From assembly GCF_000003815.2 (NCBI RefSeq), contig NC_049997.1:11015507-11079506 (forward strand): 64,000 nt of DNA, read 5' to 3'. Shown piece by piece: positions 1 through 64,000 of this stretch. The stretch is from Branchiostoma floridae (taxonomy: Eukaryota > Chordata > Leptocardii > Amphioxiformes > Branchiostomatidae). A model generated the notes under the pieces. The model ran no database searches and was not told the DNA's origin. It worked only from the letters and a program-made list of their open reading frames with translations. The translations under genes were made by a program, and so were the position numbers. Every line of letters begins with the position of its first letter. Position 1 is the stretch's first letter.

Positions 1-480
1 TTTGGAACTTTTGAAAGCCACATTTTTGGTTACTGTTATCATGGAGCTTTTATCTCCTTTGATTTACAAAAATATATCCATTCAATGGTCGAGACAATAC
101 GAGCAATCGCGATGATGTCACAGTGACGCAGTGGTAGGTAGAAAACAGGTTTTTGGCAAAAGATTGATTTACATATTAACCGGTAATTTGGTCTGCTAAT
201 TTAAATGTCAATTTTCAATCCAATCTGCTGACGTCCTGGTAGGCACCAACCGCCGAATACCCCGGATATAAACAACAACAGCGATCGCTTGTATGACTGT
301 TTTTGATTTCGGGGCCTTTACCTTTGAAACATTCTCGCCGCACATGCGCTCTGACCTCTGAGGTAGAGCTAATTGTGTGACCACTAACTTAGCTACGACT
401 CTCACAAAAGTTTAGACACAAAATCACACCCCATCACACCAAATGATAGTCTTATATATACGCACTCATGTGAAAATACC
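1..480. other. no gene recognised; flank of GPCR exon
   Basis: No coding exon is recognised on either strand. Short words recur between this stretch and 700-1030: a TGGTCGAGACAAT word at about 86 and 811, and a GCCGCACATG(C/A)G word at about 337 and 999. This indicates dispersed repeat fragments. The next exon of the GPCR at 539-674 (extracellular loop 2/TM5) would be expected on the minus strand here or beyond the left edge, but I cannot see it. Confidence 0.4.
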
Positions 481-538
481 TTTACCTACAAGTCGAAATC
501 ACCCCCTCCCCTCCCGGGGCCCTTCCTTCCCAACTTAC

Positions 539-674
539 CGGCCCAAATGATGGCGGTGGTGAGTAAGACTCCGACAGACGTCCTGAACCAGGGCGTCTTG
601 AAGGGTCTGACGATGGCCCAGAACCGGTCCAGACTTAGGACAGCTAGGGTCATGCAGGTGGCCTGGGCTGTAAC
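539..674 (-). CDS. Rhodopsin-family GPCR exon (TM3-ICL2-TM4), kisspeptin-receptor-like
   Basis: On the minus strand an open 136-nt exon lies between an acceptor (CGACAG, ending at 675) and a donor (GTAAGT, starting at 538). It encodes TM3 with the motif QATCMTLAVLSLDRF, where DRF replaces the usual DRY. An ICL2 with a basic/proline stretch (RPFK) and a TM4 ending IIWAG follow. The QATC.TL...S.DR pattern is the one I associate with KISS1R/GPR54 receptors, and a separate exon for TM3 to TM4 also fits that family. Such a receptor would sit in the plasma membrane and signal through a G protein. Neighbouring exons are not visible: upstream lies a minisatellite and transposon tract, downstream the window ends. 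The exon may be part of a longer gene or an orphan fragment; other peptide-receptor families (galanin, allatostatin) are possible. Confidence 0.6.
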
Positions 675-705
675 CTGTCGTTAAGAAAATAAGGCAGAGA
701 TTTTT

Positions 706-1025
706 AATACAGAGATCGGGACTAATATGCGGCGACAGGAATTCTGGGTAATATGTCAAAGGTAAAACCCTCCCCAAAAAGTCTCTACATTGTTATGCAA
801 ATCAAAACAATGGTCGAGACAATGCCTGTTTTATTTTGCCATGCCTTTACTTTTGAGACAAAGGTCTAGAGGCAGACAGCATGGGGAAAGCGTTACGCTT
901 GAAGGAGTCTTCTGGGCTGCTACAGTGGTTCGGGTGGCAGGGGAGGAGTGACACCCGACATAAGTCAAGTAAGTCAAGTATTACCCAGAATTCATGTCGC
1001 CGCACATGAGTTCTGATCTCTGTGA
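706..1025. repeat. imperfect inverted-repeat pair
   Basis: The block at 706-757 (ending GAATTCTGGGTAATATGTCA) is closely reverse-complementary to 967-1025 (TATTACCCAGAATTCATGTC and following). The arms are about 55 bp with about 210 bp between them. This is likely a foldback element or remnant. The inner part has no open frame. Confidence 0.6.
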
Positions 1026-1087
1026 AAGGGCTTATCAAGTAATGATTATTGGTTCATACATATTTGCTACATTGCTCGGGATCGGTG

Positions 1088-1410
1088 TACCGAAAGTGCG
1101 AAAAGGAACGAAAAGGAGCGAAAAGGAACGAAAAGGAACGAAAAGGAATGAAAAGGAGCGAAAAGGAACGAAAAGGAACGAAAAGGAACGAAGAGGAACG
1201 AAGAGGAACGAAAAGGAACGAAAAGGAAAGTACCGAAAGTGCGAAAAGGAACGAAAAGGAACGAAAAGGAACGAAAAGGAACGAAAAGGAACGAAAAGGA
1301 ACGAAAAGGAAAGTAACGAAAGTGCGAAAAGGAACGAAAAGATTGGATAGAAAAGGAACGAAAAGGAAAGTACCGAAAGTGCGAAAAGGAACGAAAAGGA
1401 ACGAAGTATG
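1088..1410 (+). repeat. decamer minisatellite (AAAAGGAACG)n
   Basis: About 30 copies of the 10-bp unit AAAAGGAACG occur with variants (AAGAGGAACG, AAAAGGAATG). The array is punctuated by a longer word, AAAGTACCGAAAGTGCG, at about 1227, 1311 (variant AAAGTAACG) and 1367. Long open frames exist in several frames and on both strands only because a 10-bp purine-rich repeat lacks stops. They are not genes. Confidence 0.95.
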
Positions 1411-2625
1411 AAGCAAAGTGAAATAAAATCGATGGGAATATAAGGTAACGGTACTGTGATCGGCAAATGCATTTGACACGGACTTTATTTTTGTATTTTG
1501 TGGCTTGTTCCACGAAATTCCTAGAGCTCCAATGGTTCAACGGCGAACCGGCGGGAAAGTGCACGCGTGGAAATAGCTAAATACAAATCAAAGGCGATGG
1601 GCGGAGTCACGAATCAGTGCGTCCCGGGTTCCCACGCGGGCTGTCACAGATCAAATTAGGGGGGGGGGGGGTTGAAAGCAGATGAGTAGCGCGCTAGAAA
1701 AACGTTTGACAGGGTCGGGTTAGGTTATTTTTATACGGTCCCAAAAATGTCACAAAGTCGTTTTCTAGTGGTCCCGGCCTAAATTATAAGTGGCCCCGGG
1801 CAATCGGGACACCGGGTTGATTTCAATTTGAGACCTGGTTCCAAAGACTTTTTCTGCCGAACCTGCACGGGGAGACGTGAGTCGCCCGCCAGATCTCTCC
1901 GTAGTTTCCTAATATCCTTTGCACAAATTCCTCACGTTGGCCATTTCTTCCCGCAAAATTATTAATACTCATGGTACAACGTGAAGAAAACTCCTTGGTA
2001 CAATGTATACATGTCTATCCTTTCACAGCTTTTCTTTTGTCGTGAACGAGCAAGAATATATGTCTCCAGTCTCCAGAAAACCATGTTGTGGGCCCTGTTG
2101 AAGGGAGCTGTCATGCTCGTGGGGCAGCAGTTTATTAGCATATCCTTCCTGACCAGACTTCTATTAGACGTTAACAATAGTAGAACTTTATTGGACATTT
2201 GTACATGGTACAATGTATGGCAACAACTATTACACAAATCGCAGGTCATTTGCATGCGGCGCTCCCATCTTGGGAGAACAGAAGCCACCCAAATACAACA
2301 ACAACGCTACAATCTGGCCTCATTCTGAAAATGTATATTAATCGATATTTATCCATCACCCACCAGTAACTGAATTTTAGTCCTTACTTTCTTATCTCAG
2401 TTATGTTTCCTTGTATTTCGCTGATCTTCAAAGAATAATTTAGCCACACAAACACAACAGCCTAAAACAGCGCCATAAAAATTTGATATCGCCAAATTCT
2501 GAGTAAAATAAAGCACGTTTCATAGGCTTCTAACGCCCGCAGTACCGGTTCCTTATATTCTCATTGATTTTATTTTAGTTTGCTTCATACTTCGTTCCTT
2601 TTCGTTCCTTTTCGCACTTTCGGTA
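1371..2625. mobile_element. foldback-type element with 86-bp inverted arms
   Basis: The arm 1371-1456 (starts TACCGAAAGTGCG, ends GGTAACGGTACTG) is the reverse complement of 2540-2625 (starts CAGTACCGGTTCC, ends CGCACTTTCGGTA). Both arms are exactly 86 bp and differ at few positions. The two decamer arrays (1088-1410 and 2589-2680) lie at the outer ends in opposite orientation. The interior (1457-2539) has no recognised protein. The element probably expanded its terminal decamers into the minisatellite. Confidence 0.65.
1659..1671 (+). repeat. poly-G run (13 G)
   Basis: A homopolymer of 13 G follows CAAATTA. Its length is uncertain in any assembly. Confidence 0.9.
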
Positions 2626-2687
2626 GCAAAAAAGCGAAAAGGAACGAAAAGGAACGTTCCTTTTCGTTCCTTTTCGCACTTTCGGTA
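2589..2687. repeat. short palindromic arrays of the decamer repeat
   Basis: Decamers run inverted (CGTTCCTTTT), then direct (AAAAGGAACG), then inverted again within 100 bp. They end in GCACTTTCGGTAG directly before the hAT-like MITE at 2692. The region would form strong hairpins. Confidence 0.8.
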
Positions 2688-2691
2688 GACC

Positions 2692-3121
2692 TAGGGCTGG
2701 GTTTTTCTCATTGGACCGGTCCAGAAAAACCGGACCTGAAAAAATTCGGTGGACCGGATGTTAGACCGCTTGGAAAATGAACTGATTATATGATCAGACA
2801 TTCACACGTTTTCAGGCACATAACACACATTCAGGCAAATAACAAGAGCGAAGCAGAGTAGACTCTATAGTCATTTTACCAACTTTTAGAGTCAATCGTA
2901 CAGAGGTAGTTAGCCTTGTGGGATTTTTAAAACGCCAATGGGAGTCGAATACTACACAAAACAGACTTCTTTGTAGCAAAATGAGTGAGAGTTTTGAGTG
3001 TCGTCCATTCACAAGTTTTCACATAATGAATCAGGTTCTGGTCCGGACATGGACCTGATCCTCTGGACCTGAACCGGACTTCAGCCGGGACCTGAATGTT
3101 CTGTACCGGTACCCACCCCTA
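2692..3121. mobile_element. hAT-like MITE, TAGGGCTGGG family, copy 1
   Basis: The element runs from TAGGGCTGGG to a right terminus CTGTACCGGTACCCACCCCTA and matches the copies at 37194 and 41637 along its length (for example GGACCGGTCCAG and GCATTCACACGTTTT-like words). Its flanks (GGTAGACC / GTCCTGCC) do not match, unlike the other copies, so one side has been rearranged. It abuts and truncates the KLHL fragment. Confidence 0.8.
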
Positions 3122-3755
3122 GTCCTGCCATAGGCCCGTTGGCCTGAGGGGAGTTGAGGAAGTGCCTTCCATTTCACTTCCTCTATCACGTACACTTGAG
3201 CATACTCTGTTGGGAACTTCTCTGTATTTAAATTTGCTGCACGACGGTAACCGCCTGCCATCATGAGAACTTCTTTCAGCCTCCCTCCTCTTGTCTTCAT
3301 ACCATGGATTGCCTCTGAGCTCAGTTTGAAACTTTGACATGACGTTGTCTATGATCAGTTGACATTCTTTGCTGTCACGTCGTCCATCCTGACTTTTGAC
3401 AAGAAGTCTTTGTTGATATCGCCATATCGAACGAGCTTGAGCAACTCGGCGAGGTAATGTTTTCGTACCTAATCCATTGCCGGACAAGTTCCAAGACGGA
3501 TTTTTCGCTCTTAACTTGGATGTGGCCATCGAGAGTGGTCAAGAGAGCACGTATGTCTTCAATAGACGTTTGCAGTACTTAGTATGTTGTCTCTCTTTAC
3601 AAAATTCATGGCCTTTTCTTCCAGTGTTCTCATGTTGTAAAGCTTTGCCAAATGTTGGATTCGCAAGCACTGGGCTGCATTGTTAGAGTGGAGCATATCT
3701 TGGAGGACATTCTGGCATTCCAGTTTTATTTCTGTGACGTGAACACCTGTGGCTG
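3122..3755 (-). pseudogene. decayed BTB-BACK-Kelch (KLHL-like) fragment
   Basis: On the minus strand, pieces of one KLHL protein follow in the right order but in different frames. From about 3745: a BTB-end/3-box piece (VLQDMLHSNNAAQCLRI, then HLAKLYNMRTLEEKAMNFV) that runs into a stop near 3566. Then a BACK piece (VKSEKSVLELVRQWIRYEN). After a frameshift near 3465 comes LAELLKLVRYGDINKDFLS, which meets a stop near 3360. Last is a first kelch repeat (RLKEVLMMAGG, then WKALPQLPSGQRAYG). KLHL proteins are substrate adaptors of Cullin-3 ubiquitin ligases. The fragment lacks most of the BTB domain and all later kelch blades. It is cut at 3122 by the MITE. At least two stops and two frameshifts make it non-functional. 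Absence of introns could mean a retrocopy, or one large ancestral exon. Confidence 0.8.
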
Positions 3756-4095
3756 ACTGTCCAGTTATCTAGGACAAATGCCCGGGGGAGCTTGCATCAC
3801 CCAAATTCCTGCCATTAAAATTCCTCCGGACTAACTTCTCATAATGCAAACATGCCTGTGCACTGGCGTTCCTGCGGAAAAATGCCTGTGCAATTCCTAG
3901 AATTTTTGCAGACTGAACACAATAATATACCATTTGGCTTGCCCCTAACTTGGGGCCTAAGGCGTCGCCAAAAAAGTACTAACCCATATTTCACCAGAAA
4001 CCTCACCTTTGACCCCTTTTCCCTCCTGATACAACCGGTTGCACCAGTTGACCCTATAACAACGTTTTAATGTAGTTTCTTCCTTTATTCCTTTA

Positions 4096-4135
4096 TTTCT
4101 GCCGTTCCTTAGCTCTCTATCATCTCTAGAAGTAG
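4096..4135 (+). other. candidate 5' non-coding exon end of ZNF-A
   Basis: The sequence CTAGAAGTAG|GTAAGAAT has a strong donor with GT at 4136. The same block, with the donor intact, recurs upstream of ZNF-B at 10505-10541 (CTAAAAGTAG|GTAAGAAT). Conservation of the donor in two otherwise diverged copies suggests the last bases of an untranslated first exon. The exon start cannot be fixed, and the similarity could also simply be part of the segmental duplication. Confidence 0.4.
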
Positions 4136-4660
4136 GTAAGAATGATTTTATGGTGCTTTGTAACATCATAAATATACGTGTATTTGGACTTTCCAACTAC
4201 ATATATCTCAAAAACTCCTGGTGCGTCTAAGTTCTCTCAAATTTTATATGGTTTGTTACGAAAGTTGTTTACTTCGTTCAAGGAGGTGATATATTCGTTA
4301 TTGTGCCGTTTGTTATATTTCAACGAGTAAATACAAATGTCGTGATCATACTTTCAATGGGTCATTCAGAATTTTACTACATCTGTATTTAGTAATGAAA
4401 CTAATTTCCGCAGTGACAGACATGTAAGGAGGGGCTCCAAGCTCAATCCTTTTGGAAAGGTTGTAGACGTTAACCGCCGCGTTTGTCTCGAAAAAAAAAA
4501 ATCCTGTCTCATCGACTGTCTGTTCCAAAATCGAAGACGTCAGGCTTCATTGATTGTTCACGATTTGCAGATTGGCATACTTTTTTATGTGTTTCTAGTA
4601 GTATAGTTCACAGTCTGACTTTAGATTTACTGCACATGTGTACTTTCTAGGCATCATGTA
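4096..4660 (+). repeat. 5' part of the tandem segmental duplication (copy 1)
   Basis: Similar to 10505-11290. Shared words include GTAGGTAAGAATGATTTT, TTCGTTATTGTGCCGTTT, GAAGACGTCAGGCTT and GTGTTTCTAGTAGTAT, in the same order. The similarity precedes the ZNF coding exons in both copies, so the genes arose by one duplication of at least 3.5 kb. Confidence 0.75.
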
Positions 4661-4833
4661 TTTATATTACATGTAGCATGATTAAATCGCACTTACAGTG
4701 GTGTGCCTAATATCTGCCAGCCCCAGAGAGTGAGCGGAGGAAGCAGTTTGGGACAGAGGACAAAAAAATTATTAACAAAATTTGAATCAGGTATGTTATG
4801 CCTGACAAATTATTGCTGCATTTTTAATTCCAG

Positions 4834-5298
4834 ACATTGCCATGGACCTCTCCCGGGACATGACCTTTGCCTGTGACCCCCGACCCCTGGACCTGTCCCA
4901 GGACATGACCTTGTCCCCTGACCCCAGACCCCTGGATCTCTCCCAGGACACATTGGCCCCTGACCTACGACCCCTGGGTCTGTCCCAAGACACCTTGGCC
5001 CCTGACCTACGACCCCTGGGTCTGTCCCAAGACACCTTTGCCCCTGACCCCCGAGCCCTGGGTCTGCCTGAGGACATGACCTTGGCCCCTGACCCCCGAC
5101 CCCTGGGTCTGTCCCAGTACGTGACCTTGGCGGTTCTCCCCAGACTGTACATGGAGGAAGTGGTGTCTGAACTGGGCAGGAGAAACATCAGCACTGGGGA
5201 CGTCAACAACAAGGAGCTGCTGGTGGCTGTGCTGAAGTTTGCCATGGAGAAGGAATACAGTGGGACGGAAAACATCCTGATGTCAAAGTCGAGTCAAG
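4834..5298 (+). CDS. ZNF-A exon with LSQD repeats and SAP-like domain
   Basis: The acceptor TTAATTCCAG ends at 4833; the donor CAAG|GTGTAA ends the exon at 5298 (phase 1). From the ATG at 4842 the protein shows seven units of the type LSQDxTLxPDPRPLG (with or without one residue). The domain LPRLYMEEVVSELGRRN, then DVNNKELLVAVLKFAMEKEYSG follows. Two amphipathic helices joined by a short polar loop (ISTGDV) resemble the SAP helix-turn-helix, which binds DNA in other proteins. This is a pattern judgement, not a proven homology. The same module is in ZNF-B at 11632-11890. Upstream the frame stays open through the acceptor, so an additional 5' coding exon is possible. Confidence 0.75.
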
Positions 5299-7246
5299 GT
5301 GTAATATTGTCAAGCCTTTTTTGTCCACAAAAAAATTCAACTGTTTCACTAGAAGAATTAAAACATAACATTTTCCTAATATACTTTCATTTTATTCGGT
5401 ATTATGTAACGGTCATATGTCTTCATTTGGGGTGCAAACATATAAAAGGAATGAACTTAGGTTCAAGCTCATATATCTTCAATATTTGAAACCTTTTTAC
5501 AGGACAAAAGACGACAGCAATGCTATGTGGAGNNNNNNNNNNNNNNNNNNNNNNNNNNNNNNNNNNNNNNNNNNNNNNNNNNNNNNNNNNNNNNNNNNNN
5601 NNNNNNNNNNNNNNNNNNNNNNNNNNNNNNNNAGACTGACTCTCATATCAGGTTCAGAATATGGTAAGACCACACAAACTTCATTGCATGTATAAAATCC
5701 AGTAAATATGATAGAATTTCAGTAGTAGTAGCAGTAACAGTAACAGTAGCATGTTTTGTATATTCTTCCTTTTCTGCCTTTGTGTAGGAAAATCAACGTC
5801 ACAATGCCAAGAGTCAGAAAACTCAGCACATTCTCCTGTTCCAAAGAGACAACCTGTCCAAAAATTGGCTGTGCCCATGACAGTGCCTGCACCAGAACAA
5901 CAATGGACTTCCCCTACCACAGCACCTGCACCTCTTCAACAGTGTACCATCCCTGCCGCGGTGTCTCCACCTGCCCAACACTGGGTCATGCCCACAAAAG
6001 CACCTGCACCTGTTAAGCAATGGACCACCCCTACCACAGCACCTGCACCTGATCAACAGTGTACAATCCCTGCCATGGTGTCTCCACCTGTCCAACAATG
6101 GCTCACAATAGCACCTGCACCTGTTAAACAATGGACCGCCCCTACCACAGCACCTGCACCTGATCAACAGTGTACAATCCCTGCCATGGTGTCTCCACCT
6201 GTCCAACAATGGCTCACGATAGCACCTGCACCTGTTAAACAATGGACCACCCCTACCACAGCACCTGCACCTGTACAACAGTGTACAATCCCTGCCATGG
6301 TGTCTCCACCTGTCCGAAAATGGGTCAAAATAGCACCTGCACCTGTTAAACAATGGACCACCCCTACCACAGCACCTACACCTGTCCAACAGTGTACAAT
6401 CCCTGCCATGATGTCTCCACCTGTCCAACAATGGCTCACAATAGCACCTGCACCTGTTAAACAATGGACCACAGCTCCACAGGTGAAAATAACGGTAAGT
6501 TAAAGCCTTAGAAAATCTGCTTTTTTCAAATGATTGCTACCTGGTAGTAACTGTAATACAACTTCTTTCAGTGCAAAACTTCAATACTCTGTTGATTAGT
6601 AATGTTTTCATTATTTTTTGCTTGGTCCCTTCAGGAACGAGCAAGCAAGCAACTGAAACAATGTCCTCACTGTGAGTATACATCACTGAATTCCTCCAAC
6701 TTCAGACATCATGCCCTTACACACTCCAACAAGAAACCATTCAAGTGTTCTCATTGTGACTTTGCAACAAAAACAAGACCCATGCTTCGTCAGCACATGC
6801 GAATCCACTCAGGAGAAAAACCCTTCAGTTGCAAGTCATGTGATTTCAAAACAGCACACAAAAAATCCTTACAGACCCACATGCAAACCCACACAGGAGA
6901 GAAGCCGTACATGTGTGAGGTGTGCGGACACAGGACAGCTCTGGCTGCGACTCTAAGAACACATATGAAGGTACACTCCAATTCCAAAGAACAAATCAAG
7001 TGTGACATCTGTGGATACGTGACAAAAAAGATGTCCCTTCTAGAGAGACACATGGAATTTACCCACACTAAGAAGCACAGGTGTGACTTTGAAGGATGCA
7101 ACTTCACAACAACAATACAAGTGGAATTTCAGGAGCATCAGAAAGAGAAACCATTTGCCTGTGACCAGTGTACTTACAAAAGCCACAGCAAGTCCAGCCT
7201 GATAACTCACATGAAAACTCACACGGGAGAAACCCCATGCCTGTGA
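4842..7246 (+). CDS. ZNF-A: C2H2 zinc-finger gene with LSQD repeats and Pro-rich repeats (spliced, spans a gap)
   Basis: Proposed exons are 4834-5298, 5503-(gap)-5663, 5788-6494 and 6635-7246. All junctions that can be tested agree in phase (1, 1, 0). The ATG at 4842 sits in a GCCATGG context; the same start context occurs in ZNF-B. The order of parts is: seven 14-15-residue LSQD repeats, a SAP-like helical domain, an unresolved middle, a Pro-rich segment of 37-residue repeats, then seven C2H2 fingers up to a stop at 7244-7246. Fingers 2-4 have the TGEKP-type linkers of DNA-binding arrays. The stop is caused by a frameshift; five more finger units continue afterwards in other frames (7233-7672). 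The product is thus a truncated form, a decaying gene or an assembly error beside the gap. Likely role, by family only: nuclear sequence-specific DNA binding. Confidence 0.7.
5503..5663 (+). CDS. ZNF-A exon interrupted by the assembly gap
   Basis: The acceptor TTTTTACAG precedes 5503 and a donor ATATG|GTAAGA ends at 5663. Both sides of the N run are open in the phases required by the neighbouring exons. The pieces could be one exon or two exons with a lost intron. Only about 20 residues are readable, including LTLISGSEYG at the end. No domain is visible. Confidence 0.5.
5533..5632. other. assembly gap (100 N)
   Basis: Exactly 100 N bases, the usual placeholder for a gap of unknown length. 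The true distance between 5532 and 5633 cannot be taken from the coordinates. Confidence 0.98.
5788..6494 (+). CDS. ZNF-A exon with proline-rich 37-residue tandem repeats
   Basis: The acceptor TTTGTGTAG ends at 5787. Two phase-0 donors are possible: CAG|GTGAAA at 6482 or AACG|GTAAGT at 6494. The second is stronger; the first matches the ZNF-B donor position. The exon encodes about 235 residues dominated by a repeat with the blocks APAPVKQWTTPTTAPAP, QQCTIPAMVSPP and VQQWLTI. The DNA period is 111 bp (starts near 6112, 6223, 6334, 6445), with degenerate copies before it. The segment is rich in Pro, Thr and Gln, lacks acidic residues and is probably disordered. ZNF-B has no such repeat in the same position and carries an acidic Ser/Thr-rich stretch instead. 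Confidence 0.75.
5885..6480 (+). repeat. 111-bp coding minisatellite in ZNF-A
   Basis: Five to six copies of a 111-bp unit (37 codons) lie in frame. Late copies are nearly identical, which points to recent expansion or homogenisation. Early copies differ by small in-frame changes, for example one copy has an extra MPTK-type insertion near 5990. Confidence 0.85.
6635..7246 (+). CDS. ZNF-A zinc-finger exon (seven C2H2 units before the stop)
   Basis: The acceptor CCCTTCAG ends at 6634; the frame begins at phase 0 with GAA CGA. Units start near QCPHCEYT, KCSHCDFA, SCKSCDFK, MCEVCGHR, KCDICGYV, RCDFEGCNF and ACDQCTYK. Unit 6 is atypical: Cys spacing is four residues (C-D-F-E-G-C) and its His pair is incomplete. 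Linkers after units 2 and 3 are close to SGEKP/TGEKP. The frame then ends in a TGA at 7244-7246, where GGAGAAACCCCATGCC appears to lack two bases compared with a normal TGEKPHAC linker. Confidence 0.85.
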   Translation, partial: ERASKQLKQCPHCEYTSLNSSNFRHHALTHSNKKPFKCSHCDFATKTRPMLRQHMRIHSGEKPFSCKSCDFKTAHKKSLQTHMQTHTGEKPYMCEVCGHRTALAATLRTHMKVHSNSKEQIKCDICGYVTKKMSLLERHMEFTHTKKHRCDFEGCNFTTTIQVEFQEHQKEKPFACDQCTYKSHSKSSLITHMKTHTGETPCL

Positions 7247-7672
7247 CCAGTGTGATTACAGGTCAGTGACTTCATACGAACTCTTCAAACACAAGGCTAC
7301 AAATCACAGAGAGAAATTCTGGCCATGTGACGTCTGTGGTCGCCAATGTTGTTCTGAAGCCCTTTTGGAGAGGCATAAAGAACGACACAGCTATGAGCAG
7401 GACAAGGGGCTCTATGTCTGCAAAGAATGCAACTACAGAGCATTTAGTTTTAAAGCATTGAAAGAGCACATATGAAAAGCCATATTGAAAAGCCATATGC
7501 CTGTGACAAGTGTGATTACAGAGCAGCTCTGCAACATACTATGAAGGTGCACATGAGGAGGAAACACAATACAGAAAAGCCATTCAAGTGTCCCCACTGT
7601 AACCATTGTACAAAGACAAAGGATGTTCTGAAATGCCTCATTAAAAATAGACATAAGGGTGAAATATCTTAA
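7233..7672 (+). pseudogene. out-of-frame continuation of the ZNF-A finger array
   Basis: After a shift near 7233 the alternative frame encodes HACDQCDYRS, WPCDVCGRQC and YVCKECNYRA finger units. It then hits a TGA at about 7473 because of an extra AT (GAGCACATATGAAAAGCC). From 7472 the original frame resumes with KSHIEKPYACDKCDYRA and FKCPHCNHC units and ends at a TAA at 7670-7672. The two indels (about -2 and +2) cancel overall. Twelve finger units in total would match ZNF-B, so the ancestral array was intact. Confidence 0.8.
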
Positions 7673-7733
7673 ACACAGCATTGATAGGGGAGTTGTTTTG
7701 TCTTAAATGTTTTGTAATACGGGGTAAAGGAAA

Positions 7734-7739
7734 AATAAA
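7734..7739 (+). terminator. polyadenylation signal of ZNF-A
   Basis: AATAAA lies 62 bp after the last TAA of the finger array, in an AT-rich context. This fits the 3' end of the ancestral full-length transcript. Confidence 0.6.
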
Positions 7740-7744
7740 GATGC

Positions 7745-8072
7745 AGTATTTGTTTTCCATCATTTGCTCTTTTCATAATCATATGAGTAAGGTGAGTGAA
7801 TGCTGTATCAGCTCACTCAGGTCAAGTAAAGGGACACCAATGATCTGATGATATCAAGTTAAATTTTGATTCTACATACAAGCTATGGATAGTTTGAGGA
7901 AGAAAATTGTAAGTTGTCTCCACCAGGCCTTACTCATGGGTTTTGATACCAGAATTCAGGAAAAATAACCTCATTATTTTTCATTACAATGCAAATGGGA
8001 TTGCAAAGAAGTCTTATTAGTATAATTTGTATCTTCAGATATTCTCCAGGAAGTTTTTCCTCATTTACTCTA
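7745..8072. other. intergenic, nothing recognised
   Basis: AT-rich sequence between the ZNF-A poly(A) signal and the foldback element. No open frame with coding character and no repeat were recognised. Confidence 0.5.
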
Positions 8073-9630
8073 AGGGACCGTACGGCGTTTAGTGAGGGGG
8101 GAGGGCCGGTCACCAGAGGGTCGGGTCAAAAATTTTTTGCAAGACCCTCCCCCAAGGTAAAAAATTTTTTGCTAGGCCCTCCCCCCAAGGCAATTCTTTT
8201 TTGCTTGGCCCTCCCCCTCCTAGCAACTTTGAAAAAAATATTCAAGACGCCAATAAAACACTGCGCTCCCATTTGGAAATATGCTTTGCGTCATACTTTT
8301 TCATGATTTTCATCGAGAAGCAGATCTCTCACCCCTAGTAAAAAAAGGAAAACAGAATGGCTCGAAATATCTGCTTAATAGAGGGATAAATATCTGCTTC
8401 ATAGAGGCATAAATATTTGCTTTATTGAAGCTATTTCATTGTTTTGATATTAAAACAATACCTACAAAGCATTTGTATCTGAATTTCTAGTAGATTTGCG
8501 CCACGAAGCGGCGCGCGCCCCGCTCCCTAAATTTACGTATTGCAAGCTCGCGGGCCTGAGCGGCTTGACGGAAACTATTTTTAATTTACATATATTTTGG
8601 ACTTTTTCTTGGTTCTGTGGTGGTAATAACTTACGGTAAATCGGGGGGAAAAATGAAAACCAAAACGACAGCACGATTCGACTACCAAAACTGTAGTGGG
8701 GAGGGGGGGCGCCGACGCGTGACGCTGATTTTCCCACGGCGGGGTAGACGGGTCGCCTCTCTCTAGCCGCCGGTGGGCGTGAGAACGCAGACTTGCAGGA
8801 GATATTTTACTAGTTTTAGAAATGACACGCTTTTTTTGCTACGATTTCCTGCATTGCTTTAAGTTTTTTTATGGGAAAATTTGCTGGTTAGATGACATTT
8901 CTATGAAAAAAAAAATACGAGGGTTTCAAGTTTTTGAGAACGACGTTCCGAACACCATGTCCGGCGCCAAAGCCACGAAGAATCGCAAGGTAGGTCCGGG
9001 AAAATTTTGAAATCTTGACCCTCTTAAAAGCTATTTTCTTCAGTTTAAAGGAAATATTTTGCTGACAAACAAAGCCAACTTTAATGGCATTTCAATTTAG
9101 AAATACAAAATTAAATCCCCCCAAACACATTATCACGATGTCGGTCACCAAAGGCGTGAGGCCGGACGCGTCAAAAGGGATCCAGGGAAATTTGCAAATA
9201 TTTACCCTCGAGCTCTGAAACGCCATTTCTTACATTTTGAGGGCATCAAGACAGTGGTAAATTTTGCTGGCAGACTAATCTAGAGTTTAATAACATTTCT
9301 GTAAGTGAAAAAGGTTTTCGAGGGCGTCATGCATAAGCCCCGCCCCCTCCCTTTCGCATTTTCACTGTGTCCCGAGCGCCAACCTTGGGTGATCCCTTGC
9401 AGAGGTCCAGAAAAGTTTTGAAATCTTGACCCTCTGAAACGCCGTTTCTTGGATTTTAAGGGACATATTTTGCTGGCAGACGAAGCTATTTTTTTTTTTT
9501 GCTTGGCCCTCCCACCAAGTCAATTTTTTTTTGCAAGGCCCTCCCCCTGGCAAAATATTTTTTTGTTTGCCCCCCCCCCCCCCCCCCTGGCGACCGGCCC
9601 TCCCCCTTCGCTAAATGCCGTACGGTCCCT
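8073..9630. mobile_element. 1.56-kb inverted-repeat (foldback) element
   Basis: The left end AGGGACCGTACGGC(G)TTTAG is mirrored at the right end CTAAATGCCGTACGGTCCCT. Similarity between the arms continues for well over 100 bp as GC-rich repeats of the type GGCCCTCCCCC...TTTTTTTGC. The interior holds three diverged direct copies of a roughly 210-bp unit (GAAATCTTGACCCTCT...ATTTTGCTG(A/G)CA near 9010, 9200 and 9418). No transposase is visible, so it is non-autonomous. No target-site duplication could be identified. Confidence 0.75.
9570..9587 (+). repeat. poly-C run (18 C)
   Basis: A homopolymer inside the right arm of the foldback element. It is likely length-unstable. Confidence 0.9.
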
Positions 9631-9687
9631 AATTTGCATAATTCATGTCTGAAGATATTCACCTTTTTGACCTACATGTGTGAATGA

Positions 9688-9939
9688 GCACGTCACCGGA
9701 ACGTACTGCGCCTGCGCGAAAAGTATAGACATGCTAAACCTTGCTAAACCCCCGGTTTACTAAAGGGCCGCATTTAAGAAAGTACGTGCGTATATAAGGG
9801 TAAAATCCCGTGTACGTTTTGCATGAAACCATGTCTCTAACATATACTGTGCAACAAGCGAGATTTCAATGCAACGTTGACCAAACCAAGCCCCAAAACA
9901 CCACGGTTCGCGCAGGCGCAGTACGTTCCGGTGACGTGC
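9688..9939. repeat. perfect 33-bp inverted repeat with GC-rich arms
   Basis: The arm 9688-9720 (GCACGTCACCGGAACGTACT, then GCGCCTGCGCGAA) is exactly reverse-complementary to 9907-9939. The arms contain an NRF1-like core (GCGCCTGCGC / GCGCAGGCGC) and a CRE-like half site (ACGTCA). A TATA-like word (GTATATAAGG, about 9788) lies between them. It could be a MITE or a promoter-bearing element remnant. Confidence 0.8.
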
Positions 9940-10504
9940 TGTGTGAATGCATCATCTACCAGGTACCAGTGAGGAATGATGCAGTTTTCTCATTAATTAT
10001 GCAAATTAGGTCAGGATTAGCATTATTGACATCCGTTGATGTTCCTCTTGAACAATTTGCAATTGTCCAGAGTATGAAGTACCTGTTATTTAGAAATATA
10101 AATTTTCTTCATTTCTATGCGGGGGTCCCGTGCTCGAGGAGGTGCCTCGACCACGTTAAACAGCCTCATTACTCTTACTTGGGGTACCTACTGGCTGGCA
10201 AAATACACCAGATGATTATTATGCAAACCTAGTCCTAATTTGCATAATCAACATACCAGTTTGTTGGTCTCCATCAAATTTACATGTAGGTTAAAAAATC
10301 ATGAAAATTGAGAACCATTTATATAATACGTCAACCGGAAAATTTAACATCATTTTTGTCGAAGGTGAAGTTGGAAATTTCCTTCACACCCCTGAAACAT
10401 AGTGGTACAGCCCAGATCATATTGTTGACCTTTGCCCTCTGAGGCCGACATTTGTCTCGATCGTGGCCGTGGGAGCAGACGAAACAACGTTTCCCAGGTA
10501 GTTT
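9940..10504. other. intergenic, nothing recognised
   Basis: No coding exon was recognised. ATTTGCATAAT-type words recur at 9631, 10000 and 10220 and suggest old repeat fragments. Confidence 0.4.
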
Positions 10505-11290
10505 CTGCCGTTCCTTAACTTCCTATTATCTCTAAAAGTAGGTAAGAATGATTTTGTGGTGTTTTGCTAGAACATAAAGAAGTGAGTATTGGACTTTGCA
10601 ACTACATATCAAGAAAAATTGGTGGTGCCTTTTTTACGAAATTATGTGGGGAGGGGGGCGTTTGTTGTGAAAGTCGTTTAATTCGTTCAAGGAGATAATA
10701 AATTCGTTATTGTGCCGTTTCGTATAATTCAGGGAGTAAATACAAATGTTCTGATAATACTTGCGTCATATAATTTATGAATTCAACTATATCTATTAAT
10801 AAAATCAATTTCCACAGTGACACACGGATAATAAACTCACATCATAGGCCCAGGGCTGCCATCGACTGTGCCCCACTGTCAACCGACAGGAACCAAGGAC
10901 GTTATGATATAACGTCCTTGCAGGAACGGACTAACATGTCTGTACTCTCAGACTTACCTCGGTTTATCTCTAAACAGTATGCTCGTGCGGTTTTCACCAG
11001 TATCTTTACCAGAAATACACCGACACTTTGAAATAAATCACAACTGCGTATACCATTTTTTTTACTTCATCTAATAGTATGTTGTCACATAAAAGCAAAT
11101 ACGCACAGGAGTCTGCCTGTAGAAAAAAGATTTCGTGGCATCGACGGCTTGTTGTAAAAACAGAAGACGTCAGGCTTTACTGTCCAGAATTTACAGATTG
11201 GGATCCCTTTTCAATGTGTTTCTAGTAGTATTGACCTCAGAATATCTATCTATACTCCAAACTAGCATATGTACTTTCCAGACAGTAATA
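10505..11290 (+). repeat. 5' part of the tandem segmental duplication (copy 2), with candidate ZNF-B first-exon donor
   Basis: Matches 4096-4660 in order. It retains the donor-like AGTAG|GTAAGAATG at 10537-10549. It is longer than copy 1, with a hairpin and other inserts. Confidence 0.7.
10894..10920. repeat. perfect 12-bp stem, 3-nt loop hairpin
   Basis: CAAGGACGTTAT - GAT - ATAACGTCCTTG. It lies upstream of ZNF-B, inside the duplicated 5' region, and is absent from copy 1. Confidence 0.85.
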
Positions 11291-11623
11291 CTTGGGCTTG
11301 GTTCAGTTCAATCCTCTTCTGTACCCAGTGGTACGTAAGGCTTCAGGAAGTTCTTCCATCATTGTCTGTCAGCAGCAACTCTGTGGGGCCCCATCCAATG
11401 AGAAACCCCATTTCTTCACCTCCTTCTCTATGCAGCGCTTAGCTTGGTAGCCTGACTGAATCATGCCTACAGCTGCCTGCTCAACATCTGCCGTCCCCCT
11501 AGAGGATGAGGGTAGGGGCCAGTTTACAGCCTGGGAGAGCAGAGTTTGCAATTTTTAAATACACAGACTATGGTAAAGCTTATATGTTATTGACTGACAT
11601 TGTTGCTGCATTTTCAATTCCAG

Positions 11624-12405
11624 ACATAGCCATGGCCCTCTCCCAGGACATGACCTTGACCCCTGACCCCCAACCCCTGGCTCTGTCCCAGGATGTGACC
11701 TTGACCCCTGACCCCCGACCCCTGGGCCTGTCTCAGGACGTGACCTTGGCGGTTCTCCCCAGACTGTACATGGAGGAAGTGGTGTCTGAACTGGGCAGGA
11801 GAAACATCAGCACCGGGGACGTCAACAACAAGGAGCTGCTGGTGGCTGTGCTGAGGGTTGTCATGGAGAAGGAATACAGCGGGACGGGAGGGTCGTCAGG
11901 GCAACCCAATGTCACAGACACACACACTTACGTAACGAGTAACGGTGCAACTGAAATCTGCTTCAGTTTCGAGCCAGAAGACTCACACACTGACTCTGAA
12001 GATGGCATCAACAGTAGTAGATTACAGGAGAACAAAGATGCTGAAACCGAAGCTTCTTCTACTGTGGTCATATCTTACACAGAGGAAGATAGGCCACATG
12101 AGGTATCTAACACCGAGGTAGTCTTAGCCACGGATGCAACTCCAGCTTTCAGTCCATCCACCAATATTAATGAGACAAATGACAGAGGAACGATGGAAGA
12201 TGAAGTTATTGAAGGAGTGAGAGAAGGAAGAGAAGAATCAGTAGAAGAACAGGCCAGATTAACCTCAGAAGTAGTAGAGAATGACTCTATGGACCAGACT
12301 GATACAGTGTCATATGCAGAAGTTGACTTAACCTGCACTTCTGTTGCAGAAATGGTAGTTTGGTTGCCAGGGCAACAAGGGAACAATGGAGCGCAAACTG
12401 TACAG
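11624..12405 (+). CDS. ZNF-B exon: LSQD repeats, SAP-like domain, acidic region
   Basis: The acceptor TTCAATTCCAG ends at 11623 and is nearly identical to that of ZNF-A. The ATG at 11632 is in the context GCCATGG. The donor ACAG|GTGAGT ends the exon at 12405. The LSQD units read LSQDMTLTPDPQPLA, LSQDVTLTPDPRPLG and LSQDVTLAVLPRLYMEE; the last unit runs directly into the helical domain. The rest is rich in Glu, Asp, Ser and Thr (for example EGVREGREESVEEQ), which resembles an acidic activation-type region. This last point is composition only. Confidence 0.85.
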
Positions 12406-14519
12406 GTGAGTACAGTATATATTGGCTTCTGTTGGTCAATATTGATGAAGATAAACTCATATTTCATATCAGCCCTACAACATTGGCTATGGCAGTTCTA
12501 CATGTATATGAGAATGACAGTCTCTGCCACATGTTTGTTGCAAATTTCGTTCTGTGGATCCATTTTTCTTCTGCACTACACATCTGTCTACTTTCTCCTA
12601 ATTTTAGTTGGTTGAACAGTGTTCATCTAGATTTCTCTTACTGGAATGGTCATTAATTATAAGTAACTTAAAGTATGTAATTAAGTCCTACCAAAGAAAT
12701 GTGGAAATGTACTCGGTACAAATAGCAGGAAATGTGCATAAAAAATCCATAATTTGTTTTCTGAAGAAAGATATGGAATGTGAATATTTTTTGTAAATGT
12801 AGATATTCTTCCTAACAATTTTTTGTGAAATATTGAATTTGCGGTGTCTGCCAATTTGATGATCAATAAATTTGTTAGTGCACATATGGGATATATCATT
12901 CCAAGAGGGTTGAAATCATTTATCTATTTCATTTTAAGACAGGCAGGTTGGTGACTCCTTCAACTTTTGAAAGTTCATTTCCAAATGGACCCACCGTATA
13001 TGTTTAATCAACTTAAAAGGACAAGACTAAGGCATGATCTAGACACGGTTTTTCCCGATATCGGCGAGCCAACAACCTCTCGCCGACAGCTTTTTTTCAG
13101 CATCTAGATGGAACTGCAATATCGCCATAAAGATATCGGCAGAATTTCTCCCGAAAGGTCTGGACCATTCACCCGATAGGTTAGCAGGGGTCCCCGATAG
13201 CTTGGCAGGGGTCCCCGACAGTTTTCGCACGCATGTAGATGTGTCCCGACTTCGGGAGGGCTCATTAGCATATAACGCGGGCTCATTAGGCTATATAGCT
13301 GTTTATGACTGCAAGTGCCACGGGTGTCCCGCGGCCAACGTTCCAGATCCCTTCCGACGTCTCCACAGATATCAGCAAAAACTGTGTCTAGATGGGGCCT
13401 AACAAAGATTTGTCAAATTATTTTTTACAGTTTGCTGAGGAGGAGTCAAGTGGTGAGAAGAAATCCTACAAGTGTTCTCTCTGCGACTACACAACCCGTT
13501 ACGCTTCAAACCTAACGAGGCACAACCAAGTGCACTCTGGGGACAGGCCCTTCAAATGTGCCCACTGTGACTACGCAGGGGGGTCCAAAAAAGCCCTGAA
13601 GCAGCACATGTCCCGCCACACTGGTGAGAAACCACTGGGGTGTAAAGAGTGTGGGTTCAGGACGGCCTACAGGACAGCGTTAGACTATCACCTGAAGACT
13701 CACACTGGGCACAAACCCTTCATGTGCGACAAGTGCGGGCACCGCTCTGCCAACAAAGCCAGCTGGCGAACACACATGAAAACTCACACCAAGGTGCCTC
13801 TCAGGTGTGAAAGTTGCGGGTACACCGCATCCAAACCCTCATACCTTGCTGCACACTTGAGGACTCACGACGAAGAGAAACTGCTGAAGTGTCCAGACTG
13901 TGACCACGAGGCCGTGGGAAGAAGGGAACTCCAACTCCACATGAGGACCCATTCTGGGGAGAAGCTGTTTGCCTGTGAGAGGTGCCCGTACAAGTCTCGC
14001 TACAAGTCTGGCCTGACAAACCATCTCAAGACACACACGGGGGAGAAACCGCACAAATGTGAGCAGTGTGGTTACAGGGCGGCACAGAAGGCAACCTTAT
14101 ACAGACACATGAGAACCCACACAGGAGAGAAACCCTATCCATGTACAGTATGTGGTCGCAGCTGTGCTACTCAATATCTTCTTCAAACCCACATGAAGTC
14201 CCATCAACCCAAAGGCCCGCTGGTGTGTAAAGACTGTAACTACAGGACCATGCACAAGGCAGACATGAACCGGCACATCAGAACCCACACAGGGGAGAAA
14301 CCCTACAGCTGTGAGGAGTGTGATTACAGGGCGACTAACAAGTCAGCTCTGGTGTTCCACACCAGGATACACAAAGGGGAGAAACCCTTCAGATGTCAGC
14401 TTTGTGACTACGCAGCAGTGAGGAAAGACTTGTTAACTGCACATTTACGGAGACATGCAAAGACTTTAACTTACCACCAGTGCTCTGCCATACATGTAGA
14501 GTGCGTGCATGGTAAGTGA
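11632..14519 (+). CDS. ZNF-B: intact 12-finger C2H2 protein with LSQD/SAP-like N-terminus (spliced)
   Basis: Two coding exons, 11632-12405 and 13431-14519, join in phase 0 and give 620 residues. The N-terminus has three LSQD units, the SAP-like domain (about residues 43-82) and an acidic Ser/Thr/Glu-rich, probably disordered region to residue 258. Twelve consecutive C2H2 units follow. The TGEKP-like linkers between most fingers are typical of DNA-contacting arrays, so a nuclear DNA-binding regulator is likely. The gene is the paralogue of ZNF-A: same start context, same domain, same splice phase and same finger count. It shows no frameshift or stop, so it is the probable functional copy. I do not recognise a named orthologue. 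Confidence 0.85.
12406..13430 (+). other. ZNF-B intron
   Basis: Bounded by GTGAGT and TTTTTTACAG. It holds the inverted-repeat element at 13037-13393 immediately before the acceptor. The rest is AT-rich with no recognised feature. Confidence 0.8.
13037..13393. mobile_element. MITE-like element with ATCTAGACAC termini in the ZNF-B intron
   Basis: The left end ATCTAGACACGGTTTTTCCC and the right end AAAAACTGTGTCTAGAT are inverted repeats. Inner words (GATATCGGC / GATATCAGC) extend the similarity. It is about 357 bp. Direct sub-repeats (CAGGGGTCCCCGA) occur at about 13185 and 13206. It ends only 37 bp before the splice acceptor. Confidence 0.65.
13431..14519 (+). CDS. ZNF-B zinc-finger exon (12 C2H2 units)
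   Basis: After the acceptor TTTTTTACAG the frame opens with FAEEESSGEKKSYKCSLC. Twelve units follow with C-x2-C and H-x3-H spacing: YKCSLC, FKCAHC, LGCKEC, FMCDKC, LRCESC, LKCPDC, FACERC, HKCEQC, YPCTVC, LVCKDC, YSCEEC and FRCQLC. Unit 9 (CTVCGRSCATQ) carries an extra Cys. The stop TGA at 14517-14519 lies inside a donor-like GGTAAGTGA. Transcripts could in principle splice there, but a stop at the end of the finger exon is typical for the family. Confidence 0.92.
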   Translation, partial: FAEEESSGEKKSYKCSLCDYTTRYASNLTRHNQVHSGDRPFKCAHCDYAGGSKKALKQHMSRHTGEKPLGCKECGFRTAYRTALDYHLKTHTGHKPFMCDKCGHRSANKASWRTHMKTHTKVPLRCESCGYTASKPSYLAAHLRTHDEEKLLKCPDCDHEAVGRRELQLHMRTHSGEKLFACERCPYKSRYKSGLTNHLKTHTGEKPHKCEQCGYRAAQKATLYRHMRTHTGEKPYPCTVCGRSCATQYLLQTHMKSHQPKGPLVCKDCNYRTMHKADMNRHIRTHTGEKPYSCEECDYRATNKSALVFHTRIHKGEKPFRCQLCDYAAVRKDLLTAHLRRHAKTLTYHQCSAIHVECVHGK

Positions 14520-14555
14520 TTCTGTTCTTGGGCCAGAAGATTATTGTGTTCGAAT

Positions 14556-14849
14556 CCTGGCTGTTGCTTAGACTCAGTTGCAGTCTTCGAATCTGGGTTC
14601 GCGATCTTCAACGTTAGCTGGGTTCTCTTGTGCCGGGAAGGGGAGTTTGCCGAGGAAGGGAGTATGCTGTGAAAGGGGTTTCGGGACGGGGCAAAATCGC
14701 TATCACGGCAAACTTTCATAGCATACTCCCTTCCTCGGCAAACTCCCTTTCCCGGCATAAGAGAACCCAGCCAACGTTGAAACTCGCGAACTCCCCCAAT
14801 AAAAACCAGCCTCGTTCGAAGACTGCAACGGAGTCTAGCTGTTGCTAGG
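14556..14849. mobile_element. foldback MITE after ZNF-B, may provide its poly(A) signal
   Basis: Long inverted arms: the left contains TTGCAGTCTTCGAA, CTGGGTTCTCTTGTGCCGGG and GTTTGCCGAGGAAGGGAG; the right contains the reverse complements. The termini are CCTGGCTGTTGCTTAGACTC and GAGTCTAGCTGTTGCTAGG. AATAAA at 14799-14804 on the plus strand is the first such hexamer after the ZNF-B stop. Confidence 0.8.
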
Positions 14850-15118
14850 GGTATACATAATATTATGTAATTCAATATGATTGTAATTCAGCAGTGATGG
14901 ACCTGTTTCTATTGTATGGTTGTTTCATTCTCAGTGCTTATGCTTAAATGAATACAACTACTAGTATGTGTAGGGAGATGCCTTAGCAAATTTACAAAAA
15001 AAGCCCTTGGTGACTTTTATAAAGGCTTTTTTTGTAAAATAACTTGTATAAGGATATATGTCTAGGGATTTGATATAAAGAATGGACACACTTCAAGTCA
15101 TATACAACAGTTAGTCCG
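14850..15118. other. intergenic between convergent ZNF-B and SYT7
   Basis: AT-rich sequence with a short inverted pair (AAAAAAAGCC at 14996 and GGCTTTTTTTGTAA at 15025). No gene was recognised. Confidence 0.5.
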
Positions 15119-15124
15119 TTTATT
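15119..15124 (-). terminator. SYT7: candidate SYT7 polyadenylation signal
   Basis: AATAAA on the minus strand (TTTATT on plus), about 1.5 kb after the SYT7 stop. No equally good hexamer was noticed between, but I did not search exhaustively. Confidence 0.35.
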
Positions 15125-16615
15125 TCTGTACAAACACATTTTTTATCAAAAGTCTTCAGACGTCTAGTCAACACCTAACATATAGAAATTTAAATAGTCA
15201 AACAACACTGTTACAGCTCCCACCAGGTATCTACTTCACAAAATAAATACATTTAATTTGTACAAGATAGGTTCACTTTTCTCTGAGATTATTCTTAACA
15301 CACTACACACCTTCTTGACTTTAACTTCTTAAGTTTCTTTAAAGAAAATATTTCCCCTGCCTGTTTCCATACACACGACTTTATGTTCTTATCAAAAAGA
15401 CAGTCCAGTAATGTCGCAGTGGTAGAGAAATTTATAAATGTTTTACATATTATTAAACATCTAACAGCAAACGTAGGTACCACATATAAAATAAGTTGTG
15501 AATGTGCATATTATATAAACATGGAAGCTTAGCCATAGTGATATTTGGAGAAGTTAGTTTGGGTTTTCTTGTTCAAAGTACATATCTTGTGGCACAAAGA
15601 CAACATTTAAGTATAAGACATCGCATGATACAGAAATCGAAAATTACAGTAAAAAAGTTTGCTTTCAGAGTTAAGGATGATATTCCATTCACAGCTACAC
15701 TTGGTGTAGACCTACATACATGTACATGTTACAGAATTTTCTCAATTCCTTACTGAAAAGGTAATTTTACTAATTATAATTAAATATTAATTTTATCATA
15801 AGTTTTGTCTAAATTCCTTTACTGATAGCATTATTCCCAAACTAAGGTGTACTTACAAGAAAGGAGCAGGATAAAGGACTATATAGAGCATTTTCAATGA
15901 AAGATATTATTACTGTATTTCTTTTGCTGTTTTAGCTTTGGTCCCATTTCTTTATCCATACAAAAATTTCTGGTGGGAAATATTCAGATATGATTTCATC
16001 TAAAAATGGCACATTTTCTCCTATCCTCAAAATAATTTACAAATTCAATATTTTTTTTATATTCACAATTTATCTAATGTCATGATTTTTACACAGGGGA
16101 GAAAACATGTTACGTTATATAATTATACTATGCATAACATCATTATAGTCTGAATCCCTTAGATATTTCCCAATTGCAACCAATTTACAAAATGTGTCTC
16201 AGTTTTTTATAAAAAAAGTCCTAATAATCTCCTGGCCACACATACATGTACAAGATACCAAAATATACATCTGCAAAATAGTTTTACAGTATAAATACTT
16301 TGCATCTAGACATATGAAAATACCCATCCACCCGTCTTATTTACGAAAATACCAATTTCTCCCAATTAACAAGTATTATGTATTACACAGCTTTTAAAAG
16401 GTACCGAACTGAAGGGAAGGCCCCCAGTAGAAGCAAGGGGTTTAAAGCACATATTAGCTTCTTGGTGAGAGATTTTCATTAACATATTTAGAGACTGTGA
16501 GAGGGAGTATGACTCAGTTCAGTGGTCACAAGTTGTAGCTCCTTATATATACATACTATATGGCATCTATACAGTTAGTATGGCCTAGCATAGTCTAGGT
16601 TGGGGAGAAAAGCTC
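15125..16615 (-). other. SYT7: probable SYT7 3' UTR
   Basis: AT-rich sequence directly downstream of the SYT7 stop, without acceptor-like exon boundaries or repeats. Its extent depends on the poly(A) site above. Confidence 0.4.
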
Positions 16616-16720
16616 CTATTTCTTGAGACCATGCCACATGGCCACCGGTTGTCTTGGTTTGGAGATCATCTCCTTCCAGTGTTTGGTCTCCAGAGGGCCG
16701 CTCCGAGGGGCCAGGCAGAC
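16616..16720 (-). CDS. SYT7: SYT7 last coding exon (C2B end, C-terminus)
   Basis: The acceptor CTTCTCCAG precedes 16720, at phase 0. It encodes [18 protein letters not shown] to AMWHGLKK and a TAG at 16618-16616. The HWK.M...PR.P.A.WH.L signature is the conserved C2B C-terminal helix and WHXL motif used in vesicle docking. Confidence 0.95.
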   Translation of the reverse strand, partial: VCLAPRSGPLETKHWKEMISKPRQPVAMWHGLKK

Positions 16721-19700
16721 CTGGAGAAGGGAATTAGAAGATGTCAGTACAACAGAAATACATGACGGTCACACCATAAAACTTTTTAAAAGTCTTTATA
16801 CCTCCCCTCACATTAGGCGAAAATCGGTCGGACGACGAGTCTGCGAGCTCTAAATTACGAGGAGGCATGACCCTGCTGCCGACGAAGAAATGGCAGAGTT
16901 CCCCCCTTCCCGTCAGGGTCATGCCTCCTTGTGATTTAGAGCTCGCAGATTCGTCGTCCGACCGATTTTCGCCTAGTGTGAGGGGGGTATTAGAAATACT
17001 TCTGTATGTAAAGAAAATGTTAGGTATCTCGGGTATTACTGTCACGAATATCTTTCACATATTAAGTATCTTGTGTTTGCTTGCTTCTGTTGGATGTTGA
17101 ATACAAACATGTACTTCCCTCATCGTCACAAGTATCTGAAGCCTGGGTACCATCTGGGAAGTAGTTCGCTTCGGCATTTATTATATACTACAGGGCTCTA
17201 TAGCCAGCATCCGTTTTCCCGTCAATTGACGGAAATTTGCTGCGTGTGACGGAAAAATGTTAAAACCAATCCGTCAACCTTGCCGGACAAAAATCCTTGG
17301 TGGAAGCTACAGACGGTTTGGGGACGCCGTCCACGGCTGTAAAAGCCACACACTGTTTGATTTGCTATTGTTATTATTGTTGACGAAGTGTGTCGGCGGC
17401 CTTTTGCATACAATAATCTCATTAAAAACCCGTTTTCAAGGTCTCAGTTCAGTTTCTGTAACTCCTGGAATAGTGTTTTTGTCACAATGGGAATTGGCTG
17501 ACGGAAAAAAATTTCGAGCTGGCTAGAGCCCTGCTTGGATGTTGTGTCTTGCTGAGCTACCTTTTCTCTCAGTGTTACAAAGTCTTGTCTTACCTTTCCT
17601 ATGACATCATTTTTCTTGAGAGTGTCCTTGTCCATGACTGAGATGATGAAGCTGGTTTCCTTCATCTTGTCCATGGGGATGTCGAAGATGAAGGACTCGT
17701 TAAAGACGGGATTCAAGCAGCGCTTCTTACAAGACGTCTTCTTCTTCTCAATCTTCTTTTCTCTGTAGACTAGCCAGATCTTCACATAGGGGTCTGTAGG
17801 GGGGGAAAACAAAGGTAAATTTCGGCTGTCTCCAACAATTGAATATTTACATAACAAAGTACTGTCAATGTTTTGACCAAATTTACAAACATTTGATCTT
17901 GTCCAGTACTAGAGAACTGAACTATATTCAGTTCAAGATTAACTTAAACAAAAATTCTAAACAATAGGAAATCCTAAAAAAAGTTCAACAAACAACGGCG
18001 AGGTCTTCCAACATTGGTCGCTTAGATTTATCTGGAACAATATTTTCCTGATTTTACAATGTCACATTTTACAAAGAAAAGATTATGCATTCCTTGATTT
18101 ATCAGCTTTTTTTCTGTCAAATATACATATTACATAGACTATACATTGTACATGTGGTACATGAAACATTGTATTCAACAACAAAATCTGTTGGAAATTT
18201 CAAATATAGAACTGTTCACAAAAGAAACCTCCAAAGTGAGAAGAGCTGCACTGTACAAGCATTGATGATGCTGACCTGATGTGCCTGTGATGTCCATAGC
18301 CTTGAGATGTCTGGCCTTCATCACCACGATGGTGATACGCTGGGCTGTGGGCTGGTAGCACAGGGATACCAGCAGCTCCCCCAGGTTATCCTGAATGGAA
18401 TTGCAGCAGGTTAGAAAAACTCACAGTTCCTTTTAAATCAAGACTTATGATTGAATTACCAGGAATAGTTTGAAAACTTTGTTACCTTCACCAAGACTAT
18501 GTTTTGGGGCTGTGTTTGAAAAGTTCTCAACGCGAATAGCCATTTTCGTGGCTTTCCCGTAGACCGCGAGAAGCCACGTACGGGGCTTCGTACGTCACGT
18601 TTTGGATTTTGAACTCCCTGCCCACCATCATGACGAATCCCACAACTAGAACGCTGGTAATTGTAAGAGAACCAATCAATCAGAAAACATACAGCATTTT
18701 GACTTCATTCAAACCTTATGTGAACGTAATCCAGACGCTAGATTATCATGAGTGCTTCAGGGGCCTCGTCTGCCGATAATGAAGATTTAGTGGAGGCTCC
18801 CACCAGCGGGGAAAGGGAGGAACAACAAGGTAAACAACGGGGTTTTTTTGTGGAATATGTGCTGATGTCTCTTCATGCCAGGTTTGCGGTTTCGTACTGC
18901 TAATATCTAGCTGCATTTTACAGGTTTGCGATAGCGTAACCTGAAGGTTTTACAGGCTTGCGATAACAAACCTTTTTTTTTCAAATTTTTTTTTTTAGAT
19001 ATTGTCAGAGCTTGTAGTTATACTTATGTGAACATATAAATGAAAGTGGTCGGAAGTTGTACTATTTTTTAAATAATATTACTACAATTTTTCCTCAACA
19101 AAACAACAATTTCACATGATAATACAACAATACATTGGTCAACAACAAAACATGTGATTATTATAAACTATATTTTGGTTTTCTCCCCAGCATCCAGCAG
19201 TGACAACACCGATGAAGATGATGAGCAGTGTGAAGATGTTTGATGCCCATCACATAATACCAGCATTGCTCTTGTATTATAAATGTATTTGTGTAGTTTC
19301 AGGATAAATAAAGTATTTTTTTGCCCCTGAATGGACTTTTTATTTTGTGAGACATGTTTTTGTTTTGTTTTGCATATTTTTTTTTTGTTTATTGTTATTA
19401 CTATTACTACTATCAGATTTATGGTATGATGTTTATTTTGCTTTTATTGGAAAGGCCAGTCTGTGAGCTTTCCAGAAATATATAGTTTTCCTAGTCTACT
19501 CCTTACATAGCAGCTGTAATAATAATTAACAAAAAGTACTAATTGACACCTGTATAGACTGAAATTATATGTCGTATATGGTATACAGGAAAAAATTTTA
19601 TGACGTGCTGAGAGGGTTAAGTCTTTATGATATTTGGTATGATGAAAGGCGTTCCCAAAATGAAGACATGATTTAATTCTGGCCTCCTGGCAGATTTTCA

Positions 19701-22700
19701 TAGTACCGCAGCAGGACTTTGGTTTTCGACTTGGTTTTGGTATCTTGTGTGCTGGACATGCTGTATGGCCTTGTTGTAAATTCAACTGAGGGGCAACGAA
19801 AATGATAGGTGGAGGTAAAATCTGTCTGGCGCGATTTTCTGACTGTTACTTACAGTCCAGTCCAGTTATGCAGAAAAAAGCATTTTGAGTCCTTGCAATG
19901 TTGGCACATCTATTCCACTCAAAAGGGAAAGTACAACTTACATTTGAGTTGGGGCATGGTCTGAGGTCCTTCCAGAATGTGGGAGACTCTGTCAGGTCCA
20001 CCTCACACAGTGGTAAATGAACCTCCCCTATGGGATCATTCCTACTGAAGCGGTCGTAGTCAAACACTTGTAGGTACAACACTCTGTGTTGGAGCTTGTC
20101 ATACGGAAAACCTGGAGAACAATAGAAAGTATTATCTGAATGTCATAAATATTAGTTGACAATGTCATTATAGTATGAATCTGACCAGGCCCTGTATTTG
20201 AACCAGTATTAGGAATTTTTGGAACCTCTGCAGTGTTGGACAAGTTGTAAAAAAAACACTTAAAGCAAGGGCAGTACAAGTGTACATAAAATGATAAATG
20301 GTCTCCTGGCTCATACAGCTATGCACTGGCCCAAATTGAAAAGACACATTTCTATGCATTTTTACTAGCAACGAGGAAAATCTTTTGTTTTCAGTAAAGA
20401 AAGCACTTGAATATTTATCTAGTACAGATATGGGTCGAGACTCTTCCAGCTAAACTGTACATATTTTCTCCTATATCTATCTATTTAATATATAGAGAGA
20501 GATATATAATTATATATATATGTGTAGATATATATATTAACTACAGCCTTTTGCTGTCTTCATCATAAGGGTAAAATTCACAAGTTATGCTTTTGTCTTG
20601 GATGCTCCTTCAAAGTAATCCCGGAAGACGTACAATGTATATCACAGTACATGTACGTACCTTCAAACTGGAAGGTCTCGTTCCAGTGTGGGTTGAGATT
20701 CCGTCTCTTGACTTTGGTCTCCATCTTGTTCTTCTTGTCAGGCAAGAGGCAGATTTTCACAAAGGGATCGCTTGTGCCGCTGAAGTCCTGGAAGATTACG
20801 TAACAGAACAGTTGACTACAGAGCACCGTATGGTTGTCATGACTTTCTGGAGCATAAATCTACTATTGGCCACAACAACTAACCTTTATATAGTACACAG
20901 ATACAAATATCTGTGAGTGAGTGCATTTTCTAATTTTTGCCATCCATAGTTAGTGAGACCTTACGATAATAGAATGTCTTGGTCTGTTGTGTGTAAAACT
21001 CCATAAAATACCAAATTGAATGTAAAATTTGCAGAATCTCAAAATGCAGAATGAAATAATTTCATTGATGGTAAAACATCTTGTGAGGATACTTGGTCCC
21101 AACATTATATCAACTGCATATTGCTAGAAACAGAAAAGAAGAGCTTTTCATAATAACACCATGCTTGACTATACAGTAGCCTGGATAACATACCCCAACC
21201 TCAAAAATATCTTTTGTGTTGCGGTCTGGGAACATGGCTGTAGAAATGTTCTCGAAGGCCCTTGATCAGAGGGCGGAGAACCTAAGATTTATGACCACTC
21301 ACACCACAGGTAGCCAGCTACAACACACCACAGTTGGTCAGTAGGCTATCACAGTAGCGAATCAGGTACTAAGTGGCCACTGTTATGGATTCAAAAAATA
21401 CAGTTGGGGGTCTTTAACCAATCATGGCAGGGGTGTAATGACCTCCTGCTGATCCTGCTGATCCTACTGCTGTTCTATTGGTGGTGTTTTTTGCCCACTA
21501 TAAGGTGCAAAATTGAGAAGAGTTCCTATCCCATCAGGCCAGACCCAAGCACGATAGATACTTGAGATCGGGCTGGGGTTTGGTAACCAGGCTAACTATA
21601 CAGATGACCTCAATGAAATTTTGCAGGCCGATTTGAGCTTTCATGAATAAACAAACTTTAAGGTTCAAACAAATTTACAAACAGATAGAATGTTGTGCCC
21701 ACCTTTGCTGGCAGCTCCACCGCTCTCTTGATGTGCAGCACCAGAGTCATGGTGTCAAAGTTGTAAGACATGCTGAACTGGATCCTGCCCAGGTTAGCTC
21801 CCGGCTCGCTCACGGCTTCCTCGTTACTGTCGCTGCCTTCATCATCGTGGGACTGGAGAGGACAAGCAGACAGGAGACTTCTGATCAATACTTCAAATTC
21901 AGCAACCATGGTGCTATTTTTAATATACTTGTGGCATAAGACGCGGCGTAACGGGTTCAGAACTAATACTGTAAGTTCATTTATGTTCGCGAGCACTTAA
22001 TTTTGCGAGTTTGAGCAAATCGGGAGTTCGCGAGATCTTTGAGTTCGCGAGTGGGTGTTTCAATTATTTTTCGAAAGTTACGTTACGATCCGGTAGCGAG
22101 TGCCCCCCTCCCACCCACACCGCAACACTAGTCATGCCGTCAAAGGCGGCATTTACGCCTTAGGGTTCATAGTTCCCCTTCAAACAATGTCTAAAGTTGG
22201 TGTACTCAATAAAAAATGTGTTTCTACCGAGCCACTGTCTCATTGTTTAGCTCATTTCGGCCGTGATTTGACGACAGCGCACGGAACGCAACGGGGTCAA
22301 TGACCTCTGTTATGTCGCAATCACATTTGCCGCATAGGCTGACGGGATACCCCACGCCAAGCCAAGCGACGCGGGCGCCATTTTGAAATTTTTTTAGCGT
22401 GAAAGACGGCGCTAAGTTTTAAACTTTCAGCGTAATTTGTGGACACAAGTTGTACACAAGAAGGTGAAGAGTTTATCTCTCCCATATTTACAGTAGTTCT
22501 AACTCAGAATTATGAAACGGACGTCTTATATTCGGCATGTAAGCGGAGTGAAGTTGTGTTTGCCACGTTTCTGATAAAAAAGTAAATATTCCCCGGCTGT
22601 TATTGTTGTAAACCTGCTGCAATTCCATAGCCTTCCTTGTATTTGTAAAGACCAGTACTACTCAGTTTTATTTTTTTGTTTCGTTCGTAACTTGTAGAAA

Positions 22701-25700
22701 TCTAGTAAAACTAGGACAATGTACTAACTTAGTAAATTGGATCCAGTAAATTGTTATCGCAGCGCAGCCAATAGTCACGGCGTGTACGTACTAGTAAACA
22801 AAGCCGACATGTTTCTTTTTTCTCCGTTTGCCAGTGGCACATTTCTATACAACAATGACTCCATGTATCGTGTATGTGTTGAATTAACTTTTATTTCGGT
22901 TTGAAAAGAATAAATGGTCTGTTGTCAGTTGAGTATTGTCATCGGTATAAGTTGCTATCATAGTAAACACGTAGTTGAGACTGGATCATTTGGACGGAAG
23001 GTGTGGGGAGGGGGACGATGTTGAACATGCATGTTCGCGAGTAGATGACTTCGCGAAGAGAAGGTTTCAGCGAAATACGCGAACTTAAAAATCTCGCGAA
23101 CTTAAATGAACTTACAGTAGGTCCCATATAGGTTTGATACTCGCTATGCTCCGACACTGTGCGACTATGAGAAAGGCACTGTACATGTACATTTATACGA
23201 CCATGACTGTGGACTGACACCCACTGCCTCTATAGCTCTGTAAATAGTGACTGCCAAAAAAAGACACATGCAGGATTTAGTGGGTACAGATGCTGACACC
23301 TGCAATATTTGCCAGCAAGAGCCATGAATATCAATTTTGTTTTTGTACAAGTAGGAAAACAAATGTCATACCTGACCGTGAAATATTTTTAGCTTTTGGA
23401 AAAATCTTGTTTTATTCATAATATTGTGAATTTCTCGCTGATTCTGTCTAACACAGTTTTCCCTAGTATGGCTCTCAGATGACAGATATGCATTAAAGCT
23501 TAGGAAATTGAAGACAAAAAATGAGATTTTCTTCTCTGGGACATTTATTTGATTTAGGTGAAAATGGTAAAAATGTTATTCCGTATACTATTCAATGCCA
23601 AGCTTTAGTGTTTTAAATCACATTGTTCATGTAAGGTTTCTACAATGTGAAATTCACATCACATTTCACCTAGACTGTAATCACTGTGAGCCCTGAGATG
23701 AATACGAAGCAAATGGGCATTACAAGAAAGGCCAATATTGTTGATGTGCCACAATACACTATCAGACAAATTTCTATGTGTCTTAAGACATTGATAGCCT
23801 CTGTTGCTTGCAATAAGTCTCTGGGCCATCATCCTTAAATGTCACATCAAAAAACTGACAGATGAAAGCTAGAAATGAAGAACAATTTCATCTTAAAAGC
23901 TTTTCATAGATAAAATTCTATTCCAGGCAGAAACCAATTCTCAATGCAACCTACTTCTACAGCATCTCCAGGAGGAATGGGTTAACGAACTTTATTCAGG
24001 CTATACAAGACGCCAGTAATTCTCCGCCAGAAGAGTCGTGATAATGTACTTTGGGGGATCTAAGGAACTTGCATGTGCTTCCAAAACAAAATCATACTAG
24101 TACTCAGTACTAGTAGTATTTCATTGAATAAAAGGAAGCCAGAGGTTCATTGTAACCTATCATTGTAAATTTCATTGTAAATTGTTAATTTATTTGTTTT
24201 ATTTTTCAAAATGTTTGGAATAATGCATTTTTCTTCCCATGTCGTAAAGCCCACAGGCTTGCTATGAAAGCCATTAGGTATAGATAACAAAGTCAAACTC
24301 TGACAAGAAAAACTCAATAAGACCACAGGAAATGCTTGCTAGAGATGAAAGTTAATATCATGACAATATTTCCTAGGGTGAAAGAAAAGCAGAATTAGAT
24401 TCTAATGACCAATAATCAAAGTACAATGTAATGAAAATACTTTGTTCTCTTTGCACCAACACTAAGGATAATATCACATTATAGTCATAACAAAATCTGT
24501 TAATGGACAAATTAAAGAATAGTGAAGAGATTTGAAAACATAAAAGAAATTTGAAAGAACTAATTATGGGGGTATATTTAATATTTAACAAGGTTGAGAG
24601 GGAATGTCATTTTGTCCTCAAAGTACTACCTTTAATTTTCTCACAATGCACTGATTGACAGGGAATGGACCAAGCTTCATATTTGATGATGCTTTGTTAA
24701 GTGGCTGATATTTGTCTGGTAAATGTTACATTTTCACATGCCAGGCTTTGGGAAACTGCCAGTTGTTCTTGTCTACCGTGTGTTTGCTTTATCTTCTGTT
24801 GTTCAACAGAATCAGACAGGTGCACAAATAGACCAGACATCTCCAAGTTTGCTGAGCTCTTTAAGATTGTTTTTTTAATGCGACTACATTTGAAGACTTT
24901 CTAGAAGCTTGGATGCCACAATGTATGGCAAAGTTTCAATCACTGAATGTTGCTCCTTAACACTTAAGTCTAATTCACTGTTACAGTATCTTGTACCCTT
25001 AGTGTCACTGAAGTCAAGTGAAGTTCCAATTCCTGGGGACACCTTAATGTTACATTAATCGTAAAGATTAAAATCTAGTATTAGATTATGATCAGTCAAG
25101 TAGTCGAGTAGTTAGCAGTCTGCACCAGTTCTGAAAATCAACAAGAAGGCAAACCAACCAACCAATAACTACTGTAAACAGGGAAAGGTATTCAAGTTCG
25201 TATTACTGGTGTTAAGAAAATAGGGCGTTCATGGTGGTTTTTAAGTTGATGAAACTACTGCCAGGCAAGGTTTTTCTGGGAAGATGGGGGGTTTGATTGG
25301 GAAATGTTTGCGGCTTTAAGTCCGTTCGTAGTGAAGAGATCACAGGAAAACCACAAACATGAAACCACCACAAACATTTCCGCATTCAGAGGAACTTCCT
25401 CCAATACTCAAAACACCAACTGGTACAGATCACCCCAGACCAGTACAGACCAGAAGACAGAGTAAATGATAAAATTAATGCCTGGCATGGGTGCCTGCAG
25501 GGTTTTAACTCAAGTGAGGGTTTTACAGGGTTAAACAGGGAAAGGCTTGTGGTGGATTTAAGTTCCTGTTGAAGACGCCATATCAAACAATATATAAAAC
25601 TACCACAAATATTTCTACTTTTACAGTAAGTTGCGCAGACGAGCACAGACCAGAAGACAGAGTAAGTGATAAATGAAACTTTTATATACTGGCAAGATGG

Positions 25701-28700
25701 CCATTTTACAGGGTAAACAGGGAAATGCTTGTGAAGGTGTCACAGCAAAAACCACAAATATATAAAACCACCACAAATATTTCTACTTTTACAGAAACTT
25801 GAGTAAGTTGCATAGACAAGCACAGACCAGAAGACATAAATGAAACTTTTATATACTGGCAAGATGGCCATTTTACAGGGTTTAACAAGGAAATGCTTGT
25901 GCTGATTTTAAGTTCCCGATGAAGACGTCACAGCAAAAACCATGAATATATAAAACCACCACAAACATTTCCACTTTTCCAGTAAGTTGCACAGATGAGC
26001 ACAGACCAGAAGACAGAGTAAATGATAAATGAAACTTTTATATGCCGTTTTATAGGGTTTAACAAGGAAATGTTAATGTGCACCATAAAGTAAATTTAAG
26101 TTACTCAAGCAACTGGATATGGTTTTGGAAACGGTCAGACGTTTCGGATAGAATCCACTATCCTTTGTCAGTGACACTAAAGTGATCTGGAAGAAACAGG
26201 TCTTTTATACTCTTAAACTATGAATGAAGACAATTTCAGATGCCCAATAGGAAACGTTGTTAGACAATTCAGACAGAAGACAATTTGGATTCCAAAGAAA
26301 ACAAAGGTAAGGCAAAATGCTAATGTGCTGATTTTAAGTTCCTTATGAATACGGCACAGCAAAAACCACAAAATAAACCACCACAGACATTTCCACTTTT
26401 CCAGTATAAAGTTGCACAGACAAGCACAGACCAGAAGACAGAAAGTGTGACCTACTGAGGGAGAGAGTCGGAGGCTGAGTGACGGCATGGAGGAAGCGGA
26501 CAGGTTGTGCAGCGAGAAGGGATGGACCTTGAGCGACGTCCCGTTTTCCGCTGATTCCTCCTCGTGCCCGTCTGCGTTCGGCTGGACGTTCCCGCGAAGC
26601 ATCGCCTTTCCTGGAGGTCGCTCAAACCTGCAGGGGATGGGGAAAAATGTCAGTCTTATTAGATGTCATAGAAAATAGCTGAATACTTGTTATAAGTGGT
26701 TTTGTGGTTGCTGTTATCATTTGTAATACAAATCTCTGTGATTATGTTTTATCAATGTGGCAATACACGTAGAATTGTAGATTTGGTTGTTACAATAATT
26801 ATATTTCAGCCATACATAGTATGGTGAAATATATTGTATTCGTAATGTTTCTTTCTTTCTTTCTTTCTTTCTCCTGTCAAATCTTCAAAGTGATTCATCT
26901 CCGCCGTTCTTGGACCGAATGACCTGAAATTTGGCACAGGGGTAGAATGGGCCAATACCTTAATGCTTTTTTCTCAGTTTTTTCATATCTGTCTCTAAAA
27001 TGATTTTATTGAGATTTTTTGGTCAATTTTAGACCAAAACCGTATATTTTGGCCCCTGTACCCTGGTATTACAACCAAATGAGCTGACATTTGACAGAGA
27101 TGTGCCTTGATAATGCTCCCATATAAATTCGATAACACTTTTGGTGTACAGTACAACAAAATGCTTATTTTTGCGATTTTTTGACCAATTTTTGACCAAA
27201 AAAGGACACTTTTGGCCCCTGTACCCTGGTATTACAACCAAATGAGCTGAAATTTGACAGAGATGTGCCTTGATAATGCCGTCATATAAATTCAATAACA
27301 CTTTTGGTGTACAGTACAACAAAATGCTTATTTTTGCGATTTTTTGACCAATTTTTGACCAAAAAAGGACACTTTTGGCTCCTGTACCTTGGTATTGCAA
27401 CCGAATGAGCTGAAATTTGACGCAGATGTGCCTTGATAATCCCTTCATATAAATTCAATAACACTTTTGGTGCACAGTGCAACAAAATGCTTATTTTTGC
27501 GATTTTTGGCCAATTTTTGACCAAAAAAGGACACTTTTGGCTCCTGTACCCTGGTATTACAATTAAATGACCTGAAATTTGGTATAGATAGGCATTAGAT
27601 ACTTGGTAACAAGATTCAAGTAAAATTTTTGACATAAACAACTTTAAAATGATTAATTTTGGCACTTTTCTGAGGGGAAATTTGTTTTCTTTTGGCCTCC
27701 TGACGTGACCTTCCGTGACCCCGCACAGAGCCACACCTGTGCGCATCAGCCGGAGAGTTAATTGAATCAAAGACCTAGCCAATCAGCGAAGAGGAGGCCA
27801 AAGGCTAATTAATATTCATAAGCGGGGCCTCATGATCCCGTATATAGCAGTGTTCCCGCCAGGGGGAGCGAAGCCCGCCTAAGGCTCTCGCATTTTAGAC
27901 TATTCAGAAGGCTTTATATTGTATCAGTTCTTAGGGGCATATTTATGATAATCGCAGCAGTCACTTAACTTCTCTTCAGGAGTTTAGCGTAACACTATTT
28001 CAGGTCAAACCGTCAAAGGCAACTAAAAACAAACTTTGACGTTACTGAGTTCAACAGTACTTATAACTTGTTATCAGAAGTTGAAACGCTAGCGATGGTA
28101 TTTTCGCTGCGGTGTTAGCTCCGTGCGACTGTTGTTGACGGTCTTATAACGGTATATTTTGCACCCCTGTACCCTGGTATGAGTAACATTTGGTATAGAT
28201 AGGCATAAGATAGTTGGTAAAATGATCCAAGTAAAATTTTTGGCATAAAGTACTGTAAAAGGCTTAATTACAGCACTTTTTTTCGGGGAAATTGGTTTTC
28301 TTTCGTTCTCCATGCCATGACCTTTCGGACGTTCACCCCACAGAGCCGACATCTGCACCTGCGTCTAGCCGGCAGGAAGAGTTAATTCAATTAATGGTTC
28401 AGCCAATCAGCGAAAAGGAAAGCGAAGGCTAATTAATATTCATAAGCGGGACCACACAATACGTTAACTTGAAGACTCAGGCCGTACAGACTTCTCGCCA
28501 GGATTTTTTCAAAGCGTCGGACAGGGGTCCGGGGGCCGCCGAATGTCCCTGGCGGGGTCCAGGGCAGGGCCACTGTGGGGGGGACCCAGGTGGGCGAAGC
28601 CCCCCCGGAAGCTCTTGCATTTTAGAATATTGAGAAGGCTTCTTTTATCAGTTTTTTTAGGGCCATATCTACGATAATCGTAGTAGTCACTTACTTCTCT

Positions 28701-31700
28701 TCAGCAGTTTGACTTTAAAATATTTCGGGTCAAAGCTTCAAAGACAACTAAAACCTCATAAACAACAAACTTTACTTAGCTCAACAGTATACAAAAATAT
28801 TGTACGGGTTGCAATCCTTAGTTGAAGCGCTTATTTATAGCGCTAGTATCTTCGCTGCGCCGTTAGCCGCCGTGCGACTTTTGTTGACGGTCTGATATCC
28901 CTACGTCGCCGCCTCGCTGATATTCCCACGGACATGTTTCAAGAAAAATACCCAGCAAAAAACGCTGTTCTGCGTCAAATTCTATTCTATAAAACATGTG
29001 GGACTCAGTGTTACAGTCTAAATATTTTGTAGAAGCACCGCTGTAGGAAAGAAGGTCCAAGCAATGTAAAACATCACGTAGCATGAAGTTCGCTGTCAAC
29101 TGGCACACAGCACATGACTGTTTGAAACTCTAAGTCTAATAAACAGCCGTGTTTGATTGATAGCAGGCGGTCCTTTGATGAAGTCGGCGAAAGGTGCGTT
29201 AGTTAGAAAATCTGCGTTTAGTTTTGATACGTAATTATAAGTTAGACAGTGGCGAGAATGATTATATTCTCATCAATATTTCTCTTCAGAATTATTTGAA
29301 CTTAATTGTATATCTAAACAATTGGCTTACCTGTGCAATGTTTATATGATTAATGATCAGTGTACTGAAATCATGTGTAACGTATGGCTCCTAGTCAATA
29401 GATCAGCATTTTTCTCTATAGTGACCACCTGTCTATAGTGGCCACATTTCTATCACTGGACTGGAACTTGCGAAAACTGCTGTATTTTCTCCAGAGCAAA
29501 TGTATGTGTTCCTAGTGCTGTTGTTGTTTGACATAAACTTTGAACATTTAAATTGTAAGTAACTTTAAACTGCCAGAGTTTCAGCCCAATAAAACACTCT
29601 CAGCGCCAGAGTATGAACAGACTGACCAGACAGACGAAAATAAATCCTCGAACAAGGTTCAATCGTATCTTCCGGGTCTGGCAGGACTGAGTTGTTAAAC
29701 TAAAATAAGAATAGGCTCGATGGCTGATTGCATACAAAGTAAAACAGTTTTACAGTTTTACAGCTTGAAGAAAACAAACGCTCCTACAGTACCTGCACCT
29801 GCTTGATAATTATTAAATCGTATGCCCTACTTGAATAAAAAAAAGTTCACTGCAATAATAAACGTACCCACATCACAAGGAGCTTATACTTTTTTAAACT
29901 TACACCTGGTTATCGTACTGAAAATTGTTAATGACATTACATGAAGTCATTCAACAATTTTCAGTCATGATGAAACTTTTCTGAATGGAAGGTGTGATTA
30001 TTGTCATTTTCTGAAAAATAGAAGCAAGCTCTGTCTTTACCTGGAATCAATTCACAATACCAGTCCACTTTGGGGGATAATGTACTGTTAAGAGGATGTT
30101 CCATTTTTGCGCAGGGGTGATTTGGAACAGTCCAATGTTGCGTGGGAAGGGGTATGGCTGAAATATGCTGTATTTGCTCTTAAGCAAATGTCGGTCTTTC
30201 TAGTATTCGTAATGTTTCTTTCTTCTTTCTCCTGTCAAATCTTCAAAGTGATTCATCTCCGCCATTCATGGACCGAATGACCTGAAATTTGGCACAAGGG
30301 TAGAGTGGGCCAATACCTTGATGCCTTTTTCTCAGTTTTTTCATATCTGCCTCTAAAATGATTTTATTGAGATTTTTTGGTCAATTTTAGACCAAAACTA
30401 TATATTTTGGCCCCTGTAGCTGGTATTACAACCAAATGAGCTGAAATTTGACAGAGATGTGCCTTGATAATGCCCTCATATAAATTCAATAACACTTTTG
30501 GTCTACAGTACAACAAAATGCTTATTTTTGCGATTTTTTTACCAATTTTTGACCTAAAAAGGACACTTTTGGCTCCTGTACCTTGGTATTGCAACCGAAT
30601 GAGCTGAAATTTGACACAGATGTGCCTTGATAATCCTTTCATATAAATTCAATAACACTTTTGGTGTACAGTGCAACAAAATGCTTATTTTTGCGATTTT
30701 TGGCCAATTTTTGACCAAGAAAGGACACTTTTGGCTCCTGTACCCTGGTATTACAATTAAATGACCTGAAATTCGGTATAGATAGGCATTAGATACTTGG
30801 TAACAAGATTCAAGTAAAATTTTTGACATAAACAACTTTAAAATGATTAATTTTGGCACTTTTCTGAGGGGAAATTTGTTTTCTTTTGGCCTCCTGACGT
30901 GACCTTCCGTGACCCCGCACAGAGCCACACCTGTGCGCGTCAGCCGGAGAGTTAATTGAATCAAAGACCTAGCCAATCAGCGAAGAGGAGGCCAAAGGCT
31001 TATTAATATTCATAAGCGGGGCCTCATGATTCCGTATATAGCAGTGTTCCCGCCAGGGGGAGCGAAGCCCGCCTAAGGCTCTCGCATGCATTTTAGACTA
31101 TTCAGAAGGCTTTATATTGTATCAGTTCTTAGGGGCATATCTATGATAATCGCAGCAGTCACTTAACTTCTCTTCAGGAGTTTAGCGTAACACTATTTCA
31201 GGTCAAACCGTCAAAGGCAACTAAAAACAAACTTTAACGTTACTGAGTTCAACAGTACTTATAACTTGTTATCCGAAGTTGAAACGCTAGCGATGGTATT
31301 TTCGCTGCGCTGTTAGCTCCGTGCGACTGTTGTTGACGGTCTTATAACTGTATATTTTGCACCCCTGTACCCTGGTATGAGTAACATTTGGTATAGATAG
31401 GCATAAGATAGTTGGTAAAATGATCCAAGTAAAATTTTTGGCATAAAGTACTGTAAAAGGCTTAATTACAGCACTTTTTTTAGGGGAAATTGGTTTTCTT
31501 TCGTTCTCCATGCCATGACCTTTCGGACGTTCACCCCACAGAGCCGACATCTGCACTTGCGTCTAGCCGGCAGGAAGAGTTAATTCAATTCATGGTTCAG
31601 CCAATCAGCGAAGAGGAAAGCGAAGGCCGTACAGACTTCTCGCCAGGATTTTTTCAAAGCGTCGGACAGGGGTCCGGGGGGGCCGCCGAATGTCCCTGGC

Positions 31701-34700
31701 GGGGTCCAGGGGCAGGGCCACGGTGGAGTGGGAGGGGGGGACCCAGGTGGGCGAAGCCCCCCCGGAAGCTCTTGCATTTTAGACTATTGAGAAGGCTTCT
31801 TTTATCAGTTTTTTAGGGCCATATCTACGATAATCGTAGCAGTCACTTACTTCTCTTCAGCAGTTTGACTTTAAAATATTTCGGGTCAAAGCTTCAAAGA
31901 CAACTAAAACCTCATAAACAACAAACTTTACTTAGCTCAACAGTATACAAAAATATTGTACGGGTTGCCATCCTTAGTTGAAGCGCTTATTTATAGCGCT
32001 AGTATCTTCGCTGCGCCGTTAGCCGCCGTGCGACTTTTGTTGACGGTCTGATATCCCTACGTCGCCGCCTCGCTGATATTCCCACGGACATGTTTCAAGA
32101 AAAATACCCAGCAAAAAACGCTGTTCTGCGTCAAATTCTATTCTATAAAACATGTGGGACTCAGTGTTACAGTCTAAATATTTTGTAGAAGCACCACTGT
32201 AGGAAAGAAGGTCCAAGCAATGTAAAACATCACGTAGCATGAAGTTCGCTGTCAACTGGCACACAGCACATGACTGTTTGAAACTCTAAGTCTAATCAAC
32301 AGCCGTGTTTGATTGATAGCCGGCAGTCCTTTGATGAAGTCGGCGAAAGGTGCGTTAGTTAGAAAATCTGCGTTTAGTTTTGATACGTAATTATAAGTTA
32401 GACAGTGGCGAGAATGATTATTTTCTCATCAATATTTCTCTTCAGAATTATTTGAACTTAATTGTACATCTAAACAATTGGCTTACCTGTGCAATGTTTC
32501 TATGATTAATGATCAGTGTACTGAAGTCATGTGTAACGTATGGCTCCTAGTCAATAGATCAGCATTTTCTCTATAGTGACCACCTGTCTATATATACTAG
32601 TGGCCACATTTCTATCACTGGACTGGAACTTGCGAAAACTGCTGTATTTTCTCCAGAGCAAATGTAAGTGTTCCTAGTGCTGTTGTTGTTTGACATAAAC
32701 TTTGAACATTTAAATTGTAAGTAACTTTAAACTGCCAGAGTTTCAGCCCAATAAAACACTCTCAGCGCCAGGGTATGAACAGACTGACCAGACAGACGAA
32801 AATAAATCCTCGAACAAGGTTCAATCGTATCTTCCGGGTCTGGCAGGAAGTTGTTAAACTAAGATAAGAATAGGCTCGATGGCTGATTGCATACAAAGTA
32901 AAACAGTTTAACAGTTTTACAGCTTGAAGAAAACAAACGCTGCTACAGTACCTGCACCTGCTTGATAATTATTAAATCGTATGCCCTACTTGAATAAAAA
33001 AAAGTTCACTGCAATAATAAATGTACCCACATCACAAGGAGCTTATACTTTTTTAAACTTACACCTAGTTATCGTACTGAAAATTGTTAATGACATTACA
33101 TGAAGTCATTCAACCATTTTCAGTCATGATGAAAATTTTCTGAATGGAAGGTGTGATTATTGTCATTTTCTGAAAAATAGAAGCAAGCTCTGTTTTTACC
33201 TGGAATCAATTCACAATACCAGTCGACTTTGGGGGATAATGTACTGTTAAGAGGATGTTCCATTTTTGCGCAGGGGTGATTTGGAACAGTCCAATGTTGC
33301 GTGGGAAGGGGTATGGCTGAAATATGCTGTATTTGCTCTTAAGCAAATGTCGGCCTTTCTAGTTTATTTTATCTCTGTCAATGGAATTTAATAGTTTGTA
33401 CAATGTACATTTGAAAATCCCTTTTCATCTCTTAACAGAAAAAAGCAGGACTACCGTAGCTGTTTTAAATAGGCAAATATTGATACATGAATCCGTGTTT
33501 GTACTATTTTTTTGAGCAGGGCATACTGTCAGGAAATTGAGAGCATGATAACCTTGCCAAAGGATCGTCTACTTGTACAACACTCCTGAAGCTAAGTCAT
33601 TCAGAATGGTGGGTCAGCTATGTGCGTCATAGCAGCAAATCTCTTTAAAGTCAATTCAAATGAAGTTATCCTGCCTGTTTTGTACTTCCTGTATACCTCA
33701 AAGGGACAGGTCAGTGAGGCTTAGTGAGCTGTAACCAGATTTATTTGAGTGAGGTAAAAAACAAGAACTAACTCTGGGAGTGCAAATCTTTACCATTATG
33801 ATAGAGGTAGCTATAGGGTTCCCTTTATCAGACTTACAGTTACAACATACATGCCTTATTCAAGTTATTGAAAGGCAACTGTACTTTGAAGGGAGCTGCT
33901 AGGGGGATTGCTCTATTTTTCTCAGTATCCACAATCATCACTTATTTGTTGAAGCTAGAAGGCTCAAATGTAGGAAACATTACACATAAAAACAAGAGCC
34001 TACTGGCCAGGGGTCAAATCAGGGAGAGGATATCATCAGATTCATGTTTTCTTTCTAGCCCCATTTTCATGTCCTCCTGCTTATAGATTAGTCACTTTAA
34101 GATGGCTAAGAAGCAAAAAATAGGATTCAGATCTTTACCGAAATGTATTCAGTTCTTTCTTGAACAGTAAAAAATCTAATGTAAAAAATTCCTCTGGGCT
34201 TTGCGAAGGAATATCAACTGAAAAGTACTACTACAAATTTAAAGTACTACTTCTACTGTCAGTCAGCCTATACAGACTATGAAAGGAATTCAAATGACAA
34301 AGAAGACTCACTCATAAATGTACAATACAGAATATCATTTTCTATTACCAAAAAGTAAAGAAACACATTTTATGCAAAAATTCAAAGCTTATGGTGAAAC
34401 AGTGAATGAAAAAACCACTTTGTCTTTAGCCAACAGTTACAAAACTGTTTGGTACACTATGCAACAGGATCCCACCCTGGTTTTGACAGTTATAAACATG
34501 CTATGATTTAAGACCAGGACTCGGAACATAATGAAGAACTGAGGTAGGTCTGCAGCAATCATCGATTATCAGATAAGACTGTACCAACTTGCATATCATA
34601 ATCTTGTAAAACAAAAAGCCTGGACAGAGAAATTTATAATGCTTTTCGATGTAATTTGAACACATGGCTCTTGACTTGAGTGGAATGCCATATTTTATTT

Positions 34701-37700
34701 CGAGCTTATGCTGTATTTCATATAGAGCTTATGCCATTTCAAATTAATGCCTTTTCTTATTCAGAAATACTAGATCCAATATGTACTTAATACGTTACTG
34801 ATGACTAAATGAAACATGAACTACTGTGATTGATCTGTTATTGCAATATAGGCTTGACTTTTAGAGATAATGTATTTAACGGTGTCCCCAACACAAATAT
34901 ACAGACTTAATCTTGTTTTGTAAACAAGGTTAATTCAATAAAAAGACAATGAAATATTCACACAGGTGGGCAGTCATAATGCATGCTAGGCCATTTAAAT
35001 GTCTTAAAGCCACTTAACTGAAGAGACAACTAAATATTTCACTTTTTCCAGTGGAAACTTTCTTACACAATGTGTAACAGTCAGCACTACATATGTACGT
35101 TGTTTATGGGGAGAGAACACTCATCATAAAGTGTCTTGATATTTAGGGCTATGCTTACGAAAACAAAACCCATGGAAGGGCTCTTTAGTTTTGAATTTCT
35201 TAAAGGCAAACTCCAACAAAATTGAAGGAAATTCTCCTGGACCAGTTGTTGGAAAATACTTTAGAATCTTTCCACACAGAATTTCATGTTGAGGAAAAGC
35301 AGATATGTTTAATCAATTCTTCCAGCAATGTAAAATGTCATCATAACTTTATATATTTCTATTCATAAATCTGCCAAAATCATATACTAGTATCATAAAC
35401 CTGAAATAGTATCTGGTACTTGGAAACATTGTAAGGTAGACCTAATATCATACAAAATAACATACAGTCGGGGAAACAGGTAGCCTAAAAATCTGTTGTA
35501 CAATTTCACAGTCTGGTACGGAAAAGAGTTTTTTCATCCCACCAAGCACTTTATAAAACCACCAGTTGGTGAATATTGATGTTTGAATTCCTTTCATCCT
35601 CCCTCTGCGCAATATTCCTTTTTCAAAACTGACAGTGATAACGATTTGTATACAAGGCCTATTTACATTCATAGCAGTGACAAGCCCACATCAGAACCAC
35701 CAGCGAATCTTTCCGGCCCTTTTTTGACTCCCATGGTAACCTGCAGTAACCTAATGTGACAGCTGGTGTACGTGTCACATTGGATATTTTGTCAGTCACC
35801 ACCAGGAACTTCACATGTGTACATGTTATCTCTTCAAACAACAAACAGGGCTCATTTAAGCATACACAAGACCGTCAACATTAACCAAAGACAGGCACTA
35901 AATGTATGCAGAAGGCAATATCTAAAGTACTATTTTACTGAATCACCCTAAATTCAGACAACCACATGATGACACTTTTGAATAAAGCAAGTGCTTACAA
36001 AATGGCCTCCAGGTGATTTACTTGACAAGTGCATTATCATCTGGCGTAGGGATGTTGAGATCAAACTACTTTATCATTACAAGATAACCTAAGTGATGAC
36101 GGTGACTAAAAAGTACTTACCACGACCAAACAACATCCATGACTCCTGCAGTCTTAGTAGATATATATTAAATCCTTCAGTCAGATTTGCGAAGACAAAT
36201 TCCAGTTGCAAGTCCTTGTGTACATGTACGAGACAACGTGCACGCATCTACCCCGTGACTCCACGTACAATGTTGAGATTGCCAGGACTCTGACGAACCC
36301 AGAAGGGAACAAAAGCTCTGTAGATCGTCACCAACACATGCCAGGCAACCAGAAATGAGATAGGAGCATACTCTATTTGGAGCAATCCATCTGACTTGTT
36401 ACAGGCACGGCTGGCCATGCATATAAGGGTTACTTTGCATCCTCTAGGCATGATAGCATATTAAGATGATAACCTTTGTGTTATTAAAATTTACACTTGA
36501 GTTGACCCACTTTTAGTAATTTTTCATTATGCCTGAAGCAATTGACAAAATATTGTTTTCCTTTGCACCCCTGCGTATGATAACACAGTGGGACGCTCCA
36601 AAGCAAAGCTTTAATTGCTAGTGCTGTTTGCTGATAATGTTGACTCTCAAGTCACCAAAAATGGTAGTAAAGAATCTGTTAAATGGGCACAGGTCACTAT
36701 TGCCTCCTGTCCTAAAAGCTTTCCTTTTGTCTGGTACATCTATACGACAGTCGCTGTTTATATAGGAGAAAAAATTATGTTAGCAGTCATGACTACAGGT
36801 GGCTTTCTGCAGTACTAGTGCAGATATCATCTAACATAACACACAACCTGTTTTGAGAAATCTTTTCTCTTTGATGACGGTCTTTGATTTCAGCATTTTT
36901 GCTTTCGAGAAATGTTAGACAAAGGGGATATGCACGACTTCATCATTCCCTCGTTAACGAGGAAGCGGTAAAAAATTAATGAAGCGGCTGCAGTCGGTAA
37001 ATACTCTTAGAAACCTGGAGCGGAATTTAAATACGGCGCAGTGACATGTAAGCAGACGACGATTGTCAGTAGGGTGAATGTGATTTATTGCTCAGTAATG
37101 TGAACGTCCTGGCGTTATATACTGGTGTTATATATTACTTTTTGTTCCCAAAAGCTTCCCGGCCAGGCCCCCGGTTTAGAAATGTGTCGTAGGTAGGGCT
37201 ACAAAACTGTTTTTTTCTCATTGGACCTGTCCAGAAAAACTGGACCTGGAAAAAATCGGTGGACCGGGTGTTGACCAGGCATTCACACGTTTCGCAGCTT
37301 ACTGGTCGATGAAAACACCAAGAGCGAAGTAGAGTAGAGTCTATTGTCATTTTACCAAGTCTTGCCGTCAATAGTACATTGTAGTTAAGCCTTGTAGGAT
37401 TTTAAAATGCCGATGGGAGTCGATTACTCCACAAAACAGATTTCTTTGTGGCGAAGTGGATGATTGTTTTGAGCATCGTCCATTCACAAGTTCTCACATA
37501 CTTAATCAGGTTCAGGTCCGGACCGACCTGAATTTTCTGTACCGGTACCCACCCCTAGTCGTAGGCATAAACCACTGGTAGGTGGCTATACACTCAGCTT
37601 TTACGGACCTTTGCCAAGTTGGTCCGTTTGCTCAGTGTATAGCTCAAGAGAGGCGTACACGCCAGCCAGGTGGTGTTTCAAAGAATAAGAAACTGAAATG

Positions 37701-40700
37701 TGGGAAAGACATGAATCTAGTCCAGACTCCATCTAGAAATTTTCAATAATTCTTGACCTGCGACTCAAATCATTTGCATTTACCTCTGATGTAATTTTTC
37801 CCCTTTGTATTCTGTTTTCAAGTTTGTTTTATAAGAGTTGTGATATGATGAAGGGATTTTAATGATTTTGATGAGTTTTTGTTAGGGGGTTGACCTTTGT
37901 CAAAAGACTTTTTTAAACACGATAATACAATATACAATCATGTACATGTGAATGCAGGACTTTTTGAATGATAATTTTTTTTTTCACTACACATGAAAAT
38001 CCCACCACAAACATGACATACGGATGTTTTAATTTAAGATGTAAATTAATGAGATACTTTATCAATGTGATGATAATTATTTAATGTACTTTCAAAGTAT
38101 TCATAAGAGGTCTGCCTTTAAGTTAGCCTCATACCTAGAATATAACTAATGGTACATGACTATTGTATACCCTCCCGAGGTATCAAACCCCACAAGGAAC
38201 TGTCTCTTGTTAAAGTTTAAAAAAAGAATTTTCCCGTCCTTGGTCCATAGGTGTGCTTCATTCACTACCGGCCCCCCACTCAGTTTACACTCAAATTAGC
38301 TATATTAAGGTCTATATTTTGTTTCCAAGATTATGTTCAAATGGACAAAATTACCCCTCATTAATCTACTAGCCATTCAATGTATAGGTACTTAAAATAG
38401 CAGAATGCTTGCAGGTTTATTCCAGGAGAATTGAAACGAGTGATTTGATATGCTGCAATGGAAAATGCAAAGGTCATGGGATAGGTGAAGTAAGGTATAG
38501 TGTACCTGTTCATGTCAAGGAAAGAACGAGTGACTTTAAATTTATTAATAAAATGTGTGCATGTATAGTCTGCTTTAGGCTGTTCCAATCTATTGCCTTG
38601 GTTCTCTGATATCTTATCTAACGCTAGTTTACCTTTATCCGCAGGGTAACCTATTTCTGTTGTTTTCTATTTCTGTTGTTTTTAAAACAGGGTATTTAGG
38701 TATATCAAGTAGACAAACGGTGCAATAATTTGAAGATAACTGCAAAATTTTGAGAATATTGCAATTTGAAACCATAGTTTGTTGACTCAAGTTTTAAAAC
38801 AACGGATATAGGTTACCCCACGGAAAAGGGTGAACTAGCGTTAGATGGAAACGTCAACAAGAAGACAAAGTGAAAACAGAGGGTTGGGTTGAGTTGGGTT
38901 GGAAAAGCCTGAAACGTACTGTCACTACCGGTCCAGGAATAGTCATTCTCTAAAAGCAAATTTTTATGTCAATTGTTTTTGAAAATGCAAGACAGAACAG
39001 ATGAAATTGGAAAAAAAAAATTTTACTTCAACAAAATAATTAGCTGTGGGTCAGGCCCAGGGCTCTAGCCAGCTCGAAATTTTTTCCCGTCAGCCAATTC
39101 CCATTGTCACGAAAACACTATTCCATGAGTTAGAGAGACTGAACTGAGACCTTGAAAAACGCGTTTTTAATGAGATTTTCCTATGCAAAAGGGCGCCAAA
39201 ACACATTGTCAGCAATCATAACAATAGCAAAACAAACAGTGTGTGGCTTTTACGGCCGTGGACGGCATGGCATCCCCAAGCCGCCTGTAGCTCACCAAGG
39301 ATTTTTGTCCGTCAATATTGACGGATTGGTTTTAAAAATTTTCTGTCACACGCAGCAGATTTCCATCAATTGACGGAAAAACGGACGCTGGCTAGAGCCC
39401 TGGTCAGGCCACTCCAACCTAACCTTGCAGCCATATGGCTCGTTTTATCTCTTAATTGCCTATCAAACCCAATTTCTTTTGTTGGTAAAAAAATATTTCA
39501 TGATCCCTTACAACTAAACCCTTCAAAACTGGTGGTTCAAGCTTTAGGGCAATTTGCCTATCATTTTCTATTAGTAATTGTAATTGGCTATCAAGTTTTC
39601 AAACACTTTTCAAACACTTTTCAGAAAACACAGAAGCCTTTTCAGTTGTGTTTCAAGCTGCCCAATACCTTGGGGCAGTTTGGCTTGAACCTTCCCATCT
39701 GTCAATTGGCCTTTAGCTTGTCCTTTGCATGAAATGAATGTGACTAAAAGTGAGTTGCAAAGTACTTAGTGTAGGGTTGCACAGGTGGTATATTAGTCTC
39801 CACTAGTCTGGATAGTCTTACTTCCATTAGTAGCTGAGACGCCCAAGGTTATAAATCCTCAGATATCAGACAGGTGAAGGTAGCAATGAGAATACAACCC
39901 TAAAAGATTAAAAACTGGTTTTGTCGCAGTACCATAAGAAGCCACTGGGGGGCCCAAAATCCAATCCTTTGGAGGTCTGATTTAAACCTATATATGCTAA
40001 GTTCACCTTTATCCGCGGGGTAACCTTTATTCATTGTTTTTATAGCGAGGTATTTAGGGCTCTCATGCGGACGAAATGTGTGTTCAAACTGCTTTATTTT
40101 GAAACCACCGCCCAGCAACTAGATATCACTAAATGCGCTGTTTAGAAAAACAATGGATATAGGTTACCCGACGGATAAAGGTGAACTAGCGTTACATGCC
40201 AAATGTCAACTTACAATCTAACCAGACATTCTCTGATTGCGTGTACGCACACACACATGCTCCCCATAAATGCTCCCGATAACCATTCTCACAAAGGTTA
40301 GCATTGGTCAGGAATTTTGGCAAGAGATTAACCATAAGAAACTCTAATTTGTCTGGATGGTGGTTTTAAATCGGAACATTTTGAAAATATTGCAAATTTC
40401 AAACATCCTAAATGTGCTATTTTTAAAGACAACGGATAAAGGTCACCCCACGGGTAAAGGTGAACTAGCGTTACAGTCTTCAGACAGAAAAAATACAATT
40501 GTTGCCTTTTCTATCTGATGTGGAAATTCTAGAAACTCCTGTTATTGTAGATTTTGATTGTTTCTCGGGCCAGACGTTTTTGCTCCTAGGAACTGAGCAT
40601 GCCTACAAGCATAAAAAAACTCAGGTTACATGAATGAATGCTGAACCCAGGTTACACCAGAGTTGAACTTTGGCAATGCATTAGCAGGTATCATGTGTTT

Positions 40701-43700
40701 TCTATACTATTTCTGTTACAACATAACAGGAAGCACAGTTGATACATAAAGCTGCCGGCAGATGGTCAGGTAGATTGGCCCTATGAGGGGGCAAAGTTAA
40801 CTCAATGTTTCCTTATCATCAATTTCATAGGAAATGTGGTTCCCCGATGTGTAATACTGTAACAGCAAAATTGGCATAAACATATTTGGCCCTTTTTAAA
40901 ACAATTCCTGACAATGATTTTACTGCTCCACTAAATCACATAATTACAGTGGAAAATAAAAAATGACAAGTTTCATCACTGGCAGATATTTCTCTTTTCA
41001 GACTTCAGACTAGTTTTGTACAGTATGTCCAGTCTGCAAAAGACTAGACTGTAATGTTTCATAAACCAAGTTGGACCCATATTACTCTTTTTGGTATGTG
41101 TAGAGGGATTTTAATTAATGTACAAAATGTAGCCTTTTGTTCTTTAGCCTTATTCTTATTGTTTGTTTGTTATTACTTTCATTCGAGGAGAGACTCAGGT
41201 AAGCAATTGTTGATTTTTGTCTCATCCTCCTTAAATAAATGTGAATAAATTTTAAAAAGACTTTAATGTGCTCGATTCATGACAGGAAAAGGTATGCAGA
41301 CCGTCATTACGGTTCAAGGCCCAAACTTACTTGATAGTTTTTCTGGTGACGATGTTGGAAGGGGGGAAAGCCCCGCCCTTCTCTGTCGTTTCATCGTCCC
41401 GCTCCAGTTCCATGTAGCTGTCCCGCCGGTAGCACCACTGGCACAGCGAGCAGAGGGCAAGGGTCATCACCATGGTAACCACGCTGGCCGCAGCAACCAC
41501 CAATGGCAGCAGTGCTGAATGAGGCAGACAAGAGATTAACTTTTCTCCAAAGGCTCTAAAACTCTTTTTGGGGGTTTAAATTGATTGTTTTCATCAAAAT
41601 AAATAAAAAGAATTTTATGAACATAATTGTCCGTATTAGGGCTGGGTATCGGTACAGCGTACCGGTACAAAACCGGTTTTTCTTATTGGACCGGTCCAGA
41701 AAAAACGGACCTGAAAAGATTAGGTGGACCGGATGTTGGACCGATTAGAAAATTAACAGATTATTTCATCAGGCATTCACACGTTTTGGCGCTTGTAGGT
41801 GGAAGAAAATAACAAGAGTGAAGTAGAGTAGAGTTTATAGTAATTTCTACCAAGTTTTACAGCCAATCGTACAGGTGCAGTTAGCGTTGAAGGATTTTAA
41901 AAGGCCAGTGTAAGTCTAATACTCCACCAAACAGATCTCTTTGTAGTGAAATGGACCATTGGTATGAGTCATACTGCATTAGGTCCAGGTTCAGGTCCGG
42001 ACCTGGACCTGATCCTTTGGACCTGAACCGGACCTGGACCTGAATTTTCTGTACCGGTACCCAGCCCTAGTCCGTATAGTTATAAGCTGTAATGAAGTCT
42101 GTCATTGCATAAATGTGTAAATCAGTATGTGTTGACATGTTTTGACAAGTTTTAATTTCAAGATGTACGGCATTGCAGCAGTAGATTGGCTGAATTGTGT
42201 CAACATCTACACACATTTAAACAACTGTAACAAGCCACTAGGGGACTCAAAATCATTACGAGGTCTCATCAAGTTTTATCATGTATCAAATACATGTATC
42301 AGGACAATTCATCCAAGTACATGTATTGTCTAGTTATCATGTTGACAGATCTAGACAGACAGACACACAAATGGTCCCAAAAGCGAAACGTTCTTGGCGA
42401 AGGAAGTAAATTTTCTTCATCATCATTGCCATAACCAATTTTTTTCTAAGATCTGTAGAAACAGTCTAGTCTCAGTTCCTTAGTAGATATGCTAGTCTTC
42501 TGTCGCTCAATATTTAGCAAATGTTCTCAAATGTTCTATTTGTTTTTTTTACTGCTCCTGATAGGTGGACTGTAGTCTGTCCTAAGTCACTCATGTAACT
42601 CTTCTAGAGAGATACAAGTACATTTTATCCCTCAATGTGCAATATCAGTAGATTGTAGTCTTAGTTTCTTAGTAGTGCTACTCTTGTGTTGCTCCAAAAA
42701 AATGAATTATATAAATTTTGAAAAAAAATTGTCTATAGAACCACATAATAGATGGAATTATATACATTTCTGGTATACAGCAGCTCAGACAGATCATACT
42801 TTTCATAGCTAGGCTTCGCAAGGCTGGTAACAATCACTTAATCATGCCCTGTCAATCATGCACAATGAACCGTGTCATCCAAGTAATTAGCAATCACATG
42901 TTGGCAACCATGTGTACAGACACATGCTGTGCTGAGCTTCAAAACATGCTGTGCCCATTTCATGGATTAAGATATGAATAGATGGCATAACAGCAGGTTT
43001 CGAATGAGAAGTGTAACCTTTACTGTAACTCAAGGCACCCACGCATTTCGGATTGATGTGATGCATTTTAATCTGTAAATGGAAATTCAAAAGAAATCAG
43101 GTGGAATGATCCTGTATGTGCTCTTATTTTCAAATTAAAAAACATCTTCACTTTTGAATGAAACATGCAACCTTTACAGTAATCATAACTGAAAGCACCC
43201 ACGCATTTCAGATTGATGTAATGCATTTCAATCTGTAAATGGAAATTTAAAAGAAGTTGGACCCATAATCGGGTGGAATGATCCTGTATATGTGCTCTTA
43301 TTTTCAAATTAAAAAACCTCTTCACTTTTGAATGAAACATGCAACCTTTACAGTAAATATGACTGAAAGCACCCACGTATTGCGGATAGATGCGATGTGT
43401 TTCAATCTGTAGCCATTGCATTCAAAAGAAGTTGAACCCATGATCAGATGATAATGATACATATCTATGAGCTCATCTTTTCAAATTAAAACCTCTTCAC
43501 TCTAGCTACCCTCAGAAGTTGCTACAAACTTTGAAGATAAAACTCTCATGGTTAGATGTACATGTAGAATTTCTAAATGAGGAACCCTTTTATGTAGGTT
43601 GATACAACTTGTAAATTCATTTCTTTACTCAAAGGAACAGTTTTCTGGTGTCATGATAAAGAGGTACATGTAACTACAGCAGAAACCATGAAAAGAAAAC

Positions 43701-46700
43701 CACTGTGAACATTTCTGATTTACACACTTTATGGCATACCTAATTGGTTTCAGGGTTGCATGATTTTTTTTCTTTCAGTTTTGGCCTCATTCTGACCAGG
43801 GAGGGCATGTTTATACCTGGTTATGTGCAACAACATCATGATCACATGCTTCATCACAATTCCACTGCACGGAGTACACGTCGTGTGCTTTCCACATGTG
43901 CACGACATCCATTTACATGTGATCTACACGCTCAAACCAGGCTATCTATTTTGATTTCCCGTAATCCATAGGGATCAAAGCTTTTTATTATCCCCGTAAT
44001 GTCTTGCGAGGAGATATTTCTACAATGTATGAATACTCAAAAACTGCAACTTAATGAACAACAGCACCAGAGATACATTAAAACCTTCCAGGTGGCTACT
44101 TAAGACAGGACTCTTAATACGCGTGTCAATTAGAAAAGTTATCTATGGACCCCAAAAAAGTGGTAACATTGCCTGGGTGGTCCTTGTGTTTAGGAGTACT
44201 CTCCAAGCAGATGTTGGTGGGAAAAATCGTGACCTTATCCTTTCATTATCTTTTTTTTTTACCAGTTGGTAGGAAGGCCGGTCGAAAAAAGAATGATGAA
44301 AGGAAAAGTGCATGATTTTTCCCACCAACCTCTGCTTGGATAGTATTAAGGAGGTGGTCACTAGGTTTGGCTGAATGAGTTGGTCTCTACTTGCAGTAAC
44401 CCGTTTTGTTACTTAAGGAAGAAATGGCCCTTAAATCCTGTACATTTCCTGTTGCAACACCATTCAACCGTCACACAGTACGGATTATTTAGGTACCATG
44501 GCGGCAAACCACATGACAAAAATAGAACAGGAACTGTACCTGACTTTGTTATTTAGTTAACTAGTTCCCCAACCTTTACCTTTACTCATATCGTAGCAAT
44601 ATTCACAAGTTAGATTATGAAAATGTTTGTTCAGTTTGGTACAAAATGTGTAATATACTAACTTGAATGACACTATGGCTCACAATTTCCTGACCTAAGA
44701 CCATATCTGAATTAAAAGACATTTCCTCCTTTCAGGTTAATCCCATTATTCTTTTGTCCAAGCGATCTAAGGCAAAAGTTGCAAGAATATCATATTAAGG
44801 AGGACAAAATACTCACGGAATTCAGTAATTCTTAGCATCGTACCATCCGCAAGCGAAGACGGCAAGCAAGTGTCGATTTCACCCTTTCCTTTTGAGGCCA
44901 AGACCTTTCTAAGAATCCTTCTCATGAACGCAAGATCCTGTCTGACCTTCAAACAACCACTGTTGGAAAGCTATGATCACCCCTGATCTTACAGAGCCGT
45001 ATCAAAGGATGGAGAGTTGGGGTAAACTTCTTCTTGGAGAGTACATGCTTGCCATTTTGGTGGGAATTTTTCCTGATCCGACCACAAGAGCCTATCAGAG
45101 AGGTTAACTGAGTCGTGACCAAGTTGACAATGGGTGAATGACGTTGTAGGCGTGTCGGAACACCCGTGTATGTTTTAAGGGAGGGTGCAACAAATGGAAT
45201 GTTGTTTTGGTAAACAGAAGAAGCGACTGAGCATGTCCAACACATCTGATGCTCACTATGCCAAAAACACATGTTTGCATCACATGGTACTACATTGAGT
45301 ACATGTACTGTAATTCTGCAAATTTTCGCAGTGACTGCCAAATTCAAAACAATTACTGTAAATGCATTTAAGTTCGCGGGGATTTAATTTCGCGATAGCG
45401 GGAAAAGGACTTTTCGTGGTGGTTTTAAGTTCACGGTAGCACCATCCACTGTAGGCCCTTACTGCCATAGAAAAATGTTCGCGGTGGTTTTAAGTTCGCA
45501 GTAAATTAGCCACGTGAAAACCTCGAACATAAAGCCACCGTGAATATTTCTGCATTTACAGTATTTCCACTACGGTATAGTATGTGACTAGAGCGCTATT
45601 GGAAACATAGAACCAACACAAACACTCCATTTTCAAAATCTAATCACTGCAAATTTTAAAGCATTTGCAGTATGTTGATGTCCACCCAAGCAAGGCAGAT
45701 CCACCAGTGGTATAAGGAGTTTAGCTGGCCTTATGCCATCTTCTTGTTACAGGTTGTTGCAAAATTTCCAGGAATTCATGACAACTTCCTGTATGTGCCA
45801 CAAAGTGCATTTTTTTGTGGCAACTCTAAGTGGGGACCTCCCATTAATCAAACACAGCAAGTTTTCAAAACCTAAAAGTCCTTTTTAACTTAGTAGTAAT
45901 AAAGTATAAAGAAACTTTCAAGCATTATAGACAATCTTACAAAGTTATGTAGCAGGATTCTATATTGTATGTACTGCACCCAAACATACCACATCATTAC
46001 AAAATGTAGACAAAAACTTTCCTGTTATGCATAGAAAAGAAATCTTTATACTTAACACTGAACAACTTGTCACATGTGTTAATTCAGGAAGCACATGACA
46101 GTCACTACCAGTCACAAGTGTGGGAGGGTACATTTGTAAATCAATACAGTCTATTGTCATGGTTGTCATGGCAAACAAAAAGAGCAAGTAACAGTCTAGT
46201 TCACCTTTATTCGTTGGGTACCCTATATCCGTTGTTGATAAAAACAAGGTATTTATGGATACAGTATCAAGTCAATGGACATTTGAAATTGTAATATATT
46301 CAATATGCGGTTTGAAACCGATTCGTCTGTCAACTCGCTATCCCCAAATACCTTTTTTTCTACCAACAACGGATATAGGTTAACCCGCGGATAAAGGTGA
46401 ACTAGCATTACATGTATTTGAATCAATGTTCTGTTTTATGTTTTAATTGGTGTTAACATACTGTCAAAACTAAGAGTACAGGAGACCCCTCCCTGTGAAT
46501 TAAACATCATCATTTGGCTAATTCTTTTTATTGGAGGGATTAACAGACAAAATAGAGCCCACCAGGGGGCAGAAACCCCACACTGTGGTACACATTCACA
46601 CTTACTCATCAATGACTGTAATGTGTTACAGTGATTACATTTACTAGTATTGGAGGTCACATTTGTTCCTTATGTAAACATTTTTTTTAGTGAATGCAAC

Positions 46701-49700
46701 TCTTTAAAATCACACATAAGGCCACACCAATTTAATTTCTTGGTTCACGGATTTTTTTCATAAAAAATGTGGAGCGAGAGGGCGAAATAAAGATAAAAAT
46801 AAAAATTGTAAAAATGTTTGGGGTAAAGGTTAGGGCTAGTCCAAAACATAAAGAAAAAACGTTTTCAGCTTGAAAAAAGTACAAAAACACTATTATTGTA
46901 CAGTAAGAGCACCTGTACCCACACTTTAAGGAGCTTATAATATAATGGCCAATTTGCTACACCAGAAAGTTGGTGAATGGTTTCAATGATGGTGAAAATT
47001 TGCTGAGTGGTAATTTTTATCTTTATTTTTTTTCCAAAAAATAGGAGCGAGCGAATCCGTGAACCAAGACATTAAATTGGTGTGGCCTAAGGAGCAAATT
47101 TAAAGTACCATGAAAAAAAATAAAAGTACATGTGTAATGTTTTTCCTAATAATGTACAGTTTGAAAATGGGAACCATCAGGCTGATTATCCCAATTATTC
47201 AAGATTAAAACAGAGATAAAGGCATTCAATGTCATGTAGTCTAACAACAGGAACATGCTTTTTGTTTCTTCAGCGTGTCCATAACATAGTATTGTTAAAC
47301 ATTAACTTTTAATGTTTTGAAAGATTCTAGTGGTACCACTAGTAAGTCTTTTATTTCCCGCATTGACAAATCATTTTCTTAACTCCAAAGTTGCTACCTT
47401 TAGCCTAGCTTACAAAAATAAGTCATATTAACAGACCATTTACTCATAAAACAATATGTGTAGAAACACAATGGTTTAGACTGTTGTCAGTAGTTTTGTT
47501 TTTAGAAGGTCAAGTTCAACAAGTATTCCAGAAGCAAGGAAATCTCTCAAGCCTCCACAGTATAAACTCAGTAAGCAGTTACATAATTCTACTTTCAGAG
47601 ACCGTGTCAATGTTTAACTTCATGTTATGCACACACAAATGCCAAAAATAACAGATTCACCTCCGGCCAATTCCATTTCCATTAGTAACATAAACAGTTG
47701 ACTTTCCAGTAATGGACTACTACATCAGTACAAACTGACTTTAGGCTGCCATCTGCCATTAAGCAAACAGTTTTATCCTTACCAGAAATAGCTAGTAGGA
47801 GACTATCAAAGCCATTTCTGTTTTGCAGCCTGCAAAGAGCTAGTTTACTGTGAAATGTCAATTTGTCAAACAGTAGCCAGACACAAGGGATCAATTTTAC
47901 ACTTGTCAGTTTAGATAAGGAAAGTCCCTTGGCAAATTAACAGGGTTGCAACTTGCTCTGCTCTGCTCTCACTTCAGAGTACTGTGCAGTAAAAGCTGCT
48001 CTCTGTATAAATTATCATGCTTTGGTTCAACAGTTTCTCCAGGCTTTTGTCTTCTTTTATTCATCTCAGCACACCCTTATACCACACCTTGTTGTGACTT
48101 GACCTAGTTCTAAAATCTTCAGTCATATCAGTGTGTCAAGATGATGATGTTTTTGTCATTAGCAACAACCTGACTAACAATGCTTGAAAAGCCCTTTTTT
48201 CGACTCTCTGCCTAAAGCCATAGCCTATTTAAAAAATAATGCCTTACTGGAAAGCTATATGCCTGAAATTTACATGTATTTCTGGGCCCTGAAGGATCTA
48301 AACCTTCGTCCTGCTATCTAACTCTGTAACCAATACAAATTCGGTGCTAACAGGCCACTTTTCCAGTGGGGAACAGGTTAAATCTGAGAAGAACTGTCAG
48401 TTGGCTGATCACTGCTGAACCCTCTCCTCACACTGCAAAGTTCAAGTTCTTTTACAGGAAAACTAGAAACAGGAAGACGCCAGTACCAAATGTCAGAAAG
48501 CTATACGCTGCATCTATTATGACGACTGATAGACAATTGACATATTGTTCGTAAACCTTTTATCACTTAGGAAAGTTCAAGTTGCTTTTAGAGCATTTCA
48601 AGAAGACTAGAACTTCATTTTCCAGCTGCTCTGTATTGCTCATAATCTGATCAAGAAAATTCAATGGTTAATGTACAAATGTAACGTTAGGCCATCCCAA
48701 AATAATTCTTTGGTTCTTGGATACCCAGGGCTCTAGCCAGCATCTGTTTTTCCGTCTATTGATGGAAATTTGCTACGTGTAATTATAATAACGGAAAATT
48801 TTTAAAACCAATGATTCCGTCAGCCTTGGCGGACAAAAATCCTTGGTGGAAGCTACAGGCGGCTTGGGGATGCCGTCCACGGCCGTAAAGCCATACACTG
48901 TTTATTTTGCTATTGTTATTATTGTTGACGAAGAGTGTCAGCGCCTTTTTGCATACGATTATCTCATTAAAACCCGTTTTTCAAGGTCTCAGTTCAGTCT
49001 TTCTAGCTCCTGAAATAGTGTTTTCGCGGTTTTCGCGACAATGGGAATTGGCTGACGGAAAAATTCTAGCTGGCTAGAGCCCTGTGGATACCTTAAAAAT
49101 TTAACAATCAATATGGAAAAAGAGGGCTGGGAGCAGAGCTTTGATTTTTTCTGTCCCACTTACTATTGGGGAGCCCATGTTGTTGATTTTATTTGTATAA
49201 TCTGTCATTTAAAGCATATGAGAACATATTAGCTGTAACGCTAGTTCACCTTTATCCGTAGGGTAACCTTTATCCGTTCCTTTAAATAATAATGTATTTA
49301 AGGAAATCAAGTCGACAGATGGTGGTTTCAAACCGTCATATTTTAAAAATAGTACAATTTGAAACTACCTTCCATCGACTTGATATCTCTGGATACCCTG
49401 TTTAGCACCACAACAGATATAGGTTACCCTGCGGATAAAGGTGAACTACATGTAACATTACTTGTATTGAATTGTTTCTGCCAGTTCATAGTACTGACGA
49501 TGAAGAGTCATGGATGTCACTGGAAATGTCCAGAAGTACATGTAAACCTCTGTTTTCAATCCAGTTGTAGAGATTGAATTGTATTTGAATATTGTTTACC
49601 CGGATGTCTAACCTTTATACACAAAACTGGATCAGATTTAGCAATTACTGCCGGACATTTTGAGCGACATCCATCACTCTTCTTCAGTGTAATAGACTGT

Positions 49701-52700
49701 ACAGACTTTCTTCTTACATTTTTATTTCCTGTTAATCTTATGTAATGCAGGTTCACCTTTATCCGTTGGGTGATCTTTTTCTGTCGTTTTTAAAAACAGG
49801 TTATTTCGGCATATCAAGTCAACATGTGGTAGTTTTAAACTGCAATATCTTGAAAATGTTGCAAATTGAACCAACATCCGTCCACTTGTTAGCACCAATG
49901 GATATAGGTCACCAAACGGATAAAGGTGAACCAGCGTTAATCTTCCAGTCTGTAGGAAAACCAACAAGTTACGTTGACATGGCCTGAACCAGTGGCCTAT
50001 TACTCTTAATCTGACCAGATTTATTGCATTTGTCTGGCTTTTGTGCTTGTGATTTTCCAAGGGAACGGTACGCAAAACAGACAGGTGGACTGACTGATCT
50101 CGCTAATGGAGCGTCCATGGGAAAAGTGCCCTTTATCTGCACCTGGTGCATGTCGGCTTCCAAAAGGTCACCTCAGCCTGTAAGATCTCTGGCGGGAAAC
50201 ATGTAAAATACAGATGTGAGACATGTTTGAGCAGTTATTAAATTCAATGCCTGGGTTCAAATCCTAGTCTAGCTTAGACCTTCAGACTTTCTAACCCTGA
50301 CATAATAAATTAATCATACAATGACGAGTACTGGAAAAACTTTCTTTCATGTAATTCACCAGTGTATAAAACCGTATGAATGATGATGATGACAATAGAC
50401 TATTCAGGATTATAGTTTCAAAAATGATACTGGTTTCTAAAGGATATATTTCATAACTGAGAGTCGGAGGCTGTGCCTCCACATTTGCATGCAAGCGCAT
50501 GTCTAGCCCTCGACCTGACGAGGAACAACAGACAGTAAAAAGCTAGAATATGGAAATGTGATCTGGGCTATGTTGGTAGCAAAAGTTGACTAAATGGAAG
50601 AAAATCAAAACTTCTCTCACATGCACAAAAATCATATGTGCATGTGTAGAAGTATTTTTCTAATTCAGGAAATAGACTAAAATATTTGCAAAGTTGTCAT
50701 GCAGATCTGCCCAGACTGAATGCAGTTTATATTTGGACCGTTAGTTTCAAGTTGCCACTCGGAGAAAGCGACAATCTTTTGAAGACCACTTTACCAGCAT
50801 ACCAGCTAAATGGTCCTCAGGATATGGCCTCCGTAAAAGCCTTTTTTCCAAGAAGGCTACTTTCATGGCAGCCGTGTGATTATAGAAATACCTTCTATTT
50901 TAGGAAACGTTTCAACCATCAATTTTTCAAAAAGCTTTCAAGAAAATTTCAGTCTACTGGCACCATGCTGCCATTATCTAGTTATTAAAAAAATACTTGG
51001 AAATGGTAGGCCCAGCTTTTGACTTAGAAGCTAATAATACACCTTCTGCTGGCTTGTTGCTGGGCAGATTTATTATATATATTAGGATATTATAAGCCTA
51101 CTCATGTCATACCCGTGACGCGAAAACGTTCGATACGGGTGTTTCGGACCGGCTGATAACTTTCCGTACGGCCCGGGGTTATCACACGGGCTCCATTCGA
51201 ATAAATCGAACTGTTTCGAGTGGGCCGAGTACGGCGCCATCGAAAGTTCGAATACCTGATTCGGACGTTGGAACATTACTGTTGCAACGCTGTTTTTTTC
51301 GAGGGCGCCAAATTTGTTCAACTTCTGGTGCATTTCGCATCAAAACATGGGTTTTCTCAGGTGGGTATGACATAAATAAAATACAACACGGTGTATTCCG
51401 CATCACCCTCGGTCTCAGCCCTCCTGCGGGTCGGATCACCCCCCGGCCTTCGGGCGATCCGACCCGCGGTCGGGCTGATACCTTGGGCGATACGGAATAC
51501 ACCGTGTTGTATTCTATATATACAGGCAAGCTTAAAGGTTAAATTTGTTTGCCTGCTTATCTATATATATAATGTAATATTTAGGATGAGCGACTGTACT
51601 TCTTGTAATCAGCCTAACCAGTCTTCTGAATTTCATGAGTGTTTTTAAGCTGTCTGTAATAATAGCATAAGAAATATCAATCAGACAAATCTAGTGTTGA
51701 ATTCATTTTAAAAGTTTGCTTGTCAATCCCTCCCAAAAATCAAAGCATTCACGTTACGAAGTACATGGCACATACTGTTTTTGGTCTTTCAATTCAAGAC
51801 CTTGTCATAAACCACACCTTGACTAGCAGGTCTGGGCTCAAGCATACACTCCAAGCAGAGGTTAGGCTCTGGCTGTTTTTTTAACGTTTTTAGGTGTTTT
51901 TATCAGGCTTTTTGTTTTGTACTGTTTTCTTGATGTCTCGTGGGTTAGGTGGATTAAGCAGGCAGGTAGATAATAAGGAAGTAAAAGCTAAAACTGGGCA
52001 GGTGCCCATAGCAGTAACGCATGATTAGTCTGCTCTCATCCAGAGATAAAACAACATAACCTTTTCCTAAGACTGACATGTTACTGATGGGTAGCTGCGT
52101 CGTGTTCACCTTGTTTGTTGACACTTTACTTAGTTAGGACTCGAAATACCACCTGCGTATGCAGGATAGTGCAGGTATAAATTGGGCTGTGCAGGTATTT
52201 CTGATACCTACATGTACCTGCACCTAAACTGCACCAGGTTATGCACTGTGTTAAGTGGATTTTTCTTTGCTGTACTGGTAGTAACTTTTTATATATAGTT
52301 TCTATACAAGACAGTATTCCCTTACCTACGTTGTTAGTAAAAAGATGTATAAAATATGTTCAAAAGATTGTTTTATCCACTTTTGGGATATATTTGAATG
52401 GTGCAGGTAACATTTCTCTGGTGCAGGTAGTTTCAAAAGACACCTGCACCAGTGCAGGTAGACAGAAAAAAAGTATTTTGAGCCCTGTTAGTGCACTGTT
52501 GTTTGGCATCAGCCCATGGCTAAATCAACAGTAGTGACTGACATGGTCCAGTGGTCAGTTAAGCTGCTACTGGATCCCAAGGTCAGGGTTTGAAGCCCAG
52601 CATGTAGACCTCAAGAGTTTAAAACTGTAATATATTTCATTTAGTATACAACATAGAAATCTGTAAACTATGTAAAACATTCTTGTAAAAGATATTTACA

Positions 52701-55700
52701 AATGCTTTTAAATACTCAATGTTCCGCTGAACTTCTTTCAAGTTTTTTCATTGTCAGTATTCTACCATTTTTATTTTGCCACTACCAGTATGACATGCAC
52801 CTCACATTAGCCCACCTGGCAACACTGCTAACCACACAAAAGTTGCTAGGTAGCATTGGTCTCGTAAGGTAAGCCTTCTTAAGGGCCAGGCTATATGTGG
52901 TGAGAATGGTACTGAAGCAACATCTGATATTTACTAATTTAGGTAGTGCTAAGCTTCCATCTTACTTTGATTTCATTGAAAGCTTCCCCTATCATCAAAG
53001 GTAAAAGTAATCACTATGATGAAAAAAGATTGTACATTGTACATTCAATGCCAATGTAAAGAATGACCTAAACAATGGTTTAAACATGGTCGAAATATAA
53101 GAAAAGACACACCAAGTTTGACTACAATGTACATCCCCTATCATCAAAGATAATGGTCCTCCCCTATGGTCTCCTTCCAATATCATCAAAGCTAATGGTC
53201 CTCCCCTATGGTCTCCTTCCCCTATAATCAAAGATAATGGTCCTCCCCTTACTTCAGAAGATATGTGAGTGTTGTATATAAAATATTCCGCAGTCCTTTG
53301 GGAGGTGCACAAGACCCACAGCAATAAAAATTCCTGAAACTTGACTCTTGCTCTCCTTGGAGGTTGCTAAACAAAAGCTTTCTCAACCCTATATATATAT
53401 ATTTTCCTCTGGAATACTTGAGGACGTCCTTTGGGAAAGTCATAAGGCTGACAACATAAAAAAAAATCCTCAAAACACCTATCTAGGAGGATGCCAAAAG
53501 AGCATTAGAGTTGTTCAAAACTACTGACAATTGATGACTTGTACATGCAAAGTTTCAGAATTACCCATTCTATTCCAATCTACAGAAGAATTTGTTATCA
53601 TCAAATAAGCAGTTTAGAACTCCAAGCCAGAAATTGCCAAGTGGCAAGCTGTTTACATTTGTTTGACAATGTCTGAACTTTTCTGTGAAAAGCATGTTGC
53701 AGGTGGTTATTTTGAGCACTGGAATGTAACATTATACCTAACTGTTGACCATGCATGTAAAGCTCATGCGTTACGCCAGGGGGTGGCTAAGACAGATACA
53801 GATGTCCTCTTTTACATGCCTACACGGTTGCTTGGCAACAATGTGTATTACAGACATACTTCATGGGGCCACACCTTATGTCACACCTGAGCTGAGACAG
53901 GTAAAGGTAAGTTACACCTGGGATCACCTTGTCAGACCAGTGTCCATGGCTCGCAGAGGTCTACACATGTTAAGTGAAGTAAAAGAGGTGAAGCAGAACC
54001 CTTTTTCTTGTCGCTAATAGAGCAATGCGGCTTTGCTACGGCTTTGCTCTTTCCACCACACCAGGACACTTCTTATCGATACACTGTGTTCTTTAATCAA
54101 TACTTGCAAAAAAAACTATTAAAAACCAGTACTTCCATGAGCCATTGATCCCAACAAAAGAAGAAAATTTTTTTTAATCCCAAACAATTTGATGTTCAAT
54201 GCTGTCTTCAAAGAGATGGACCCCAGATGAAACCTTGTTGATACACTGTATGTGTGTTGGGTTCTTTAATCAATACCTGTGAAAAAAAACTATTAAAATC
54301 CAGTACTTCCATGAGCCAGTGATTAATCCCAACAAAAAAGAAAAAGTTATGAAATAATTTTAATCAAAATACTGTCTTCAAAAAGACCATAGATCCTAGA
54401 TGAAAACACTGCAGATGCAAAACCACCTGTTATCAAGTCAATCCCAAATTGCTTGTAACGCTAGTTCACCTTGATCCATAGGGTAACCTTTATCCGTTCT
54501 TTTTAAGAACAATGTATTTAGGGGTATCAAGTTGACAGATGGTGGTTTCAAACTGCAATATTTTTTTAAATATCATAATAAGAAATTACCGTCCATCAAC
54601 TTGATATACCCAGTTTAGCAGCACAACGGATATAGGTTACCCCGCGGATAAAGGTGAACTAGAGTTGCAGTCTTGATGGCTTCTGATTTTTTATAATGCT
54701 TGCAATTAAAGTTCTGATTAAACAAGAGCATGGTATGGAAAATGGTCCACTTATTAAGGAGTTACATAATAGTGTTGTATATGAAATGTTCCACAGTGTA
54801 AACATTATTTGGGAGGTGCACAAGACCCACAGCAATAAAAATTATTCAAACTTCAAACAAATTCTTCAAACAAAGACACATGCTCTCCTTGGAGGATGAC
54901 AAATGAAAGCTTTCTTGCCCCTATCATATTTTCCTGTGGAATGCCTGATGACATCATTTGAAGTTCTGAAAATAAACTATTAGACCACCTGTTGAACACA
55001 GCAAAATTCCAAGGAGGTTAAAAAAACACCTGCTTGAAAATTCCTCAAACAGTTTTGGGGTGAACCAAAATGGATTCTTCATGGATAGCTATGCATCTTT
55101 ATTTCCAGGGAGACAGTATGTAGCTTAAACCTTTCATTAACAAAAACTTGACACAAGCTGCATTTTAACTTTCTCTCCACCAAGCAAATGCATAAAGCGA
55201 TTGACCTCATTTCAGTCTGGACAAATCCACAAAGCTCTGACTATTTGTGGAGCTGTAATCCTATGTGTGCTTTAGCACTTAGTCTTACAGAAAGAATGGA
55301 ATCATGGGAGAACCACGGGGTAAAGAACATGGCTCCTATCTTTCTTTTTCAAACAAAAGTCAAGGCCACACTAGTTTAACTCCGATGGTTCTTAGTGGAG
55401 ATACGTGTGTATACCTTAAAAAAGAAGTCACTGTTTGATGAAAAATCTATCAACCATGACATGTCAAAGTTGGAATCTAGCACAGGGTCTAAATTAAAAT
55501 GAATGGCTGGGAAGAAAAATGAAAATCTGATGATAATGACATCTATTCCACGAAACTGTGTTTACAAAATCAAGGTACATGGACTTTCTAGTTTATCATT
55601 ATTTCTTAGCAACATGGAAACAATGAGACAAGTTTTAAATCGCAGCGGTTGCATGTAGCTGTTCAGAGACCACAGCATTTAATTCATGATTGCCTTTCCA

Positions 55701-58700
55701 ATGTACAATGTATCACTGCTTAATGTACTACATAATAAGCAAACTTTAAACATTGCAAAAAAAATTTCTTTCACCTTCCACTGCGAAATCTTTTTCACAT
55801 GAAAATAAAGAGTTACGGTAAATCAAAGAGCCTGATTGATGATTGTTAGTTAAACAGTGGTCAAAACTTTTGAATATGACCCCGCTTAAAACTACTCTGT
55901 AGCTATATTAGGCTCATGTGCTTGAGTAAGCTCTCTCTCCATAGGGCATTATTAAAGCTGAACACTCAGCGAGCCTTTTAGGAAGCCTCTTGTCATGAAA
56001 AGGTCATCCACTAAGATTTTTATTGCCCCGGTGCTAAGATACGATGACGTATAAAACCTTAAGAAATTAGATAGAAGCACCTGTTGACCTATAACACAGG
56101 GAGGTTATTACTGTGTGCACGTCAGACATGCACAGTGGTATTATGCCTTAAATTTTCTGACCTTTCTTCGAGGCATGTTCTGTACATGAATTTTGGAGAG
56201 AAGGAGGGCTGATAGAGAAGTTTTTCTAGAGAATTCTCAAGAAAGGGGAAGAACATCATCAAGAAGAAATGTGAATAAATAAAAAAAAACTAATCCACCC
56301 TGCTGTTCTTCAGTTATCTTACGGACAGATACAGACAGACACATGACAGGCAAATACTGTAAATGCATTTAAGTTTGCGGAGAGTTATTTTCACCGTGGT
56401 TTTAATTTTGCGGTCGCGCCATGCACTGTAGTCTCTTGCTGTTATGGAAAAATGTTTGTGGTGGTTTTAAATTCTCCGTAAAGCGGCCACCGGGAAAACC
56501 GCAAACATTAAACCACAGCAAAGTTTCTGCATTTACAGTACTGCCTGAAACACAACCTCCATTTTCCATGGAAGTAACAATTGGAAGGCTAAGAAAAGCG
56601 AAAGTTATTTTGATCTAATTTCAGCTGAATGAAATTACAGCATAAACTCCTACATATACATTGGGTACATGTACTGTAGCAGAAGACAGGTACCATGCAC
56701 TGTATATACAGGTTTGATGTACCCGCAAAATTCCTTTTGCGCTTTTGGAGAAAAACAATTAAGAGTGGATCATATTGTTTTGAGGACAACAATCCTTTCC
56801 AGTGACATGCGAGTTGGGGTGAGCATCAACAGAGGGGACTTGAACTTTCTAAGTTAGTTTAAGAGCAAGGTCACAAAGCACTTAACCATAAGCATTGAAA
56901 AAATGCGGCTTAAAGTTATCGCCCTCCGTCGAGAGTTTTACTGAAATAACACTTAGAAGGAAAAGGCAAATAGCTTAAATGCCTTATCCAGTAGCCTGTT
57001 CTTTGTCAATTTTCTTGCTAGTCTTAGAAGTCTTCGGAAAAAGCTTTTAAGCTTCCTTTGAATTATAGGAAAATTGATTTGGCATATAGAAGACCAAGTT
57101 ATATAAACCATTTTGACAACTAGGTATTTTATAAAGCCCTCTTCCTTTTACTCTAAGCACGCTGTCAGACATGTTACATAAAGTCATTACACTTTGAACA
57201 GCCTATTTTTAAATCCAACTTAATGTCTCAAGTATTATATGCTCATCTCTTGTGACAGTAATTGATACAGGCTTACATAATTCTGAAAATCGGTTTTAGA
57301 AGTATGATACTGCTGGATTTTAGAAAGGAGGTTTGGTCAGATTTCAGAAATAAATCTTGCAGTAGTGTTACTCTACTGAAATATAGTCTGGCCAATCATC
57401 TTGTTTAGCTTCACGGATTGGTATGAATATTCAATGTACATTCATGAAATAATTTACTTACATATCCAGGGCTCGAAATTCAATTTGGGGATTAGGTGCA
57501 CAAAAAAGTTTTTGGGTGCACCGCTTAAATTCAAGTAATAACCTAGTAATAATAGAATTTAGTTACAAGCTATCAAATTCTTAAATAAGTACCATGACAG
57601 ACATTTTTATTATCTTTCTAACACTTAGATGTCAAGAATATGATGTATACTAGACTAAGTATACTTTGATATCTTTACATACATGAACGTAAGAAAATAT
57701 TAGGGTGCACCCTGTGCACCCACAGAAAATTATAGGGTGCACAGCTCAAATTTTGGGTGCACCTGGGTGCACATGCACCCAGTATTTCGAGCCCTGATAT
57801 CTATTCCCATCCACTTAATCTACGTGTATTAATATTTCATATTTTCTAAGTTTTCGACGTTATCTTTCTTAGCCCTTCAGGGAATTAAGGAACAATAAAG
57901 GTGAAATAATCATAATCATGATAATAACAGGTTCTGGACTGCTGTAATGTCTGCTCTGCCTGGTAACATGCTAGTCCAGTCATCAGTGAAAGGACAGTTT
58001 TAACTGTTCTGACACCAGCACAGCTAGAGTGTTTAGTTTCAGGTGGCAAAGGAGCATTACCTGCATCTTCATTGCTAAAAAATTTAAGCAAAATGCTTGC
58101 CTTGTAAAAAAATAATAAAACCAAAATCCAGCGTCATACAAAAAATACTCAATTCACCTGCAAAAGATCTTGAGTAAAACAAAGTAAAACTAGTAAAAAA
58201 TAGCTCAAGGAATTGATTTGTTCGAAAATAGCATTTCATATACTGATATAGTCTCTCCCTTAATGTTAGTTAGATAAACTTTCTGAATTGTAACTAATAA
58301 AAAGGTGATTTGTTCAACAGCTAGTGTGTTACCATGGAAACAGGCAAATAAACAAATAGTTAAGACTTCCTGACAGGTCACCTGTGCAGGTGGGACAACA
58401 CAAGACAGACCAAACACAATACACTGCACCTGGGGGAGGGTGGGGCAAATGCTAATGCTTAACCTTGTAGGTTAAAAATAGCAGTTACTTCAACAAGGTC
58501 CAAGCTGCCAACGTCTAACTGAATATGTATAAGTAATCAGCTAATATCAGAGGGAGTAGAAAGGTAACATTTGCAAGCAAATGCAGATACTCTCCTCAAT
58601 CAATGACTCCTTAAAAATGTAACATACTGAAGGTTCAATCACTGAAAGGTTTTTCTCAATCTGTTATAGAGGACAAAGTAGGATGATTTCTTGAGTCTTC

Positions 58701-60566
58701 TTAGAATACATGTACATGTTAAACTCCAATCTTTTGTAATCATTTTAACAAATGCTTGATATAGACCAGATCCCTAAAACAAAAGAAGAGCTACTGTTAG
58801 TCTGTGGCAGGCTGCAAAATTGGCATTGAGAAAATGACAGGTTTGTCCACATGATTATCAACATTACACAAAATGATGGTGATTACAGCCTTTGATCTAA
58901 CTAATGACACTATACAGAAGTGTGTTTCTTTTCAATTGGTCTAGACTTTTCAGACCAGGAAGGGCTGAAAGAAGAGTGTGAATGGAACATTTCTTTTTAT
59001 TTTCTTCCGCTGCTCTACCCTTTGTGTCTTGAAAATTTTTAAAACTCTATGACAGTTTTTTGAGTGTTCTTTCAACTTTTTTTCCACTTCCGACATGGGC
59101 TTCTTTCCATTCCACTCATTGTTTTAGAGCACATTTTAATTTCCAATGTCAGGTACGTCAATTTAAGCTCCCGAATAAACATTTTCATCATCTCAGTCAA
59201 GATTTTTTGGATGAACAGGTTGATTTTTTTTCAGTCCCAACAAGCAAATTTCTATCCAAGAACAGAGGGACGGGTCTCAGAGACAAGCCCTGCCACAACA
59301 TTGATGGTCTGTCCCCAACACCTTATATATGTGACCGCCATGGTAGCCACTTGAATCACTGCTCTATGGACTTTTCGGTAGCAGGTACAGGTATATATTG
59401 CAGGCTTTAAATGAGTTTTTGACAGAGCAAACACCATAAAAGAAGAATTAGGTAGCTGATGTTTAGTCTTGTTTAGTTTTTATCTTAACCGTTGCGCTGC
59501 GTGTAGGCTAAATAAGTCTTAACCTCAGACAACCAAAATCTATGGTATCCCAGATTATAATAAGTATGATAAAAATATGTTTCTATCTTCTTGGGCTTAA
59601 TCAGGAAAAATGTTTTGGACTTCATTTTGAAGGCTTTTAGCCATAACTTGCCCAAACCTGACCTTTGCTTTCTTGGGTAGAGCCAATTTGCTGCTACACT
59701 GGACCAAAGTTCAGTACAAACTTGGCAACCATCTTGCCAGCTATCTTGTGTATGCACTCTCCTGTACATAAACTGTACAGTAGGCACCTAGATATTGTGA
59801 TAAACACAACCTAAATATACCCGACTACCGTTAATCGCATGACGAGAATTGTCCATTTTTTGTAGCTGATGAAGAAACATTTCCATTCTACTAGATAGCA
59901 TGTTAAAAGTTACTAAATGAAAAGGATTTTAACTATTTGAAGATTTAAAACTTTTAAATCTTTGGCCTTAAAACATGTCACGTTCCATGAACCCTAAGAC
60001 ATGTGAACTTTTCATTATTGTTGTAACATTAACATCTCTATGGAGAAAAGCAAGTTCAAATTGAAAGTCATTACCTCAGAATAATAAATCATAATGGTAA
60101 ATTCAAAATCATATTACTTTGAATAATTGATCATTATGTGAGAAAAACAGAGGCAAAGTACAGACAGAAGTGACAACTGATCTTGACTGATGACTGTACT
60201 TAGTACTGCCACCCACGGCTTTTGTCTCCGCTTTCTGAGATCCAGGCATCCGCGAAATTTTAGGCTTTCTACGGTACATCACAAATATGCACGCGATATT
60301 CACCAGAAATACTGTAAAATATTTCCTAAACTGCAAGTGCAAAATATCACATCGACTTGCAACTATTTGTGTAGAAATCGCGCTCTTGTTCTTGGAAGGA
60401 AAAGGAACGCCAACACAGAGGCTTAAGAAGATGGTGCGAAGTACATACAAAGAAAAGACAGAGAAGTTTCGTGCGGGAGAATTTCAACAACAGATTTCCC
60501 GTAAAGAACAGTACGGAAGCTCTACTTACTGCTCTCGGCCACTTGTTGCACGTCGCCCGCCCGCAT
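16616..60566 (-). CDS. SYT7: synaptotagmin-7, complete spliced gene (9 coding exons, 419 residues)
   Basis: Coding exons, in transcript order: 60566-60530, 41514-41331, 26627-26456, 21852-21703, 20787-20661, 20111-19942, 18390-18276, 17793-17594 and 16720-16616. Every junction has GT/AG and matching phase, for a total of 1260 nt. The protein has a short lumenal N-terminus, one TM segment (residues 14-37), a Cys-rich juxtamembrane stretch (CSLCQWC), a linker of about 110 residues, C2A (about 150-275) and C2B (about 283-405). All five Ca2+-binding aspartates are present in each C2 domain: D182, D188, D241, D243, D249 and D313, D319, D373, D375, D381. The words [28 protein letters not shown] and KHWK.MI..PRQPVA.WH identify SYT7 rather than SYT1/2. 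Length matches the short vertebrate isoform, about 400 residues. Family role: high-affinity Ca2+ sensor for lysosome, granule and asynchronous vesicle exocytosis. Confidence 0.95.
16801..16987. mobile_element. palindromic MITE flanked by TA
   Basis: Arms of about 70 bp, CCTCCCCTCACATTAGGCGA... and the reverse complement ...TCGCCTAGTGTGAGGGGGG, lie directly inside TA dinucleotides. The centre is about 45 bp. It sits in the last SYT7 intron. The TA flanks suggest a Tc1/mariner-type target. Confidence 0.85.
17191..17533. mobile_element. hAT-like MITE, CAGGGCTCTAGCC family, copy 1
   Basis: The termini are CAGGGCTCTATAGCCAGC (with a 2-bp TA insertion) and GCTGGCTAGAGCCCTG. Inner words GTCAATTGACGG and TGGGAATTGGCTGACGG are shared with the copies at 39058 and 48726. 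No matching 8-bp flanks, so the target duplication is lost or the element was moved by recombination. Confidence 0.85.
17594..17793 (-). CDS. SYT7: SYT7 exon (C2B core)
   Basis: The acceptor CCCTACAG starts the exon in phase 1; the donor AAG|GTAAGA ends it. It encodes [14 protein letters not shown], a polybasic stretch [15 protein letters not shown] and [14 protein letters not shown], with C2B Ca2+ ligands D319, D373, D375 and D381 intact. Confidence 0.95.
18276..18390 (-). CDS. SYT7: SYT7 exon (C2B start)
   Basis: The acceptor TTCCATTCAG and the donor TCAG|GTCAGC bound it. It encodes [15 protein letters not shown] and [10 protein letters not shown], including the first C2B Ca2+ ligand D313. 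Confidence 0.95.
18748..19243 (+). CDS. candidate two-exon gene for a 44-residue acidic peptide, nested in a SYT7 intron
   Basis: The first exon is 18748-18829, from an ATG, beginning [20 protein letters not shown] and ending at the donor AAG|GTAAAC (phase 1). The second exon is 19191-19243, after the acceptor TTCTCCCCAG; it completes the split codon and ends with [16 protein letters not shown] and TGA. AATAAA follows at 19307. The joined frame has no Lys or aromatic residue and many Asp/Glu. No family is recognised. It lies opposite to SYT7, between the exons at 18276-18390 and 19942-20111. It might be a genuine nested gene. Alternatively it is the first and last exon of an internally deleted transposon, since acidic tails are common at transposase ends. 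Confidence 0.45.
19307..19312 (+). terminator. AATAAA after the nested acidic-peptide frame
   Basis: The hexamer lies 64 bp after the TGA, in GGATAAATAAAGT. It is followed by a T-rich/GT-rich stretch (TTTTTTTGC; TTTTTGTTTTGTTTTGC near 19360). Confidence 0.45.
19942..20111 (-). CDS. SYT7: SYT7 exon (C2A second half)
   Basis: The acceptor TTCTCCAG and the donor AAT|GTAAGT bound it. It encodes [30 protein letters not shown] and [13 protein letters not shown], with Ca2+ ligands D241, D243 and D249. The WKDL.PC end is diagnostic for SYT7. Confidence 0.96.
20661..20787 (-). CDS. SYT7: SYT7 exon (C2A first half)
   Basis: The acceptor ATCTTCCAG and the donor GAAG|GTACGT bound it. It encodes [32 protein letters not shown] and [10 protein letters not shown], with Ca2+ ligands D182 and D188 and the C2A polybasic strand. 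Confidence 0.96.
20788..21702 (-). other. SYT7 intron, nothing further recognised
   Basis: Intron with no repeat or exon recognised. An AT-rich TATATA tract lies in the next intron at about 20490-20540. Confidence 0.5.
21703..21852 (-). CDS. SYT7: SYT7 exon (linker end, start of C2A)
   Basis: The acceptor CCTCTCCAG and the donor AAAG|GTGGGC bound it, both phase 0. It encodes an acidic linker ([17 protein letters not shown]), then [12 protein letters not shown] and [11 protein letters not shown], the first C2A strands. Confidence 0.95.
21969..23117. mobile_element. 1.15-kb TA-flanked element with CTGTAAGTTCATTTA termini
   Basis: The left CTGTAAGTTCATTTATGTTC and the right GAACTTAAATGAACTTACAG are inverted repeats directly inside TA dinucleotides. 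Further inner repeats (TTCGCGAG / CTCGCGAA) follow. The interior is not coding. It is related in style to the shorter CTGTAAATGCA elements at 45356 and 56357. Confidence 0.8.
23118..25380. other. SYT7 intron sequence, no features recognised
   Basis: AT-rich intron DNA. No exon, RNA gene or clear repeat was recognised, apart from a few ACATGTACAT-type words. Confidence 0.4.
25386..26450. repeat. degenerate tandem array, about 170-200-bp units
   Basis: The word CACAGACCAGAAGACA(GAG), with neighbours TGATAAATGAAACTTTTATA, GATGGCCATTTTACAGGGTT and CACAAATATTTCTACTTTT, recurs near 25440, 25640, 25820, 26000 and 26425. The last copy reaches the splice donor of the SYT7 linker exon (26456). Unit length varies because of indels. 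Confidence 0.75.
26456..26627 (-). CDS. SYT7: SYT7 linker exon
   Basis: The acceptor CCCCTGCAG precedes 26627, with one base completing a codon from the TM exon. The donor TCA|GTAGGT ends it in phase 0. It encodes [12 protein letters not shown], an acidic patch [10 protein letters not shown], and a Ser/Leu-rich end ([18 protein letters not shown]). Assignment rests on phase agreement on both sides and position in the gene, as this spacer region is poorly conserved in the family. In vertebrates the corresponding region is alternatively spliced. Confidence 0.8.
26848..26873 (+). repeat. (CTTT)n microsatellite
   Basis: About six TTTC tetramers at the start of duplication unit A; unit B has fewer at 30213. 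Confidence 0.9.
27054..27560. repeat. 163-bp subrepeats in unit A
   Basis: CC(C/T)CTGTACC(C/T)TGGTATTAC recurs near 27054, 27217, 27381 and 27543, with the whole intervening unit conserved. Open frames cross the array on the minus strand but shift frame at each 163-bp step, so they are not translated repeats. Confidence 0.9.
30203..33363. repeat. 3.2-kb tandem duplication unit B
   Basis: Near-identical second copy of 26836-30202. It lacks one 163-bp subrepeat and about 55 bp near 31626, where unit A has a second AATTAATATTCATAAGCGGG block. Its start word GTATTCGTAATGTTTCTTTC is the junction repeat of the duplication. Confidence 0.9.
33364..37193. other. SYT7 intron sequence, no features recognised
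   Basis: Long AT-rich intron stretch. I see no exon-like segment with splice sites and no clear repeat. Confidence 0.4.
37194..37557. mobile_element. hAT-like MITE, TAGGGCTGGG family, copy 2
   Basis: The 8-bp target duplication GTCGTAGG lies at 37186-37193 and 37558-37565. The right terminus is CTGTACCGGTACCCACCCCTA. The left terminus is eroded (TAGGGCTACAAAACTG). The interior matches copies 1 and 3. Confidence 0.92.
38619..38843. mobile_element. MITE, TTCACCTTTATCCG family, copy 1
   Basis: The left TAACGCTAGTTTACCTTTA and the right AAGGGTGAACTAGCGTTA are inverted. The inner words GGTAACCTAT and ATAGGTTACC are also mirrored. About 225 bp, AT-rich centre. The left arm carries a small tandem duplication of TATTTCTGTTGTTTT. 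Confidence 0.85.
39058..39402. mobile_element. hAT-like MITE, CAGGGCTCTAGCC family, copy 2
   Basis: Exact 8-bp target duplication GTCAGGCC at 39050-39057 and 39403-39410. The termini CAGGGCTCTAGCCAGC and GCTGGCTAGAGCCCTG are perfect inverted repeats. The orientation of the interior is opposite to copies 1 and 3. Confidence 0.95.
39996..40195. mobile_element. MITE, TTCACCTTTATCCG family, copy 2
   Basis: GTTCACCTTTATCCGCGGGG at the left and GGATAAAGGTGAACTAGCG at the right; about 200 bp. The centre contains GAAACCACCGCC and TTCAAACTGC-type words shared with the other copies. Confidence 0.85.
40355..40474. mobile_element. MITE, TTCACCTTTATCCG family, truncated copy 3
   Basis: Only the right half is present: GGTGGTTTTAAATCGGAAC through GGTAAAGGTGAACTAGCGTT. 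The left terminus is missing. Confidence 0.75.
41331..41514 (-). CDS. SYT7: SYT7 transmembrane exon
   Basis: The acceptor CATTCAG precedes 41514, with two bases completing residue 13. The donor ATCAA|GTAAGT ends it in phase 2. It encodes [20 protein letters not shown] (TM), then [10 protein letters not shown] (cysteines typical for palmitoylation in synaptotagmins) and an acidic/basic cytosolic start ([11 protein letters not shown]). Confidence 0.93.
41637..42069. mobile_element. hAT-like MITE, TAGGGCTGGG family, copy 3 (most complete)
   Basis: Exact 8-bp target duplication GTCCGTAT at 41629-41636 and 42070-42077. The termini TAGGGCTGGGTATCGGTACAG-like and CTGTACCGGTACCCAGCCCTA are inverted. 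GGTCCAGGTTC / GACCTGGACC words make inner hairpins. Confidence 0.95.
42085..42985. other. SYT7 intron sequence, no features recognised
   Basis: No coding or structured element recognised. Confidence 0.4.
42990..43510. repeat. three tandem units of about 170 bp
   Basis: GCACCCACG(C/T)ATT plus GATTGATGTGATGCATTT-like words recur near 43026, 43196 and 43370; CTTCACTTTTGAATGAAACA recurs near 43147 and 43320. Units are 85-95 percent alike by eye. Confidence 0.85.
44195..44347. mobile_element. 153-bp hairpin MITE
   Basis: The left arm AGTACTCTCCAAGCAGATGT... and the right arm ...CCTCTGCTTGGATAGTATT are about 37 bp, and the inside pairs further (CCTTTCATTATC / GATGAAAGG). A fragment of one terminus (ACTCCAAGCAGAGGTTAGG) appears at 51847. 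Confidence 0.8.
45356..45561. mobile_element. TA-flanked MITE, CTGTAAATGCA family, copy 1
   Basis: CTGTAAATGCATTTAAGTTC at the left and TTCTGCATTTACAG at the right, directly inside TA. Interior words are TTCGCGG and GTGGTTTTAAGTTC. Confidence 0.9.
46188..46411. mobile_element. MITE, TTCACCTTTATCCG family, copy 4
   Basis: CTAGTTCACCTTTATTCG at the left and CGGATAAAGGTGAACTAGC at the right. The inner CCTATATCCGTTGTT and AACAACGGATATAGG are perfect mirrors. Confidence 0.88.
46720..47087. mobile_element. Harbinger-like MITE with TAA target duplication
   Basis: The termini GGCCACACCAATTTAATTTC (left) and TAAATTGGTGTGGCC (right) continue as CTTGGTTCACGGATT / AATCCGTGAACCAAG. Both flanks are TAA (46717-46719 and 47088-47090). 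A 3-bp TAA/TTA duplication is the PIF/Harbinger habit. 368 bp, non-coding. Confidence 0.85.
47091..48717. other. SYT7 intron sequence, no features recognised
   Basis: AT-rich intron DNA without recognised exon or repeat. Confidence 0.4.
48726..49084. mobile_element. hAT-like MITE, CAGGGCTCTAGCC family, copy 3
   Basis: Exact 8-bp target duplication TGGATACC at 48718-48725 and 49085-49092. The termini CAGGGCTCTAGCCAGC and GCTGGCTAGAGCCCTG are perfect inverted repeats. Same orientation as copy 1. Confidence 0.95.
49235..49456. mobile_element. MITE, TTCACCTTTATCCG family, copy 5
   Basis: GTAACGCTAGTTCACCTTTA at the left and GGATAAAGGTGAACTACATG at the right; about 222 bp. Confidence 0.87.
49742..49939. 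mobile_element. MITE, TTCACCTTTATCCG family, copy 6
   Basis: GGTTCACCTTTATCCGTTGG at the left and CGGATAAAGGTGAACCAGCG at the right, only 285 bp after copy 5. Confidence 0.87.
49940..51088. other. SYT7 intron sequence, no features recognised
   Basis: No exon or structured repeat recognised. Confidence 0.4.
51380..51513. repeat. 134-bp near-perfect GC-rich palindrome
   Basis: AATACAACACGGTGTATTCC (from 51380) pairs with GGAATACACCGTGTTGTATT (to 51513). Pairing continues through GTCGGATC / GATCCGAC to a centre near CCGGCCTTCGGG, with almost no spacer. It may be a whole MITE or the core of a larger element that starts near 51100. Confidence 0.88.
52135..52487. mobile_element. element with 5-bp target duplication, CAGGGCTC-AAAT family, copy 1
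   Basis: The flanks TTAGT (52130-52134) and TTAGT (52488-52492) are identical. The left terminus TAGGACTCGAAATA and the right terminus TATTTTGAGCCCTG are inverted. The interior is rich in GTGCAGGT/ACCTGCAC words on both strands. Confidence 0.8.
53135..53255. repeat. three copies of a roughly 47-bp tandem repeat
   Basis: ATCATCAAAGATAATGGTCC, then TCCCCTATGGTCTCCTTCC, recurs with small changes near 53139, 53184 and 53223. Confidence 0.85.
53265..53450. repeat. dispersed duplicate of 54772-54960
   Basis: GGGAGGTGCACAAGACCCAC, AGCAATAAAAATT, GCTCTCCTTGGAGG and TTTTCCT(C/G)TGGAAT occur in the same order in both places. Confidence 0.8.
54085..54375. repeat. two direct copies of a roughly 185-bp unit
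   Basis: TTCTTTAATCAATACTTG, CCAGTACTTCCATGAGCCA and AATCCCAACAAAA words occur at 54090-54190 and 54270-54370. Confidence 0.8.
54455..54668. mobile_element. MITE, TTCACCTTTATCCG family, copy 7
   Basis: GTAACGCTAGTTCACCTTGA at the left and CGGATAAAGGTGAACTAGAG at the right. The inner GGTAACC and GGTTACC are mirrored. Confidence 0.87.
54772..54960. repeat. dispersed duplicate of 53265-53450
   Basis: See the partner copy. This one has a roughly 20-bp insertion of ATTCTTCAAACAAA-type sequence. Confidence 0.8.
54965..56350. other. SYT7 intron sequence, no features recognised
   Basis: No exon or structured repeat recognised. Confidence 0.4.
56357..56538. mobile_element. TA-flanked MITE, CTGTAAATGCA family, copy 2
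   Basis: CTGTAAATGCATTTAAGTTT at the left and TTTCTGCATTTACAG at the right, inside TA; about 182 bp. Internal words GTGGTTTTAA and GCGGCCACCGGGAAAACCGC match copy 1. Confidence 0.9.
57467..57796. mobile_element. element with 5-bp target duplication, CAGGGCTC-AAAT family, copy 2
   Basis: The flanks ATATC (57462-57466) and ATATC (57797-57801) are identical. The termini CAGGGCTCGAAAT and ATTTCGAGCCCTG are perfect. The interior has many GGGTGCAC/GTGCACCC words on both strands. Confidence 0.88.
57802..60529. other. first part of SYT7 intron 1, no features recognised
   Basis: AT-rich intron sequence. No additional coding exon with matching phase was seen. Confidence 0.4.
60530..60566 (-). CDS. 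SYT7: SYT7 first coding exon
   Basis: The ATG at 60566-60564 begins [12 protein letters not shown]; the donor AGCA|GTAAGT leaves one base (phase 1), exactly what the TM exon needs. The frame continues open upstream without another in-frame ATG in the nearest 100 bp, so this ATG is the likely start. The short N-terminus before the TM segment is normal for SYT7. Confidence 0.82.
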
Positions 60567-60790
60567 GTCTCCGTCTTTACGGATGTCTTCCTGCGGGATG
60601 TCTTCCTTACGAGACTGAACTGCAGGCCGCCAGGACAGGTATGAAGTAATGAAGACTTTACAGCTAGCCGCCGGTAGATCACATGCTCGCCGCCGGGCAA
60701 ACTACACAGAACTTGTACTGAAGAAAAGGCGGCGCTTTTGAGTCATCGGAGCGACCACGCCCCACCGGCTTCTAGGAATTTTGGGACGGT
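60567..60790 (-). promoter_or_regulatory. SYT7: SYT7 5' UTR and proximal promoter region
   Basis: A GC-richer island just upstream of the SYT7 start contains an AP-1-like TGAGTCA (60739-60745) and a GC/KLF box CCACGCCCC (60755-60763). No TATA box was recognised. The transcription start is not determinable from sequence alone. Confidence 0.45.
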
Positions 60791-61549
60791 CCACCGGAAC
60801 GGAAGGGGTGTCTGGCCTTATGCGCGTTTTGAAAGCAATATAGAAGAGTGGAAAGCAAACTGTTTATCATAATGGCAACTTTTCTCAATAAAATAGACAA
60901 AAAAATCAATTTGATTAAAAGCAAATTACATGACTTTTTGCTAATCATTTTCATATCATTCCTGACATAATTAATGATTTTATTTATTGGTTTGGCTGCA
61001 ACGAACACACAGCCAGGGCTGCCCAACTAGCCTATGGCTATTACAAAGGGCTAGCCCTACTGACAAACACATAAACAATACATATTAAAAAAGAACATTT
61101 ATATGTACATGGTGTAGGACAACTTACATATCATCTAAAATGGAGTATATAATTAATGATTTCCTGATGAATAAATAAGTAAAAAAATATGCTGTATTTA
61201 TGAATGTAAATGAATGATGAACGGTGATAATCGGTAAGATAAAGATGGTTAACTTGTTTTTCAAATGTGCAACAGTTTCATATAATATTGTAACGTTGTT
61301 AGACATTTCAGTCTTCAACCGAGGAGGTTTAAAAAGTTCAGATTTCCTATGTTTGATATCTGTTGAAATAAGTTATTTGGTCTATGATTAATTTTATTTT
61401 CCGTATTCATCATCGGTGCTGTATTGACGGGTTGATTAAAAGTGGGAAGATGATTGATTAATTTGCTATTGATTTTTCATAATGATTTATTCACTTTTCC
61501 CCCTGAGGATTTTTGGACTGTCCCAAGGGAGGGGTCAGTGGACATGTAG

Positions 61550-64000
<2,451 letters not shown>

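Follow-up and report, generated by a model that had tools for sequence, protein, structure and literature searches.

The two neighbouring zinc-finger genes described here, ZNF-A and ZNF-B, share a short N-terminal module, and we found that this module heads a large, apparently unnamed C2H2 zinc-finger family of the Branchiostoma floridae genome. By homology it is a divergent SAP-type domain lying below Pfam's own threshold, and its closest relative found is, on sequence comparison, the N-terminus of a LINE ORF1 protein encoded by the same genome. The window, that is the whole stretch of DNA analysed, is 64 kb long (G000:C19:11015507-11079506), and searches of the organism's own genome covered 513 Mb in 431 contigs.

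Two zinc-finger genes with a common N-terminal module

Both genes sit where the preliminary description had put them, and in both the LSQD repeats are followed by the module, a low-complexity region and C2H2 fingers. Their features in the window are:

4842..5117, + strand: ZNF-A start ATG, 8 nt past a splice acceptor, then LSQD-type repeats of 14-15 residues (TRF period 42)
5118..5267, + strand: SAP-like module of ZNF-A (VTLAVLPRLYMEEVVSELGRRN...KEY)
5268..5298, + strand: remainder of the ZNF-A N-terminal exon; a GT at 5299 is the predicted candidate donor
5788..6494, + strand: ZNF-A Pro/Thr/Gln-rich exon, mostly a 111-bp minisatellite, with candidate splice sites
6635..7672, + strand: ZNF-A C2H2 array, 9 strict units, frame broken at about 7240 and about 7475
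11632..11736, + strand: ZNF-B start codon and LSQD repeats (amplified module leader)
11737..11889, + strand: ZNF-B copy of the SAP-like module
11890..12405, + strand: ZNF-B acidic low-complexity region, up to a GTGAGT donor
13431..14519, + strand: ZNF-B zinc-finger exon, 12 C2H2 units in a single frame, stop included

ZNF-B is intact and makes a coherent two-exon model with a phase-0 intron, splicing being predicted. The predicted exon 1, of 774 coding nt, runs from the ATG at 11632 and ends at 12405 with a CAG/GTGAGT donor in phase 0, and the predicted intron finishes with the acceptor TTTTTTACAG ending at 13430, also in phase 0. Its 12 strict C2H2 units span 13473-14456 in one frame and score above the Pfam cut-off (zf-C2H2, 146-148 bits), which identifies the product as a C2H2 zinc-finger protein. 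The count of 12 units proposed for each gene thus holds for ZNF-B but not for ZNF-A, where 9 strict units are spread over three open stretches (216, 86 and 72 aa) in two frames. Three sister genes at C19:10.98-10.99 Mb carry 11 units each in one open frame. Either a pseudogene or a sequence error could account for the broken finger frame of ZNF-A; an assembly gap lies inside this gene at 5533-5632.

The modules of the two genes are 94% identical over 49 aa (5121-5267 versus 11740-11886). Even closer copies of the ZNF-B module exist outside the window: across 50 aa its protein shows no difference from those encoded at C19:10980199 and C19:10988999, and its DNA is identical to that of C19:10988999 across the 47 codons compared. 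The acidic region of ZNF-B (11890..12405) has no counterpart in the sister genes by sequence comparison.

The LSQD repeats had been taken together with the helical domain as one undescribed N-terminal module. They do run directly into the module, but they are no module of their own. In sequence the repeat unit is similar to the leader of the module itself: 29 of 45 nucleotides are identical, including 20 of the first 24, and none of 10,000 shuffles of the unit matched the leader as well. The repeats are the amplified leader of the SAP-like module rather than one of two independent modules. A separate ‘LSQD domain’ was ruled out on this likeness and on the occurrence of the repeats in just 5 of the 31 module copies whose upstream DNA was read.

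A divergent SAP-type domain by homology

The family consensus consists of a leader G[LF][SC], then VTLAVLPRLYMEEL..EL.RR.I..(loop)..K..LV..L..VM..EY. A Pfam scan of 23 members gave three families at chance level, the best of them unrelated (E 0.037), so that the match to a known Pfam family that would have spoken against the preliminary description was not found. The cut-off of Pfam SAP (PF02037) was reached by none of these 23 members, and KRAB, SCAN and ZAD were absent from their Pfam listing up to E 10. Five whole module ORFs gave nothing above Pfam family cut-offs and NCBIfam no match to the module, while PDB returned one chance match by sequence (E 0.72) and none by profile. No module relatives were found in prokaryote contigs (28 pattern matches) or in viral contigs (11). 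A genome search with PF02037 yielded 54 matches, none of them on the 81 places where the module occurs.

Comparison between profiles and two bridging sequences led us to the SAP assignment. Without any bridge, the module profile aligned with the SAP profile at E 2e-5 (hhalign, probability 77%, score 24.7), a score reached by none of 200 column shuffles (best 16.7) and far from that of the reversed profile (10.8). The first bridge, on contig C3, is encoded by an open frame that lies immediately upstream of the module copy there. It scores 24.2 bits against SAP (cut-off 23.9; 22.4 for a longer frame), and in a single comparison it proved homologous to its neighbouring module copy (E 2e-8, 50% identity over 52 aa). 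The second, L076 on contig C11, scores 25.5 bits against SAP in the genome search and 23.0 for its whole frame, and aligns with the module profile at E 9e-10 and with a set of 15 further SAPs from this genome at 1.6e-8. These last come from 20 fetched SAP segments, the alignment omitting L060, L066, L067 (internal stop), L074 (near-duplicate of L073) and the bridge L076 itself. Two results weigh against the assignment: the family HMM rose above the best shuffle in only 5 of 19 SAP segments, and the LINE module of L078 (see below), taken alone, was matched weakly by the SAP profile (E 0.0017, probability 15). The term ‘SAP-like’, proposed from the letters alone, is borne out by the profile comparison and the two bridges. 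Structure prediction, which had been suggested as a check, gave a first module model with a pLDDT of 55, and a PDB structure comparison returned 28 chains, with no SAP among the 12 of 28 listed.

SAP domains (PF02037) are found in proteins such as PIAS and SAFB. The likeness of the module to them is a profile alignment across the helix-loop-helix core, together with two bridges near or over the SAP cut-off. On the other hand, the V-L-P-R leader, the longer variable loop and the C-terminal helix ending in EY are the module's own, Pfam SAP misses the 23 members, and the module sits N-terminal to C2H2 arrays.

An expanded and clustered family

Searches of the genome with three members gave 58 (E <=0.001), 74 (E <=0.01) and 76 (E <=0.01) matches, whose union amounts to at least 81 places, a lower bound since it comes from three query members. 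The SAP-like module family is therefore expanded, and it is clustered: 38 places lie in C19:3.35-3.66 Mb and 17 more on the rest of C19; C15 has 9 and the other contigs together 17. By our count C2H2 fingers follow downstream on the same strand at 56 of the 81 places and are lacking in the fetched DNA at 8, the remaining 17 being outside this check. The preliminary description had seen a recurrent zinc-finger-associated domain in two genes and left room for there being no other genomic copy; many more places exist.

Long flanks were fetched for 31 copies. In 23 of these, one or more strict C2H2 motifs follow the module on its own strand, with a single C2H2 unit in the first group of L015 and of L023. 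The fingers often lie in the module's own open frame, as in L013 (1248 aa, 23 units) and L025 (895 aa, 19 units). Strict motifs are missing downstream in the other eight (L012, L016, L029-L032, L033 and L034). The stretch fetched for L016 includes 3,586 N, and two degenerate fingers can be seen by eye in the module frame of L033. When both strands of L009-L028 were scanned, motifs on the opposite strand amounted to one in L016 and one in L019. L028 holds two genes on opposite strands.

The association also holds when approached from the fingers. When the genome was searched with the finger array of L028, a module was found on the same strand, 0.4-3.2 kb upstream, at 36 of the 37 best matches, the cut at 37 having been chosen at a score drop after inspection of the list. 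Later matches fall chiefly on C10, C158, C323, C16 and C200, contigs on which the three member searches gave no module.

In the expanded KRAB-, SCAN- and ZAD-zinc-finger families a linker joins a short conserved N-terminal module to a C2H2 array; their modules are unrelated to the one described here. The same layout of short conserved N-terminal module, linker and C2H2 array characterizes the expanded FiNZ family, according to the accessible part of PMC10547256. Branchiostoma floridae has already been named as having a zinc-finger expansion (PMC12513265, accessible part). In the open-access literature, the titles and abstracts among the matches listed describe neither a module-bearing zinc-finger family nor a SAP-like LINE ORF1 module.

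Relationship with a LINE ORF1 protein

The closest relative of the module that we found is L078 on contig C2, an open frame read over 483 aa, of which three copies at least 99% identical exist on C2 and C10. By hhalign, residues 16-67 of this protein are 43% identical to the module profile in an alignment of 51 columns (E 6.8e-12), with a score of 57.1 versus at most 17.7 in 100 shuffles. The family HMM gives 47.2 bits on its N-terminus, SAP segments reaching at most 11.5 and the best shuffle 8.7. When the LINE protein is compared with the whole 64-kb window at E 0.01, only the two zinc-finger gene modules match (5.6e-6 and 1.2e-4). This link had not been foreseen in the preliminary description.

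The part of L078 beyond the module matches a zinc ribbon weakly (E 0.031) and contains a GDSL stretch that stays under the Pfam cut-off (26.2 versus 32.9 bits) and matches PDB 4c1b, an ‘ORF1-encoded protein’, at E 6e-12. This PDB entry is the esterase of the ZfL2-1 retrotransposon (PMC3905857, accessible part). Just downstream of L078 begins an Exo_endo_phos domain (38.3 bits, cut-off 24.5), as in LINE ORF2. From its copies at least 99% identical, its match to 4c1b and the downstream start of an ORF2-type endonuclease, L078 is identified as a LINE ORF1 protein. It would belong with the esterase type (type IV; ZfL2-1, 4c1b), its N-terminal module lying at a similar distance from the start as in the zinc-finger proteins and aligning over the full 51 columns. 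L078 also displays a CG-x-S leader, a further likeness to the zinc-finger module. Past the module the two diverge, the LINE protein continuing into weak zinc-ribbon-like and esterase-like stretches, whereas the zinc-finger proteins continue into C2H2 fingers. ORF1 types I-V have been listed, and the esterase ORF1 is reported only in vertebrate groups in the accessible part of PMC4120745; the word ‘SAP’ has no occurrence in the main text of PMC3905857 and PMC4120745, as far as accessible.

L076 is 48% identical to L078 over query residues 12-125 and is read as a LINE because of this likeness; its relatives occupy 11 places on several contigs, 9 of them LINE-type by our reading. In total 34 places match the L078 protein, 24 of them only outside the module. 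At seven of the 34 a PF14529 endonuclease lies 606-612 bp downstream, and these seven match L078 outside the module only; this pairing used 15 of 150 listed endonuclease places, chosen by eye as being on the same contigs. In a tree of 52 rows the LINE rows were not placed, for too few columns.

By this homology the zinc-finger module and the LINE ORF1 N-terminus share a domain, which suggests that there has been exchange between a transposon and regulators of its host. Capture of a host exon by a LINE appears almost as likely as capture of a LINE piece by the host. The former, in which an old host zinc-finger exon became the start of an ORF1 and the zinc-finger family has no transposon origin, we place slightly short of even odds. 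It agrees with the excess of host copies (81 places) over LINE-type ones (9 of the 11 L076-related places), with the 24 of 34 places that match L078 outside the module only, and with the known swapping of LINE ORF1 domains (PMC4120745, accessible part). However, module-bearing ORF1s belong to at least two far-diverged lineages (C12 and C13, 32% identity over query residues 4-424), so that this is no recent capture by one element.

Constraint, homogenization and finger divergence

The near-identity of the ZNF-A and ZNF-B modules had been attributed to selection. We reject this for the pair: 5 of 147 nucleotides differ, in 5 of 49 codons, 2 of them silently, so that synonymous sites are nearly identical too and the likeness is mostly that of shared DNA, probably through gene conversion. 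The three sister genes display a comparable pattern, with a dS of 0.03-0.06 in the module versus 0.28-0.47 in the fingers. The module segment of the third sister is 97-98% identical to those of the other two, which are themselves 89% identical over a longer stretch that takes in the repeats, and the other matching stretches (introns, fingers) are mostly at 76-87%. In ZNF-B, between about 10700 and the fingers, matches to the sisters are confined to 11597-11890 (84-98% by piece; 95-98% over the module), and its paired fingers share 55-59% DNA identity with theirs. Bearing the sisters' module and unlike fingers, ZNF-B is probably another finger gene that received its module exon by conversion or swapping.

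Across diverged members, by contrast, the module is under constraint. Of 1225 pairs, 449 have a dS of 0.1-1.2; their median dN/dS is 0.45, and values below 1 are found in 99.8% of these 449 pairs, which are not independent of each other. Pooled pN/pS is 0.37 among the 18 copies of the 3.5-Mb type, L056 having been removed by a script filter. Seven columns are invariant in 50 of 50 copies, as are the conserved charged residues E14, E18, R9 and R22; this alignment excludes L049, one of 20 short segments, whose frame was missed by the motif script, and overlapping duplicates of one place (in L010 and L020-L022) were counted once.

The fingers of the three intact sister genes behave differently according to position. 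Contact codons show a pN/pS of 1.09 (bootstrap 0.74-2.12) versus 0.22 (0.12-0.37) for the framework, the former exceeding the latter in 500 of 500 bootstraps. In these sister genes the change of specificity is thus either relaxed or diversifying, which is no proof of positive selection. This contrast is not uniform, and another subgroup shows little of it: contact versus other positions differ at 22/56 versus 38/112 between L020a and L020b and at 4/12 versus 9/24 between L028b and L027a, while L028a and L028b differ at 16/20 versus 16/40.

Possible function and origin

Our preferred reading, with a probability of about 0.6, is that the SAP-like module serves as a shared effector or anchor while the fingers choose the target, the likely outcome being silencing. 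It builds on the observed family, constraint, homology, fast change of contacts (in one subgroup) and exon homogenization, from which we infer the mechanism. The finger array would confer DNA sequence specificity, diverging fast between some sister genes. The conserved module, its exons being homogenized or swapped among neighbouring genes, would make contact with nucleic acid, with chromatin or with a partner protein common to the family, and so may bring one outcome, likeliest silencing, to many different targets, plausibly transposons. Silencing of transposons is put first because of the analogy with KRAB-, ZAD- and FiNZ-zinc-finger families, which such a system would resemble, with another effector.

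Alternatively, the module could act in a SCAN-like oligomerization, joining the zinc-finger proteins to one another, or to LINE ORF1 particles, instead of binding DNA or a corepressor; we regard this as rather unlikely, SAP relatives being mostly nucleic-acid or protein adaptors. The invariant E14, E18, R9 and R22 could nevertheless form an oligomer interface, and an ORF1 N-terminus can self-associate, the N-terminal construct of ZfL2-1 being a coiled-coil dimer (PMC3905857, accessible part).

More doubtful is a scenario in which the zinc-finger family took the 5′ end of a LINE ORF1 as its first coding exon, and the module still recognizes LINE ORF1 particles or LINE-occupied chromatin and would restrain LINEs by means of a part taken from the LINE, while the fingers diverge to track the sequences of the elements. 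Fv1- or SCAN-type domestication provides a precedent for it. That these are ordinary zinc-finger paralogues whose near-identical N-terminus reflects recent duplication with no function of its own fits the 5/147 differences between ZNF-A and ZNF-B and the broken frame of ZNF-A, but is very improbable given the 7 columns invariant in 50/50 diverged copies and dN/dS below 1 in 99.8% of the 449 non-independent pairs.

Animals have repeatedly built large zinc-finger families on private N-terminal modules, as with KRAB, SCAN and ZAD. FiNZ is such a case as well, a large animal family built around its private module (PMC10547256, accessible part). The amphioxus SAP-like module offers a directly testable system: it has at least 81 loci, ZNF-B is an intact example within the window, and there are LINE copies that agree to 99% or more. 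If our reading of this module, common with LINE ORF1, is true, amphioxus would provide an independent example close to the base of the chordates, of a rare kind in which an effector module is common to a possible defender and its possible target.

When the B. floridae genome was searched with the fingers of one member of this amphioxus zinc-finger family (L028), many more arrays were matched, on contigs C10 (22.3-24 Mb), C158, C323, C16 and C200, and searches with three different members did not find the SAP-like module on these five contigs. One module subgroup lacks C2H2 fingers in the 6-9 kb fetched around each of its loci. Its linkers carry VKKEP or IKTEPG-like stretches that look similar to SUMO-acceptor sites.

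C5 and C8 (L029-L032, L034): module subgroup ETTLA[LV]LPRM
C2:3279905-3281710 (L078, L079): ORF1 of a LINE; its N-terminus is SAP-like, and it also has an esterase-like stretch and a weak match to a zinc ribbon
Window 5886-6472: 111-bp minisatellite (PAPVQQW...) within ZNF-A
Window 26997-27581 and 30355-30773: 163-bp satellite-type repeat, two arrays of like unit

The minisatellite makes up most of one candidate ZNF-A exon. Elsewhere in the window, open frames at 3031-3978 (minus strand) looked by eye like pieces of a Kelch/BACK-type protein; two scanned pieces gave no Pfam match.

The LINE ORF1 is present as near-identical copies on contigs C2 and C10. A passage of PMC4120745 gives vertebrate groups as the only reported source of esterase-type ORF1; unlike in that report, the host here is probably an invertebrate chordate.
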